From Siphonodentalium dalli (taxonomy: Eukaryota > Mollusca > Scaphopoda > Gadilida > Siphonodentaliidae), in contig CP136069.1 of assembly GCA_032622095.1 (NCBI GenBank), positions 168,880,394 through 168,944,393 of the forward strand: a DNA stretch of 64,000 bases. The letters are read 5' to 3'. The position numbers were made by a program, and so were the translations under genes. A model generated the notes under the pieces. That model saw only the letters and a list, made by a program, of their open reading frames with translations, ran no database searches and had not been told where the DNA came from. Position 1 is the first letter of the stretch. Every line of letters begins with the position of its first letter. Shown in pieces: positions 1-64,000 of the stretch.

Positions 1-1149
1 ACACTCGTTCTATATATGCATGGCCAATATCGTTACCTAACTCAAGAAAAGTTCTACTCTCATCAACTAAGACATAAATTTGTTCGTCAGAACAAGTAAA
101 AAACAGCATTTTATGTGGAAATAATTAAGATATTCTGGCAACGAATCTGCACCAAAACACACAAAGGAATCGCTTCATGCATAGGCATATATACCAGGCC
201 TCCCACGTGACTCTATATATCTTCTTTTTCTTCTACTTCTAGGTATTCGACCTGTAATCAGTGGGTTGATTACTATTATATGATGGATATTTTAGGCCTA
301 TACAACGGAGTACTAGAGAGTTATGGTCCTTTTATGGCCAATCATTGCAACCAGTAGCATTACAAAGTCAAGTAGTACATAGGCCTACCGGTACATAACG
401 AACATAAAATAAGAAGAAAAAAAACAATACCACGTGGTTGTGCCATAAATAGAAATAAATTATATTTAAAATATTTGTACTAATTACCATTCAGTCAAAT
501 GAAGAATATCTTCTTGGGCAGTTGTCATTTTCATCAGATGATAACAGCAGACACAGAATATCAGGAAATACAAAAACTTTCAGGAAAATACACAAAACAT
601 CAGGATAATATCTTCAAAAACGCACATAATATGACGGAAACATAAATCGATTTAAGTTTTCTGGTGCCTAAGTTCGAAAACCGCACGCGCTTTCAAATAT
701 TTTTGAATTTCGCGGGCTTTAAGTTTAGGTTTAAATTTTATTTCGTTCCGACTTTGTTATTCCGGAAAAATGGTTTTGCGCCGTTTGTCATTTCCGATTC
801 GTCATCAGGTGATGGAGAGGCGGCACATTTGTCTTCGTTGGTGAATTTAAAATAAATTACCGAAATACAGTGAGATTTTCGAAGAACTGGAAAAATATAC
901 CTATGGAATGTTGTAGATTGGCATCTAGGGTGTAAGAGGTACCAACAGTTTTTAGTGAAAAAATATTTTTTGTAGGAATACAGTTGAGTTCAAAATGGGT
1001 GGCAACAATTTTCTGTTTCGTTCCTTCCGTGACCTGCGGTCCCGGGTGCTGGTTCCGCCAATAAAAGAGGGTTTTTGACCAAATTCCAGGCTCCTGTGAG
1101 TAGATATTCGATTATATTGGCTTTTGAAAAAAGATGATCATCAAATTAC
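1..1149. other. Upstream flank, no supported gene
   Basis: AT-rich sequence with no ORF longer than about 60 residues and no family I recognise. No structured repeat was found here. Confidence 0.5.
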
Positions 1150-3190
1150 ATCAATACATATCAGAATATATGTTGCAAAAGTTATCCTGAATTTCTAGAT
1201 TAAAACCTTGCAAATTTCAATTTCGTTAGCTTTTCATATATATATATATTAGTATTTAGTTGCCCAGACTCGTCCCTGGCTCATATGTAAAACACTACAA
1301 TGCTGTCACTCTGTGGCGTACCCGCCCATATAATAACAACGTCCACAGCAGAGCGATGGAAAGGTTAAAATTTATAGTCCGGGGACAAATCCACGGTTGG
1401 CCTTCTTAAAGTATTTTGCCTTTTTGACGAACTGGCTTTTCTAAAGAGTTATCAATCCTAACATTTCCGTGCTAATGATGTTGTGTCGAGCCAAATTTTA
1501 TTGTGATTTTGATTATATACAGCTGATAAAAGTTGTTTTTTTGGACAAACATGTCAAGGAGTGTATGGTAATTGTGCTTTTCGATATTCGATAGTTTTGC
1601 ATACGTAGGTGTTTCTGTCAAAAGCGGATTTGTGTTGATGAGATTTCGAGTGCAAAAAGGGAGGTGGGAGGGTACTTCGAACATGTTGTTTCCGTACTTT
1701 TCCTATTAGTATTTAGTCAGGGCTAATATTTATCTATAATGGCCAACAACTGTGATTTGTTGTAGAGTTTTCAATGCAGTGTCCAATGCTGGCTATAGGT
1801 GCGCTTTGATCAGGTAGATCATCCACCCAATTTTCCCAACTTGTCCAGGATATATTTTTGTAGAATCCATGACTTCTTCACCATGGTTAGGCCAAAAAAA
1901 AAAGATAGTATGTTTCCGCTAACGGTGTGACAAAAATTAGGGTAGCTAGGTAGGATTTTAAAAAACAAAAACAAATTTTTTTATCCAGCTGCAGAAATAT
2001 TGGAACTACCTTGACCTAAGTGACATAAAATGCCAACTCATGTTATGGGGAAAGTATTACTTGAACAACACAGTGGAAATATACATTAAGATTGAATAAA
2101 AGATCAAACTTGGTTTATGCTTTTAAAGTGTGTGATTTGTTATTCACATACCGCATTTCATAATGTTTGCACACTAATGAACATCATTATGGATGTGCAT
2201 TGGTGGCATTTTTAGAAATTTTCGGCTTTTCAAAATATCAATAAAAAAATTAGGGTCGGCAGTTATTTTTAGGGTCGGTCGATTGGACTTAGGGGTGAAA
2301 GGTTTAACCGGTCAACGCACGAAATTTGCATGACCAGTTAACCATAAGCCGGCAATGCACTACTTAAACACCAATGTATAGTCAGATACATGTAGCAAAA
2401 AGATAGGAACCAAAGGGTTGACACACTTCAGTCAAAGGGAGCTGTTTCGGACATGTATCGGAGAATAATTCAAAAGTAATTGTGATAACACAGCGACAAT
2501 TATTCCACGAATGTTATGTGTCATTTTCGATGTCTGTGCAAACTGGAAATTGTGTGGGCTTGTCTGCAAGCCTAATCTGTGACTCAAAGCATGTGTTGCC
2601 GTCCCCCATGCAAAAAAATTGAAACCCCCCCCCAGGTTTATACTTCATTAGACTAGGGTTGGGCGGTATTGCCATTTTTAATAACCGCGATTTTTCCAAA
2701 ATAACACCGCGATATACGGTTTTATTGAATATTATTTTACTATTGAAAAATACCACGTAAAATCAAATTTAAAACTAGAGATATAACAGTCCGGGGTTTC
2801 GTTATAAGGGATTAAAATTCTACACTCTATCGCCAGGCAGTAAATGATAAACTATTCTCAGTATGGCATGTGCCCATTCTATATAGTTCCTGCCTTCTGG
2901 AATACGCAACAACATTGAGTGAATTACAGGCTCACGTTATCCTGATCACTCCTTTGTTTACATATCAGCACCCGATGCACATTCCCATTACGTCATAGCT
3001 GAGCACAGGCTCATACATGTATGTTGATAGAGGACCTAGTAGAATTGGGTCAAGATGGTTCATTCTTGGCTGTATGCAGTTTATCACACACAATGAATTA
3101 CGGAACATTTTTAATTAACTTTTGAACACGGTATTTAGTTAAGGGGGGAGAACTAATAGCAAGGTGAAATGGAAGGGCAACAATGCAGTT
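1150..3190 (+). repeat. ~2.04 kb direct repeat, copy 1
   Basis: Bases 1150-3190 recur at 4308-6349 with only scattered substitutions and 1-7 nt indels. It begins ATCAATACATATCAGAATAT and ends GGCAACAATGCAGTT. Around 2654 it contains TAGGGTTGGGCGGTATT, like the end of a hAT-type MITE. No coding function was found; the small ORFs are shared between copies but show no recognisable motif. Confidence 0.95.
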
Positions 3191-4307
3191 AGGGCTGGAC
3201 GATATTAACGAAAATAAAAACCGCAATTTTTTTAAATTAAAACCGCGGTTAACGATATAATCGCGGTTTTTTAAAACATCAGATACTAGTAACTTAAAAC
3301 AGTTTCTCACTGTTCGCTAGAATCACATCATTATCATTAATTTTGACAAGTTGACGTCAATAATAACATACACAACCACTCAACCAGTGACAACCTCATG
3401 CTCGATCGATATTCGGAATGAAAAGTAAATTCACCGGTTAAATTCCGCTATTCGGACAATTTCGTTCCGGTGACTTGACAAATTCTGGTATACATGTATA
3501 CCGATAATTAATAAAACCATTATCTAGTCTATGCCAAAACTAAAAGTGTTCTATACTATAGTATCCTTTTCTAACTCGGTATATTCAACCATGTTGAGTA
3601 AATACATGTTGTTCCCGGTGCACTTGCGTCGCTTGACAAATGGAAATGTGGTTTACCGTCAAGACAAATTTTAGCAAAGTCCACACACACGTAGTACATA
3701 ACTTTTGGAGTTCTGCCAAGCAAGGACACCATGTATTTTTGGGCGGGTTTGAAGCCCTAATTCTATAATTTTGGTTTCAACCAATCGCCGTGAGTGGTTT
3801 CTTCTCTAGAGACGAGAAGGGGGCGGTATCTTCGCTCATTTACTATTTTGATTGACGGTGCATGTGCATCATTGTACTGAAGGAAGAGGCGTGGCAAAAC
3901 TGACATTCATATTGATCTATCACCTGATCAGTCGTCAATTCATTTGGTGAATTCTCTTGTAATAAAAAGTATGCAGGGAAGTCGGAGGGTTTGTGTATTA
4001 TTGTGAGCGAAAGGGGGACGTATTCTGGGTTTTCATATCCCCCTAATTTCGTTAGTCGTCCTAAACGTTGTTTACTATGATTATTGAATATTGAAAAAGT
4101 CAGGACACAGGGATTTAGTTGGAATTTAAAACTTAAATAACTCGATTTAGGCTTGAGTTAAACTATTTGTTTGTATACGCTTATGATGGTCTGGCACCCT
4201 CTAATTGCCGACGATATTACGATTATTTTAGTTTAGACGATATTACTGACGATATTGAAATAATAACCGGGTATTGACGATTAATCGGGAAACCGCCCAG
4301 CACTATC
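3191..4307. repeat. 1.1 kb spacer between the 2-kb direct repeats, possible TIR element
   Basis: Starts AGGGCTGGACGATATTAACG and ends GAAACCGCCCAGCACTATC. The two ends are loosely inverted (AGGGCTGG versus AGTGCTGG) and both are followed inward by CCG/CGG-containing AT-rich sequence, which suggests a non-autonomous DNA transposon. No clear target-site duplication, so the boundaries are tentative. Confidence 0.4.
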
Positions 4308-6349
4308 ATCAATACATATCAGAATATATATTGCAAAAGTTATCCTGAATTTCTAGATTAAAACCTTGCAAATTTGAATTTCGTTGGCTTTTCATATATA
4401 TATATATTAGTATTTAGTTGCCCAGACTCGTCCCTGGCTCATATGTAAAACACTACAATGCTGTCACTCTGTGGCGTACCCGCCCATATAATAACAACGT
4501 CCACAGCAGAGCGATGGAAAGGTTAAAATTTATAGTCCGGGGACAAATCCACGGTTGGCCTTCTTAAAGTATTTTGCCTTTTTACGAACTGGCTTTTCTA
4601 AAGAGTTATCGATCCTAACATTTCCGTGCTAATGATGTTGTGTCGAGCCAAATTTTATCGTGATTTTGATTATATTCAGCTGATAAAAGTTGTTTTTTTG
4701 GACAAACATGTCAAGAAGTGTATGGTAATTGTGCTTTTCAATATTCGATAGTTTTGCATACGTAGGTGTTTCTGTCAAAAGCGGATTTGTGTCGATGAGA
4801 TTTCGAGTGCAAAAAGGGAGGTGGGAGGGTACTTCGAACATGTTGTTTCCGTACTTTTCCTATTAGTATTTAGTCAGGGCTAATATTTATCTATAATGGC
4901 CAACAACTGTGATTTGTTGTAGAGTTTTCAATGCAGTGTCCAATGCTGGCTATAGGTGCGCTTTGATCAGGTAGATCATCCACCCAATTTTCCCAACTTG
5001 TCCAGGATATATTTTTGTAGAATCCATGACTTCTTCACCATGGTTAGGCCAAAATAAAAAGATAGTATGTTTCCGCTAACGGTGTGACAAAAATTAGGGT
5101 AGCTAGGTAGGATTTTAAAAAACAAACAATTTTTTTTATCCAGCTGCAGAAATATTGAACTACCTTGACCTAAGTGACATAAAATGCCAACTCATGTTAT
5201 GGGGAAAGTATTACTTGAACAACACAGTGGAAATATACATTAAGAATGAATAAAAGATCAAACTTGGTTTATGCTTTTAAAGTGTGTGATTTGTTATTCA
5301 CATACCGCATTTCATAATGTTTGCACACTAATGAACATCATTATGGATGTGCATTGGTGGCATTTTTAGAAATTTTCGGCTTTTCAAAATATCAATAAAA
5401 AAATTAGGGTCGGCGGTTATTTTTAGGGTCGGTCGATTGGCCTTAGGGGTGAAAGGTTTAACCGGTCAACGCACGAAATTTGCATGACCAGTTAACCATA
5501 AGCCGGCAATGCACTACTTAAACACCAATGTATAGTCAGATACATGTAGCAAAAAGATAGGATCCAAAGGGTTGACACACTTCAGTCAAAGGGAGCTGTT
5601 TCGGACATGTATCGGAGAATAATTCAAAAGTAATTGTGATAACACAGCGACAATTATTCCACGAATGGTATGTGTCATTTTCGATGTCTGTGCAAACTGG
5701 AAATTGTGTGGGCGACTCTTTGTCTGCAAGCCTAATCTGTGACTCAAAGCATGTGTTGCCGTCCCCATGCAAAAAAATTGAAACCCCCCCCAGGTTTATC
5801 CTTAATTAGACTAGGGTTGGGCGGTATTGCCATTTTTAATAACCGCGATTTTTCCGAAATAACACCGCGATATACGGTTTTATTGAATATTATTTTACTA
5901 TTGAAAAATACCACGTAAAATCAAATTTAAAACTAGAGATATAACAGTCCAGGGTTTCGTTATAAGGGATTAAAATTCTACACTCTATCGCCAGGCAGTA
6001 AATGATAAACTATTCTCAGTATGGCATGTGCCCATTCTATAAAGTTCCTGCCTTCTGGAATACGCAACAACATTGAGTGAATTACAGGCTCACGTTATCC
6101 TGATCACTCCTTTGTTTACATATCAGCACCCGATGCACATTCCCATTACGTCATAGCTGAGCACAGGCTCATACATGTAGGTTGATAGAGGACCTAGTCG
6201 AATTGGGTCAAGATGGTTCATTCTGGGCTGTCTGCAGTTTATCACACACAATGAATTACGGAACATTTTTAATTAACTTTTGAACACGGTATTTAGTTAA
6301 GGGGGGGAGAACTAATAGCAAGGTGAAATGGAAGGGCAACAATGCAGTT
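4308..6349 (+). repeat. ~2.04 kb direct repeat, copy 2
   Basis: Second copy of 1150-3190 in the same orientation, including the internal TAGGGTTGGGCGGTATT near 5812. High identity suggests a recent duplication. It lacks an LTR-like TG...CA terminus and there is no pol-like ORF between copies. Confidence 0.95.
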
Positions 6350-7672
6350 CAACTATATTTAAATATGGAGTTGAGGGTAGCGGGGGTAACGTCCCAGTCC
6401 TTCGATTCTGTAAAATGCAGGAGTGTGGTTGGTCACTCGCCTAATCTGAAACCCAGGCGTGTGATTTTGGTGGATATTTCGGGGGTATAAAATGACGAAC
6501 GAAGACTCAAAATTAAATCAATTTTATCACCATTGTGATTCATCTTGTACACATGTACATGTATTCTAACTATTCTTCACATTGAAGTAATTAAAACTCC
6601 ATTCTCGATTTGCGTCATAATGCTTCCGTTGGATGTAAGTTGTTATGAAATGCGGTCAGAGACCACGTAACCACGTGAGAGTTTCCTGTTGTGTGAACTC
6701 TATCGATATTTTAAAAAATAATGTTTGATTGCCCCGAACTCAAGTTTCAATTTCTATTCATCTTCACCGTCCATCGGGGCGGCTTCTTTTATAACGCAAC
6801 ACATGGTACCAAAATTACTTTGTGTTGGTGATGGGGTGAACGGTGGGATTAATTTAAATATGTCATGTTGGTAACAATATCTAGCCGAAAATTCCTCAGA
6901 CCTACAGACGAATGCGACGACATCGCTAAACGCACCTGACTATAATAATGTTCTAGCGCATGCGCAAAACTTAAAACAATTACTTCCGTCATATACGGCG
7001 TGTCCGTCAGTCTTCTCCAGCAAACAAGGTTGATCGTTATCATAAACCCTTTTTCAATCGTGCGCCGAATATCGCCGAGGAGTGTGATTAATTACTCGCC
7101 AATATTTAATTTCATAATCGAAGGCCTGCGACGTCCCATATACTTCGACCAACACCTGCGGGTCATATTCTGTGTCTGCAAATACTTAATGGCGGGCTAG
7201 TTGAATGAATGTCATGGATTTGCCAGTCAACCTGAGTCAAGTTTTAAGATTTAATTGAATGACAAATACCGCCAAGTCGTGAGTCGGAAAGTTTGGACGA
7301 AGTATCGCTCGTGATGTTACACTGCTACCAGGTTGGATTCGGAAGAAGATACTCCATCGCCCAAAATACAACCGTTGTGTCATTGGTTACAATAAAAGTC
7401 AACAGAGACTTGGGAGCAACCAATAAAGGCTGCTTTCAATCAGCGGTCCGCTAAAGTATTCAACTCAGTATTGGATTGTAATTTGAAACCGTCTTTTGGG
7501 GTGATAAAATTGCGGTTGCGATATATTGAATTTTAATTTTCACACAGTTTCAATACAGTTTTTCTTTTCCAAACCGACTATAGTCAATATATTGAAATAT
7601 TGCCCAGCCCTAAATTAGACGCTGCATGATGCAATAGTGACTTGATATTATACCAGGATTTCCGCTAGGTGT
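6350..7672. other. Intergenic stretch, no supported gene
   Basis: Only short ORFs of about 65 residues on both strands (near 6849-7043 and 7000-7200), without recognisable motifs. The sequence ATATTGCCCAGCCCTAA near 7597-7613 resembles the ends of the MITEs further left and may be a solo transposon end. Confidence 0.4.

Positions 7673-7673
<1 letters not shown>

Positions 7674-7706
<33 letters not shown>
7674..7706 (+). repeat. 33-base G homopolymer
   Basis: Uninterrupted G run of 33 bases after GGTGTC. Its length is likely uncertain in the assembly. Such a run could form G-quadruplex structures. Confidence 0.95.
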
Positions 7707-7707
<1 letters not shown>

Positions 7708-7810
7708 ATGGGGCCAGTAGCTGCTAAGGGGAAAATCCAGTAAATTTAATGTGTGAACACCGATTTATCTTCATGTACTTTCTATAATCTACCTTTAGAT
7801 CATGCCTTTA

Positions 7811-7962
7811 AATCTCTACTCTGGCTAATGCCCATAGAGATCATATTCCACCAATACAAAACCCGGGAACTTTTTGAAGGTTCCCTGTCAAAACTTCTAA
7901 AAGTTCCCGGGTTTTGTACTGGTGGAATATGATCTCTACGGGTGTTAGTCAGGGTAGAGATT
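7811..7962. repeat. Fold-back (inverted repeat) element
   Basis: Left arm AATCTCTACTCTGGCTAATG... and right arm ...GGGTAGAGATT are inverted copies of about 65 bp, sharing GATCATATTCCACCA and AAAACCCGGGAAC. A related, interrupted copy occupies about 29184-29790. Confidence 0.85.
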
Positions 7963-8454
7963 CATGACATGATCTAATCTACCTTATGCCTTATGATACC
8001 TTATGCTGTTAGTGGATGCTGGAAGACTGAAATGTAAGATATTGTAATTGGCAGATTGTTTTACCTCCATATATTTTCTACCAAAGTTATCAAGCTATCA
8101 AAACCTCTAACTTCAAAAGCAATAGAAATTTATTGTGATCGTAAAAAATACAATGGAGTCTATACATGTAAATAAATAATCCACAGATGCTATATATACT
8201 CATTCAAATGATCAGAACGTATTTACAGATGCATAACAACCAGCAATTTCGGAATATACAGTTACAAACACAGTGAATAATGCCTTAATTTTAACACACC
8301 GGTAACCTACCGTGAGATCTGAATTTAAATTAAATTATGGTAGAACCTGTGCAAAAATATAAAGTGGAATGTATTTTGTGACATAAAACATAGAGACAAT
8401 CGGCAAGTACAATTAAGTTGCTGATGATTTTTCTTTACCTAAACTGCAATGTCA

Positions 8455-8814
8455 CTAGCTCAACTCCAAAGAGATATATTCTAGTGATGTTGGTTCTGGT
8501 AGCTGTATGCACTTTCGTTCAGCATCTGTATTCTTGAAAAGATATTTCAAATAAACTTGTCCTCTAAAGTTCCTTATTGATATCCCAACAAGATGGAGAG
8601 AAGTTTTATACAACTCAATACTTTTATACACATGATATGTGTCCTGGGGTATGGTCAGTCTGAGTAAACTCATACCTAAATATTCATTACAACATTGAAT
8701 ATTAGGTCTGACGGATAACATCGCTATCTCATTTCCAAGTCCTCGGGATTCCGTAATCTGATTGATTGCGTAAATTATTTTCCGTCCAATGAAACCGTAT
8801 GGGTTGATAAACAA
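8455..8814 (-). CDS. Unrecognised minus-strand ORF of about 119 residues, possible terminal exon
   Basis: An open frame on the minus strand ends in TAG near 8455 and is closed upstream by TAA at 8818-8820. It has no ATG at its 5' end, so it would have to be an exon or begin at a non-standard codon. The composition is protein-like (mixed hydrophobic and charged, for example RPNIQCCNEYLGMSLLRL and RNFRGQVYLKYLF), unlike nearby shadow ORFs. An AATAAA lies on the minus strand near 8128, a plausible end of a 3' UTR. I do not recognise the family. It would be divergent to AQR. It could equally be a decayed transposon ORF. Confidence 0.3.
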   Translation of the reverse strand: MFINPYGFIGRKIIYAINQITESRGLGNEIAMLSVRPNIQCCNEYLGMSLLRLTIPQDTYHVYKSIELYKTSLHLVGISIRNFRGQVYLKYLFKNTDAERKCIQLPEPTSLEYISLELS

Positions 8815-8860
8815 GTGTTAATGGGCGGAGACTCCCATAATGTCACCTCTAAATATCACT

Positions 8861-8910
8861 CTGAACTCCTCGACCTGTGACCTCTGCGGCTGAACTCCTC
8901 GACCTGTGAC
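8861..8910. repeat. Short tandem duplication, 21-bp unit
   Basis: CTGAACTCCTCGACCTGTGA plus C occurs at 8861-8881 and again at 8890-8910, separated by 8 bp. Confidence 0.95.
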
Positions 8911-9311
8911 CGCGATGAGGTTTGCCGAATGCTCTAAATATAGTAACACAGCGGAATTTCGAGGCTTGCAAATTCAACAGAGACAGAAAACATTGCTTCG
9001 AAATTATATATTCGGTACGATTCCGATTAATTTGAAGGATGTGCTGGACCTGATAGATAGGCCTGCGTATGGTACCAACTTGGCCTCCCGAGGAAATGAC
9101 TTAATTTTATGCTTTTAAATAGTTCTAAAGCATCATTTTTGATGACGACCTAATTTTTTGCTCTCGGATGCAGCTTTCCCGTTTATGCAGCGAGTTCATC
9201 TCCCGAAAAAAGAATAGTCGCACACACGACAAATATTATCTTCTGTAAGTTTTATAATGTCGCGACACAGGCCTTCTGTGGGTTGATGAGTCGGCGAAGC
9301 ACAACAAATAA

Positions 9312-9364
9312 CACGTGGGGACACCTGTCAATCATCGATGTATTTAAAAAAATCCGTGACGTCA
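9312..9364. promoter_or_regulatory. E-box (CACGTG) and CRE (TGACGTCA) cluster upstream of AQR
   Basis: CACGTG at 9312-9317 and the perfect cAMP-response palindrome TGACGTCA at 9357-9364 lie 2.3 kb upstream of the AQR start. The context suits an upstream promoter if a 5' UTR exon lies in this region; no transcription start can be assigned. Confidence 0.25.
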
Positions 9365-9416
9365 TTTTGGGGAAGCTCTTCGCTGAATAGAAATGGTTTT
9401 GGCTACATTAGCTCCA

Positions 9417-9441
9417 GACTCTATATTTCAAATATAGAGTC
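9417..9441. other. 25-bp perfect palindrome
   Basis: GACTCTATATTT-C-AAATATAGAGTC, 12-bp arms around one base. Function unknown. Confidence 0.8.
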
Positions 9442-10179
9442 GACGTTCACCCAGACTGGGGTATGGTAGCAGGGAAATCTGGCTGGGGGAATGGGACCCT
9501 AAAAATTAAAAGCATCTGGCTGTTCAACAGGGAAAAAGTTGGCTAGGGGAACGGGGCCATTGAGGGGATCCCATGATCCGTGATTATATGCAGTGCAGAT
9601 TATTTGATACAACCCGATCTTGTCAATTGCAAATAGTATACCTTCTTGGTAAGTTGTGCGCACATCTGCTGGTACATATATGTGTATATCCTTCTATAAA
9701 TTACTTTATTAAACATATATCAATACCGGTATATTATACATATGGGCCTATACAGTGGCCAGAAAAAGATCACTCGATATTACTTTAAATACACTTTTGA
9801 GTACCATGTCACAGTGCCGCTAGCCTGCTATAAAGAAGAGTGACATATATCATGGATGGTATATTATGAAAAAAGGAAGATAATAGGAAATTAGCAACCA
9901 TTTCATTCGCAACTCCACGTGTTTGCGCATTTGCAGCTCAGAAATAACAAAGGTTTGCCAATTTCCCTGACATCACATGAACGTCCACAGATTAGCGGCA
10001 ACTTCGGCGTTTTCTTGACTTACGTTGAATTGTTTGTTGTGTATAATAGACATCATATTATGATATAGACACCTTATGCCAATGTTGGCCTGCATGACCT
10101 CAGTTAACTCCAAATGGTTAATCGGTCATGAAAATCGCATAACCATTTCAGCCCTAGCCAGGGTAGGGATCATTAAAGT

Positions 10180-10579
10180 TTAACCCTTTACCCAACAAAC
10201 CGGCCAAAACCGGCCAAATAAAGCTTCAACAGCCTAAAATATCTTCGGTCTGTCTCAATAGAACCATACAAATATGGATATCATTGGAACCGGCTCCTTG
10301 ACCACATTGTGATAGTTACAGTTATGCCCTGTGCCAATGCATTCTCTTATATATGCGAGTCGACCATAGGTCGCCTCGCATATATAAGAGAATGCATTGG
10401 CCTAAAAAAAATCTTTTTTTAACACTTTTTACCATTTTTTCTTACATTCTTTAACAATTTTATAATTTTTAATGTGTTAAGCCAATGCATTCTCTTATAT
10501 ATGCGAGGCGACCTATGGTCGACTCGCATATATAAGAGAATGCATTGGCACAGGGCCGTTCTGTTGGGTAAAGGGTTAA
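10180..10579 (+). mobile_element. TTAA-flanked MITE, family A, complete copy
   Basis: TTAA at 10180-10183 and 10576-10579 bracket inverted termini CCCTTTACCCAACA / TGTTGGGTAAAGGG. Inside are two long palindromes built on GCATTCTCTTATATATGCGA, at about 10336-10402 and 10483-10550, separated by a T-rich spacer. TTAA target choice is typical of piggyBac-type elements. Non-coding. Confidence 0.9.
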
Positions 10580-10782
10580 AGTGCACACATTGTTGCACAC
10601 ATGACAGCCATTCAGCATCAGCTCCCGATCCAATGGTGTGCCCAGCCTAATGTCATCTCTGGTCATGACATTACGACAGGAGTGGAGGTACGAAATTCCT
10701 TTCCCCTAATGCGTAATGACAAATTGATGTTAAACGCAACAGTGTCAATACACAAATTCTCAAGATAAGTGTCCCTTTTAAC

Positions 10783-10905
10783 GCGTTCCTCAGCCGTTTA
10801 CAACGCGTTCGTAACATCAATCAAACGTGGTTGTTGCATTTACAATGCATTGTGGGTGGCTTGTGACAAACATTGTAAAAGGCTGAGGAACACGTTCAAA
10901 TTAAA
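10783..10905. repeat. Fold-back repeat near the gene start
   Basis: GCGTTCCTCAGCCGTTTACAA at the left is inverted as TTGTAAAAGGCTGAGGAACA at the right. The loop contains ACAATGCATTGTGGG, resembling vertebrate ZNF143/Staf sites, but this is only a visual resemblance. Confidence 0.6.
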
Positions 10906-11635
10906 TGCACTGCCTTGGGAATCATCACAGTCGCATTGAACTTTCCGATCAATGAAATGAAAAAGTACACATGTATCAATTGTTTCTGGAATTTTTTGCT
11001 GCATAAGTTGAAAAATTGGGCACAAACACATTGGATGAAATAATGGATGGCTTCAGAATGATTTGCGGAACATATATGAGCATTTATAGGTTATGTCATC
11101 GCGTTTAAGTACATGTTCATGACAAATTAATGCTTGAAAATATTGATTTTATAACTAGGTCAAAGGCCACTGAGCAGAAAGGGGAATTGACGACCCGATT
11201 TATTTGGTAGATTTCGCTACTAGTAGTTTCCGAAAGGATATGTCTACTTGGATTTGTTAAATTTTTCCGAGATATAGGTCAAATGAAAGGAAATTTTATT
11301 GCCAATAAGACACACCTAAGGATATTTTTAGTCAAACTCGATCATTGGAACCTTTACACTGGTATAGTCTATATTGGTATTTTAGTAATTGTCCCCAGGG
11401 GCCTGTGGTTTATATGTATAAAGTTTAATATACAGGTCCAGTTTGAAGATGGGTATGGTACACTCACTTTCATTTTAAGGACTTCTGATAATTAATGTAA
11501 GCAAAAAGCAGATAGAAATCGCCGTATGGATTCCCAAGCATTCATTTGTAGGGATGAATGGGAACATGTAACTACCCATCAATGATCAATTGGTATTCAG
11601 TTATCAGTAGGCTATAAAACTCTCTCTCTTTTCAG
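10906..11635. other. Immediate AQR upstream sequence
   Basis: No repeat family recognised. A pyrimidine tract TCTCTCTCTTTTCAG immediately precedes the ATG, so part of this region is probably a 5' UTR intron. Confidence 0.4.
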
Positions 11636-11701
11636 ATGAGTGGCTCGAAAAAACAGAGAACGTTGACTGTGGAACAGATTCAGCGGGATAACATAACTCA
11701 G
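11636..11701 (+). CDS. AQR: AQR coding exon 1 (residues 1-22)
   Basis: ATG follows directly after a CT-rich tract ending in TTTTCAG, so it may be the first base of an exon preceded by a 5' UTR intron. It encodes [20 protein letters not shown] then TQ, where TVEQI..TQ matches the family's N-terminal TVSQI..TQ. Donor CAG|GTACTG, phase 0. A MITE begins 9 nt inside the following intron. Confidence 0.85.
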
Positions 11702-14700
11702 GTACTGGTTTTAACCCTTTCATGACAGGAGCTGTGCTGGTGCAGCATTTGTGATCCTGTGCCAGTGCATTGCACTGCATTCTCTTATATATGTGAGTCT
11801 CCCATATGGAGCCTTACATATATAAGAGAATGCGCTGGTTTACATGTACACTGTCATGTTGTTTGGACAATGCATTCTTTTATATATGCGAGGCTCCCTA
11901 CAAATATAAGAGAATATTGACACCGGTTTTCGCAAAATTGCAGGAAGCTCCAGTCATGGAAGTGTTATAGCCACATGGAGGTTTGTGCTCCAAAATACAC
12001 CTTTTGAAATTTTCCCGGTATCATAAATGGTCGACAAATACCTGAATTACCTTGCTATGAGCATTATATGTCCGAGAAAGATGCATTCATGTCATAAAAA
12101 ATACAACTTCAAACGCGATGATCAGGTCCCTATCAAATATTGCGACATTTGTATTCATTGGAATAGTAGAATCAGAATAACATGTGACTTCCGGAAAAGT
12201 TATATATACATGTATATTGCATTATCTTATTAACATGAAACAATTTAATAACTTTATGCACTGCTTTCTCTGTTAAAAAAACTAAATTATCGACAGTAAT
12301 GCCCTAAATAATCGACTCCTTAACCACAGCAGAATTATGGGTAACTTTTCAGGATTTAGTCGGAAATATGGCTTGTTGCCATTCATCGGAAAGCTCTCAG
12401 TGAGAGTGAAGACTTTAATGTTTTCCCTAAACGAACAATCGTATTTGATCGTACCAGGGTTAAGTTAAGTGTGAAGATACATTGGTCTAGTAAGTCTATC
12501 TTTCATTTCATTTTTATCTCAACCCTTCGCATTAATTTATGTTCTTGTATTAATTAAAGTAATGTGGAACACTCCTGTGAGGTGTTATGAATAGAATAGC
12601 CATGCCAGAATGAGTATTTAAAAAACAATTATTATCCAAATAAGCAGAAAACAGAGTCATTGTTATCAATGAATTACATGCAGTGAATATGTGTGTACCG
12701 GGTAATTCAATTTAAACTGTTCAATGGTTGTGTGCTCTGAAATGTACACTTGTCGATGTCGGGATTTTAGACAACATCTTAGATTATTGCTATTGTACAC
12801 TCTTCTAGTGGCAATAGTTTTGGATAGTAACTTGACTGTTTTATTCATTAAAATAAGTCCATAATATGTCTCATCATTTGCTATGTTTACAGTTGGCTTT
12901 GGAACACTGGTCACCTGCAGCTATTAAAAAAGGAAAGGCATACACACCACAGGTAAAACTCATTATAACTATCTTACTCATATTCTACCCTTGATTACTC
13001 AGTGGTTTCTCTAATATAGTTTTAACAGTTTTAGTGTTGACAAACAGCTTAAAGGCTGTTAGACTGTTGAACTAATTAATGAACCATGGTTCGTGCAAGG
13101 CACTGAAAACCTGGATTAACCTTGTCATGATTTTCAGCAGATTGTGCTGTGTTAACTGTACACATTATTGAAGATCTTGAAAAATCAAAACTAGAAAATT
13201 TTGTTGTAGAATGCTCTTGAATTTTAGAGTATCGGACCTTGAAACTTATTGAAAAATTACCTTTTGATGGCAATAAATTTCATTTTGTCTGACCCTGTTG
13301 ACAGCCCTAATAATTAGCAGAAATTTGCCCAAAAAATTGCCTAGGCCAGAAATTTTTCCTTGGCTAAAATAGTTCATGCTATACTATGCTCTACACATTT
13401 AAGTTCAATTTACAATTTGAACTTGGCCCATTTGGTAGGGCCTCGTTTAAAAGTGCCAATAGGGTGTCGAGATTTTCAACAAAACTCATAAATACATGAT
13501 ATTGTAATAAATTCGCGATCGTTTCTCACCTCCTCAATGTGGGAGATGACTGAGATTATTGCCTTAAATTGGGATTGCCATGTGGCCCTTATTTTTATAC
13601 GCCTGTTTGAAAAAATGGTTGTATTATGTGATTGGCCTGTCCATCCGTCCGTCTGTCTGTCTGTCTGTGCCAATGAAAGGTGTAATGGGGTTTGTCTTTG
13701 GTTTTAATGTGGTTTAGGGGCTTTTTTAGCTTTAAGAACTTACGCCTTAAACCTTTTTGTTTTTGTCATATTAACTGTTGTTTGGGGTCTGCAAATCATT
13801 CTAACTTTCTAAAAACCACAAAAGTTTGGACAAATTTATGTCCACACTGTCCTTGCATTCAAGGACAATGATTGGGGGCTTAAGCTCATTAACCCTGGAT
13901 GTTCATAATAATTTATCTGCTAATTTTTATTTTACTCCAAAACTGAGAGTTTACATAAAACATTGATCATACACATCAAATTACTAATAACAGAGATAAC
14001 ATATGTTGTATATGCGGTATGCTAATAACAAAATTCAAAGTAGCCCTTAAACCTCTTTCGTTGGTGCACTTTTTGATGCCTCGTTTAAGCTCGTTAATAT
14101 GGACGGACCTCAGCATGTAAACCACTATCCACTTAATCACCCTTTCGTTTGTCTAGCCATCTTTTAGCAGATTTGGTTTTATTATTATTGACATAGCTTA
14201 TCCCTCCTTGCAATTCATGTGGACATAAGTTTAGAAGTTCACATAAGCCATGTACATTTAATGGACATAATATACTATATACTACAGAGGCCTTTTTGCC
14301 TCAATATATGTACCTTATTTTCTAAAAAACATGGCGTCATCTAACATGACATTGCCGTCAATAAGTTTCACTAGTGATGCAACATAATTTAGCCCGGATG
14401 TTAATGTGATTCTCGTAGAAACTTTAGGAAATAATTTTTAAAAAACTTAAGTTAAACTAAGGTAACACTTACGTCTCTGCCGATATTGACAAAGAACATA
14501 CTCCTTATTACAAATAATACAGGCACCAGAGTACTCTTATAAAAGTACCGAATCATCCAGATTCTGAATTGAGATCCAGATGATGAGGAGTATAGCACAC
14601 CTTTCCATAAAAGACGTGTACGCCTTTTGGCTTCAATAGACTAGAGCACACCCTTTTGCTTTTGTTTTATCCATGTCCAATTAACCCTTTACCCAACAAA

Positions 14701-17700
14701 CCGGCCAAATAAAGCTTCAACAGCCTAAAATATCTTCGGTCTGTCTCAATAGAACCATACAAATATGGATATCATTGGAACCGGCTCCTTGACCACATTG
14801 TGATAGTTACAGTTACCGCTATTCTCAAAGTAATTGACCAGAAAAACGGGGTGATACCTCGGTCATGACCACGGTGATACCGGTAATAAACGGTAGCTGT
14901 ATCGAGGCGGTCATGGCAGTGGAATTACGGTATTGGGCGATGATACCGCGGTCTTTTAGCGGGCACCGCATTAATTTTTTTGAATACCGCAGTGATTTTC
15001 ATGGAACACTTTGAGGGGAGGTATTTACTCCCACATACGTTAACAAGCAGTATCAGTACCGCGGTATTGGAAGATACCGCGGTATAGTACCACAGTATTA
15101 ACGGGGTGACACCACGTTGCTGGTGGTCAATTACTTTAAGTATAGCGGTATGCCCTGTGCCAATGCATTCTCTTATATATGCGAGTCGACCATAGGTCGC
15201 CTCGCATATATAAGAGAATGCATTGGCCTAAATTTTTTTTTTTATTTTTAACGTGTTAAGCCTATGCATTCTCTTATATATGCGAGGCGACCTATGGTCG
15301 ACTCGCATATATAAGAGAATGCATTGGCACAGGGGCCTTCTGTTGGGTAAAGGGTTAAGAGTCGCTTGCAGAAATGCAAAGATAGGGGACACACTACTTT
15401 GTTTACATTTCTCCTTAGCAACGTCAGAGTGATGTTGACATGTATATTCATTGGGGGAAGTTTAGAACCGTTATTGAAAGGAAGGTCTGAAGTAGTGGAA
15501 CTATTGACCAATGAATGATACTGTTTTCATTTCATTTGAAGGTCGTTGTTGATGTTTACCAGAATGAACTCCTGAAGTCTGAGTAAGTATTATGGTCTGT
15601 TTCCATATGCGGACGAGCATGCGCCCAGTCACAGTGACTCTTAGCATTGAACGCTCATTAACAGTTGATGAGTTAAATGGCTTCTCTCCATCTAATGGTA
15701 GCTATTTCTTTCGTCAATGGTGTTGGTTCACCATCAAATGCATACTAGTACTAATATATAGCCAATAGCAACTATTGCATCACAGAGCTGCATAGACCAA
15801 GTGTTCAATATATCGGGTCAAATTATTGTAAGCAATATGATTAAGAATTTGACCTTAACCACGTACATGTATATATTAGGGCCAAATAAAAAATATTATT
15901 TTACTCTCAGACACTGCCGCATTGAATTAATTGGCCCATATTGGACATTTTATTTTGATATTATGACATAAAAAGTAAAAAAAAAACAGTTTTTTTTTTT
16001 TTCAATTTAAAAAAAAAAATTATTTTGGTATGTTTTTACCAACATGTCCATATATATTGAGTATTAATTGCAAAATGTGTGAAGATTGACTATCATGTAT
16101 ACATATAGTGACATAGAACATTAAGTAGATGATAAACATTGAAGAAAATGATCAGTTGATCATGATTCATAGTCTGGTGTACTAATTGTGACTCCAGAAC
16201 AGTTTAAAGGCACTGGAGGAAATTTAGGATCGAAAGTTATAATGGAGAGGTGTCAATTTATAGACCCAGGGAAGCTATCATAATCCATCCTTACGATGTA
16301 CACAAACATATATAAATTACATCTAAAGTCCTTCCTCCCTCATTGATTCAGAAAAAAAACTGTCTTGAGACTCAAATAATTTTTGTTTTGGCCTAAACAA
16401 AGCTTTATGGGAGTCATTTGTGTTTTATATATATACTAGCAGATTAGCCCACCACTGGCGACATTGGTCCCATGGCTTTGGTCGATCCATTAATTTTTGT
16501 TTTTCAAGGTAACCCCGTACAGGCACGCCGACAGCATGCTATCATATAACCCAACAAAAATATTCCCCATCCCGAGTTGACCATACATAACAAATTTCAT
16601 GTCGCTGCCACCACAGATGCCCGAAATATCGACCAAGGTCTGTTGGGTGGACAAAATAACCCGACATCGATGTCACCGCTCAGAAAACACTCGCAGAGCC
16701 CTAAAATTTATTAACATAGGATTTCCCATTCAAATCGATTTATGTCGATAAAACTCTTATTTTTCAAAATTTTAAGCTGAGACTTCGTGTGTCTGCGTGT
16801 AATACTTATATATTCATAAAATGACAGAGTCCAACACGTAATTATGTTTTAGATGGAAGAAATTAAATTTTTTCGATGCTAAATTTTGACCGATAACGTT
16901 GCTTTGATATTGTAAACAAACGCTCTTTAATAGCAACGCGTCATATACAAACGCTCATTAATTATCACACGATTAACCCATCAATCCCCATTGCGGTGGC
17001 AATTGAAGGGTGAAGGAGTGGTCGCACGGGCTCGCGAATGGTGCGATGACACTTCCCGTGGCTTTTTACCCTTAGGTAGGCAGTTTGGGCTCAATCGGTG
17101 GAGCCGTTTTCAAGTCTATAAAGGACACACATATATATATACGGAGTTCTCAAAATATATAGTAGATATATGGCCATATAAACTTAATAGTTTGTTTCTC
17201 AGGGATTTTTTTTTTTCAAAGTGATGAGGGAGGCAGTTATTTATATTTATTATTTTTTTCAAATTAATTTTGTGGTGAGGCAGGTATTTATATATATAAT
17301 ATTTATCGGAGTCCCATATTAAGGAATAATACTGGATATGAGGAATAATACTGGATATGGGCAATATACTGAAGCAGGGAAGCTGACCATCATATATCCC
17401 CTTAATAATCTAGATTTGTAATAAAGTTGTATAGAGGAAACAGTTTGAGTTATTCACTCATGGCAGAAGATGTGGAAACTACATCGGTGAAATTTGATGT
17501 AACTCAGGGTGACCACCAGCCAGATCAAGCTTTATTGGAAGGAGTTCCACTGGACTACACATGAATTGATAATATTAAATCACAACAATAATTTATGAAA
17601 TAAAAGGTTTATTTTCTAATTAATCACAGACTTTCATAAAATTCTTGAAGTTTGGAATAGTGCTGATCCACAATCCAGAGTGCATTACATACAATAGCCA

Positions 17701-20700
17701 CATATTGCCGACCCACACTGTCAACGCTAACCTTTCGGAAGCCCACTTTGTTTTCAACCAGTCAATGAATGAATTGCACAATTTGTTATGTTTGTTTTTC
17801 ACATTTGTCTTACTGGGCAACACCACCTCCTTGCAACTTGTCATCAGCACCGAGAATACATCAACTACTTCTCCCGATTTATTCTCTGGTACATCTTCTT
17901 TGGTCACTCGAATTTGAAATTATCGTCCGAAAAATTGCGTGACTTCAGAAAACATGATGATTGATGATCATGATGTCTCCTGCAACTGTGTCAAAGTCCC
18001 CCGTTTTCGTTTTTGAAACAACCAGGTCAAAATCATCGTCAGTGTCTTTCGTGGACATGAAATCATCAGCCATTTGAGGAACAGTTTTTGATCTGTTGTC
18101 TGATATAATTGTCCATTTGCCTTCCGACGCATTCTGCACGATACAAATGTTCACCAAAGTCGCCATTTTGTTATTATATTAAACAGGAAGTTCGTCAGAA
18201 TTATCCGCCCTTGTTTGTGAATGTAAAGTCCGGATAGATTTGCAGTCCGGATAGATTTGCAGTTTGCGTAAAGTTTCAAGACAAAGTTATCGGTCTGGGG
18301 CGGTTCGGGACATGCAGTATTTATATATTTATTATTTTATAGGTGCCAATAAATAAGGGGGAGGCGCAGGTTTTTGGGGGACGCGGCGATCCCTGAGAAA
18401 CGAACTATTAAGTGTGTATGGCCTATAGCTATATAATATCCAGAATAAAAAACTTCCCTGTTTCTGAACGGAATAGAAAATAGAACTGACTTCATTCTTT
18501 AAATTTTGCATTTCTTCTAATCTATTATCATATTTGCAGCTTCAGCACAAGAAGAATAATGATGCTTGAGTTCAGGTAAGACTGCTGATACCTAAAGCAG
18601 GGATTATGTTACGCAATGACAGGGGCCTTAACCCTTTGTCGAGTATAATAGCATATATGTCTGATTCATCCCCATTTGTGACCCCGAAATGCCCTATTCA
18701 CACTAAGTCTCTTCTTTTTCACATAAAGTAGGAATAAACAATCTGAGAAATACTTTTTGATTACCGGTACACTAAGTTTCATTTCAATGAAAGTGCATGT
18801 TTCTATATTCTATATAATATATTCCCTATTATAAGCCTTTATGGCGCAAATTTCCAATTTGAAACGGACCCTTTCCCAAAAGGAGTAAAAAAAAAACCCT
18901 GTCTAGAGCCACACATAGTGTTCACAACTTTGAAGATATTAGTGTTATTTATCAGTGGATAAATTATTAAAACAAATTTAATCTTCCTTATAAAGTTTGT
19001 TCATTTTTGAATAAATATCAAACAGAATTTAATCACTTCAGGCATCTTGTTTAAGGTATAATTTAACATTTTTGTGATGCCTTACTCTTGTGATGTCTGT
19101 GGTGCCTGAAAAAATGGCTTTTTAATTCAAAATCTTTTGGCCTCAATAAAATCTGTTGTTAGTCCATTTGCTACCCAATATATAGGCCATATAAACTTAA
19201 TAGTTTGTTTCTCGGGGATTTTTGTTTTCAAAGTGATGAGGGAGGCAGTTATTTATATTTATTATTTTTTTCAAATTAATTTTGTGGTGAGGCAGGTATT
19301 TATATATATAATATTTATCGGAGTCCCATATTAAGGAATAATACTGGATATGAGGAATAATACTGGATATGGGCAATATACTGAAGCAGGGAAGCTGACC
19401 ATCATATATCCCCTTAATAATCTAGATTTGTAATAAAGTTCTATGGAGGAAACAGTTTGAGTTATTCACTCATGGCAGAAGATGTGGAAACTACATCGGT
19501 GAAATTTGATGTAACTCAGGGTGACCACCAGCCAGATCAAGCTTTATTGGAAGGAGTTCCACTGGACTACACATGAATTGATAATATTAAATCACAACAA
19601 TAATTTATGAAATAAAATGTTTATTTTCTAATTAATCACAGACTTTCATAAAATTCTTGAAGTTTGGAATAGTGCTGATCCACAAACCAGAGTGCATTAC
19701 ATACAATAGCCACACATTGCCGACCCACACTGTCAACGCTAACCTTTCGGAAGCCCACTTTGTTTTCAACCAGTCAATGAATGAATTGCACAATTTGTTA
19801 CGTTTGTTTTTCACATTTGTCTTACTGGGCAACACCACCTCCTTGCAACTTGTCATCAGCACCGAGAATACATCAACTACTTCTCCCGATTTATTCTCTG
19901 GTACATCTTCTTTGGTCACTCGAATTTGAAAATATCGTCTGAAAAATTGCGTGACTTCAGAAAACATGATGATTGATGATCATGATGTTTCCTGCAACTG
20001 TGTCAAAGTCCCCCGTTTTCGTTTTTGAAACAACCAGGTCAAAATCATCGTCAATGCCTTTCGTGGACATGAAATCAGCCATTTGAGGAACAGTTTTTTA
20101 TCTGTTGTCTGATATAATTGTCCATTTGCCTTCCGACACATTCTGCACGATACAAATGTTCACCAAAGTCGCCATTTTGTTATTATTTTAAACAGGAAGT
20201 TCGTCACAATTATCCGCCATTGTTTGTGAATGTAAAGTCCGGATAGATTTGCAGTCCGGATAGATTTGCAGTTTGCGTAAAGTTTCAAGACGAAGTTATC
20301 AGTCTGGGGCGGTTTGGGATATGCAGTATTTATATATTTATTATTTACAGCTGCCAATAAATAAGGGGTGGCGCAGGTTTTTTTTGGGAGGCGGCGATCC
20401 CTGAGAAACGAACTATTAAGTGTGTATGGCCATATGTATACACAGATATTTTAGTTATGTCTGGAGTTTCAGTGCTTAATGTTGACTTCCCTTCATTTCA
20501 GTCAATATTTTGAGAACTACCTATGGCCAAACTACAGACCTGACACAGTAAGTTTCTGGGGAGTGTCTCTTTAAAAAGCTGGTACTAATTTTCTAGTTAG
20601 TTGTGTGAAAAGATGTTCAATAATTTATTGGGCAATGAAAAGTGTAGCTTGCTTTGTTTCAGAATTTGACTTTCATATATTGTAATTTGATTGTCTATGT

Positions 20701-23700
20701 TTAATAATTCATATTATTTTGATTACATATTTATTTTTGCATGTACATGTGTCTTTTAGAATTCATGAGCACATAGATAGCAGATATATACTTAAAACCC
20801 AACTCCTTTGTTTTTCCTCGACCTTCTATTTTACTAATGGACAGTTTATACCATCTCTCTACCACAAGTCAACATTCGTAATATAGAATGGTCATGTTTC
20901 TCAATTGATGGTCAACGAGCTCCCATGGGGACCTCTATCAGAGAAATAGTTTGCATCTACACCCGCCCACAATAACTAACATTTTCATTGTACCCCACAT
21001 AATTCAGTTAAGTGTTTGTACAGGTGCGCTCCTAATTTGCATATCAAGGGGATATCATTCACATTGAAACATGCACATCATCATGCGAGACTCCAGTAAT
21101 AGAGTTTCTGTTCATCTTCTGCACACAAAGCAATGAATTCATTGATCGTTTGGAAATTTCCCAAACTGCATAAAGTGCCCCATTTACAGATAAATATGTC
21201 GACAGTATAATATCATGTATCTATACTATGCTATGTATAGCGCAAAACACATATTGTATTATATGTTTGAGTACATCAAACATAATTTTGAACATAGCTA
21301 TACCAATTCATAATTATGTCTTCAGTTGTTACCGCGACAAAATCCAATTGCAATTTCCACTCACACGAGCCATGTCAAGGGTCGTGGTTTTGCTGTCTGC
21401 CAAGGACTATTTTGACCAGAATAACATTCGTAAAGGTCTTATTTATCAATATTTATCGGAATTTTTCATCTGTATCAATGAAATTTCTTCTTGTATATTA
21501 TAAAACTGTTTTAAGGCAGTTAATGGACTCGCTACCTGACATTTGTAAACTGAGTGGTCTCGTGCTATGCCCTCGACCATTCTAGTTTACGAAGTTTACA
21601 AACTTTTAAGAGACGTATTCTTCAAGTTTGTTAAAGCCAATAACATTTAGACCAATCTTGATTGTTTTGATAAATACCCAAAATGAGTAATAAATAAACA
21701 AGGTTCAAGTTTGATGAAATCTATCTTTCATGTTATAGAACTGATTATTGTCTTATTTAATTATTTAATTTTTTCTTGCAGTCATTACATGCCCATATTA
21801 TGTCAATATGCATAATGATCAATGAGAAAGTCAGGGAGAGGGTACCTGCATGGGAGGTAGGTAAAATACACATAGTGATTTATTTTCATAGGCTGCCAGA
21901 TTAGAGTCGTTTTATTGACATATGTTGCTGTATGTTGTGACATTTCTCAGCAATTATTACAATATTCTCTGTTAACATTGGTCGCTATGACAATATGAAC
22001 CAGCCCCTTTTTAGCTCACCTGAGACGAAGTCTCCAGTGGAGCTATAGTCATCACTCCGTCGTCCGTCCGTCTGTCCGTCCGTCCGTCAACTTTTTTAAA
22101 AACATCTTTTCCTCTGAAACCATCATACCGAATTGGTTCATATTTGGTGTGGATGTTCCCTAGGTGACTCTCACTCAGATTTGTTCAAATGAGGTCACTG
22201 GGTCACATAGTTGTGAAACCAGGGCCATAACTCTATTCCTCCATAGTAATTCTTACAACGACTTCTTGTCCATAACCATTGTGCCGATTTAGCTAATATT
22301 TGGTATGGAGGGTCCTTGGTTGACTGGTGTTCAGATTTGTTCAAATGAGGTCACCCGGTCAATTAGTTGAGAAACCAGGGCCATAACTCATAGTAATTCT
22401 TACAATGACTTGTTCTAAAAAAATATTTGGCCGATTTAGCTTATATTTGGTACAGAGAGACCTTGGGTGACTGGGGTTCAGATTTGTTCAAATTGGGTCA
22501 CTGGGTCAATTAGGGGCAGAGCCAGGGACATAACTCTAAAAACCAAAAAATTACATTTTTGCATTTTGATCATATTTGGTGTGGATGTTTCCTAGGTGAC
22601 TGTCATTCAGATTTGTTCAAATGAGGTCACTGGGTCAAACAGTTGTGAAACCAGGGCCATAACTATATTCCTCCTTGGTAATTCTTATAACGACTTCTTG
22701 TCAAGAACCATTATGCCGATTTAGTTTATATTTGGTATGTGGGGTCATTGAATGACTGGGGTTCAGATTTGTTCAAATGGGGTCACTGGGTCAAATAGGG
22801 GTGGAGCCAGGGCCATAATTCCCCAAAAAATAATAAAAAATTCAGGAACTCCTTGATCAATTTAACATACAAAAAAAAAATATCACCCCCCCCACATGAC
22901 CCAGAACCCCACCCTGCCCCCAACCAACAGCATTCCACCCTATCTCACCTCCTAACTCACAGGTAAATAAAGTATTCTGTAGCTATAGGCAGAGTCCCCA
23001 GGGAGTGTATTCATGTCATTCATAATTTAAATGAGATTAATGGTGTTATCAATGAAGCACCCTTGTTGTTTACATTATCACTCAGTGGTCATTAAAATCA
23101 GATTAATTTCATTTTCTCCAAGAGTGTCTGGCATTTGTAGAATGAGGTTCCCAGAGGGTGAATTCATGTTGCTCCACACAGCAGGCTAGCATAACCAAAT
23201 ACACACTCTGAGAACCTTATTCTGCTTAGGCCTCATATTCTGGGAAGTATCTAGAGTCTCAAGATCTCATTCTGCTTAGGCCTCATCTTCTGGGAAGTAT
23301 CTATAGTATCAAATTTACATTGTTGTTAGTTAAATTTCCCTTCAAGGAAGTTTCTGTATCCCTTAATTTGCAGAATTCATGATTGAGGTGCCCAATGGGT
23401 GAACATCACCAATTTCAACTGGGGAACTTCAATCTTATTCTAAGTCTTCCATAGCAGTTGAGGGCCTTATCAGAATGAGGTCCCCAGAGGGTGAATTTAG
23501 TGATACTAGCCCGCTGTGCAGGATAGCGTCACTAAATTCACCCTCTGGGGACCTCATTCTGCAAATAACAGACAGACTATCTCAAGGCTTGATTGTATAA
23601 TACAGTGTGTTGCTTGAGGCCAGACATGCACAATGTAGGAACAGACATGCTTTTAGTGATGCTATCCCACACAGCGGGCTAGCATCACCAAATTCACCAT

Positions 23701-26700
23701 TTGGAGACCTCATTCTGCTTAGGCCTCATCTTCTGGGAAGTATCTATAGTATCAAATTTACATTGTTGTTAGTTAAATTTCCCTTCTAGGAAGTTTCTAT
23801 ATCCCCTAATTTGCAGAAGATAAAATTCATAATTGAGGGGCCCAATGGGTGAACATCACCAACTTCAACTGGGGAAATTCAATTTTATTCTATGTCTTCC
23901 ATAGCAGTTGAGGGCCTTATCAGAATGAGGTCCCCAGATGGTGAATTTTGCGTCACTAAATTCACCCTCTGGGGACCTCATTCTGCAAATGACAGACACA
24001 CTATCACACTATTTCAAGGCTTGTTGTATAATACATTGTGTTGCTTGAGGCCAGGCATGCACAATGTAGGAACAGACACGCTTTTTGTGATGCTATCCCG
24101 CACAGCAGGCTAGCATCACCAAATTCACCCTCTGGCGACCTCATTCTGCTTAGGCCTCATCTTCTGGGAAGTATCTATGGTATCAAATTTACATTGTTGT
24201 TAGTTAAATTTCCCTTCTAGGAAGTTTCTATATCCCCTAATTTGCAGAAGATAAAATTCATAAATGAGGTGCCCAATGGGTGAATATCACCAACTTCAAC
24301 TGGGGAACTTAATTTTTATCCTTATCAGATTTGTGAAAATGGGATCACAAAGTCAAATAAGGGGCTGAGCAAGAGACTTAACTATTTCACTACATAGGCA
24401 AGAAAATCGAGAAAAAACTCCAGAGAAAACCTTCAACACTCAGATAACCTGCAGTAAGGTTACTGCAGGTTATCTGAGTGTTGAAGGTTTTCTCTGGAGT
24501 TTTTTCTCGATTTTCTTGCCTTCCTCGCCAACTTCAACACTCAGATATGGCCTCGAGTGTTTTCACTCTCCGATGTCACCAGTGACGCAGCCTAAGCACA
24601 GTGTATTTTCACTCTACGTACACCCCCAACCACTGGGGATGAACAAGAAGGACTTTTAGTCGATTTATTTATTATTTCACTACATAGTAATTCTTAAAAT
24701 ATGTTTGCAAGAACTAGTTGGCTTATATAGAATGGAATGTTCTTCCTTGACTGCAATTCAGATTTCTTTAATGGGGTCACCTGGTCAAATAGGGGCCAAG
24801 CGAAGGACAGTTTCCCTCTTAATATGCTTCCTTCACAAGGACCATCAGGTCTATTTGACTGATATTTATGATATGTATGAAGGGGTCTTTGGTGTCTGGG
24901 ATTCAAATTTATTCAGATGGGGTCACCAGGTTAAATAGGGTGGGACCAGGGACATAACTATATGTCTCTATAGTAATTCTTAAAATGTCTTCTCAAGAGA
25001 GTTCGGACTATTTAGCTTACATATAGTATGGAGGAATCAGGAGGATCCTTTAGTGACTGAGATTCAGATTTGTTAAAATGAGGTCAACCTGTCAAGAAAT
25101 GGCAGGCTATGGGGAGTTAACACTTTTGTGTCTAATAAAATCATCGAAATACCAAATTCATTAAAACATCTACCTCGGAACCACCTGACTGATTGGTCTG
25201 ACATACATGTATTGTGTTTTGGGTCCATGGATAATTGGGCTTCAAACATGTTTAAATGGTTTTAGAAAAAGGCACTTGTGAGATTGGAAATTTCCAACAA
25301 TTGAGAAAGTTTGAGGTGTCGGTTGTGAAATTCCAACCTAAGACTTGGGAGTCTGGATCCCGGTCGGGAGGGGACTTGTTGAGCTGGAGGAGGGGGGTGA
25401 TCAGTAGTGTACAGTTGGCAATTTCAAGGTGGATTTTTACCAAGCTACATACTTGAAGTCTCTCTAGCCACATATCCTGTTTAAATCTACTTCTTTTAAA
25501 GTGATCCCCTGTCCGAAAATTCTTCTATCAATTAATATTGATTTTATTTAGAATTTTCTGGTATAATACATAAAATCAATTGGGACATTTTTAAAACGGA
25601 TCAGGCGATTTCAGATAGAGATAGAGTTCACTCGCTTGCTATGCCCCAATTGTTTCCGCGAGCCTAAAAATGTCCCAATTGATTGTATGTATTATACCAG
25701 AAAATTTGAAATAAAATCAATATTAATTGATAGAAGCATTTCCGGACAGGGATCTTCGATTCATATTTAATATTTCTTACACAGAAAAATGTATAAAACT
25801 TGTTAAAGGAAGAGATAGATCATCTTTAAATCTTACACAGATGGCAATTTTAATATCATATTAGTTTGCCTGGAATTTTATCAAAATAGGATGTAAAATT
25901 TTCCCATGAGATATTGTGAGCAACCAAAAACTGACAGGGAAGATAGGTTGGCGACTACTTAGTGAATGATTTAGCAGCCTTACGTGTTTCGAGGTAAAAA
26001 CATTAACAATGGTAACAAATTTGGATTCTGACAACTAAAATGGCACTATCTGTCTATATTTAACTCTTTGCCAAAGCTTTCGGCAGCCACAGCCTTTATA
26101 ACAAACGGTATAGCAAATTCACATAGTTAGTTCAGTTCAGTTCAGTTGTTGTGGATATCCCTCCTATGTGTGAGGAGCACCCCAAGTTGATGGGTTACAT
26201 TAAAAATCTAGGTAATAAGAGTATAAGTGGAGTAAACACTCCAAAATATGGATATTGGATAATCATTATGTTAAGATATTAGTATTGGATAAAAGTAACT
26301 GGATAAAAATAGATTCTGTCTATTTACAACATATATATCTTTTCTTTTTGTTTTTTTTGTAAGATTGCTATTATAATAGCTAATATACAGATGATCTGTT
26401 TAATTGTTAGATCATAATATGGCTTTTTCATACCTGTACAGCTCGGTATATATTTTGTCATTTATTATACCCCCCTCAACGAAGTTAAGGGGGTATACCG
26501 TCCGTTCGTCTGTGGACACAAATTTGTCCGGTGATTTTCTGTCGTTTTTTGATCAATTTCCATGAAACTTGGCACAGACATCAACCACCATGGGAACCTG
26601 AGCACCTGCTAATGTGACATCTGTCAGACTTTTTTCGGTGGAGTTATCCCCTCTTTTTCGACTTAGAAAATTTCAGTATGCTTGGCTGTCTAATATTGTT

Positions 26701-29700
26701 ATTTTCTATAACTATTGTTGGTAGTATTTCTACTATCTTTTGTATATATTTGTCTCTTTATACCCCCCGCAACGAAGTGGGGGGGGGGGTATACTGGAGT
26801 CAGCTTGTTCGTCCGTCCGTCGTCCGTCCGTGGACACAAATTTGTCTGCAGTTTTTCTCAGTCGTTTTTTTATCAATTTCCGCGAAACTTGGCACAGACA
26901 TCAACCACCATGGGAACCTGTGCACCTGCGATTATGGTGTCTGTCGGAGTTTTGGTGGAGTTATCCCCCCTTTTTCGACTTAGAAAATTTTCACAACATG
27001 TATACTTTTGTCCGAGCTTTTATTCCTACATTTTTTGGTAAAATTTTTTAAAACGTGGCACAGATATTTAGTACCATGGGAACTTGTGCACCTGCGATTG
27101 TGACGTCTGTCCGACATTTTTTGGTGGAGTTATCCCCCTTTTTTGACTTGGAAAGTTTTTTGCAACATGCATAATTTTGTCCGAGCTTTTATTCCTACAT
27201 TTTTCGGTCCATGTTTTTTAATCTTGGCACTGTTATTTAGTACCATGGGAACCTGTGCACCTGTGATTATGAAGTCTGTCCGACATTTTTTGTGTGGTGA
27301 TATTCCCCTTTTTCGACTTAGAAATTTTTTCGCAACATACATAATTTTGTCCAAGCTTTTATTCCTACATTTTTCGGTCAATAGGTTTAAGATTAGGGTT
27401 ATGGTTGTACACCTGTAATGGGAACTGTTATTTTCTTATTTTAACTAAATGTTTACTGACATGTGAAACATCTTAGTATTTTAAAAACAGGGAGGTATCC
27501 GTAGTCCCATTGGGACAGTCACACCTCTAGTTGGGATTTGGTTTTCGGACAGTTTGCTATGAAGTGATATCTATCGTCATTGTCATCATTACACATTGGA
27601 CATAAGGCATCTGTCAGATTTTGCCTGAATTTACTTGAGGTTCAGAGCTTTCGAAAATTTCTTTTTCTTTTTTAGTTTTGCTTCTCTGTATTCCCAAATT
27701 GGCAGATGACACAATGCATGATCGAGGTGCCCAATGGGTGCACACTACCATCTTCACCAACAGGGAAATTAAATCTTTGTCTTGCTCTCCCGTAGCTGAT
27801 GAGACCATGCATAATGAGGACCCCAGAGGATGAATTTGGTGATGCTCACCTGCTGTGCTGGGTAGCATCACTAAATTCACTCTCTGGGGACCTCATTCTG
27901 CAAATGTCCTGCACCATATTTTGAGGCCTGATTAGAGCATATACTAAATATCTCATAGGACACTATTAAAGTTTTTTTTATTCTATTGTAGGCATTTGTG
28001 AAACGGTCGGAACAATTTCCATCATTCTTCCATGATGTGCTGCATGCAGTTTTACAGAAAGGGGACATAACTCTAAAGGAGCAGTCACAACTGATAATAT
28101 TTATCATTCATTGTTTTAACAGCTTGGTGAGTAATTCATTCTGTTCACGTCTAAAAGCTTCTAATATAATTCATTTACCACCCACATTTCAAATTATTGC
28201 TATATTTTCAATTCTTCTCCACCAATTTTGAACCACTCCTTTGCTCAATTTTCCTCAGTTGTTTCATTGGGATAATTTGTCAAGAATTTCATGTAAATAT
28301 AATTGTTACATACCCAGTCTCTATTAACTACAGACCCGCATATAAACAGTGGGTCTGATTACTTATCGTAGACCTTCTATTTCCCGAAATGCTGGATTCG
28401 ATGTTAGTAGTGCCAATTAGAACTCACTATTAGTAGCCCCAAGATAGAAGTGTCCAAACGAAGTGATTAACTTAAAGTGGTGTGGCGTAATTTGGGCAGT
28501 CCTGCACGCTTTGAAGAAATGACATTACGACGAAATAACGATGCACTCAATATGTCAGTATGATTATGAGCATATGTTTATGCAGACCGCTACATGCCCA
28601 TTGTTTTATTCTATGAAATGGAAGCCTGTGTAAAGTTCGTTGTCGGGCTCTGAGCCGCTCTCTCTGGAGACACATGACATAATTAATTCTAATGGCAATT
28701 TATAGAATTAACCCTTTACCCAACAGAAGGGCCCTGTGCCAATGCATTCTCTTATATATGCGAGTCGACCATAGGTCGCCTCGCATATATAAGAGAATGC
28801 ATTGGCTTAACACATTAAAAATTATAAAATTGTTAAAGAATGTAAGAAAAAATGGTAAAAAGTGTTAAAAAAAAGATTTTTTTTAGGCCAATGCATTCTC
28901 TTATATATGCGAGGCGACCTATGCATTGGCACAGGGTATAACTGTAACTATCACAATGTGGTCAAGGAGCCGGTTCCAATGATATCCATATTTGTATGGT
29001 TCTATTGAGACAGACCGAAGATATTTTAGGCTGTTGAAGCTTTATTTGGCCGGTTTGTTGGGTAAAGGGTTAAAAAGTTAGTCATTTCAAAATCATAGCA
29101 AAAACAAGGAGTGTTGATTGGGTAACTCTAAACTATATCACTTTTGTTTTTGTTTGGGATATGTAATAAATATAGACTATCCCATCAATCTCTACTCTGG
29201 CTACGCACATAGAGATCATGTTCCACAAGTTCAAAACCTGGGAACTATTTTAAAGATCTGACAGGGAACTTTATATCATTGATGCTGGTAGTATATTTCT
29301 TAGTCAATACATGTTTCTTAATAATGTACTTCACAGAATGTGAAGGTCTCAGCTTAAGATTGCATGATTAGATGACTTTTATGCCAATTTTGCTTTGCGG
29401 TTCTTACAATCATGGTTTTTTCTAACATTGATTGTGAAACCGCCTTTTAACTCTTTCATGACTAGAGCTGCGCCTGTGCAGCATTAAAGATCCTGTGCCA
29501 GTGCATTCTCTTATATATGCGATTCTCCCATAGTGAGCCTCGCATATATAAGAGAATGCACTGCTTATAAGGTCAAGGTAAAGATTGTTAGGCCAATGTA
29601 TTATCTTATATATGTGAGGCTCGCTATGGGAGACTTCCATATATAAGAAAATGGATTTGCACAGGGTTCTCGCAAAATTTCAGGAAGTGTTAAATCGTGC

Positions 29701-32700
29701 AATCTTGTCAGAACATCAAAAAGTTCCCATGTTTTGAATTGTTGGAGTATGATCTCTACGTTTATATGCCAATTCATGGCATGATCCAGTAATAATTATA
29801 GAGCTATGCTCGTGTTCATTTGGGTTTGAGATTACCGCACTCGACCAAATGGGGTAATGATACCACTCCAGCCCACGTGATATCCTTCCACCATTCACAC
29901 TTCTGCGATAATCACTAAAACCAAAACAACATGAGCATGGCCCTATGTTTATTGCCAGAAATTCATTGCGTCACTTGCTATATATTAAATTTAATAAAAA
30001 TGAACAGAATGGAGCTATTAAAGTGATGTGAAACACTTCGTTAGGGTGATCAAATAGAGATGGAGAATAATCTTGCTCAAAGTTGTTATTTTTTACGAAT
30101 ATTAATTCAAATTGAAAACACACATCGCCATTCTTATCTATTTATTAAATGCAGTGACTCAAGATGGTGAAATCATTTGCGTTAGTTTATTGATGATAGT
30201 TGCGTCCCGAATCGAGATGTAAATATTTACAATTGAGCATAGTTCAGATGATGTTTTCAGTGGAATGGTATGATCGATTTCTTTGAGATTTTCGGCGATT
30301 TTAGTAGAATACTACATTCCTCCAGTTGACATGCCTGAGTATAACAGTATGTCTTTAATAACAAATTACATAGAGAATAATCACATGTTTGAACTGGTGA
30401 TGTGGACTAATCATGAGAGGCAGTGACGTTGTACAAATACGAGAGTGTGAGTGTTTTACAAAATAGTCCCTGCCTCTCATGAATTATTTCACTTCATCAG
30501 TTCAGTCAAGTGATTGATTTTTCTGTTTATTATATTTCACTATAAACATCTGATTTACCAGAAATCCAAATAATACCACCATTACACCTATGAAGCATAA
30601 ATTGTTATAGCGCTTATGAATACGTAAGGCGCTAGTTAAAGTGACATAAATCACTAATGAAATTCTCATTTATATTTAGAAATCAAGGTAAATCACACAT
30701 AGGAATGTAATAAATATAAAGTAATCTATTGGTTCCGAGAATTATGTGAAATAATTCACGAGATGCGAGTTACGTCGGTAAGAAATGGCGCGAGTGAGTT
30801 TCTTACCTAAACATCTCTCGTATTGATTGAATTATTTAACGTAATTCTCTGAACTAATTGAACACTCTGTTTATTACACTTCTGCATCAATTTGGTTCCC
30901 CAAATATGATTAAAACAGCCGGAATTAATGCATAAAATTTTTGATGTGGTGAAAGATCAACCATAAAAAATTCAATCCAGATCAGTAAGCAACGTAACGT
31001 CAATGACATCACAAGAAATGATATAATTCACTGGTGACATTACCATTTTTAACTACTAGTGTTTTCAATGGAAATCGCACATAGGAGTGTAATAAAAAGT
31101 AGAATCCACTTTAGGGGACTTGCTATCCTTTCCTGAGCATTCTTAATGATTACTGAATGGATCAAGCAGCTAATCCATTCAGATATAAATTTCTTATTCA
31201 AAAGTCCATGTCTGTATTTATTATGCCCCCGATCTCCGATGGAGATTTGGGGGTATATAGTGGAGCCCTCCGTCCGTCCGTCCTTCCGTCCGTCCTTCCG
31301 TCCGTCCTTCCGTCTGTACGTCCTTTCTTCCGTCCGTCCTTATGAACGTTTCAACTCATAACTTTGGTTTCGCTAACTCAATTCAGTTGATCTTTGGTAT
31401 GCTAATAGAACAGCCGGGGGGACAAGATTTCCTCATAACTGCGGTTTCGTCCGCCCATTTTTTCCAGAGTTACGCCCCTTTTTGGACTTAGAAAATTCAG
31501 TTTTCTGTGGCATACGAACGTTTCAACTCATAACTTTGGTTTCGCTAATTCAATTCAGTTGATCTTTGGTATGCCAATAGACCAGCCGGGGGGACAAGAT
31601 TTCCCCATAGCCGTGGTTTCGTCCGCCCATTGTTTCCAGAGTTACGCCCCTTTTTGGACTTAGAAAATTCAGGTTTTCTGCTACTTTTTTTGGTTTCCAG
31701 ATAATAACTTGATTTTGGATTGTTTATTTGCAAAACCCGTTTTTTTGTGTATTACCAATATCGCAATACAGGTCAAGGTAAAATTTCGGTTCAATCGGAT
31801 AATTTTTCTGAGAGTTATGACCCTTTTTCGACTTAAAGTTTTTTTTTATAGAAAATTCAGTTTTCCTTCTATTTTTGTGGCACCAGACCAAATTTGAAGC
31901 TAATATAGAACAACATGTGGTGCCATTTAATAAGTATTTGCACAAAAATAAGAAAATTCCTCTCTGATTGTACAGTCGGGGGCGTTACCTCCGCCCATCG
32001 GTGCACTTGTTGTATATACAATGTTCACCTTTCACTCTTGATATCACAAATATAACGTATTTACAGGAAGTTGACCTGATTCGGGAGCAGGTTCAAAGGC
32101 TTGTCTCTCTGCCGATATGGGGAAACTTGCTGCCAGTAAGTATTTCAGAGGGTTAACCTCTTCATTGTTGAATGACCTGAATGACGTTGCATGTTGGATT
32201 GTTTTCATTATGGTCATTTTGCAGTCGAGCAAAAGGAAAATGTCATGAAAATCCTGAAACTGTCTCAATGCATATATTATAATCTCATATATATTTTGAA
32301 GACCTCTGTTTGTCTGTCTGTCTGTCTGTATGTCTGTCTGTCTGTATGTCATTTATACAAATCTACGATTCTCGACCGATCGGGACGAAACTTGGTACGT
32401 GTGTGTAGTTTGACCAGGCGGTGGACGCTGTCGTATTGGCGAGCCTGTGCGGCGCCCGCTTCGCGCATGCCCAGACGAGATCTCGGAAACGGGTGGAGCT
32501 ATCAACTTGAAATTTGGTATGTGAATGTATCTTGCCCCGGATACGAATTTTATCGGGTCGCCGAGCCCGTGGGACGCCAGCTTCGCGCATGCGCAGACCA
32601 GATCTCGGAAACGGGTAGAGCTATCGACTTGAAATTTGGTTTTTGAATAGCCCGGACAACGTCGGGCTGGGTAGAGCTATCGACTTGAAATTTGGGTTTT

Positions 32701-35700
32701 TAATAGCCCGGACAACGTCAGGCTCATCGGCTAGTATAATATAATATAATAATAATATATTCATACCAAATCATCAAGCATGTAATCATTCCAAATCCTC
32801 AAGCATTTATACAATGTTCCAAAATAAAGCCTGAGTTTAGTGCGCCTGTCATTTGCAGAATGAGGTCCCCAGTGGGTGAATTTAGTGATTACATCCTGCA
32901 CAGCAGGCTAGCATCACCAAATTTACCCTCAGGGGACCTCATTCTGCATGGCCTCATCTGCTATAGGAGACAAATATTCCTATTGAAGTTCCAAAATGTT
33001 GAATATTGTGATGTACACCTATTGGGAACCTCGATTATGCAATGTGCTGTCTGCCAATTTGGGGATATAGAGTGATATCTATGGGAAGAAGTTTCTATAG
33101 AAAAGAAACTTTCCAGAGAAGATGAGGCTTAAGCAGAATGAAGTAACCAGAGGGTAAATTTAATGATGCTAGGCCGCTATGCAGGATAGCGTCACTAATT
33201 CACCCTCTGGGGACCTCATTCTGCAAATGACAGACACACTAAACTCAGGCTTGTTCAAAATAAAAAAATGTTTAAACATGAAAATTAACATTGACTCATG
33301 ATGAGTGCAGTTTTGTTGAGTGTCAATATTTAAATGGATTCTCTCATTCAGTTATAAAAGTATACTTTGGAATTGTCAGTTATTCATTTGGAGGTATTTT
33401 CAGGTAATAAAATCAGATGACAGACAGACAAAAAGCTAATACAGGTGCAGATGGATTCATTATCTTTGGTGTGAAATGTGACAAATGTCCGAACAAACAT
33501 TGCTGAACTTATTATCTCAATATTTCTTACGGGATAACTATTCATTAATCAGGGACCAGCCTAGGGGGCGACGTGGGCGAAATAGTCGCCCTGTGTGGCC
33601 GCAAGTCTCCCTGAAATGACATCAGGGAGAAGTGGATGTCTCCCTAAAAAAAAAAAAATTTAATCTCCCTGAAGAATTGGTGACTGGATGATCTACTGCT
33701 CAGCTTAACACTTCCAGTTTATCCTCACCCATGTAGAAAATCTATTGTGGACAATTATAACAGCTAAAACAATCAGTTCTAATGAATAGTTACTAGCGAC
33801 AAATAGTCGCACTAACGCTCCACTTCTCCCTGGTAAGCCCTCACTTCTCCTTATTTTTCCAAGAGGGAGAAGTCACTTCTCCCTATATTTTGACCCTAGG
33901 CTGGTCCCTGTCATTAATGAACATTTAGTATTGAAAGGGTTGATAACCATCTGATGTGTATTGTAGTAAAATTATAATATGCAAAGCACATATAATGACC
34001 CCACCATTGGGTTTGAAGGAAAATTATCTTAGGAACAATTGGGTAAATACTCATAAGCTTGTAAGACTTGTTTACATCTTATCCAAATAATCCTGTTATG
34101 TTGAATCGCCCAGAACCCTGGTCTTTGTACAAATTTTATTATTTTTTTATGGATAATTTTTCATGTTAACAGGGCAGAAGAGATCAACTGTTCAAAGCTA
34201 ATCCAAAATACAAGAAATTCTTCAACTTAATCAAGAAAAATGACAGTAAACTTGACGAAAAACAGAGAGAAAAAGTCATGTTTGAAAGAGAATTTCTCAC
34301 AAAGTTGATTGAGAAATACTTTGAAACATTAAGTTCCGTTAAAGAGAAAGGTTGGTAGTCATTGAATTAAACCAATTTGGCCATAGATTTCTGATCTTGC
34401 CTTTAAACTCCTCTGTAATCTTGTGTTTTTTCATCAAATCGAACCCCAAATTGAATCAGGGGCAAGATTTTACATTGAATCAAATCACCATAATTGAAAG
34501 TTCAGAGACATCATTTGAATCAACAATTTGTTTTATATACTCAGGGGATTATAGGAAATATCATGAGTAAATATTTGACTAGAAAATTTCAGTGACAAGG
34601 AAGTGCTTGGGAAAACAGAATTTTAATTTATTTGGCCTGAATTTATATTTGTATATAATCTGTATGAATGAGTTATGAATAAAACATAATCATAGTCATA
34701 TTTTAAAACATATTAAAGCATTGTGCAATATTAAATTTTGGACCCTGTCTAACAATCATTATTTTACTTATTACAGAAAAACCTGCCAAAAATGTTATAT
34801 TCTTTTGTGAGCGTTTCCTCGAACTGATGATAGATATTGAGGCTCAGCTACCAACACGACGGTTCTTCAACGCTGTAATGGATGATGCTCATGTTGTGGT
34901 GAAGAGTGAGTTGTCCAGTCTTAGTAAGAAAGATGAGGGGAAATTATTCAGTCAGGTGAGAAAAACAAAACTACATGCCAAAGGAAAATTCAACAAATGG
35001 CCATTCAAGGTATGGAAAGTTCTTGAATTGCCATGCATGCCTTAACCCTTTCATGACGGGAACTGCGCTGGTGCAGCATTAAAGATCCTGTACCAGTGCA
35101 TTCTCTTATATATGCTAGTCTCCAATAGGGAGACTCGCATATATAAGAGAATGCATTGGCACAGGGTTTTCGCTAAATTGCAAGGGGACTTTTGAATAGC
35201 CATGAAACACTAAACGTATATAACATAGCTGTTTATTGATGGATTCTGACTATTTTTTGTATGTGAGTTTATTGTCACATGCGACAGCTGCACAGAGAAA
35301 AAAACATGATGAGCATAATTGATGCGCAACCCTTGTTAGTACTGACCTGTGGGAACCTTGACTGTGCATAGTTTGTTATGTAATAGATAAAACACGAGGC
35401 TGAATTGGATCGTTGGGAGAGACCACGCCGTTGAGGCCCGTAGGGCCGAAACGGCGTGGTCTCTCACAACGAGCCAATTTAGCCGAGTGTTTTATCTTAC
35501 TTAAATCATTTACACCTTTAAGATCAACAAGCCACATACTAGAATCGACACGGTATATACGTCTTCAAATAGCCAATACATTGTGTTATTTATCGATGCC
35601 ACAACAGGGTGTGAGTTGATTGAGTTTACACTCAGTAACGGCCGTGGTCAATGCTCAATTCACGACATGCGCTTTGTGATTAGTGAACTGCTATACCAGA

Positions 35701-38700
35701 AGCACGTGAACACTATATGAGTGATTTGAGTCACATGCACAAGCTGATTTTATTGCCACTAAATTGATTTCAGTTTGCCGAATGGTTTTATATTGCATGT
35801 AGTCAAAATGTCTGACGATGATGATAGTATCTTTATAACGCAAAACACATTTTCTGTCGAACAAAAGGACGATAGCGATGACGATATATTTAGCCAGATA
35901 CTAGATATGGAGGTGAGCTGTCGACCAACATTCTCAATTGGCACAGCGCTAATGTGGAGGCCCAGAAATTCAAACTGTTTCTTCAAAAAGGGGATATGAA
36001 ACTCGACCAACAATTCTAATGGATTTATATACATTTCTGCATGTGTTTCATGTTTAAAAGTACCATATAAATTTGATGTTCTGCATAACCCTTTCTTGTT
36101 TTACATTTGTATATTTAAAACACCCCGCCCATAGCAGATCCAAACAAACATTATTTCAGGAACCACAGCGACCTACATGATACTTGAATTCACCAAAGCG
36201 TCTGATTTTGAGTCTGAACAATTGGATACTTGTAATATCCAACTGTTGGATATCCAGGATATCCAATTGTCACACCCAAAGATCCAACGCTTGGGTCAAT
36301 TAAACATTGCGACAGCGTGCACATTGTGTATATTTGTCAGGATAAACACCTGTTAAAGACAATGGATGACGTCACGTAAATGGTTTAAAAATCATTATAT
36401 ACTCCATATATTAGGCTTTTGAGAAAGCTTTCAATGTCTACACTGGATGAATGGTTTCGCAAATTTAATTACATTATTACATTATTTAAATGATGAATGA
36501 ATAAACTTCCCGCCATGGTACTAACACTGAGTGAATAGTTCTTCATATTTCATTCTGTGGTCCACCTGTGGCCCCAGGTGAACATGAGGCATATGTTTAT
36601 AGTCTTCATACATAAAGATTTGGGACATGCTCCATTTCTGGGGATATACTCCATGTCACAACATGGAGTAAAGAATAGGACCACAGTAGTCCTGTCTGAA
36701 TAGAAGTCTTCTAAAAGTAGAGGAGTAATAAATGAACACTGTAGCCTGAATTTAGGTCTCCTTTTGTGTCACAATAGGACCATATATAGCTGTTGAAAGT
36801 GACGTTAGTCCCCAATTAATTAATTAACAAACTAACTTCATTTTATGTTTCTAAATTTTTATATTTGCCAAGGTGGACAGGGTCGAATATTTCACCAACT
36901 GCTCTTTTTGATTGTATTTGTTCTATTAAAGGTACAGATGGCCTTCACATTGGGTATTGGTGTAAAAAAAAGTCACATCTGTTAAAACAGCCATAAACAG
37001 AAAGAATATTAAAATATAGACAGATTTTGTTCTTATACCAATCATAAATATCACTTAAATAGCATGTTATTGTCAAGATCACATGCCTTGTATTAAACAA
37101 AGGCCATATTTTGATACAGTACAGTAAAGAGTGTGCAATACAGATGGCCTTCACATTGGGTATTGCTGTTAAAAATGTCACATCTGTTAAAACAGCCATA
37201 AACAGAAAGAATATTAAAATATAAAATTACCTTGTTCTTATACCAATCATAAATATCACATAAATAGCATGTTATTGTCAAGATCGCATGCCTTGTAGTA
37301 ACAAGTGCAGAAGGATTCCTATCCATTGGTGGGAAATGTTCAGATAATATGTTCAATCAGAACTTACCGCTATACTTAAAGTAATTGACCACCAATAACG
37401 TGGTGTCACCCCGTTAATATGGCGGTACTATACCGCGGTATCCTCCAATACCGCGGTACTGATACCGCTTGTTAACGCGAACAAGTATGTGTGAGTAAAT
37501 ACCTCCCCTCATAGAGTTCCATGAAAATCACTGCGGTATTCAACAAAATTAATGCGGTGCCCGCTAAAAGACCGCGGTATCATTATCGCCCAATACCGTA
37601 ACTCCACCGCCATGACCGTCTCGATACCGCTACCGTTTATTACCGGTATCACCGCGGTCATGACCGGGGTATCACCCCGTTTTTCTGGTCAATTACTTTG
37701 AGAATAGCGGTAGGACAGAAACGGTTATAAAAAAATATTTGATTCTATAAGTCGTCATCTACTTCAGTTGCTTGAGATGTTGCGGCTGTATGGAGATTTT
37801 GAAATTGACGAGAGGACAGGAGAAGCTCTTACAGTACACAACAGGATAGATATCCACTATAACAGAGTGTTAGCTCTACAGGTACGAACACTATCTCTTA
37901 CAGTACACAACAGGATAGATATCCACTATAACAGAGTGTTAGCTCTACAGGTACGAACACTATCTCTTACAGTACACAACAGGATAGATATCCACTATAA
38001 CAGAGTGTTAGCTCTACAGGTACGAACACTATCTCTTACAGTACACAACAGGATAGATATCCACTATAACAGAGTGTTAGCTCTACAGGTACGAACACTA
38101 TCTCTTACAGTACACAACAGGATAGATATCCACTATAACAGAGTGTTAGCTCTACAGGTACGAACACTATCTCTTACAGTACACAACAGGATAGATATCC
38201 ACTATAACAGAGTGTTAGCTCTACAGGTACGAACACTATCTCTTACAGTACACAACAGGATAGATATCCACTATAACAGAGTCTTAGCTCTACAGGTACG
38301 AACACTATCTCTTACAGTACACAACAGGATAGATATCCACTATAACAGAGTGTTAGCTCTACAGGTACGAACACTATCTCTTACAGTACACAACAGGATA
38401 GATATCCACTATAACAGAGTCTTAGCTCTACAGGTACGAACACTATCTCTTACAGTACACAACAGGATAGATATCCACTATAACAGAGTTTTAGCTCTAC
38501 AGGTACGAACACTATCTCTTACAGTACACAACAGGATAGATATCCACTATAACAGAGTGTTAGCTCTACAGGTACGAACACTATCTCTTACAGTACACAA
38601 CAGGATAGATATCCACTATAACAGAGTCTTAGCTCTACAGGTACGAACACTATCTCTTACAGTACACAACAGGATAGATATCCACTATAACAGAGTCTTA

Positions 38701-41700
38701 GCTCTACAGGTACGAACACTATCTCTTACAGTACACAACAGGATAGATATCCACTATAACAGAGTTTTAGCTCTACAGGTACGAACACTATCTCTTACAG
38801 TACACAACAGGATAGATATCCACTATAACAGAGTGTTAGCTCTACAGGTACGAACACTATCTCTTACAGTACACAACAGGATAGATATCCACTATAACAG
38901 AGTCTTAGCTCTACAGGTACGAACACTATCTCTTACAGTACACAACAGGATAGATATCCACTATAACAGAGTTTTAGCTCTACAGGTACGAACACTATCT
39001 CTTACAGTACACAACAGGATAGATATCCACTATAACAGAGTGTTAGCTCTACAGGTACGAACACTATCTCTTACAGTACACAACAGGATAGATATCCACT
39101 ATAACAGAGTGTTAGCTCTACAGGTACGAACACTATCTCTTACAGTACACAACAGGATAGATATCCACTATAACAGAGTGTTAGCTCTACAGGTACGAAC
39201 ACTATCTCTTACAGTACACAACAGGATAGATATCCACTATAACAGAGTGTTAGCTCTACAGGTACGAACACTATCTCTTACAGTACACAACAGGATAGAT
39301 ATCCACTATAACAGAGTGTTAGCTCTACAGGTACGAACACTATCTCTTACAGTACACAACAGGATAGATATCCACTATAACAGAGTGTTAGCTCTACAGG
39401 TACGAACACTATCTCTTACAGTACACAACAGGATAGATATCCACTATAACAGAGTTTTAGCTCTACAGGTACGAACACTATCTCTTACAGTACACAACAG
39501 GATAGATATCCACTATAACAGAGTGTTAGCTCTACAGGTACGAACACTATCTCTTACAGTACACAACAGGATAGATATCCACTATAACAGAGTGTTAGCT
39601 CTACAGGTACGAACACTATCTCTTACAGTACACAACAGGATAGATATCCACTATAACAGAGTTTTAGCTCTACAGGTACGAACACTATCTCTTACAGTAC
39701 ACAACAGGATAGATATCCACTATAACAGAGTGTTAGCTCTACAGGTACGAACACTATCTCTTACAGTACACAACAGGATAGATATCCACTATAACAGAGT
39801 TTTAGCTCTACAGGTACGAACACTATCTCTTACAGTACACAACAGGATAGATATCCACTATAACAGAGTGTTAGCTCTACAGGTACGAACACTATCTCTT
39901 ACAGTACACAACAGGATAGATATCCACTATAACAGAGTTTTAGCTCTACAGGTACGAACACTATCTCTTACAGTACACAACAGGATAGATATCCACTATA
40001 ACAGAGTGTTAGCTCTACAGGTACGAACACTATCTCTTACAGTACACAACAGGATAGATATCCACTATAACAGAGTTTTAGCTCTACAGGTACGAACACT
40101 ATCTCTTACAGTACACAACAGGATAGATATCCACTATAACAGAGTTTTAGCTCTACAGGTACGAACACTATCTCTTACAGTACACAACAGGATAGATATC
40201 CACTATAACAGAGTGTTAGCTCTACAGGTACGAACACTATCTCTTACAGTACACAACAGGATAGATATCCACTATAACCGAGTGTTAGCTCTACAGGTAC
40301 GAACACTATCTCTTACAGTACACAACAGGATAGATATCCACTATAACCGAGTGTTAGCTCTACAGGTACGAACACTATCTCTTACAGTACACAACAGGAT
40401 AGATATCCACTATAACAGAGTTTTAGCTCTACAGGTACGAACACTATCTCTTACAGTACACAACAGGATAGATATCCACTATAACAGAGTTTTAGCTCTA
40501 CAGGTACGAACACTATCTCTTACAGTACACAACAGGATAGATATCCACTATAACCGAGTGTTAGCTCTACAGGTACGAACACTATCTCTTACAGTACACA
40601 ACAGGATAGATATCCACTATAACAGAGTTTTAGCTCTACAGGTACGAACACTATCTCTTACAGTACACAACAGGATAGATATCCACTATAACAGAGTTTT
40701 AGCTCTACAGGTACGAACACTATCTCTTACAGTACACAACAGGATAGATATCCACTATAACAGAGTGTTAGCTCTACAGGTACGAACACTATCTCTTACA
40801 GTACACAACAGGATAGATATCCACTATAACAGAGTGTTAGCTCTACAGGTACGAACACTATCTCTTACAGTACACAACAGGATAGATATCCACTATAACC
40901 GAGTGTTAGCTCTACAGGTACGAACACTATCTCTTACAGTACACAACAGGATAGATATCCACTATAACCGAGTGTTAGCTCTACAGGTACGAACACTATC
41001 TCTTACAGTACACAACAGGATAGATATCCACTATAACCGAGTGTTAGCTCTACAGGTACGAACACTATCTCTTACAGTACACAACAGGATAGATATCCAC
41101 TATAACAGAGTTTTAGCTCTACAGGTACGAACACTATCTCTTACAGTACACAACAGGATAGATATCCACTATAACAGAGTTTTAGCTCTACAGGTACGAA
41201 CACTATCTCTTACAGTACACAACAGGATAGATATCCACTATAACAGAGTGTTAGCTCTACAGGTACGAACACTATCTCTTACAGTACACAACAGGATAGA
41301 TATCCACTATAACAGAGTGTTAGCTCTACAGGTACGAACACTATCTCTTACAGTACACAACAGGATAGATATCCACTATAACAGAGTGTTAGCTCTACAG
41401 GTACGAACACTATCTCTTACAGTACACAACAGGATAGATATCCACTATAACAGAGTGTTAGCTCTACAGGTACGAACACTATCTCTTACAGTACACAACA
41501 GGATAGATATCCACTATAACAGAGTGTTAGCTCTACAGGTACGAACACTATCTCTTACAGTACACAACAGGATAGATATCCACTATAACAGAGTGTTAGC
41601 TCTACAGGTACGAACACTATCTCTTACAGTACACAACAGGATAGATATCCACTATAACAGAGTGTTAGCTCTACAGGTACGAACACTATCTCTTACAGTA

Positions 41701-44700
41701 CACAACAGGATAGATATCCACTATAACAGAGTGTTAGCTCTACAGGTACGAACACTATCTCTTACAGTACACAACAGGATAGATATCCACTATAACAGAG
41801 TGTTAGCTCTACAGGTACGAACACTATCTCTTACAGTACACAACAGGATAGATATCCACTATAACAGAGTGTTAGCTCTACAGGTACGAACACTATCTCT
41901 TACAGTACACAACAGGATAGATATCCACTATAACAGAGTGTTAGCTCTACAGGTACGAACACTATCTCTTACAGTACACAACAGGATAGATATCCACTAT
42001 AACAGAGTTTTAGCTCTACAGGTACGAACACTATCTCTTACAGTACACAACAGGATAGATATCCACTATAACAGAGTTTTAGCTCTACAGGTACGAACAC
42101 TATCTCTTACAGTACACAACAGGATAGATATCCACTATAACAGAGTTTTAGCTCTACAGGTACGAACACTATCTCTTACAGTACACAACAGGATAGATAT
42201 CCACTATAACAGAGTTTTAGCTCTACAGGTACGAACACTATCTCTTACAGTACACAACAGGATAGATATCCACTATAACAGAGTGTTAGCTCTACAGGTA
42301 CGAACACTATCTCTTACAGTACACAACAGGATAGATATCCACTATAACCGAGTGTTAGCTCTACAGGTACGAACACTATCTCTTACAGTACACAACAGGA
42401 TAGATATCCACTATAACCGAGTGTTAGCTCTACAGGTACGAACACTATCTCTTACAGTACACAACAGGATAGATATCCACTATAACAGAGTTTTAGCTCT
42501 ACAGGTACGAACACTATCTCTTACAGTACACAACAGGATAGATATCCACTATAACAGAGTTTTAGCTCTACAGGTACGAACACTATCTCTTACAGTACAC
42601 AACAGGATAGATATCCACTATAACAGAGTTTTAGCTCTACAGGTACGAACACTATCTCTTACAGTACACAACAGGATAGATATCCACTATAACAGAGTTT
42701 TAGCTCTACAGGTACGAACACTATCTCTTACAGTACACAACAGGATAGATATCCACTATAACAGAGTTTTAGCTCTACAGGTACGAACACTATCTCTTAC
42801 AGTACACAACAGGATAGATATCCACTATAACAGAGTTTTAGCTCTACAGGTACGAACACTATCTCTTACAGTACACAACAGGATAGATATCCACTATAAC
42901 AGAGTGTTAGCTCTACAGGTACGAACACTATCTCTTACAGTACACAACAGGATAGATATCCACTATAACAGAGTTTTAGCTCTACAGGTACGAACACTAT
43001 CTCTTACAGTACACAACAGGATAGATATCCACTATAACAGAGTTTTAGCTCTACAGGTACGAACACTATCTCTTACAGTACACAACAGGATAGATATCCA
43101 CTATAACAGAGTTTTAGCTCTACAGGTACGAACACTATCTCTTACAGTACACAACAGGATAGATATCCACTATAACAGAGTTTTAGCTCTACAGGTACGA
43201 ACACTATCTCTTACAGTACACAACAGGATAGATATCCACTATAACAGAGTTTTAGCTCTACAGGTACGAACACTATCTCTTACAGTACACAACAGGATAG
43301 ATATCCACTATAACAGAGTTTTAGCTCTACAGGTACGAACACTATCTCTTACAGTACACAACAGGATAGATATCCACTATAACAGAGTTTTAGCTCTACA
43401 GGTACGAACACTATAGAAAATATTTGTACTATAAATTATTGACACCAGAGATAGGTGAGAACATACAGACCATAACATGCTTTTCAATCGAGACCAATCT
43501 GTTTAAATCTTCCAAACAATGAGCTTATAATTATACACCCCTCAATGCTTGGGGGGGGGGGGGGGTGTATTTAGGAATCAGCTTGTTAATCTGTACATCC
43601 ATCTGTGGACACAACTTTGTCCGAGCTTGTATTCCTACATTTTTCAGTCAATGTTTTTGTCAATTTGGCATAGACATTTAATACCATCGTAACCTCTGCG
43701 ATTGCAAGGTCTTTTTGACTTTTTTTTAGTTGAGTTATCCCCTATTGGACTTTTTTCGGCAGTCAACATTTTAAGACATTTTTCGTATTAAGCCTAATGA
43801 ACCTCAGGGTAAAGCCACCTTTGTGGGGGATACTCAGTGATGTGTACTGTTGTCTTTGTAGTGGTCATTACTGACTTTTAACAAGTGCACCGCTGGGCGG
43901 AGGTAACGCCCCCGACTGTACAATCAGAGGATTTTTGTGCAAATGCTTATTAAATGGCACTTTGTAAAGTTATGTTATTCATGAGTAAACAATCCAAAAT
44001 CAAGTTATCATCTGGAAACCAAAAAAAGTAGCAGAAAACCTGAATTTTCTAAGTCCAAAAAGGTGTGTAACTCTGGAAAAAATGGGTGGACGAAACCACG
44101 GCTATGGGGAAATCTTGTCCCCCCGGCTGGTCTATTGGCATACCAAATATCAACTGAATTGAATTAGCGAAACCAAAGTTATGAGTTGAAACGTTCGTAC
44201 AGACAATTTTCTAAGTCCAAAAAGGGGCGTAAGTTATGAGTTGAAATGTTCGTACGGACGGACGGACGGACGGACGGAGGGCTCCACTATATACCCCCAA
44301 ATCTCCATCGGAGATCGGGGGCATAATAAGTCTTCTAAGGCAAAAAGTCTATATAAATATGAATTTAGCGTGTATTTCTAGTTCCAAGAAACTACCACTA
44401 CCAAGCTACCACACACATTCAAAGTGAGATATCTGTAGGTTAATGCCACACAGTGTTTGAACCCTAATGAACTATATATTATTTACCATTAGAAAGAAGA
44501 ACCTCTTAGAATGTAGATAGTTGGAAATTATACAGCCAATAGATATTTGAAACAGAAAATGATTATTTATGGTTGAGGAGGGCCCCCTTTTACCAGGTCG
44601 GGCACATCCTGAATTCAACTGTTATAGTTATATTCAACTATAATAGGTAAATATGAATATCGTTGTTTTGTCAATTCGATACAAGAGGCATAATTCAACA

Positions 44701-47700
44701 TTATATTTTTTTTTAAATTAAAAACAGTGTCATACTAAATCTGTACCATGTTTGTGTGGAGAAACATCCATGTGAAAAAATAGTCATGATGGCACATGAT
44801 CAGGAAGTCAACTAACATTTAATTAGTCTAACATGTTTTATGAATGAGTGATGAATGATCATGTTAATGTCATTTAGAAAGGCAACCTTGTGTCATTATT
44901 AACTAAAATAAGCCGGCGCAAAAGGTTTCAAAACAAATTTTATCAGGAGACTGAACATTTGCTGTGGTGTTGCTTAGTGCTGGGTCCGTTGGGTTTTTTT
45001 CCTAACCGGTTAACCACGGGCATTAACCTAATCATAACCGGTTAACCGCGACCATCATTACCATAAGTACGAGATTGAATACACTGGTCACTATATCGGC
45101 AAAACAAGTGTTTATTAAGCATCCCGGAAACGTTGATATACATGCGATCACAAACGAAGTCTTAGTCGTACAATGCGGTCCCGTTAGGGCGATCAAATAT
45201 TGGTAAATGTGTATAAATTAATTCAGTTTTGAGCCCAAACAAACTAAAATATAATATATATTAGTAGTGGGCTAGTATATCGATGTTTACCGGAGTTCCG
45301 CACCGCATAAACAACGCTTGCAAAACCTTCAGCGACAAAATATAGTTCCTTCCTCGTGTATATCCCGGGCACGATTAGCCCAAACATGTGTACTACAAGG
45401 TACTGAAGGTAGGTATACTGTTGTTTAGTAATGTTTACTAGTGTTTGGGTATAGGTAGGTATTAATCACATGTGGCCACACGATGTTACTTCTATTATTT
45501 AATAAACATTCAAACAAAATTAAATCGTCGTGATTCATTACACAAGCCCAGCCAGTGTTTACGAAATAAAGTTATCGAACACATCACTAGATATATACTC
45601 TGAGTTCCCACTCCCAGTGGGCCTATGTGTTTTTGGATGTTGATGTTGGATGTTGATCCAGAATAAACGAATCGCGTTCGGCAGGCCTAGCATTCCGCCC
45701 ATTTCTTCTTCTTTTTTCAAGTCATTTTCATTTTGGACTAAATGTCCACAAACGTTCAATTTCCGTTTATGTATGTCTTCTGCCATCGCTTTGAGACGAA
45801 ATAATCATAATGACAAGTGGGGGGACAGTTTCAATAAAACAGACAGACTATTGATGACATAGTAAAAGTCTAGACTTGATTGCTTTGATGTATGCAACCG
45901 GAACGTCATGTAATGCCGCCAAAGGAAATTGGCATTGAATGTGTAGCAAGTTATTCTCAGACTGACACTGAGTGTAGTTGTTGATCAAATGGGCTTGTGT
46001 TGTGGGGTATATGAATACACAATCAACTGTCAAAATAGCTTCCAATCGGCTTCTTATTACTTACTCTCGTTACTTAAACTTCCGTAAATGATTTCAGCAA
46101 CATTTACACGGAGTACTACCATGATAGTATGATCGTTATCAAAAGTACGGTTATCCGGTTGTGGCCTCCTCCAACCGGTTGACACGCCTAACCGAACCGT
46201 AACCGGATATCCGGACAACCGTCCCAGCACTAGTGTTGCTACAAAAACAGGAAACGGTGGATTTAGCACTGTCAAATTCAAATATAATAGTTAAATCTAA
46301 GTGTAATAGTTGAATTCAAGATGTGCCTCACCTGTTTACTAGTTGAATAAAAAATTACTATCATTTACCAGATGCAGTTATCCATGAAATCCTGTATCTT
46401 GGTCAACTATGAATTTTCTGTATCATTGATATATCGTCACATTTATTGCTTTACTCTTTCTATACTCCCATTCACTTTTAAAAGTATACATTGGAACAGT
46501 CTATTATTCATTTGGAGGGGTGTTCAGGTAATCAAATCAGACAACAGACAGAAAAACAGATTATACAAGAGCAGAATGATTGGAAATGTTCAGATAATAA
46601 GTTCAACAAATGACCTATTTTGTTGAACTTATTATCCGAACATTGCCTAAGGGAACTACTCATCAATGAGTATTTAGAGTAGAAAAGGTTAAAATGTTCT
46701 CCTTTGTCTTAGCTAATAAAATCACAAACTTTTGTTTCCAGAAAGTTGTATTTAAACACTATGAAGACCTCCATCCATTTGCTCTATCCAACGTGGCGAG
46801 TGTCAACACGAGGGAAGGATTGCTGAAGTATTTCAAGCCTCTCAGGTAAATCAAAATTCTCTCATTCAGTTATAAAAGTATACATTTGAATGGTCTATTA
46901 TTCATTTGGAGGGAAACATTGGCCTAATATTATTTACCTTGACTGTGTAAGCCAGTGCATTCTCTTATATATGCGAGGCTCCCTGTGGGAGACTCGCATA
47001 TATAAGAGAATGCACTGGCACAGGATCTTTAATGCTGCACCAGCACTGCTCCCATCATGAAAGGGTTAGATAAGATTCATGTTTATGATCATCCTGTTCT
47101 TTGTTTATTTTAGTGACATCGACTTGCAGAAAATTCTTGCATATCTTAATTATCTACCGATGCCCGAGGAGGGAGAAGAATCCAAATACTCCACCAACTT
47201 CCTTCATGAACTCCTGGTGAGTGTAACCTTAACCCTTTCTTAACTCAATGGATTCTTCCAATCAGACACATAAAGGCGATGTACAATTCATACCAAAATT
47301 AATGAGCTTAGTTATAGCTGCATATTAGCACGTGCTCCATATACATTTATAATGATTTCATTAAATGAACAAGTTAGAGAACCTAGATGGATATGGACCT
47401 TGGGATAACTATAAGTACTAGTACATAGAATACATATTTATAAAATTATTGTATACTGGAGACTGGTACAAACTATATTGTTTATTAAATTTATTTGTTG
47501 TCTTTTTTTCAATTATCTCTTTGTTTTTCTTTGTCTAGATAAACAAGCATCAGAGAAAGCCATCACAATTGGACGTCATGAACGAGTTGCCGCTTTATCC
47601 AACAGAGAAAATCATTTGGGATGAGAATATCGTCCCTGTGGAATACTTTTCAGGAGCAGGTAACTTATGCAGCAATCTGTTTTATGCAAAGAAAAATTCA

Positions 47701-50700
47701 TTGGAACTTCTCACTTCCAATTTTCATTGCACCACACAGTTTTAAATTTAATTTGAGATTGTTGACCCTTTCTATACTAAATACTCATTGATGAGTAGTT
47801 ACCATAGGAAATGTTCACATAATAAGTTAACCCTTTCATGACTGGAGCTGCGCTGGCGCAACTTTAATGATCCTGTGCCAGTGCATTCTCTTATATATGC
47901 AAGTCTCCCATAGGGAGCCTCGCATATATTAGAGAATGCACTGGCTTACAAGGTTATGATTGTTAGACCAATGTATTCTCTTATATATGCGAGGCTCTCT
48001 ATGGATGACTTGCATATATAAGATAATTCATTGGCAAAGAGTTTCCACAATATTTCAAGAAGCTCCAGTCATAACATAGTTAATTTGATATTGTTAACAC
48101 TTTCTATACTAAATACTCATTGATGAGTAGTTACCATAGGAAATGTTCAGATGATAAGTTAACTTATTATCTGAACATTTCCCATCAATGAATATGAATA
48201 CTTCAGCACTTGTATTATCTTTTCTTTTGACTGCCGTCTGCTTTATTTACCCTGAAAACCCCTCAAAATTACATTTAGTAAATAAGGGGATAATATACAG
48301 TTTGTATTCATTATGTCTCATATGACTTATCCCTAAAGTCAACTCATGGTGCACTTGTTGACCTCTGTTGCATTATAAATGTGTGCAATCAATATTTGTG
48401 ACTGAATGTATTTGTGATCACAATGTATGTTGGTATGTTTTCGTCCTGCCATAAAAATAGAAGTTAATTATTTTAACTTATTCCTACTAGCTGGCCCTAT
48501 CTTTGTTTCAGGTTGTCTTGCTCTTCCGAAATTGAACCTGCAGTTCCTGACGCTACATGACTACCTACTGAGGAATTTTAACTTGTTCCGACTGGAGTCT
48601 ACATGTAAGTAATTAATGAGTTGAAATGTAATGTAACATGTGCTTGGTATGGCACATTGCCAGCAAACTGCAACTGATGATAGTCTTATCAAAATATTTT
48701 GGCATCTTTTCAACTCATTTGGAGTAATTTCAGTCTAAATTCTAATTTTGGCATAAAATAAAATCTTGTTTTTGTGGGGTACATTATAAAATATTTTATT
48801 AAATTCCATTAAACCGCTTCAGGATCCAGCTTCCACCTCAAAATTCATGTCGTTGGAACGAGGAGCAATTTGTCTGCAAGAAATTGGGACCTTGGTCATC
48901 ATTGTATTTAGCCTCGAATCTTCATTAGTATGCCTAGCAGACATCCTCCCCTTTCTTATGACATATATACATTTATTTACCAACTTAATTATGTGGGGAA
49001 ATTATATGACGGATAGGTTGTAAGCCATTATTTCTTTCACTATACTTATGTTGACAAATGGAAAGGCCTTAGTGTCTGTTAGCCAGTTAGCCATTCTGAC
49101 TTGTTATTGTCATTCTGGAGGGCTAGATATAATTTTCGTTGACCCGGACAGATGTGTCACCTTGTCAACAACCACTTACCTGTATTTGTTAAAGGAATTA
49201 GTCTCTCAAAAAAATATTTTTTTTATCGTCATAATACTAATAATATATGTCTAACAGACCCATTTCGCCAAGAAAATTCAAAATCGAGCAGATAGTATTT
49301 ATATTATTATGATATTAAAAAAATCGCGGAAATATCCGAAGTCAGTCAAGTGAGTGCGATCACATGACCATAACGCGGTCACATGACCGATCATGTGCAT
49401 CAACGCTTACCGATGACAGCGGTGGGTGGAGCTTGAAATAATTCCGCCAATCGCGTAACGAGTTGATAAATTACGCTGGATAATTACCTACGCCTTTACG
49501 ATAAATAGCGATCACGGAATAAAACTGTTTGAATGTGCTGAATTATGAACTGGCTTTGCTAGTATGTGGATTATATAACGAATAATGATGGCTAAAATGC
49601 ACTTTGATGCGATTAAAGTTATTTGAAATGAGATTAATTTATGCAGAAATGCAATGAGCGAGCGGAATTTCGTGCAAAACTAATTTAACTGTTTCTGAAA
49701 GAATACAAGTTAAGCCATATACCGGTACTTCATTCTTCGTTGTATGGTACCAATTTCGGAAGCTAGTTTACACATTAGTGTCATCCAGTTGTGCGCTATA
49801 TGCGTACAATTAAATACAAATGGGTGTGATTAAAAAGGTGGTAGTTATTGTACTAGTACATGTATCATGATGGCTTAAATTCGTCATAATAATGTTCCTG
49901 TCTGTTTCTTCACACGAAACATTTTGTGTGGAGAAGTGCACGACTGTGAACAGCTTGCTAAAATCCTTCCAGTCAAGATCGATAAGTGAGTAAACAAAAT
50001 AATTCACTCGAATACACAACAGACTGTTGAAACTACAATAATTATTAGTTAGGCTGAAGTTTTTTTTAATTGAAGGCTAGCCTGGCATTGTTTTTCAGTT
50101 TGTTGTTTGTTTTATTTTACGTTTTGATGTCACATATTGACTTTCTAGAGAGGATTTTTTTGAATTGTTAGCATAGAAAAACTCCAATGATTGCCTCTAA
50201 TAAAGAGCGTCCATGTTTTCGTCGCGGTGTAGACAATAAAGAGCGTTCTCAATTATGAACGTGCTCTATTTCGATATGTCATGGGTGATTTTGTATTTTG
50301 ACAATTACATATAAAGAGCGTCCATGCTTCCGTCTCCCAAAAGCGGTAGACAATAAAGAGCGTTCTAAATTACGCACTGTGTTGTCTTTTTGGAGGTACT
50401 AAATAATGGATCGCTAGCCCGCTCACAACTGAACACACTACATCTACTAGCCATCTTGGAATATGTGGAGATGACAGATACTCGGGATATTTATATCGAA
50501 AGTAAAACAACAAACAAACACAAAACAAATGCGCATAAATAGAGTTAACATTATTCAGTCCAGTGTTTATATAAATTTGGGCGTTTCTTATATATGTATG
50601 ACCAGAGCGATAATGTTCGAATTCTTTCTATTCACTTTGTGGCATTTTAGAGTGCAAACAAGTTCGCGACTGACACTGATGAATAGTCACTGAGTGATTA

Positions 50701-53700
50701 CAAATCACCGAATGAATACGCGAGACAATCAAAACACTAATTACTGCCATCTATTTACCAAAAACAGACACGTGCCGGCATGTTAATTATTAATGGCTAC
50801 AAAACAACAACCATTCTAGGGGCTATTAATTACTTTATTCACATAATTATTAACTTCTATTCCAGATAAACGGCCAAAGCGTAACGTAATCTATACACCA
50901 CACGCGCACACACGACTCCGCATTTTAGTATCGGCTGACTTACGATTACGTCCTCGTAGTCTGCATAATAAACTCCGGCTCCGAATCTGTGTTTTTAATT
51001 CGCTCCCCACAAGTACGTCACTCGTAGTTTGGTTACGGAAATCTCCGAATACCGGTGGTGGTATTATTTATTTATTTTACGGGTTATTTATTATGCGATC
51101 GGAATGGGACTTGGATCATTTTAATCACAACGGGGAGGGCTTTCCGATTGCGTTTTGTAGTTTCTAGAGCGAATAAATCCTTTAACCTTTAAAACTACTG
51201 TAACTTGTTCCAACTGGAGTCCACATGTATGTAACTAAGGCACCAGTCAAATGAAAATAAAATGTTAAGGCCACATATGTGCTAACTTAACCCTTTCATG
51301 GCTGGAGCTGCGCTGGTGAAGCATTAAAGATACTGTCCCATAGGGAGCCTCGCATATATAAGAGACAGCACTGGCTTACAAGGTCAAGGTAAATATTGTT
51401 AGGTCAATTCATTCTCTTATATATGTGAGGCTCCCTATGAGAGACTTGCATATATAATAGAATGCATTGGCACAGGATTTTCGCAAAATTTCAAGAAGCT
51501 CCAGTCATGGAAGGGTTGAAGCTACACATGTACTAACTTAAAGCCTGCAAAATGACATTTTGTTACGATCTGTGGGTTAAAATTTGACACAACTATGAAG
51601 GCGTTACAGCCACAGAGGAAAATACACTTGGTCAAATAGTCCTACGCAAACTCAATCGAGTCAGTCACTTCATGTTTTGGTTCGGACAATGGCCGTGACT
51701 GAATGCTTATAATCTGATTTGTTTTACTTTATCGAATTTGCTTTGTTTTGTGCACAGATGAAATAAGACAAGACATAGAAGATGCTGTGACTCATCTGAA
51801 GCCTTGGTATGTTAATTTCACTATTCAATACATGCACTTAACATAATTATGTTTATATTCAGTCAGAAAATATTAGGAAGGAGTATAAAATATCAATTTG
51901 GAGGGTGCTTTTCAGTGTTTGCGCTGGACCGAAAAATCTTCTGGCCAAAAAATTGGCCAAATGAAATTTTTAGTGGCCAAATAAAAAATAATTGGCCAAA
52001 TGTTTTTTGGCCAAATTAAAAAAAAATTTGGCCAACTTAAATCCTCATTTTCTGGGCTCACAATTGATGACTAAATATATTTTTTAAATATATAACTCTC
52101 TGACTCTATGTCATGAGGTTTTAACTGTTGAATAATACCTATTGTTGTATTAATAACCTTTATGGTGTTAAGCCCAGTTGTTGTTATAAGACAGGAGGCA
52201 GTTTATGACACATTGCGTAAATGACATGCCATCGCTGGCACATCAAATTATAGGACAATGTATTTATGTATTTCATCATACAGACCACCTAATCAACAAA
52301 ATATTTATTTTTATGATTAGTAATTGTCTTTGTACAACCATCAGCATTCAATCAAAACCTGCATCTCCAAAACTGGTGATATCTCGTCATCTAACTTCGT
52401 CGACCTATTCAGCAATTTTGATTTAGATATCTGTCTCCATTTGTGGTGAAAACAAGTTTGGCCAAATTAAATTTTTTGTGGCCACTTTCGGAAAAAAGTG
52501 GCCACCGACAGCGCAAACACTGGTGCTTCTGTTATTATATAAATACAAATGTAGATATATAGGATTTCCATCTATTCGTTTGTAGTTTAGGGGATGTTTA
52601 GATAATAAATTAAATAAACTGACTAAAGCTGTTGGCTTGACTTATTTTCGGTTGAATTTCCCAAGTGAGCCAATTGCCAGTGAGTATCCTCAGGCCCCTG
52701 GGTGAAAATACCAATTTATCACATAATTAGCCCCTAAACCCGGCTTCATATGTTTTAGTAAGACACGCATGCATTATCGGCACGCGCAGTGATGTAACAG
52801 CTTAGAGCTATGATATTGATGTCAGTGCGGGAACTTTAGTATTATGTTAATTAGAATTTAATTATGATATTCAATTTGTGTCGGGTTATTTAGGGTTGAC
52901 TGTGAGATAAACATGGGTGATATAAAGGGTGGTTGAACAATTTTGTCAACATGAAAAGACATTTAAAATGGAACTATATTTTTTCTTGAGGTGGATTTAC
53001 TTCCTCTGGTTGTGATAAGGAAATCAATATTAATTTGTTTTAACATCAGCCATTTCGAGATCGTTTTTCCTTGCTAAAATGTGATTATATGGATCCCAAA
53101 TTCGTCGCAATTCTATACGAAATTAATTAAACGCATTCACTAATTTGAATCGAGCCTCGCTAAATAATAATATATGGGAAAAGGTTCTTAAGATACCAGG
53201 TTGTTTTAGTGGCCTAAGCATATTATATTATTTAGATTTCTCCAGTATCATAGATCAGTAACTTGGTATGATACTTACTAAGAATTAGATAGATCATTAA
53301 CTATTTTGTGGTTGATCCATCAGTCAGAATAATGCTTATTTTTTTCCATTTATTAAAACTGTGTTACTATTTTCAGGCGAGCCGAAGATGGTAGTTGTAT
53401 ATTTGGGGGCTGGGCTCGAATGGGTCAACCAATTACTGGCTTCAACGTCGTTGAGGTATGATTTTGAGACGACACCACTGATATCTTTTTCACTGAAAAT
53501 GTAAACCCCCCCCATTCTATTAGTCACAATAGCATAGGAAATATTTATTTGTGTTTGTAACGAAGGATTTCATGAATATATAGAGAGTAATCAATTGTTT
53601 TCGAGAACTATGATAAATAATTCACGAGAGGCGAAAGACGTTGGTAGGAAACGAGTGCGCGTCTCTTGCCTCGATTGAATTATTTAACATAATTCTCGGA

Positions 53701-56700
53701 ACTAATTGATTACTCTATTTATTACACTTCTGCATCAATTTGGTTCACCAAATATGATTAAAACACCCAGAATTAATGCATGGAAGTCTAGTTATGGAGA
53801 AAGATCAACCATCGAAAATTCAGTCAAGATCAGTAAGCGATGTAACATCAATGACGTCATGAGAAATGACATAATTTACTAGTGGCATTACCATTTTTAA
53901 TTAACGGCGTTTTCAATGGAAATCGAACATAGGAGTGTAATAAATGAGATTTACATTCCACAGTGATCATAATAATAATCGCCAACCGGTATGTCAAGAC
54001 CTGACTGTGTTTTATACCCCCTCCTCCCCTCTTCCATCAAGAGATTCTTGATGTTTATAAACTAATAAAATTGTTGTAGCCTTCTTTAAATTTTAACCCT
54101 TGCATGATTGGAGACTCCTGAAATTTGGCGAAAACCCTGTGCCAATGCATTCTCTTATATGTCAGTCTCCCATAGGGAGCCTCGCATATATAAGAGAATA
54201 TATTGGCCTAACAATATTTACTTTGACATTGTAAGCCAGTGCATTCTCTTATATATGCGAGGCTCCCTGTGGGAGACTCACATATATAAGAGAAGGCACT
54301 GGCACAGGATCTTTAATGCTGCATCAATGCGGCTCTCGTCATGAAAGGGTTAAAGGTTCACATAATGTCGATTTGATACCCCAAATTTCACTTATATATC
54401 ATTTCTATATTTCATACCATTGGAAAGATGAAGCTCCAATAATTAGATATAATCAAATGCCAATCTGTTGAAAAATTGTGATATGTTTTATTGTTGAGGT
54501 ACCAAGATTTGTTTTGAGAGACCATCTGCGATTTTACTCTTTGCATGACTAAATACTTTTGCTCACCCTACAGACCACATCCCTCATACGATAGTCACAA
54601 AACTCCATATGGATCATCAGGTTGAGCTTATCATTTTTCCCGAAATTTGTTTTAAAAAATAGCCACCAGCAGCCATCTTGGATTTCAAATTTTAATCCAT
54701 CGGCACACCCTGCAGCCCGCATTAATTGTTCTGAAAATTTAGAGGCATGTTTAGGAACACTTCTAGATGGGGGCTGTCAAATTTGAACGATTTTCGATGA
54801 AAAACATTGCTCATTGCATCACTAAATACCTCAGCATGCCCGAGATCCAATATTTTTTCGTCCAATTGATCCCATTTGAAATTCAAAATAACATTTCAAC
54901 TTTCCACATTCTTTATCACTCTTTTGACTGTAATGTTCGAGAATATTCTCTTTCCAATTTTGAGCTACAGTGTCATTGACACATTCATTTCAGGTCGCTA
55001 AGCCACGGGTTGGAGAGAACCACCCGGCGCAGGTGAGAGCTGATATCACAGTAAATCTCAGCGTGAGGGACCAGATCAAATCTGAATGGGAAGGTTCGTT
55101 TGAACTATATTTATATTTCCCACTGTGGACACTCGTACATATAATTACATCAACATCATTATGTTAAAGTTGGTCTATTATTTCCCAGCAAGTTTTATAT
55201 TGATTCCAGGGTATAAAATAATAGATATGAATTGAAGACACCTGTCTGGAAAAGCTTTTATCAATTAATAACAATTTTATTTCGAATTTTCTTATGACAA
55301 TAGTGGGACAATCTTAGGGGCTATTTTTAGAACAGAAATCTGTGTGAAAACATTCCAAACGTACCAAGAGCATATTAAGAGAGGTCACTCACTCTATCTT
55401 GGTAACACTCAGGGAAAATTGCAGCTCAGCTAAGAGATTAACCATGAATTATGATTGAAATAAACCACTTTACAAGCCTTGAAATAGTGTGTCTGTCATT
55501 TGCAGAATGAGGTCCCCAGAGGGTGAATTTAGTGATGCTACCCCGCATAGCGGGCTAGCATCACCAAATTCACCCTCTGGTGACCTCATTCTGCTTACAA
55601 CTCAGCAGAATGAGGTTCCCAGAGGGTGAATTTGGTGATGCTAACCTGCTATGCGGGGTAGCATCACTAAATTCTCCCTCTGGGGACCTCATTCTGCAAA
55701 TGACAGACACACTATTTCAAGGCTTGCCACTTTATTATGCATTTATAGACAAATAATAAACCCTTCTTAATTTGATTCTTTATTTATTCACAAAACAGCT
55801 ATTTGTAGTCTTGAAATCGTGAATTTTTTTAATTATGTTGTTGTAATGATGACCCAGAAGAGAATTTTCCCATTTCCCGCAGCCCATACGTTATAAGTGA
55901 CGTAGATGATTTGCGACTCCCTGAGTTGGCTTGCACAAAATTATTTGTTTGTGGCCTCAGGGTTAATATACTTTTTAGCTCAACTTACTTTTGTAAGTTT
56001 GAGCTATTGCCATGGTTTGGCGTCCGTCGTCAGTGTGTCCGTGGGTCTGTCAACAATTTCCTTTGGCGCGGGCTACAGGTTGTACCTTTGGTCTGATCTT
56101 CGTGAAATTTGTCATGAATGTTGACATTGACATGTAGATGGGAACGAGTCATTTTGGGGTCATTCGGCCAAAAAACATGGCCGCTGGCAGCCATCTTGGA
56201 TTTCAAGATTCAATTCATTGGCGCGGCCTACAGGTCGTACTGTTCATATGATCATCATGAAATTTGTCATTGATGTTAATAATGATATGTAGATGGGAAC
56301 GAGTGATTTTGGGGTCGTTCGGCCAAAAAACATGGCCGCCAGCAGCCATCTTGGATTTTACTCTTTGCATGACTAAATCCTTTGGCGCGGGCTACAGGTT
56401 GTACCTTTGGTCTAATCTTTATGAAATTTGTCATGAATGTTGACATTGACTTGTAGATGAGAACGAATCATTGTGGGGTCATTCGGCCAAAAAACATGGC
56501 CGCTGGTGGCCATCTTAGATTTCAAAATTCAATCCATTGGCGCGGGCTACAGGTCGTACTGTTCGTCTGATCATCATGAAATTTGTCATGGATGTTAATA
56601 TTGACATGTAGATGGGAACGAGTCATTTTGGGGTCGTTCGGCCAATAAACATGGCCGCCAGCAGCCATCTTGGATTTTACTCTTTGCATGACTAAATCCT

Positions 56701-59700
56701 TTGGCGCGGGCTACAGGTCGTACCTTTGGTCTGATCTTTATGAAATTTGTCATGAATGTTGACATTGACATATAGATGGGAACGAGTCATTTTGGGGTAA
56801 TTCGGCCAAAAAACATGGCCGCTGGAAGCCATCTTGGATTTCAAGTTTCAATCCATTGGCGCGGGCTACAGGTCGTACTGTTCCGTCTGATCATCATGAA
56901 ATTGTGTTGGTCGGAAGTTTATGAAATTTGTCATGTATGTTAACACTGACATTTGTCATGAATGTTGACATTGACATGTAGATGGGAACGAGTGATTTTG
57001 GAGTCGTTCGGCCAAAAAACATGGCCGCCAGCAGCCATCTTGGATTTTACTCTTTGCATGACTAAATCCTTTGGCGCGGGCTATAGGTTGCCTTTGGTCT
57101 AATCTTTATAAAATTTGTCATGAACGTTGACATTGACATGTAGATGGGAACGAATCATTGTGGGGTCATTCGGCCAAAAAACATGGTCGCTGGCCATCTT
57201 GGATTTCAAAATTCAATCCATTGGCGCGGGCTACAGGTCGTACTGTTCGTCTGATCATCATGAAATTTGTCATGAATGATAACAATGACATGTAGATGGG
57301 ATCGAGTCGTTTTGGGGTCATTCGGTCAAAAAACATGGCGGCCCGCAGCCATCTTGGATTTTACTCTTTGCATGACTAAATCCTTTGGTGCGGGCTACAG
57401 GTCGTGAAATTTGTCATGAATTAAAACAATGACATGTAGATGGGAACGAGTCGTTTTGGGGTCATTCGGTCAAAAAACATGGCCACCAGCATTTTACTCT
57501 TTGCATGACTAAATCCTTTGGCGTGGGCTACAGGTCATACCTTTGGTCTGATCTTTATTAAATTTGTCATGGATGTTAACACTGACATGTAGATGGGAAC
57601 CAGTGATTTTGGAGTCGTTCGGCCAGCAGCCATCTTGGATTTTACTCTTTGCATGACTAAATCCTTTGGCACGGGCTACAGGTTGTACCTTTGGTCGTAC
57701 TGTTCGTCTGATCATCATGAAATTTGTAGGTCATAGCTTTGGTCAGATCTTCATAAAATTTGTCATGGATGTTAACAATTATACGTAGATGGGAACGAGT
57801 CCTTTTGGGGTCAATTGGCCAAAAAAAATGGCCACCAGCAGCCATCTTGTATTTTACTCTTTGCATCACTAAATCCTTTGGCGCAGGTTAGACATTTCAA
57901 TTAGCACCTTTCCTATTCCTCCATTTACTGTCAACCATTAAATTATTCCCCTACCTAAGTTGAGCTACAGTGTCATTGACACTTTCATTTGTTGTTGCTT
58001 GGACTACACAGATTCTCAGTGTGGCATGAAAAATAACTTTCTTCAAAGTACTTATGTTCATAAATTACATATTGAATTTGGCAACACAGAATATAATTTT
58101 TTTAGCTCAACTTTACTTTGTAATGTTTGTAAATTAATTATACAATGATTCTATGTTTGTGCTATAATTGCCGTATATTTTCAGCGATTAATTCAGTCAG
58201 ATGGGCTAAATATTTAGAGTTTTGAACAGGTAAGATGCTGTGTTTTCAGAAATGGCATACCTGATGTTTTTGGATTTTGTATGCTTAGCTAACATAGAAA
58301 GGTTTTTTATAGATATATTTATGAATGCTGTGTACATATATATATTCACTGTATTCTATAGGTTTACGAAAACATGATGTCGCATTCCTACTGACACTGA
58401 AGCCAATAGTTCCAATAAACTATGCATACAAACACAAGGAGCCATTCATCCCTCAGGTCGGACTTACATACGTCAGAGGGTGCGAGATTGAAGGAATGTT
58501 AGATGCCGATGGGAAGGTTATTGAAGAAGGTAATGTCAATAAATATCCTTTTTTTATATGCCTGTTTTTTTGAAGAAAAAAATGTGACATATTATGTTAT
58601 TGGTCTGTTCATCCATCGATGATAACTAAGGTAAGTCTGAACTGGATGGAATGAAATACTAGCTCAAAATACAGGTCAAGTTCGCATTTGGGTTTCGCCC
58701 GTCAATCTTCACCGGAGTTATGGCCCATTTTGTTGAAATTTGCACTTTAATTTTGTTAACGGATGATAACTTTTGTATGTCTGAACTGAATGGCAAGAAA
58801 TTTGGTATGTGTGTTTGCTTGCCCAAAATACAGGTCTAGTTCGAATTTGGGTTCCGCCCATCCAATTTTCACCTGAGTTGTGGCCCATTTTAAGCCCTAT
58901 TTTGCCACGCCCTAGCGATGCTCTTTTTTACTTCGAATTCTGACTTTTAAAACAAAATAAAACCCTACACACTTTTAGTATTTCAATTTGTATTGTAGAT
59001 GTCCTCAAAGATTTGTGAAATAGATTAAATTCGGCTGACTATTTTACTTTTATGCCATTAGCGACAAGTTTGTTGATGTAAATATAGATATTTATACCCC
59101 ATACTTTTCAAAGGAAATGAGAGTATACTGGAATGACTCCCTCCATCTGTCCGGGGCAATGGGGCATATATTTGGTATAGAGTTTCGCCATCAGGACTGT
59201 TTCAACAGAGGCCTTAAAGGCATTCATGTTTTTCATTCTAGAGTTATCATTCTTTGTTTATCTGTAAATAGTGTTTTTCTTTGTCCATCTCAGTTGTCTA
59301 TTTTAAATTTGGTTCCATCCTGTCTATATTTCAATTTGCCACCGTGCGGGTTTGCCAGCACCTTTACTGCAACCTCTTGTTTATCATATAATATTTTTTG
59401 GAGTTATAATTTTATTAGAATAGCGGGAAATCCTTGATATGTGCAAATATTCACAATACATTTTGACTGAACATTTCATCATCACGTCAGTTTCCATTCA
59501 TGTTTCTGTAGGTCCTGAGCCAAAACCCGAGTTGAAGGGTGATACAAGGACATTTAGGGTTTTCCTGGACCCCAACCAATATCAGGAGGATGTAACTAAC
59601 ACCTCAAATGGTGAAGAGGTGAGAAAATATTTTTATATTTATAATTTTACGAATCTGACTGACTCTAAAAATCTGAAGAGTGAACAATTTAAATTTCCAA

Positions 59701-62700
59701 TGTTTTTTGTTGTAGCAAGAATCCAATTTAAAAAAACTAAAGTTAAATTTAAGACTTCCAAATATATTATTTCAATATCTAACAGGGATTTAAATCTGGT
59801 AGTATATTGTCCATCCTCACTTTCTTTAGAGAGTCTTTTGACAATTTGTATGGTAGGAAATCAATGTGATTTGAAATAAAAAACAAGTGTCATAAGTTTC
59901 ACCTCAAAGTATTCAAAATATATAATCTATTTTAATACCATCATTTACTATCTCTTTATTTCATAGGATGTTTATGAGACATTTAATGTGATAATGAGAA
60001 GGAAACCCAAAGAGAATAATTTTAAAGCTGTTCTGGAGACCATGAGGGACCTGATGAACACAGTTTGTGTCGTCCCTGAATGGCTGCATGACTTGGTACT
60101 CGGATACGGAGAACCAGACTCAGCACATTATAACAAGTTAGTTACTAGCTTATTCAGATGCTAAATGCTTAGTGTTCTATCTATCTATCGTTACTGGAGA
60201 CCCCCTTATCGGGTATTATATCCAGTGCGCATCTGTGCAGAATAGAGATAGCGTGTGTTCAGAAAGGAGGTGACGGTGAGATAGGAGAATAAAGTTTATA
60301 TAGGTTTTATGTTACAGAAGAGAGATAAAAACAGTTAAAAACACTAGGTTAAAAGAATGTTTGGGGGATCTGTTATGTTAGATTGGTTGCATGATGGGTA
60401 CTGAGATTCAGTTAATAATTTCATTGTAAATTGTCTGGTTCCGGTTACAAGTCAGAATAAAATAGGGTCGGAATGTAAGCTTAAAATTTAATTTTTTTTT
60501 TTTTTATTTTGCTATATTTTTAAGGATTTTGTGTTTTATGTTTCATCTTCATGATTAATTTTGATTGCCTATGTATTAAACACAATTAAGAAAACTGCCG
60601 AGAATTTAAGAATATTTTGCAAACAATTTAAAAAATATTTACTTCAAAACAGTGGGGGAAAAATGGCAGGGGTTTAAAATATAAATAAAAAAAGAAAATT
60701 TGTTTTGGCCTGCTATAACATATTGTTTTCAAGGTTGATGTTAAACTTTGCAAAATTGGTAATGTGTCAAAAATCTATGTGTGGATGGTTGTTTTACAAT
60801 GGTATGTAAATAAAGAAACTTTCTAGAAGTTTTTCAGTGACCTGGCCTTCTTCAGTGATTATAATCATTAAATATAAATTTCTACATAGTGAGGTTCTTA
60901 CAAGTGTACTGACTCAGATACAGTTAGCGGAATTCTTTCCCAGAGAAACAGATGGAAGAATCCATAAGAGCATAAGATAGGACAAAGCACAAAATCAACA
61001 CTTTTAGAATCAGTTCCCCTTCCAAAGTGAAGGAATTGGATCTCATATCAATAAGATTGCACATTTTATTGACTGTTCTGGGCTGAATAATATACAGTGT
61101 TTTGTGTTGTTTTTACCTCACCTGAGACGAAGAATCTTCTTCTCCAGAACCATAAGACCGAATAGGTTCATATTTGGTGTGGATGTTCCCCATATGACTC
61201 ACTAAAAGGGGCACTAAGTTAATTGGGATTCTATAGGATTAAAAAAACATGTCACTAACGGGATTCAAAACGTTTTTAGGTTCTGATAGCAAAACAGCTT
61301 TCATGTGAGACAAAATTTTTAATTGATAGCAATTTCTACCGTCTTCATTTCATTTAATGAAAAATCAGTCAGAAGAGCACTCCACAGTCATTGACTGTCT
61401 TGTTTTAAACAGCAATTGCAATCAGATAGTTTCTGTGTATAAATTGACTATTTGTACCCAAAATACACATGATGTGCATGATGGTATAAATTATGGCCTG
61501 TGACGTAAACTGTGTTGTGTTTACATTTCCCATTGAACTTTATGTTGACGTATGTGTTCTTCCAGGTTGGACCGACAGATAAGTGAACTTGATTGGAATG
61601 ACACATTCCTGACAATCGATCACTTAAAGAAAAGCTTTGATAATAACCAGATTGTGGTTGCCGATGATAAAAAGCACATTCCACCATTCAGGTAAAAACA
61701 AGCCTCAACTTGAATATGGAATGTAGTTAGAAAGTAGAATATACTTTGGAAATATTATCTTTATCTATATCTGACATGGCATAATGTCTATTTTAATCAT
61801 TTCTATACTAAATACTTATTGACAAGTAGTATCCAAGTGTGGCCAATGGAGCACAATATGCCATGTCAAACTGCATTGCTATCTAATATTTATATTGCAC
61901 TTTTTGCTAGAATTAGCTGAAATAATTCTTACTATTTTCTTAAATCTAATAGTAGATTATCCCACATTGCACTGTAATTAGCCCAATATTGTACCTGGGA
62001 ATTATTAATTCATTTGTCTGCTCGATTGAGATGAAATTTAACAATGTGTTTAAAGCATACCAAATTCTTCGATCATGCGCTTTTAGTCATTTAGGTAAAT
62101 AAGATGTGAGGCCGGTTCATTTTATGGTATGTTTTATTGGGTAAAAATAGCATGGCCTAATAAGCAATTGGTCAATCAGCAAACAGGATTTAATGTTAAA
62201 AAAAACATGCTACATATGTTTTCATCCATGTCAATTCACAGTTCATGTTGATTTTTTTCGTTGATACAGGATTCATTTCCCAGATAAACAGAGTGACACA
62301 CCTAAACGAACAGCTGATGAAGACACTCCAAAGAAACAAGAAGAAACGCTCTACATCGAACCTCACATCATTCCTAACAGGGGTCCTTATCCGTACAACT
62401 GTCCAAAAAAGTATGTTACACAGACTCACGTTAAATGGGCGTGGCTCATATGAATCTCCATGATTAGGTTAATAAATGCATGAAACACTGATCTACAAGC
62501 TTTAGATACTATGAACATAATTATCAAAGGCACAGCAGCGACTAGCCTAGCAAGCCTGAGTTTAGTGTGCCTGTTCATAAATATTTCTGTATTAAGAAGA
62601 AAGCCAGCTAAAACTACCTGCCTTCTCTGTTCTTACATATCATTCACAAAATTTTGACAATTAGTTAAAAACATGGAGTCTTGAAAAAGAAGTGTTCATG

Positions 62701-63792
62701 TGAGTTGTCAGTGATCATTTGCAGGAAAAAAGATGAATAACTTTGAACTAACGTCCTGATTTGACAGCTGATTCCCCTGTGTTATTTTCTTGCAGGAATT
62801 CAGTGCCTTTCACTCCGACTCAGATTGAGGCTATAAAGTCCGGAATGCAGCCAGGCCTTACAATGGTTGTAGGACCTCCCGGAACCGGAAAAACTGATGT
62901 CGCTGTCCAAATTATATCCAACATTTATCATAACTTCCCGGACCAGAGAACACTCATTGTCACACATTCTAATCAGGCCTTGAATCAGCTGTTTGAGAAA
63001 ATTATGGCCCTAGACATTGATGAACGACATCTCCTTCGTCTCGGTCATGGTGAGGAGGCCCTGGAAACAGAAAAAGACTTCAGCAGGTTAGTTAAAAAAA
63101 CGACATATATTCAACTTGAATTACAATAATATGTATAATTTACAAAGCTTCAATGAGCCATATTCATTTTAAAGGTACTCAATCTGATTTGATGGTCCCC
63201 ATATCATCAGATTCCAACAACAACATTTTTTGAAAAGTCGATTCAGTTATCAGAATCGATTAATTGTCCAAAAATAATGCTAACAACAGTCAACTACAGT
63301 ATAAAATTTCCCAAAACCTGTTATCTATCAACATTTTGTTCAATGAAATTTTGCCAGTTTGTCAAATATCTGACACATAAAATCCATTTTCATCTGCAAT
63401 TTGGTCCGAGACCGTCTTCTTGTTGACTTTTTACTGGGCCACTAAAAAGCGTCGGTGGTGAAAAATAATAGATTTAAAAAGCCAAGGAAATAGTAATTTG
63501 CGAGAGTTAATTCGGATTATGCATCTTTAAAACATCTATTTAGAATAACCTCAAACTGAGAAGTGAGAATGTACCATGCTAATTAATCAATCCTTTGTTG
63601 AAGAAACAACTTCTGATATGAAGAGAAATTTATATTCCATATACATTTCTTTTCAGATACGGGAGGGTGAACTATGTGTTAGCCCAGAGATTGGAGTTAC
63701 TGGAGGAGGTCAATAGATTACAGAGTAGCTTAGATGTCAAAGGTGATATGTCGTACACATGTGAGACGGCTGGTTACTTCTACCTCTATCAG
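11636..63792 (+). CDS. AQR: Aquarius (intron-binding protein 160), 25 coding exons, 3' partial
   Basis: AQR is a nuclear SF1 (Upf1-like) RNA helicase of the spliceosomal intron-binding complex, known to contact introns upstream of the branch site and to link splicing with snoRNP assembly. The 25 exons listed separately join in frame into 929 codons. They align collinearly with vertebrate AQR: N-terminal ARM-repeat region (about residues 1-400), stalk and beta-barrel segments (about 440-740), then the start of RecA1 with motif I GPPGTGKT at 62872-62895 (Lys near residue 819) and the following [14 protein letters not shown]. The human protein is about 1485 residues, so roughly the last third lies beyond the right edge. 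The start ATG gives a 22-residue first exon matching the human N-terminal length. It directly follows a pyrimidine tract ending in AG, so a 5' UTR intron is likely. Identification rests on remembered family sequence; exon joins were checked by phase. Coordinates span exons and introns. Confidence 0.95.
11711..11970 (+). mobile_element. TTAA MITE family B, in intron 1 just after the donor
   Basis: Starts TTAACCCTTTCATGACAGGA and ends GTCATGGAAGTGTTATA, with a decayed right TTAA. Contains the twin GCATTCTCTTATATATG hairpins. Its left TTAA lies 9 nt downstream of the exon 1 donor. Confidence 0.85.
11971..12892. other. Remainder of intron 1
   Basis: AT-rich, no recognised element; ORFs here lack motifs. 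Confidence 0.4.
12893..12952 (+). CDS. AQR: AQR coding exon 2 (residues 23-42)
   Basis: Acceptor GCTATGTTTACAG, donor CAG|GTAAAA, 60 nt, phase 0 to 0. Encodes [20 protein letters not shown], matching the W.P.IKK segment of the AQR N-terminus. Too short to stand out as an ORF; placed by homology and phase. Confidence 0.9.
12953..14690. other. Intron 2, left part
   Basis: Mostly unremarkable AT-rich sequence. From about 13586 to 13670 there is a CCGT/CTGT microsatellite segment (CCATCCGTCCGTCTGTCTG) belonging to a dispersed repeat beginning TTTATACGCCTG, also seen near 58555. Confidence 0.5.
14691..15358 (+). mobile_element. TTAA MITE family A copy, interrupted by a TA-flanked MITE
   Basis: TTAA at 14691-14694 and 15355-15358 flank the same termini as the 10184 copy. 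After GATAGTTACAGTTA it is interrupted by a ~335-bp insert and resumes with TGCCCTGTGCCAATGC, exactly as the uninterrupted 10 kb copy reads through. Twin hairpins follow at about 15155-15330. Confidence 0.92.
14815..15151. mobile_element. TA-flanked MITE rich in CCGCGGT motifs, nested
   Basis: Termini CCGCTATTCTCAAAGTAATT and its imperfect inverse AATTACTTTAAGTATAGCGG are flanked by TA on both sides; the uninterrupted site carries a single TA. TA duplication points to Tc1/mariner-type mobilisation. The interior repeats GATACCGCGGT-like motifs. A second copy in opposite orientation lies at 37373-37713. Confidence 0.9.
15542..15582 (+). CDS. AQR: AQR coding exon 3 (41 nt, residues 43-56)
   Basis: Acceptor TTTGAAG, donor GA|GTAAGT. 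Encodes [13 protein letters not shown] plus a split codon, equivalent to VIEEIYEKEIVKS of vertebrate AQR. Ends in phase 2, which exon 4 completes as Asp. Confidence 0.88.
15583..17171. other. Intron 3, left part
   Basis: AT-rich with poly-A/poly-T stretches near 15980-16020. A GC-richer patch at about 16990-17110 holds a short ORF without recognised motif. No element boundaries seen. Confidence 0.4.
17460..17564 (+). CDS. Small transposon ORF (34 residues), copy 1
   Basis: ATG to TGA, encoding a peptide that starts [13 protein letters not shown] and ends EGVPLDY plus Thr, followed within about 45 nt by AATAAA. The identical-length ORF in copy 2 (19472-19576) suggests it is the preserved end of a transposon gene truncated by internal deletion. 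Function unknown. Confidence 0.35.
   Translation: MAEDVETTSVKFDVTQGDHQPDQALLEGVPLDYT
17620..17907 (-). pseudogene. Minus-strand transposon ORF 2, copy 1 (interrupted)
   Basis: The last about 95 residues ([20 protein letters not shown] ... [15 protein letters not shown]) match the ORF of copy 2, but here a TAA shortly after FGR separates them from the MFSEVTQF start. No domain recognised. The stop makes this copy non-functional as a single protein. Confidence 0.5.
17945..18166 (-). CDS. Minus-strand transposon ORF 1, copy 1 (73 residues)
   Basis: Begins [18 protein letters not shown] and contains an acidic stretch [18 protein letters not shown]. It overlaps the start of ORF 2 in another frame (ATGTTTTCTGA), either as overlapping genes or as one frameshifted gene. 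Intact in this copy, interrupted in copy 2. Function unknown. Confidence 0.4.
   Translation of the reverse strand: MATLVNICIVQNASEGKWTIISDNRSKTVPQMADDFMSTKDTDDDFDLVVSKTKTGDFDTVAGDIMIINHHVF
18540..18575 (+). CDS. AQR: AQR coding exon 4 (36-nt small exon, residues 56-68)
   Basis: Acceptor ATTTGCAG, donor CAG|GTAAGA. Encodes [11 protein letters not shown] between two split codons, matching FAIRKIMLLEFS. One of the smallest exons of the gene. It sits between two introns that each contain a copy of the same 1.25 kb transposon. Confidence 0.9.
18576..19184. other. Intron 4, left part
   Basis: AT-rich, no recognised element before the transposon copy at 19185. Confidence 0.4.
19472..19576 (+). CDS. 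Small transposon ORF (34 residues), copy 2
   Basis: Same length and sequence class as the copy 1 ORF at 17460-17564, from ATG to TGA. Confidence 0.35.
   Translation: MAEDVETTSVKFDVTQGDHQPDQALLEGVPLDYT
19632..19967 (-). CDS. Minus-strand transposon ORF 2, copy 2 (111 residues)
   Basis: Open from [17 protein letters not shown] to the shared C-terminus NFMKVCD. Where copy 1 has a stop, this copy reads Tyr. No recognisable domain. Probably a remnant or accessory protein of the element. Confidence 0.4.
   Translation of the reverse strand: MFSEVTQFFRRYFQIRVTKEDVPENKSGEVVDVFSVLMTSCKEVVLPSKTNVKNKRNKLCNSFIDWLKTKWASERLALTVWVGNVWLLYVMHSGLWISTIPNFKNFMKVCD
19965..20175 (-). pseudogene. Minus-strand transposon ORF 1, copy 2 (stop-interrupted)
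   Basis: Corresponds to the copy 1 ORF at 17945-18166 but has an in-frame TAA after SDNR and lacks one codon of MADDF. Decayed copy. Confidence 0.5.
20502..20547 (+). CDS. AQR: AQR coding exon 5 (46 nt, residues 68-83)
   Basis: Acceptor CTTCATTTCAG, donor ACA|GTAAGT. Encodes [16 protein letters not shown], matching the QYLENYLW.NY.P motif of AQR. Returns to phase 0. Confidence 0.92.
20548..21781. other. Intron 5
   Basis: AT-rich intron with two overlapping ORFs of about 90 residues (21228-21585) that show no recognisable motif. No repeat assigned. Confidence 0.4.
21782..21856 (+). CDS. AQR: AQR coding exon 6 (residues 84-108)
   Basis: Acceptor TTTTTCTTGCAG, donor GAG|GTAGGT, 75 nt, phase 0 to 0. 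Contains [19 protein letters not shown], aligned with MSICCMVNEKFRENVPAWE of vertebrates, part of the ARM-repeat region. Confidence 0.95.
22009..22990 (+). repeat. CCGT-microsatellite repeat with imperfect internal tandem units
   Basis: Starts TTTTTAGCTCACCTGAGACG, has CGTCCGTCCGTCTGTCCG near 22060-22088, then several divergent units marked by CAGATTTGTTCAAATGAGGTCA and CCAGGGCCATAACT. Further fragments with the same marks lie at 24650-25110 and 61117-61200. Non-coding dispersed family. Confidence 0.75.
23120..24320. repeat. Cluster of palindromic GAGGTCCCCAGAGGGTGAAT elements, partly tandemly duplicated
   Basis: Several hairpins pair AGAATGAGGTCCCCAGAGGG with its inverse TTCACCCTCTGGGGACCTCA. 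A segment starting near 23607 is repeated near 24038 with a 431-bp period. This is the hAT-like family C that is cleanest at 55473-55726. Confidence 0.8.
24397..24520. repeat. Perfect 61-bp inverted repeat with 2-bp centre
   Basis: Left arm starts GGCAAGAAAATCGAGAAAAA and its exact inverse ends TTTTTCTCGATTTTCTTGCC; the centre is GG at 24458-24459. I found no mismatch in 61 bp. Either a very young fold-back or an assembly palindrome. Confidence 0.95.
24521..25503. other. Intron 6, middle part
   Basis: Holds diverged pieces of the CAGATTTGTTCAAATG family (about 24650-25110), then sequence without assignment. Confidence 0.45.
25504..25753. mobile_element. Long-inverted-repeat MITE
   Basis: Left end GATCCCCTGTCCG and right end CGGACAGGGATC, with arms of about 80 bp sharing TATCAATTAATATTGATTTT and TCTGGTATAATAC. 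Interior of about 70 bp. A diverged half-copy occurs near 55245-55330. Confidence 0.85.
25754..26460. other. Intron 6, unassigned part
   Basis: AT-rich; a short GTTCAGTTCAGTTCAGTT microrepeat near 26131-26148 is the only structure seen. Confidence 0.4.
26465..27530 (+). repeat. Dispersed repeat starting TATACCCCCCTCAACGAAG, with nested duplication
   Basis: Begins with a hairpin-like TACCCCC...GGGGGTATA and a CCGTCCGT tract, then GGACACAAATTTGTC. The start recurs at 26760, and units with TGTCCGAGCTTTTATTCCTAC repeat near 27010, 27178 and 27349. A related copy is at 43535-43860. The ORFs inside are frames through the repeat, not genes. Confidence 0.75.
27690..27930. repeat. Partial family C (hAT-like) hairpin element
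   Basis: AGGACCCCAGAGGATGAATT and its inverse TCACTCTCTGGGGACCTCAT form a hairpin followed by GCAAATGTCCTGCACCATAT. It ends about 60 bp before the exon 7 acceptor. Confidence 0.7.
27992..28126 (+). CDS. AQR: AQR coding exon 7 (residues 109-153)
   Basis: Acceptor TTCTATTGTAG, donor TTG|GTGAGT, 135 nt, phase 0 to 0. Contains [14 protein letters not shown] and IIHCFNSL, matching FPFFFKHILKAAL and LDHCFNSL of the ARM region. Confidence 0.94.
28127..28707. other. Intron 7, left part
   Basis: No recognised element; AT-rich. Confidence 0.4.
28708..29073 (-). mobile_element. TTAA MITE family A, inverted copy
   Basis: TTAA at 28708-28711 and 29070-29073, termini CCCTTTACCCAACA / TGTTGGGTAAAGGG, opposite orientation to the 10 kb copy. 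The second palindrome is shortened (GCGACCTATGCATTGGCACA), so the hairpin is half deleted. Confidence 0.9.
29184..29790. repeat. Fold-back element related to 7811-7962, interrupted by a family B MITE
   Basis: Left arm TCTCTACTCTGGCTACG...AAAACCTGGGAAC and right arm AAAGTTCCCATGTTTTGAAT...GATCTCTACG correspond to the two arms at 7.8 kb. A TTAA MITE has inserted between them. Confidence 0.75.
29447..29693 (+). mobile_element. TTAA MITE family B copy
   Basis: TTAA at 29447-29450 and 29690-29693. Starts TTAACTCTTTCATGACTAGA and carries two GCATTCTCTTATATATGCGA palindromes joined by GGTCAAGGTAAAGATTGTTA. Confidence 0.85.
29791..31190. repeat. Intron 7: AT-rich sequence with a ~390-bp dispersed repeat (family F)
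   Basis: A hairpin CATGAGAGGCAG ... CTGCCTCTCATG spans about 30412-30481. From about 30690 to 31096 lies a repeat whose edges are direct copies of CACATAGGARTGTAATAAA. The same unit recurs at 53560-53943, where both contain CTTCTGCATCAATTTGGTTC. Non-coding. Confidence 0.65.
31215..31990 (+). repeat. CCGT-microsatellite repeat starting ATGCCCCCGATCTCCGATGG
   Basis: Has CCGTCCGTCCTTCCGTCCGT at about 31267-31335, two internal units with CATAACTTTGGTTTCGCTAA, and ends ACAGTCGGGGGCGTTACCTC. A shorter inverted copy is at 43880-44330. Pro/Ser/Val-rich ORFs here are microsatellite translations. Confidence 0.8.
32067..32135 (+). CDS. AQR: AQR coding exon 8 (residues 154-176)
   Basis: Acceptor CGTATTTACAG, donor CCA|GTAAGT, 69 nt, phase 0 to 0. 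Encodes [18 protein letters not shown], almost identical to the family's EVDLIRSQVQQLISLPMW. Confidence 0.95.
32300..32735 (+). repeat. CTGT-microsatellite repeat with GC-rich units
   Basis: CTGTCTGTCTGTATGTCTG followed by GATTCTCGACCGATCGGGAC and repeated units GAGCTATCAACTTGAAATTTG and TAGCCCGGACAACGTC. Distinctly GC-richer than the surroundings. Non-coding. Confidence 0.7.
32826..33251. mobile_element. hAT-like MITE family C copy
   Basis: Ends AAGCCTGAGTTTAGTG / CACTAAACTCAGGCTTG, near-duplicate flanks TCCAAAAT and TTCAAAAT (7 of 8), two internal GAGGTCCCCAG...CTGGGGACCTC hairpins. Confidence 0.75.
33360..33960. repeat. MITE family D copy, interrupted by a hAT MITE
   Basis: Shares TATAAAAGTATAC, TTATTCATTTGGAGG and GAACTTATTATC with copies at 46452-46690, 47765-48200 and 63826 onward. 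The body breaks at ATTCATTAAT, where the 33550 element sits, and resumes TCATTAATGAACATTTAGTA. Confidence 0.75.
33542..33918. mobile_element. hAT-type MITE with perfect 8-bp target duplication
   Basis: TCATTAAT at 33542-33549 and 33911-33918 flank a 361-bp element with perfect 16-bp termini CAGGGACCAGCCTAGG / CCTAGGCTGGTCCCTG. Internally it has CTCCCTGAAATGACATCAGG and other repeats of AGGGAGAAGT. No transposase ORF. Confidence 0.95.
33961..34172. other. End of intron 8
   Basis: AT-rich approach to the exon 9 acceptor, no element. Confidence 0.4.
34173..34350 (+). CDS. AQR: AQR coding exon 9 (residues 177-236)
   Basis: Acceptor CATGTTAACAG, donor AAAG|GTTGGT, a weak donor lacking A at +3. 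178 nt ending in phase 1. Contains [10 protein letters not shown] (family RKFWNLIKKND) and [13 protein letters not shown] (family QERRFLSQLIQKF). Confidence 0.92.
34351..34776. other. Intron 9
   Basis: 426-nt AT-rich intron, no element or ORF of note. One of the repeat-free introns. Confidence 0.5.
34777..34955 (+). CDS. AQR: AQR coding exon 10 (residues 236-295)
   Basis: Acceptor TACTTATTACAG, donor CAG|GTGAGA, 179 nt, ends in phase 0. Contains [20 protein letters not shown] then [12 protein letters not shown], a highly conserved AQR block ([20 protein letters not shown]). A TTAA MITE starts 87 nt after the donor. Confidence 0.96.
35042..35216 (+). mobile_element. TTAA MITE family B, single-hairpin form
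   Basis: Starts TTAACCCTTTCATGACGGGA and carries only one GCATTCTCTTATATATGC hairpin, unlike the two-hairpin copies. The right end is degraded (CATGAAACACTAAA). Confidence 0.8.
35386..35496. repeat. 47-bp-arm palindrome with GC-rich centre
   Basis: GATAAAACACGAGGCTGAAT ... AGAGACCACGCCGTT is inverted as AACGGCGTGGTCTCT ... GTGTTTTATC around a 17-bp centre, with a few mismatches. Likely a fold-back element. Confidence 0.85.
35808..35912 (+). CDS. Orphan first-exon-like ORF within AQR intron 10
   Basis: ATG starts an acidic peptide [20 protein letters not shown] then [15 protein letters not shown], directly followed by a good donor consensus GAG|GTGAGC. It is out of context for AQR, which has all its expected residues without it. 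It could be the first exon of a transposon-borne gene or of a nested gene, or chance. Continuation exons were not found. Confidence 0.25.
35913..36941. other. Intron 10, middle part
   Basis: AT-rich. A small imperfect palindrome based on GGATATCC (about 36219-36274) is the only structure noted. Confidence 0.4.
36942..37305 (+). repeat. Tandem duplication, ~199-bp period
   Basis: ACAGATGGCCTTCACATTGG occurs at 36942 and about 37140, and the following ~160 bp are near identical (CATCTGTTAAAACAGCCATA, TTATTGTCAAGATC). Confidence 0.9.
37373..37713. mobile_element. TA-flanked CCGCGGT-rich MITE, second copy
   Basis: TACCGCTATACTTAAAGTAA at the left and ACTTTGAGAATAGCGGTA at the right, flanked by TA. 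Inverse orientation to the 14815 copy and similar length. It ends 54 nt before exon 11. Confidence 0.9.
37768..37881 (+). CDS. AQR: AQR coding exon 11 (residues 296-333), minimal form ending at the first of 81 donors
   Basis: Acceptor CTACTTCAG. Encodes [20 protein letters not shown] then [18 protein letters not shown], matching [34 protein letters not shown]. The first donor is CAG|GTACGA at 37881/37882. The last 56 nt of this exon plus 13 nt of intron form unit 1 of the 81-copy tandem array, so the true exon end is ambiguous. Any of 81 identical donors would give an in-frame transcript, each step adding 23 residues. The homology-supported form stops at the first donor. Confidence 0.85.
37826..43414 (+). 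repeat. 81 tandem copies of a 69-bp exon-plus-splice-donor unit
   Basis: Exactly 81 units of 69 bp (5589 bp) run from 37826 to 43414. Each unit contains the 3' end of AQR exon 11 (47 nt from TACACAAC to CTCTACAG), the donor GTACGA, and intronic bases ending CTCTTACAG that look like a short 3' splice site. The array is one open frame with a 23-residue period ([17 protein letters not shown] plus VRTLSL) and ends at TAG 43414-43416. Units differ at only two positions, as far as I could read: Arg codon AGA/CGA and Val codon GTG/GTT/GTC. By my count there are about 36 plain GTG, 32 GTT, 5 GTC and 8 CGA units. Whether it is intronic, exonic or variably spliced cannot be decided from sequence. Copy number may be affected by assembly. 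Confidence 0.97.
43417..44974. repeat. Intron 11 after the tandem array: two dispersed repeats
   Basis: 43535-43860 is a copy of the TACACCCC...GGGGTGTA family with a 15-base G run (43551-43565). 43880-44330 is an inverted, shortened copy of the 31215 repeat, starting GGAGGTAACGCCCCCGACTG and ending at CGGACGGACGG and GATCGGGGGCATAATAA. From 44331 on nothing is recognised. Confidence 0.7.
44967..46240. mobile_element. 1.26 kb non-autonomous hAT-type element with perfect 8-bp target duplication
   Basis: GTGTTGCT at 44967-44974 and 46233-46240 flank TAGTGCTGGG ... CCCAGCACTA. The subterminal regions carry repeated AACCGGTTAACC motifs (left) and CCGGTT/CCGGAT motifs (right). Only short ORFs (75 residues or fewer), none transposase-like as far as I can tell. 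Confidence 0.92.
46452..46690. mobile_element. MITE family D, complete copy
   Basis: Imperfect ends CTCTTTCTATACTC / GAGTAGAAAAGG and an internal palindrome AATGTTCAGATAATAAGTTC ... GAACTTATTATCCGAACATT. It ends about 50 nt before the exon 12 acceptor. Confidence 0.7.
46742..46845 (+). CDS. AQR: AQR coding exon 12 (residues 334-368)
   Basis: Acceptor TTTGTTTCCAG, donor CAG|GTAAAT, 104 nt, phase 0 in and 2 out. Encodes [20 protein letters not shown] and [13 protein letters not shown], matching [32 protein letters not shown]. It is the first AQR exon downstream of the tandem array. Confidence 0.95.
46930..47066 (-). mobile_element. TTAA MITE family B, truncated inverted copy
   Basis: One hairpin of the GCATTCTCTTATATATGCGA type, then the family end CATCATGAAAGGGTTA. 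It lies in the 268-nt intron 12 and makes up about half of it. Confidence 0.75.
47114..47216 (+). CDS. AQR: AQR coding exon 13 (residues 368-402)
   Basis: Acceptor TGTTTATTTTAG, donor CTG|GTGAGT, 103 nt. Encodes [20 protein letters not shown] and FLHELL, corresponding to the SSNTLHQVASYLCLLP region and FLLELL of vertebrate AQR, near the end of the ARM domain. Confidence 0.92.
47217..47538. other. Intron 13
   Basis: 322-nt AT-rich intron, no element seen. Confidence 0.5.
47539..47659 (+). CDS. AQR: AQR coding exon 14 (residues 403-443)
   Basis: Acceptor CTTTGTCTAG, donor GCAG|GTAACT, 121 nt, ends in phase 1. Contains [17 protein letters not shown], a near-invariant AQR motif, then VEYFSGAG. 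Confidence 0.96.
47765..48200. repeat. MITE family D copy with a family B MITE inserted
   Basis: ACCCTTTCTATACTAAATAC appears at 47765 and again, as ACACTTTCTATACTAAATAC, near 48099, on either side of the TTAA insert at 47827-48083. A palindrome GATAAGTTAACTTATTATC follows. Confidence 0.75.
47827..48083 (+). mobile_element. TTAA MITE family B, two-hairpin copy
   Basis: TTAA at 47827-47830 and 48080-48083. Starts TTAACCCTTTCATGACTGGA; hairpins on GCATTCTCTTATATATGCAA and GTATTCTCTTATATATGCGA, slightly diverged. Confidence 0.85.
48512..48604 (+). CDS. AQR: AQR coding exon 15 (residues 443-474)
   Basis: Acceptor CTTTGTTTCAG, donor ACAT|GTAAGT, 93 nt. Encodes [20 protein letters not shown] then [11 protein letters not shown], essentially identical to vertebrate AQR. 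Its last 26 nt plus donor have a decayed copy at 51195-51238. Confidence 0.97.
48617..51194. other. Intron 15, left part
   Basis: Mostly unassigned. At about 50195-50380, AATAAAGAGCGTCCATG and ACAATAAAGAGCGTTCT alternate twice, a local duplication. A GC-richer patch with ATCACATGACC / GGTCACATGACC lies near 49359-49390. No gene supported. Confidence 0.45.
51195..51238 (+). pseudogene. AQR: Decayed duplicate of the 3' end of AQR exon 15 with its donor
   Basis: CTACTG plus TAACTTGTTCCAACTGGAGT and CCACAT|GTATGT match exon 15 (48565-48616) at about 34 of 38 positions from TAACTTG on, with an 8-nt deletion between. The donor GT is retained as GTATGT. It has no upstream acceptor-linked exon body, so it is a pseudo-donor rather than an exon. 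Confidence 0.8.
51287..51519 (+). mobile_element. TTAA MITE family B copy
   Basis: Starts TTAACCCTTTCATGGCTGGA, ends GTCATGGAAGGGTTGA (right TTAA mutated). The first hairpin lost its left arm; the second is intact. Confidence 0.8.
51758..51806 (+). CDS. AQR: AQR coding exon 16 (49 nt, residues 474-490)
   Basis: Acceptor TTTGTGCACAG, donor CTTG|GTATGT. Encodes [17 protein letters not shown] across two split codons, matching [17 protein letters not shown]. Confidence 0.95.
51905..52530. mobile_element. 610-bp hAT-type MITE with 8-bp target duplication
   Basis: Element 51913-52522 has termini CAGTGTTTGCGCTG / CAGCGCAAACACTG and flanks GTGCTTTT and GTGCTTCT (7 of 8). Subterminal repeats of TGGCCAAA and TTGGCCA are abundant at both ends, as expected for transposase-binding repeats of hAT elements. 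Confidence 0.9.
52531..53376. other. Intron 16, right part
   Basis: AT-rich, no assignable element. Confidence 0.4.
53377..53455 (+). CDS. AQR: AQR coding exon 17 (residues 490-516)
   Basis: Acceptor TACTATTTTCAG, donor GAG|GTATGA, 79 nt to phase 0. Encodes [19 protein letters not shown], matching FGGWARMAQPIVAFTVVE of the beta-barrel region. Confidence 0.95.
53560..53943 (+). repeat. Dispersed repeat family F, second copy
   Basis: Matches 30700-31096: shares GAATTATTTAACATAATTCT, CTTCTGCATCAATTTGGTTC and ends GGAAATCGAACATAGGAGTG followed by TAATAAA. Confidence 0.8.
54093..54353 (-). mobile_element. TTAA MITE family B, inverted two-hairpin copy
   Basis: TTAA at 54093-54096 and 54350-54353. 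Ends CGTCATGAAAGGGTTAA. Both hairpins are present; one arm of the first is shortened. Confidence 0.88.
54525..54992 (+). repeat. Fragment of the GCATGACTAAAT/GAGCTACAG repeat, abutting the exon 18 acceptor
   Basis: Shares TTTTACTCTTTGCATGACTA and AGCCATCTTGGATTT with the 56-58 kb array, and ends TGAGCTACAGTGTCATTGAC then ACATTCATTT, the same end as that array (57959-57990). The acceptor of exon 18 follows immediately. Confidence 0.75.
54994..55093 (+). CDS. AQR: AQR coding exon 18 (residues 517-550)
   Basis: Acceptor TTCATTTCAG, donor GAAG|GTTCGT (no A at +3), 100 nt, ends in phase 1. Encodes [20 protein letters not shown] and [11 protein letters not shown], matching [20 protein letters not shown]. 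The acceptor tract abuts the end of a dispersed repeat. Confidence 0.95.
55094..55464. other. Intron 18, left part
   Basis: Contains a diverged half of the long-inverted-repeat MITE seen at 25504-25753 (about 55245-55330). Otherwise unassigned. Confidence 0.45.
55465..55734. mobile_element. hAT-type MITE family C with perfect 8-bp target duplication and twin hairpins
   Basis: CCACTTTA at 55465-55472 and 55727-55734 flank CAAGCCTTGAAATAG ... CTATTTCAAGGCTTG. Inside are two consecutive ~92-bp palindromes, 55503-55594 and 55605-55699, each pairing GAATGAGGTYCCCAGAGGGT with its inverse. Confidence 0.93.
55974..57992 (+). repeat. Dimeric tandem array, ~318-bp higher-order period, inside a dispersed repeat
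   Basis: Starts TTTTTAGCTCAACTTACTTT with CGTCCGTCGTCAGTG. The landmark GGCGCGGGCTACAGGT recurs about every 153-166 bp from 56064 to past 57660. Units alternate between TCCTTTGGCGCGGGCTACAG and TCCATTGGCGCGGGCTACAG types, giving a dimer. The right part is more decayed. It ends TGAGCTACAGTGTCATTGAC. Non-coding. Confidence 0.85.
58362..58529 (+). CDS. AQR: AQR coding exon 19 (residues 550-606)
   Basis: Acceptor GTATTCTATAG, donor GAAG|GTAATG, 168 nt. Encodes [15 protein letters not shown] and [20 protein letters not shown], matching LRKHDVCFLITVRP and [20 protein letters not shown]. Confidence 0.96.
58540..59511. other. Intron 19
   Basis: 58555-58960 holds a dispersed repeat with two units marked AAAATACAGGTC and GAGTTRTGGCCCATTTT. 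From about 59090 sequence of the form TTTATACCCCATACTTTTC resembles the start of another dispersed family. ORFs here are intron read-through. Confidence 0.5.
59512..59618 (+). CDS. AQR: AQR coding exon 20 (residues 606-641)
   Basis: Acceptor TGTTTCTGTAG, donor GAG|GTGAGA, 107 nt to phase 0. Encodes [20 protein letters not shown], matching [20 protein letters not shown]. Confidence 0.96.
59619..59966. other. Intron 20
   Basis: 348-nt AT-rich intron, no element. The open frame that crosses the exon 20 donor is read-through. Confidence 0.5.
59967..60136 (+). CDS. AQR: AQR coding exon 21 (residues 642-698)
   Basis: Acceptor CTTTATTTCATAG, donor ACAA|GTTAGT, 170 nt, ends in phase 2. Encodes [20 protein letters not shown] and [16 protein letters not shown], matching [20 protein letters not shown] exactly but for one residue. 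Confidence 0.96.
60137..61565. other. Intron 21
   Basis: AT-rich. About 61117-61200 is a fragment of the 22009 repeat (CACCTGAGACGAAG, TTCATATTTGGTGTGGATGT). Otherwise nothing recognised. Confidence 0.5.
61566..61691 (+). CDS. AQR: AQR coding exon 22 (residues 698-740)
   Basis: Acceptor GTTCTTCCAG, donor CAG|GTAAAA, 126 nt. Contains [17 protein letters not shown] and IPPFR, matching LDFNDTFLSIEHLKASF and IPPFR. Confidence 0.95.
61692..62269. other. Intron 22
   Basis: AT-rich; a short fragment of MITE family D (TTTCTATACTAAATACTTAT) at about 61800. No gene. Confidence 0.5.
62270..62410 (+). CDS. AQR: AQR coding exon 23 (residues 740-787)
   Basis: Acceptor TTCGTTGATACAG, donor AAAA|GTATGT, 141 nt. 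Begins RIHFP, passes a charged linker ([20 protein letters not shown]) and ends [20 protein letters not shown], matching [20 protein letters not shown]. The linker is shorter than the human one. Confidence 0.95.
62411..62795. other. Intron 23
   Basis: Contains a solo family C terminus (CAAGCCTGAGTTTAGTGTG, about 62551-62569). Otherwise unassigned. Confidence 0.5.
62796..63086 (+). CDS. AQR: AQR coding exon 24 (residues 787-884), helicase motif I exon
   Basis: Acceptor TTTTCTTGCAG, donor GCAG|GTTAGT, 291 nt. Contains the Q-motif-like [16 protein letters not shown], Walker [16 protein letters not shown] (ATP-binding Lys codon 62890-62892) and motif Ia region [18 protein letters not shown]. This is the most conserved block in the window and starts the RecA1 domain. 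Confidence 0.98.
63087..63656. other. Intron 24
   Basis: AT-rich with no element recognised. Confidence 0.45.
63657..63792 (+). CDS. AQR: AQR coding exon 25 (residues 884-929), last exon in window
   Basis: Acceptor TTCTTTTCAG, donor CAG|GTAGGT, 136 nt ending in phase 0. Contains [19 protein letters not shown] and [14 protein letters not shown], matching [19 protein letters not shown] and [14 protein letters not shown]. The gene continues beyond 64000. Confidence 0.97.
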
Positions 63793-63825
63793 GTAGGTTT
63801 GTATTAAAGATAAGATAATCTTTTA

Positions 63826-64000
63826 TTTAACCTTTAATATTCTAAATACTCATTGATGAGTAGTTATCCCTTAGGAAATATTCAGATAATAAGTTCAACA
63901 AACAACCATAGGTCGTTTGTGGAACTTATTATCTGAACATTTCTCTCCAATGATAGTAATCCTGCTGCACTTCTACTATCTTTTCATCTGTCTGTCTGTC
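63826..64000. mobile_element. MITE family D copy running to the window edge (intron 25)
   Basis: CTAAATACTCATTGATGAGT then the palindrome GATAATAAGTTCAACAAAC ... GTGGAACTTATTATCTGAAC, followed by TCTGTCTGTCTGTC at the edge. Confidence 0.7.

Follow-up and report, generated by a model that had tools for sequence, protein, structure and literature searches.

How an exon is brought to its correct end when its donor site occurs 81 times in succession is the question raised by an array in the AQR gene of Siphonodentalium dalli, located in the window analyzed here (the whole stretch of 64,000 nucleotides). In this array 81 identical donors, placed at 69-nt steps, face a single acceptor, which makes the locus an extreme natural test of 5′ splice site choice. 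Since the local sequence is constant across the 81 donors, it must be position that decides which donor is chosen. The array also bears on models of repeat-driven intron creation, and if it is true that many of its units are translated, its importance would be far greater. We consider it probable that the array is a mirage (a minisatellite at an exon-intron boundary) of very large size, in which the first or first few donors are mainly used and the remaining array serves as intron. Below we weigh this reading against four others.

The array consists of 81 near-identical units

TRF reports a single array with a period of 69, 81.0 copies, 99% match and 0% indels (Table 1). The length of 5589 bp, or 81 x 69, that had been read from the sequence alone proved exact by both TRF and the unit script. 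In contrast, the exonic share of each unit, given in the same sequence-only reading as 47 nt or more, had to be corrected: each unit comprises 56 exonic nt from the end of the AQR exon, followed by 13 intronic nt from the start of the intron. The tandem units therefore lie across the exon-intron boundary, as mirage units do, and a splice donor, CAG|GTACGA, is found in 81 of 81 units, an arrangement of the IFI6 type. Four unit types were distinguished by the unit script, namely the consensus (36 units) and the variants G44T (32), A39C (8) and G44C (5). All 81 units retain CTACAG|GTACGA because positions 39 and 44 are the only ones that vary.

The order of these types carries some information on the history of the array. 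Neighboring units are identical at 45 of 80 junctions where 28.7 would be expected, a value as high as this being reached in 0 of 5000 shuffles, and such clustering of like units fits turnover of the sort that unequal exchange would give. Higher-order block structure was also considered and found unsupported; no string of unit types that recurs without overlap was longer than 7, a length reached in 200 of 300 shuffles, and only the clustering of like neighbors holds. The unit table contains no private variants in any of the 81 units, and this suggests that growth of the array to its present length was recent.

One might ask whether the array is instead an artefact of assembly, the real locus having no more than a few units or, at any rate, a count far from 81. 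Near-identical units are difficult to assemble, and the exact count of 81 may be off. However, the four unit types occur in a non-random order, single-unit errors are absent, and the array lies within a contig of 214.9 Mb, where its flanks are clean and single-copy, so that we regard an artefact as very unlikely. When a 375-bp probe was compared with the 2.23-Gb assembly, 25 of 25 matches fell within the array, among the best candidates scored. The array is also the longest of the 154 TRF rows with a period of at least 10, some of which may overlap, across 314 kb of the chromosome, the second-longest being 3067 bp with 85% match.

The host gene looks intact on both sides of the array

The anatomy that the sequence-only reading had assigned to the locus, with an exon end and donor repeated in frame within AQR and 81 donors facing one downstream acceptor, was borne out. 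Joined via the first donor, exons 11, 12 and 13 align without gaps to residues 300-407 of the PDB aquarius chain 5mqf_U and with small gaps to 8ro0_Q, while exons 9-11 align to residues 169-320 of 4pj3_A with a single one-residue gap. We take PDB entries 5mqf and 4pj3 to be the human aquarius protein. The later AQR exons are colinear up to residue 731, then over 778-879 and then over 1126-1220 (in L015); two of the aquarius-aligned pieces, 346-391 and 460-479, have low individual scores. The colinearity with PDB aquarius extends to either side of the array and was traced over residues 169-731, 778-879 and 1126-1220. Judging from these alignments, the AQR gene around the array looks intact, with no sign of a pseudogene in the exons found. 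A Pfam scan of L014 in three forward frames returned 0 families in 3 of 3, although this segment lies between AQR exons.

Table 1. Coordinates of the array and of the surrounding AQR features in the window (exon numbers follow the sequence-only reading).
Feature	Positions	Strand	Basis
AQR exon 9 (approximate ends), donor AAG|GTTGGT at 34351	34173..34350	+	Aligned to PDB aquarius
AQR exon 10, donor CAG|GTGAGA at 34956	34777..34955	+	Aligned to PDB aquarius
AQR exon copied by the array (exon 11), 114 nt, 38 codons, ends in unit 1	37768..37881	+	Alignment to PDB aquarius
Array of 81 x 69 bp; per unit, 56 nt of AQR exon end and 13 nt of intron start	37826..43414	+	TRF, unit table
First of 81 identical donors, CAG|GTACGA	37882..37883	+	Sequence; score 3.67 (for ranking)
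End of open frame; last unit + two bases = TAG	43415..43416	+	Open frame 37714-43413, ORF end 43416
AQR exon 12, acceptor for the array donors	46742..46845	+	Gapless alignment to PDB aquarius when joined to exon 11
AQR exon 13	47114..47216	+	Joined alignment to PDB aquarius

Unit boundaries score as both donors and acceptors

Splice sites were scored with site frequencies, and all scores are to be read as rankings only. The unit boundary, CTACAG|GTACGA, has a donor score of 3.67 and an acceptor score of 4.09. For comparison, the donors of AQR exons 9, 10, 12 and 13 score 1.87, 6.89, 4.82 and 6.51, and acceptor scores for exons 9-13 are 4.5, 5.56, 1.15, 5.99 and 4.35; the boundary thus ranks higher as an acceptor than the true acceptor of exon 11. 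Every boundary reads AGGT and has fair donor and acceptor scores for ranking, as in repeats of the UBC type, and because of these two scores we consider the boundary a plausible dual site. The unit-unit junction, in turn, forms an acceptor-like CTATCTCTTACAG|T, which scores 3.15 and is present at 80 junctions. The sequence-only reading had treated the units as donors only, but the boundaries also score as acceptors and the junctions are acceptor-like. Given both kinds of site, splicing inside the array is possible.

The junction acceptor deserves separate attention, since its use would produce 47-nt exons and a shift of frame. It may be that the array is a partly harmful allele that reduces correct AQR splicing, and that its expansion, either recent or specific to one haplotype, has persisted through drift. 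That no unit has a private variant, which suggests recent growth, would agree with this, as would the frame-shifting 47-nt exons that CTATCTCTTACAG|T might yield at 80 junctions, but the AQR exons found show no decay. We judge such an allele to be quite improbable, and the same applies to the routes proposed for the harm, namely frame-shifting junction acceptors, donor confusion and slow transcription.

A special RNA structure was considered as well and rejected. One unit gave z values of -0.32 and -0.29 in two registers and two units gave -1.37, which is no better than shuffles.

The reading frame is open and all variants are synonymous

A single open frame across the array had been claimed and is confirmed (37714-43413); it is closed by a TAG directly past the array, with the ORF ending at 43416. 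The accompanying figure of 1840 extra residues for splicing from the last donor is correct by calculation. The open frame by itself is unremarkable, as the chance that an array is both in frame and open is roughly 1/3 x (61/64)^5, or ~0.26.

All three variants within the units (G44T, A39C and G44C) are synonymous in the AQR frame. Synonymous changes make up 53 of the 207 possible changes to the unit, giving a chance of 0.017 for three out of three, and 28 of the 138 possible transversions, giving 0.008; if the variants are counted as two sites, the corresponding chances are 0.066 for all changes and 0.041 for transversions. The synonymous variants are therefore a weak hint at coding constraint (p ~0.01-0.07). 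We noticed post hoc that all three also exchange a purine for a pyrimidine at 13 or 18 nt upstream of AGGT. Such changes would strengthen an acceptor, and the target might just as well be the acceptor. Neither the coding nor the acceptor reading of the variants is firm, because there are three events only.

These observations bear on whether AQR may be a protein of variable length, in which the use of many donors, together with unit-to-unit splicing at dual AGGT sites, would generate a series of proteins, each lengthened by n x 23 residues, that are tolerated or even useful. The frame that remains intact through 81 units and the synonymy of three out of three variants speak for this reading, and in human UBC dual sites are described as yielding a ladder of mRNAs (PMC10809524). 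Against it, there are just three variant types, their shared purine-to-pyrimidine character leaves the acceptor as an equally possible target, and the probability that a frame is kept and open by chance is roughly 0.26. Furthermore, the extra residues would be inserted in what is presumably a helical part of AQR. Taken together, we regard a variable-length AQR as unlikely; AQR might carry large inserts, but the present analysis gave no support for them. It is highly improbable, in our view, that the array is a translated cassette whose 81 interchangeable dual sites give a ladder of AQR forms in 23-residue steps, by which a component of the spliceosome would report on or tune itself while selection keeps the units synonymous.

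We also considered a designed protein repeat. AlphaFold2, run without an alignment on the exon plus the units that follow it (244 residues), returned a confident model of a beta-rich repeat with a pLDDT of 89.0 and a pTM of 0.83. This model was set aside because AlphaFold2 is described as behaving in this way for perfect repeats of random sequence (PMC11795689).

A very large mirage as the probable explanation

A mirage of this size would have originated by a tandem duplication spanning the 3′ end of the AQR exon and the start of the intron, and would then have expanded through unequal exchange or slippage. We infer that the first donor or the first few are mainly spliced and that the leftover array is removed as intron. 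Exon 11 would measure 114, 183 or 252 nt with donors 1-3 and 5634 nt with donor 81, and the first few donors are favored because the resulting exon is of usual size; with the second donor the protein would gain just 23 residues, and with the third just 46. Splicing from boundary to boundary would delete whole 69-nt units and rebuild an identical site. Since the unit is 69 nt long and its boundary potentially both a donor and an acceptor, excision of whole units would keep the frame, and a core gene may tolerate 81 copies for this reason.

In support of a mirage, the unit spans the boundary at an exact 69-nt period, the AQR exons detected upstream and downstream are open and in order, and an ordinary AQR results, by alignment, when the first donor is linked to the exon at 46742. 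The clustering of like units, the donor and acceptor scores of the boundary and the precedents in lancelets, IFI6 and UBC point the same way. Several points argue in the other direction. The array donor is middling among those of the neighboring exons and the exon acceptor is weak, on scores that serve for ranking; variants that are all synonymous would be more in keeping with many translated units than with a pure intron; and the junction acceptor could direct out-of-frame splicing. In addition, a second boundary array was not found in the TRF survey of 314 kb (154 rows with a period of at least 10), a weak survey in which three repeats were inspected closely and exons were unmapped.

Comparison with known boundary minisatellites

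Arrays of this kind are already known as mirages, as multi-donor minisatellites and as repeats with dual-specific sites. What is new is the scale of 81 units, their near-perfect identity, the frame-keeping 69-nt unit and AQR as the host gene, and no report of an AQR minisatellite was found in the open-licence literature searched. The Adh3 mirage was reportedly published by Canestro in 2002, and the human 6-16/IFI6 minisatellite with multiple splice donors, in units of 12 nt, is said to have been described by Turri in 1995. The sequence-only reading had considered exon-plus-donor minisatellites to be undescribed, which is wrong, as lancelet mirages and the repeats of human IFI6 and UBC precede the present case (PMC3087553, PMC4526556, PMC10809524).

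In lancelets, mirages are minisatellites at the exon-intron boundaries of Adh3, the globins BflGb6 and BflGb9, and troponin C, with PGBD5 being similar, and they reportedly leave regular splicing undisturbed (PMC3087553, PMC3902484). Among the globin mirages, the units number 3 or 6 and measure 150-160 bp, or there is a single duplicate of 157 bp, and those of Adh3 have units of 10-72 bp with reported length instability (PMC3087553). The globin mirages have few units, whereas the AQR array has 81 near-identical, frame-keeping ones. In IFI6, repeat units act as alternative donors to give three mRNAs; two downstream units serve as donors, the form of 130 residues being the predominant one (PMC4526556). 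The likeness to IFI6 lies in units that carry donors, while the AQR array differs in its 69-nt units, its 81 copies and its host gene.

Dual-specific splice sites within tandem repeats, with AGGT at each boundary, are described for human UBC and VCX3A (PMC10809524). The UBC unit is a multiple of 3, so that excision of whole units keeps the frame and a ladder of mRNAs results; there are 9 units of 228 nt, and up to 46 in one fish (PMC10809524). UBC and the AQR array share the AGGT boundaries, a unit that is a multiple of 3 and frame-safe excision (PMC10809524). However, the UBC repeat is a functional protein whose dual use has been shown, whereas the AQR unit is an exon fragment plus intron with predicted sites. 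Human internal tandem repeats at exon-intron boundaries, which are minisatellites placed like the AQR array, alter splicing and can form introns; they have on average 30-bp units repeated 4 times and are found in recent gene duplicates (PMC2812944). The AQR array places a boundary minisatellite in a core splicing-factor gene, with more units than the compared cases (PMC3087553, PMC3902484, PMC10809524, PMC2812944).

Other repeats in the region

A look-alike of a mirage was observed on the minus strand at L013:396-466, where a 30-bp x 2.4 repeat with 100% match has a unit containing CAG|GTAAGA; no coding exon was seen underneath this repeat or the one at L015:2655-2742. At L026:3389-3797 (G000:C9:168793389), a 27-bp x 15.1 repeat of CAGCAAACAACGACAGCCAGTACCACA is possibly coding and would specify a Thr/Gln-rich, mucin-like repeat of nine residues. 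Short tetranucleotide arrays occur in the window at 31269-31339 (TCCG), 32305-32350 (TCTG) and 44254-44278 (ACGG), with the ACGG array lying a short way past the 69-bp array. Contig 2 begins with a tandem repeat of the TTAGTTAGTCTTMTGTACGCGTAGTA type (G000:C2:1-3000, L011), and the first 3 kb of C1, C2 and C9 contained no runs of TTAGGG or TTAGG.

Other arrays recur at a distance from one another. The tandem repeat of 155/319 bp at 56059-56903 of the window and a 164-bp x 18.9 array at G000:C9:168806449 have a GACTCGTTCCCATCTACATGTCA stretch in common when compared by eye, and the two look like members of a dispersed repeat family. Arrays at G000:C9:168702918 and 168817200 have a common 40-bp unit, repeated 23 and 24 times, and those at G000:C9:168774970 and 168852049 have a common 46-bp unit, repeated 15.2 times in both, as if these pairs were the cargo of a mobile or duplicated element.
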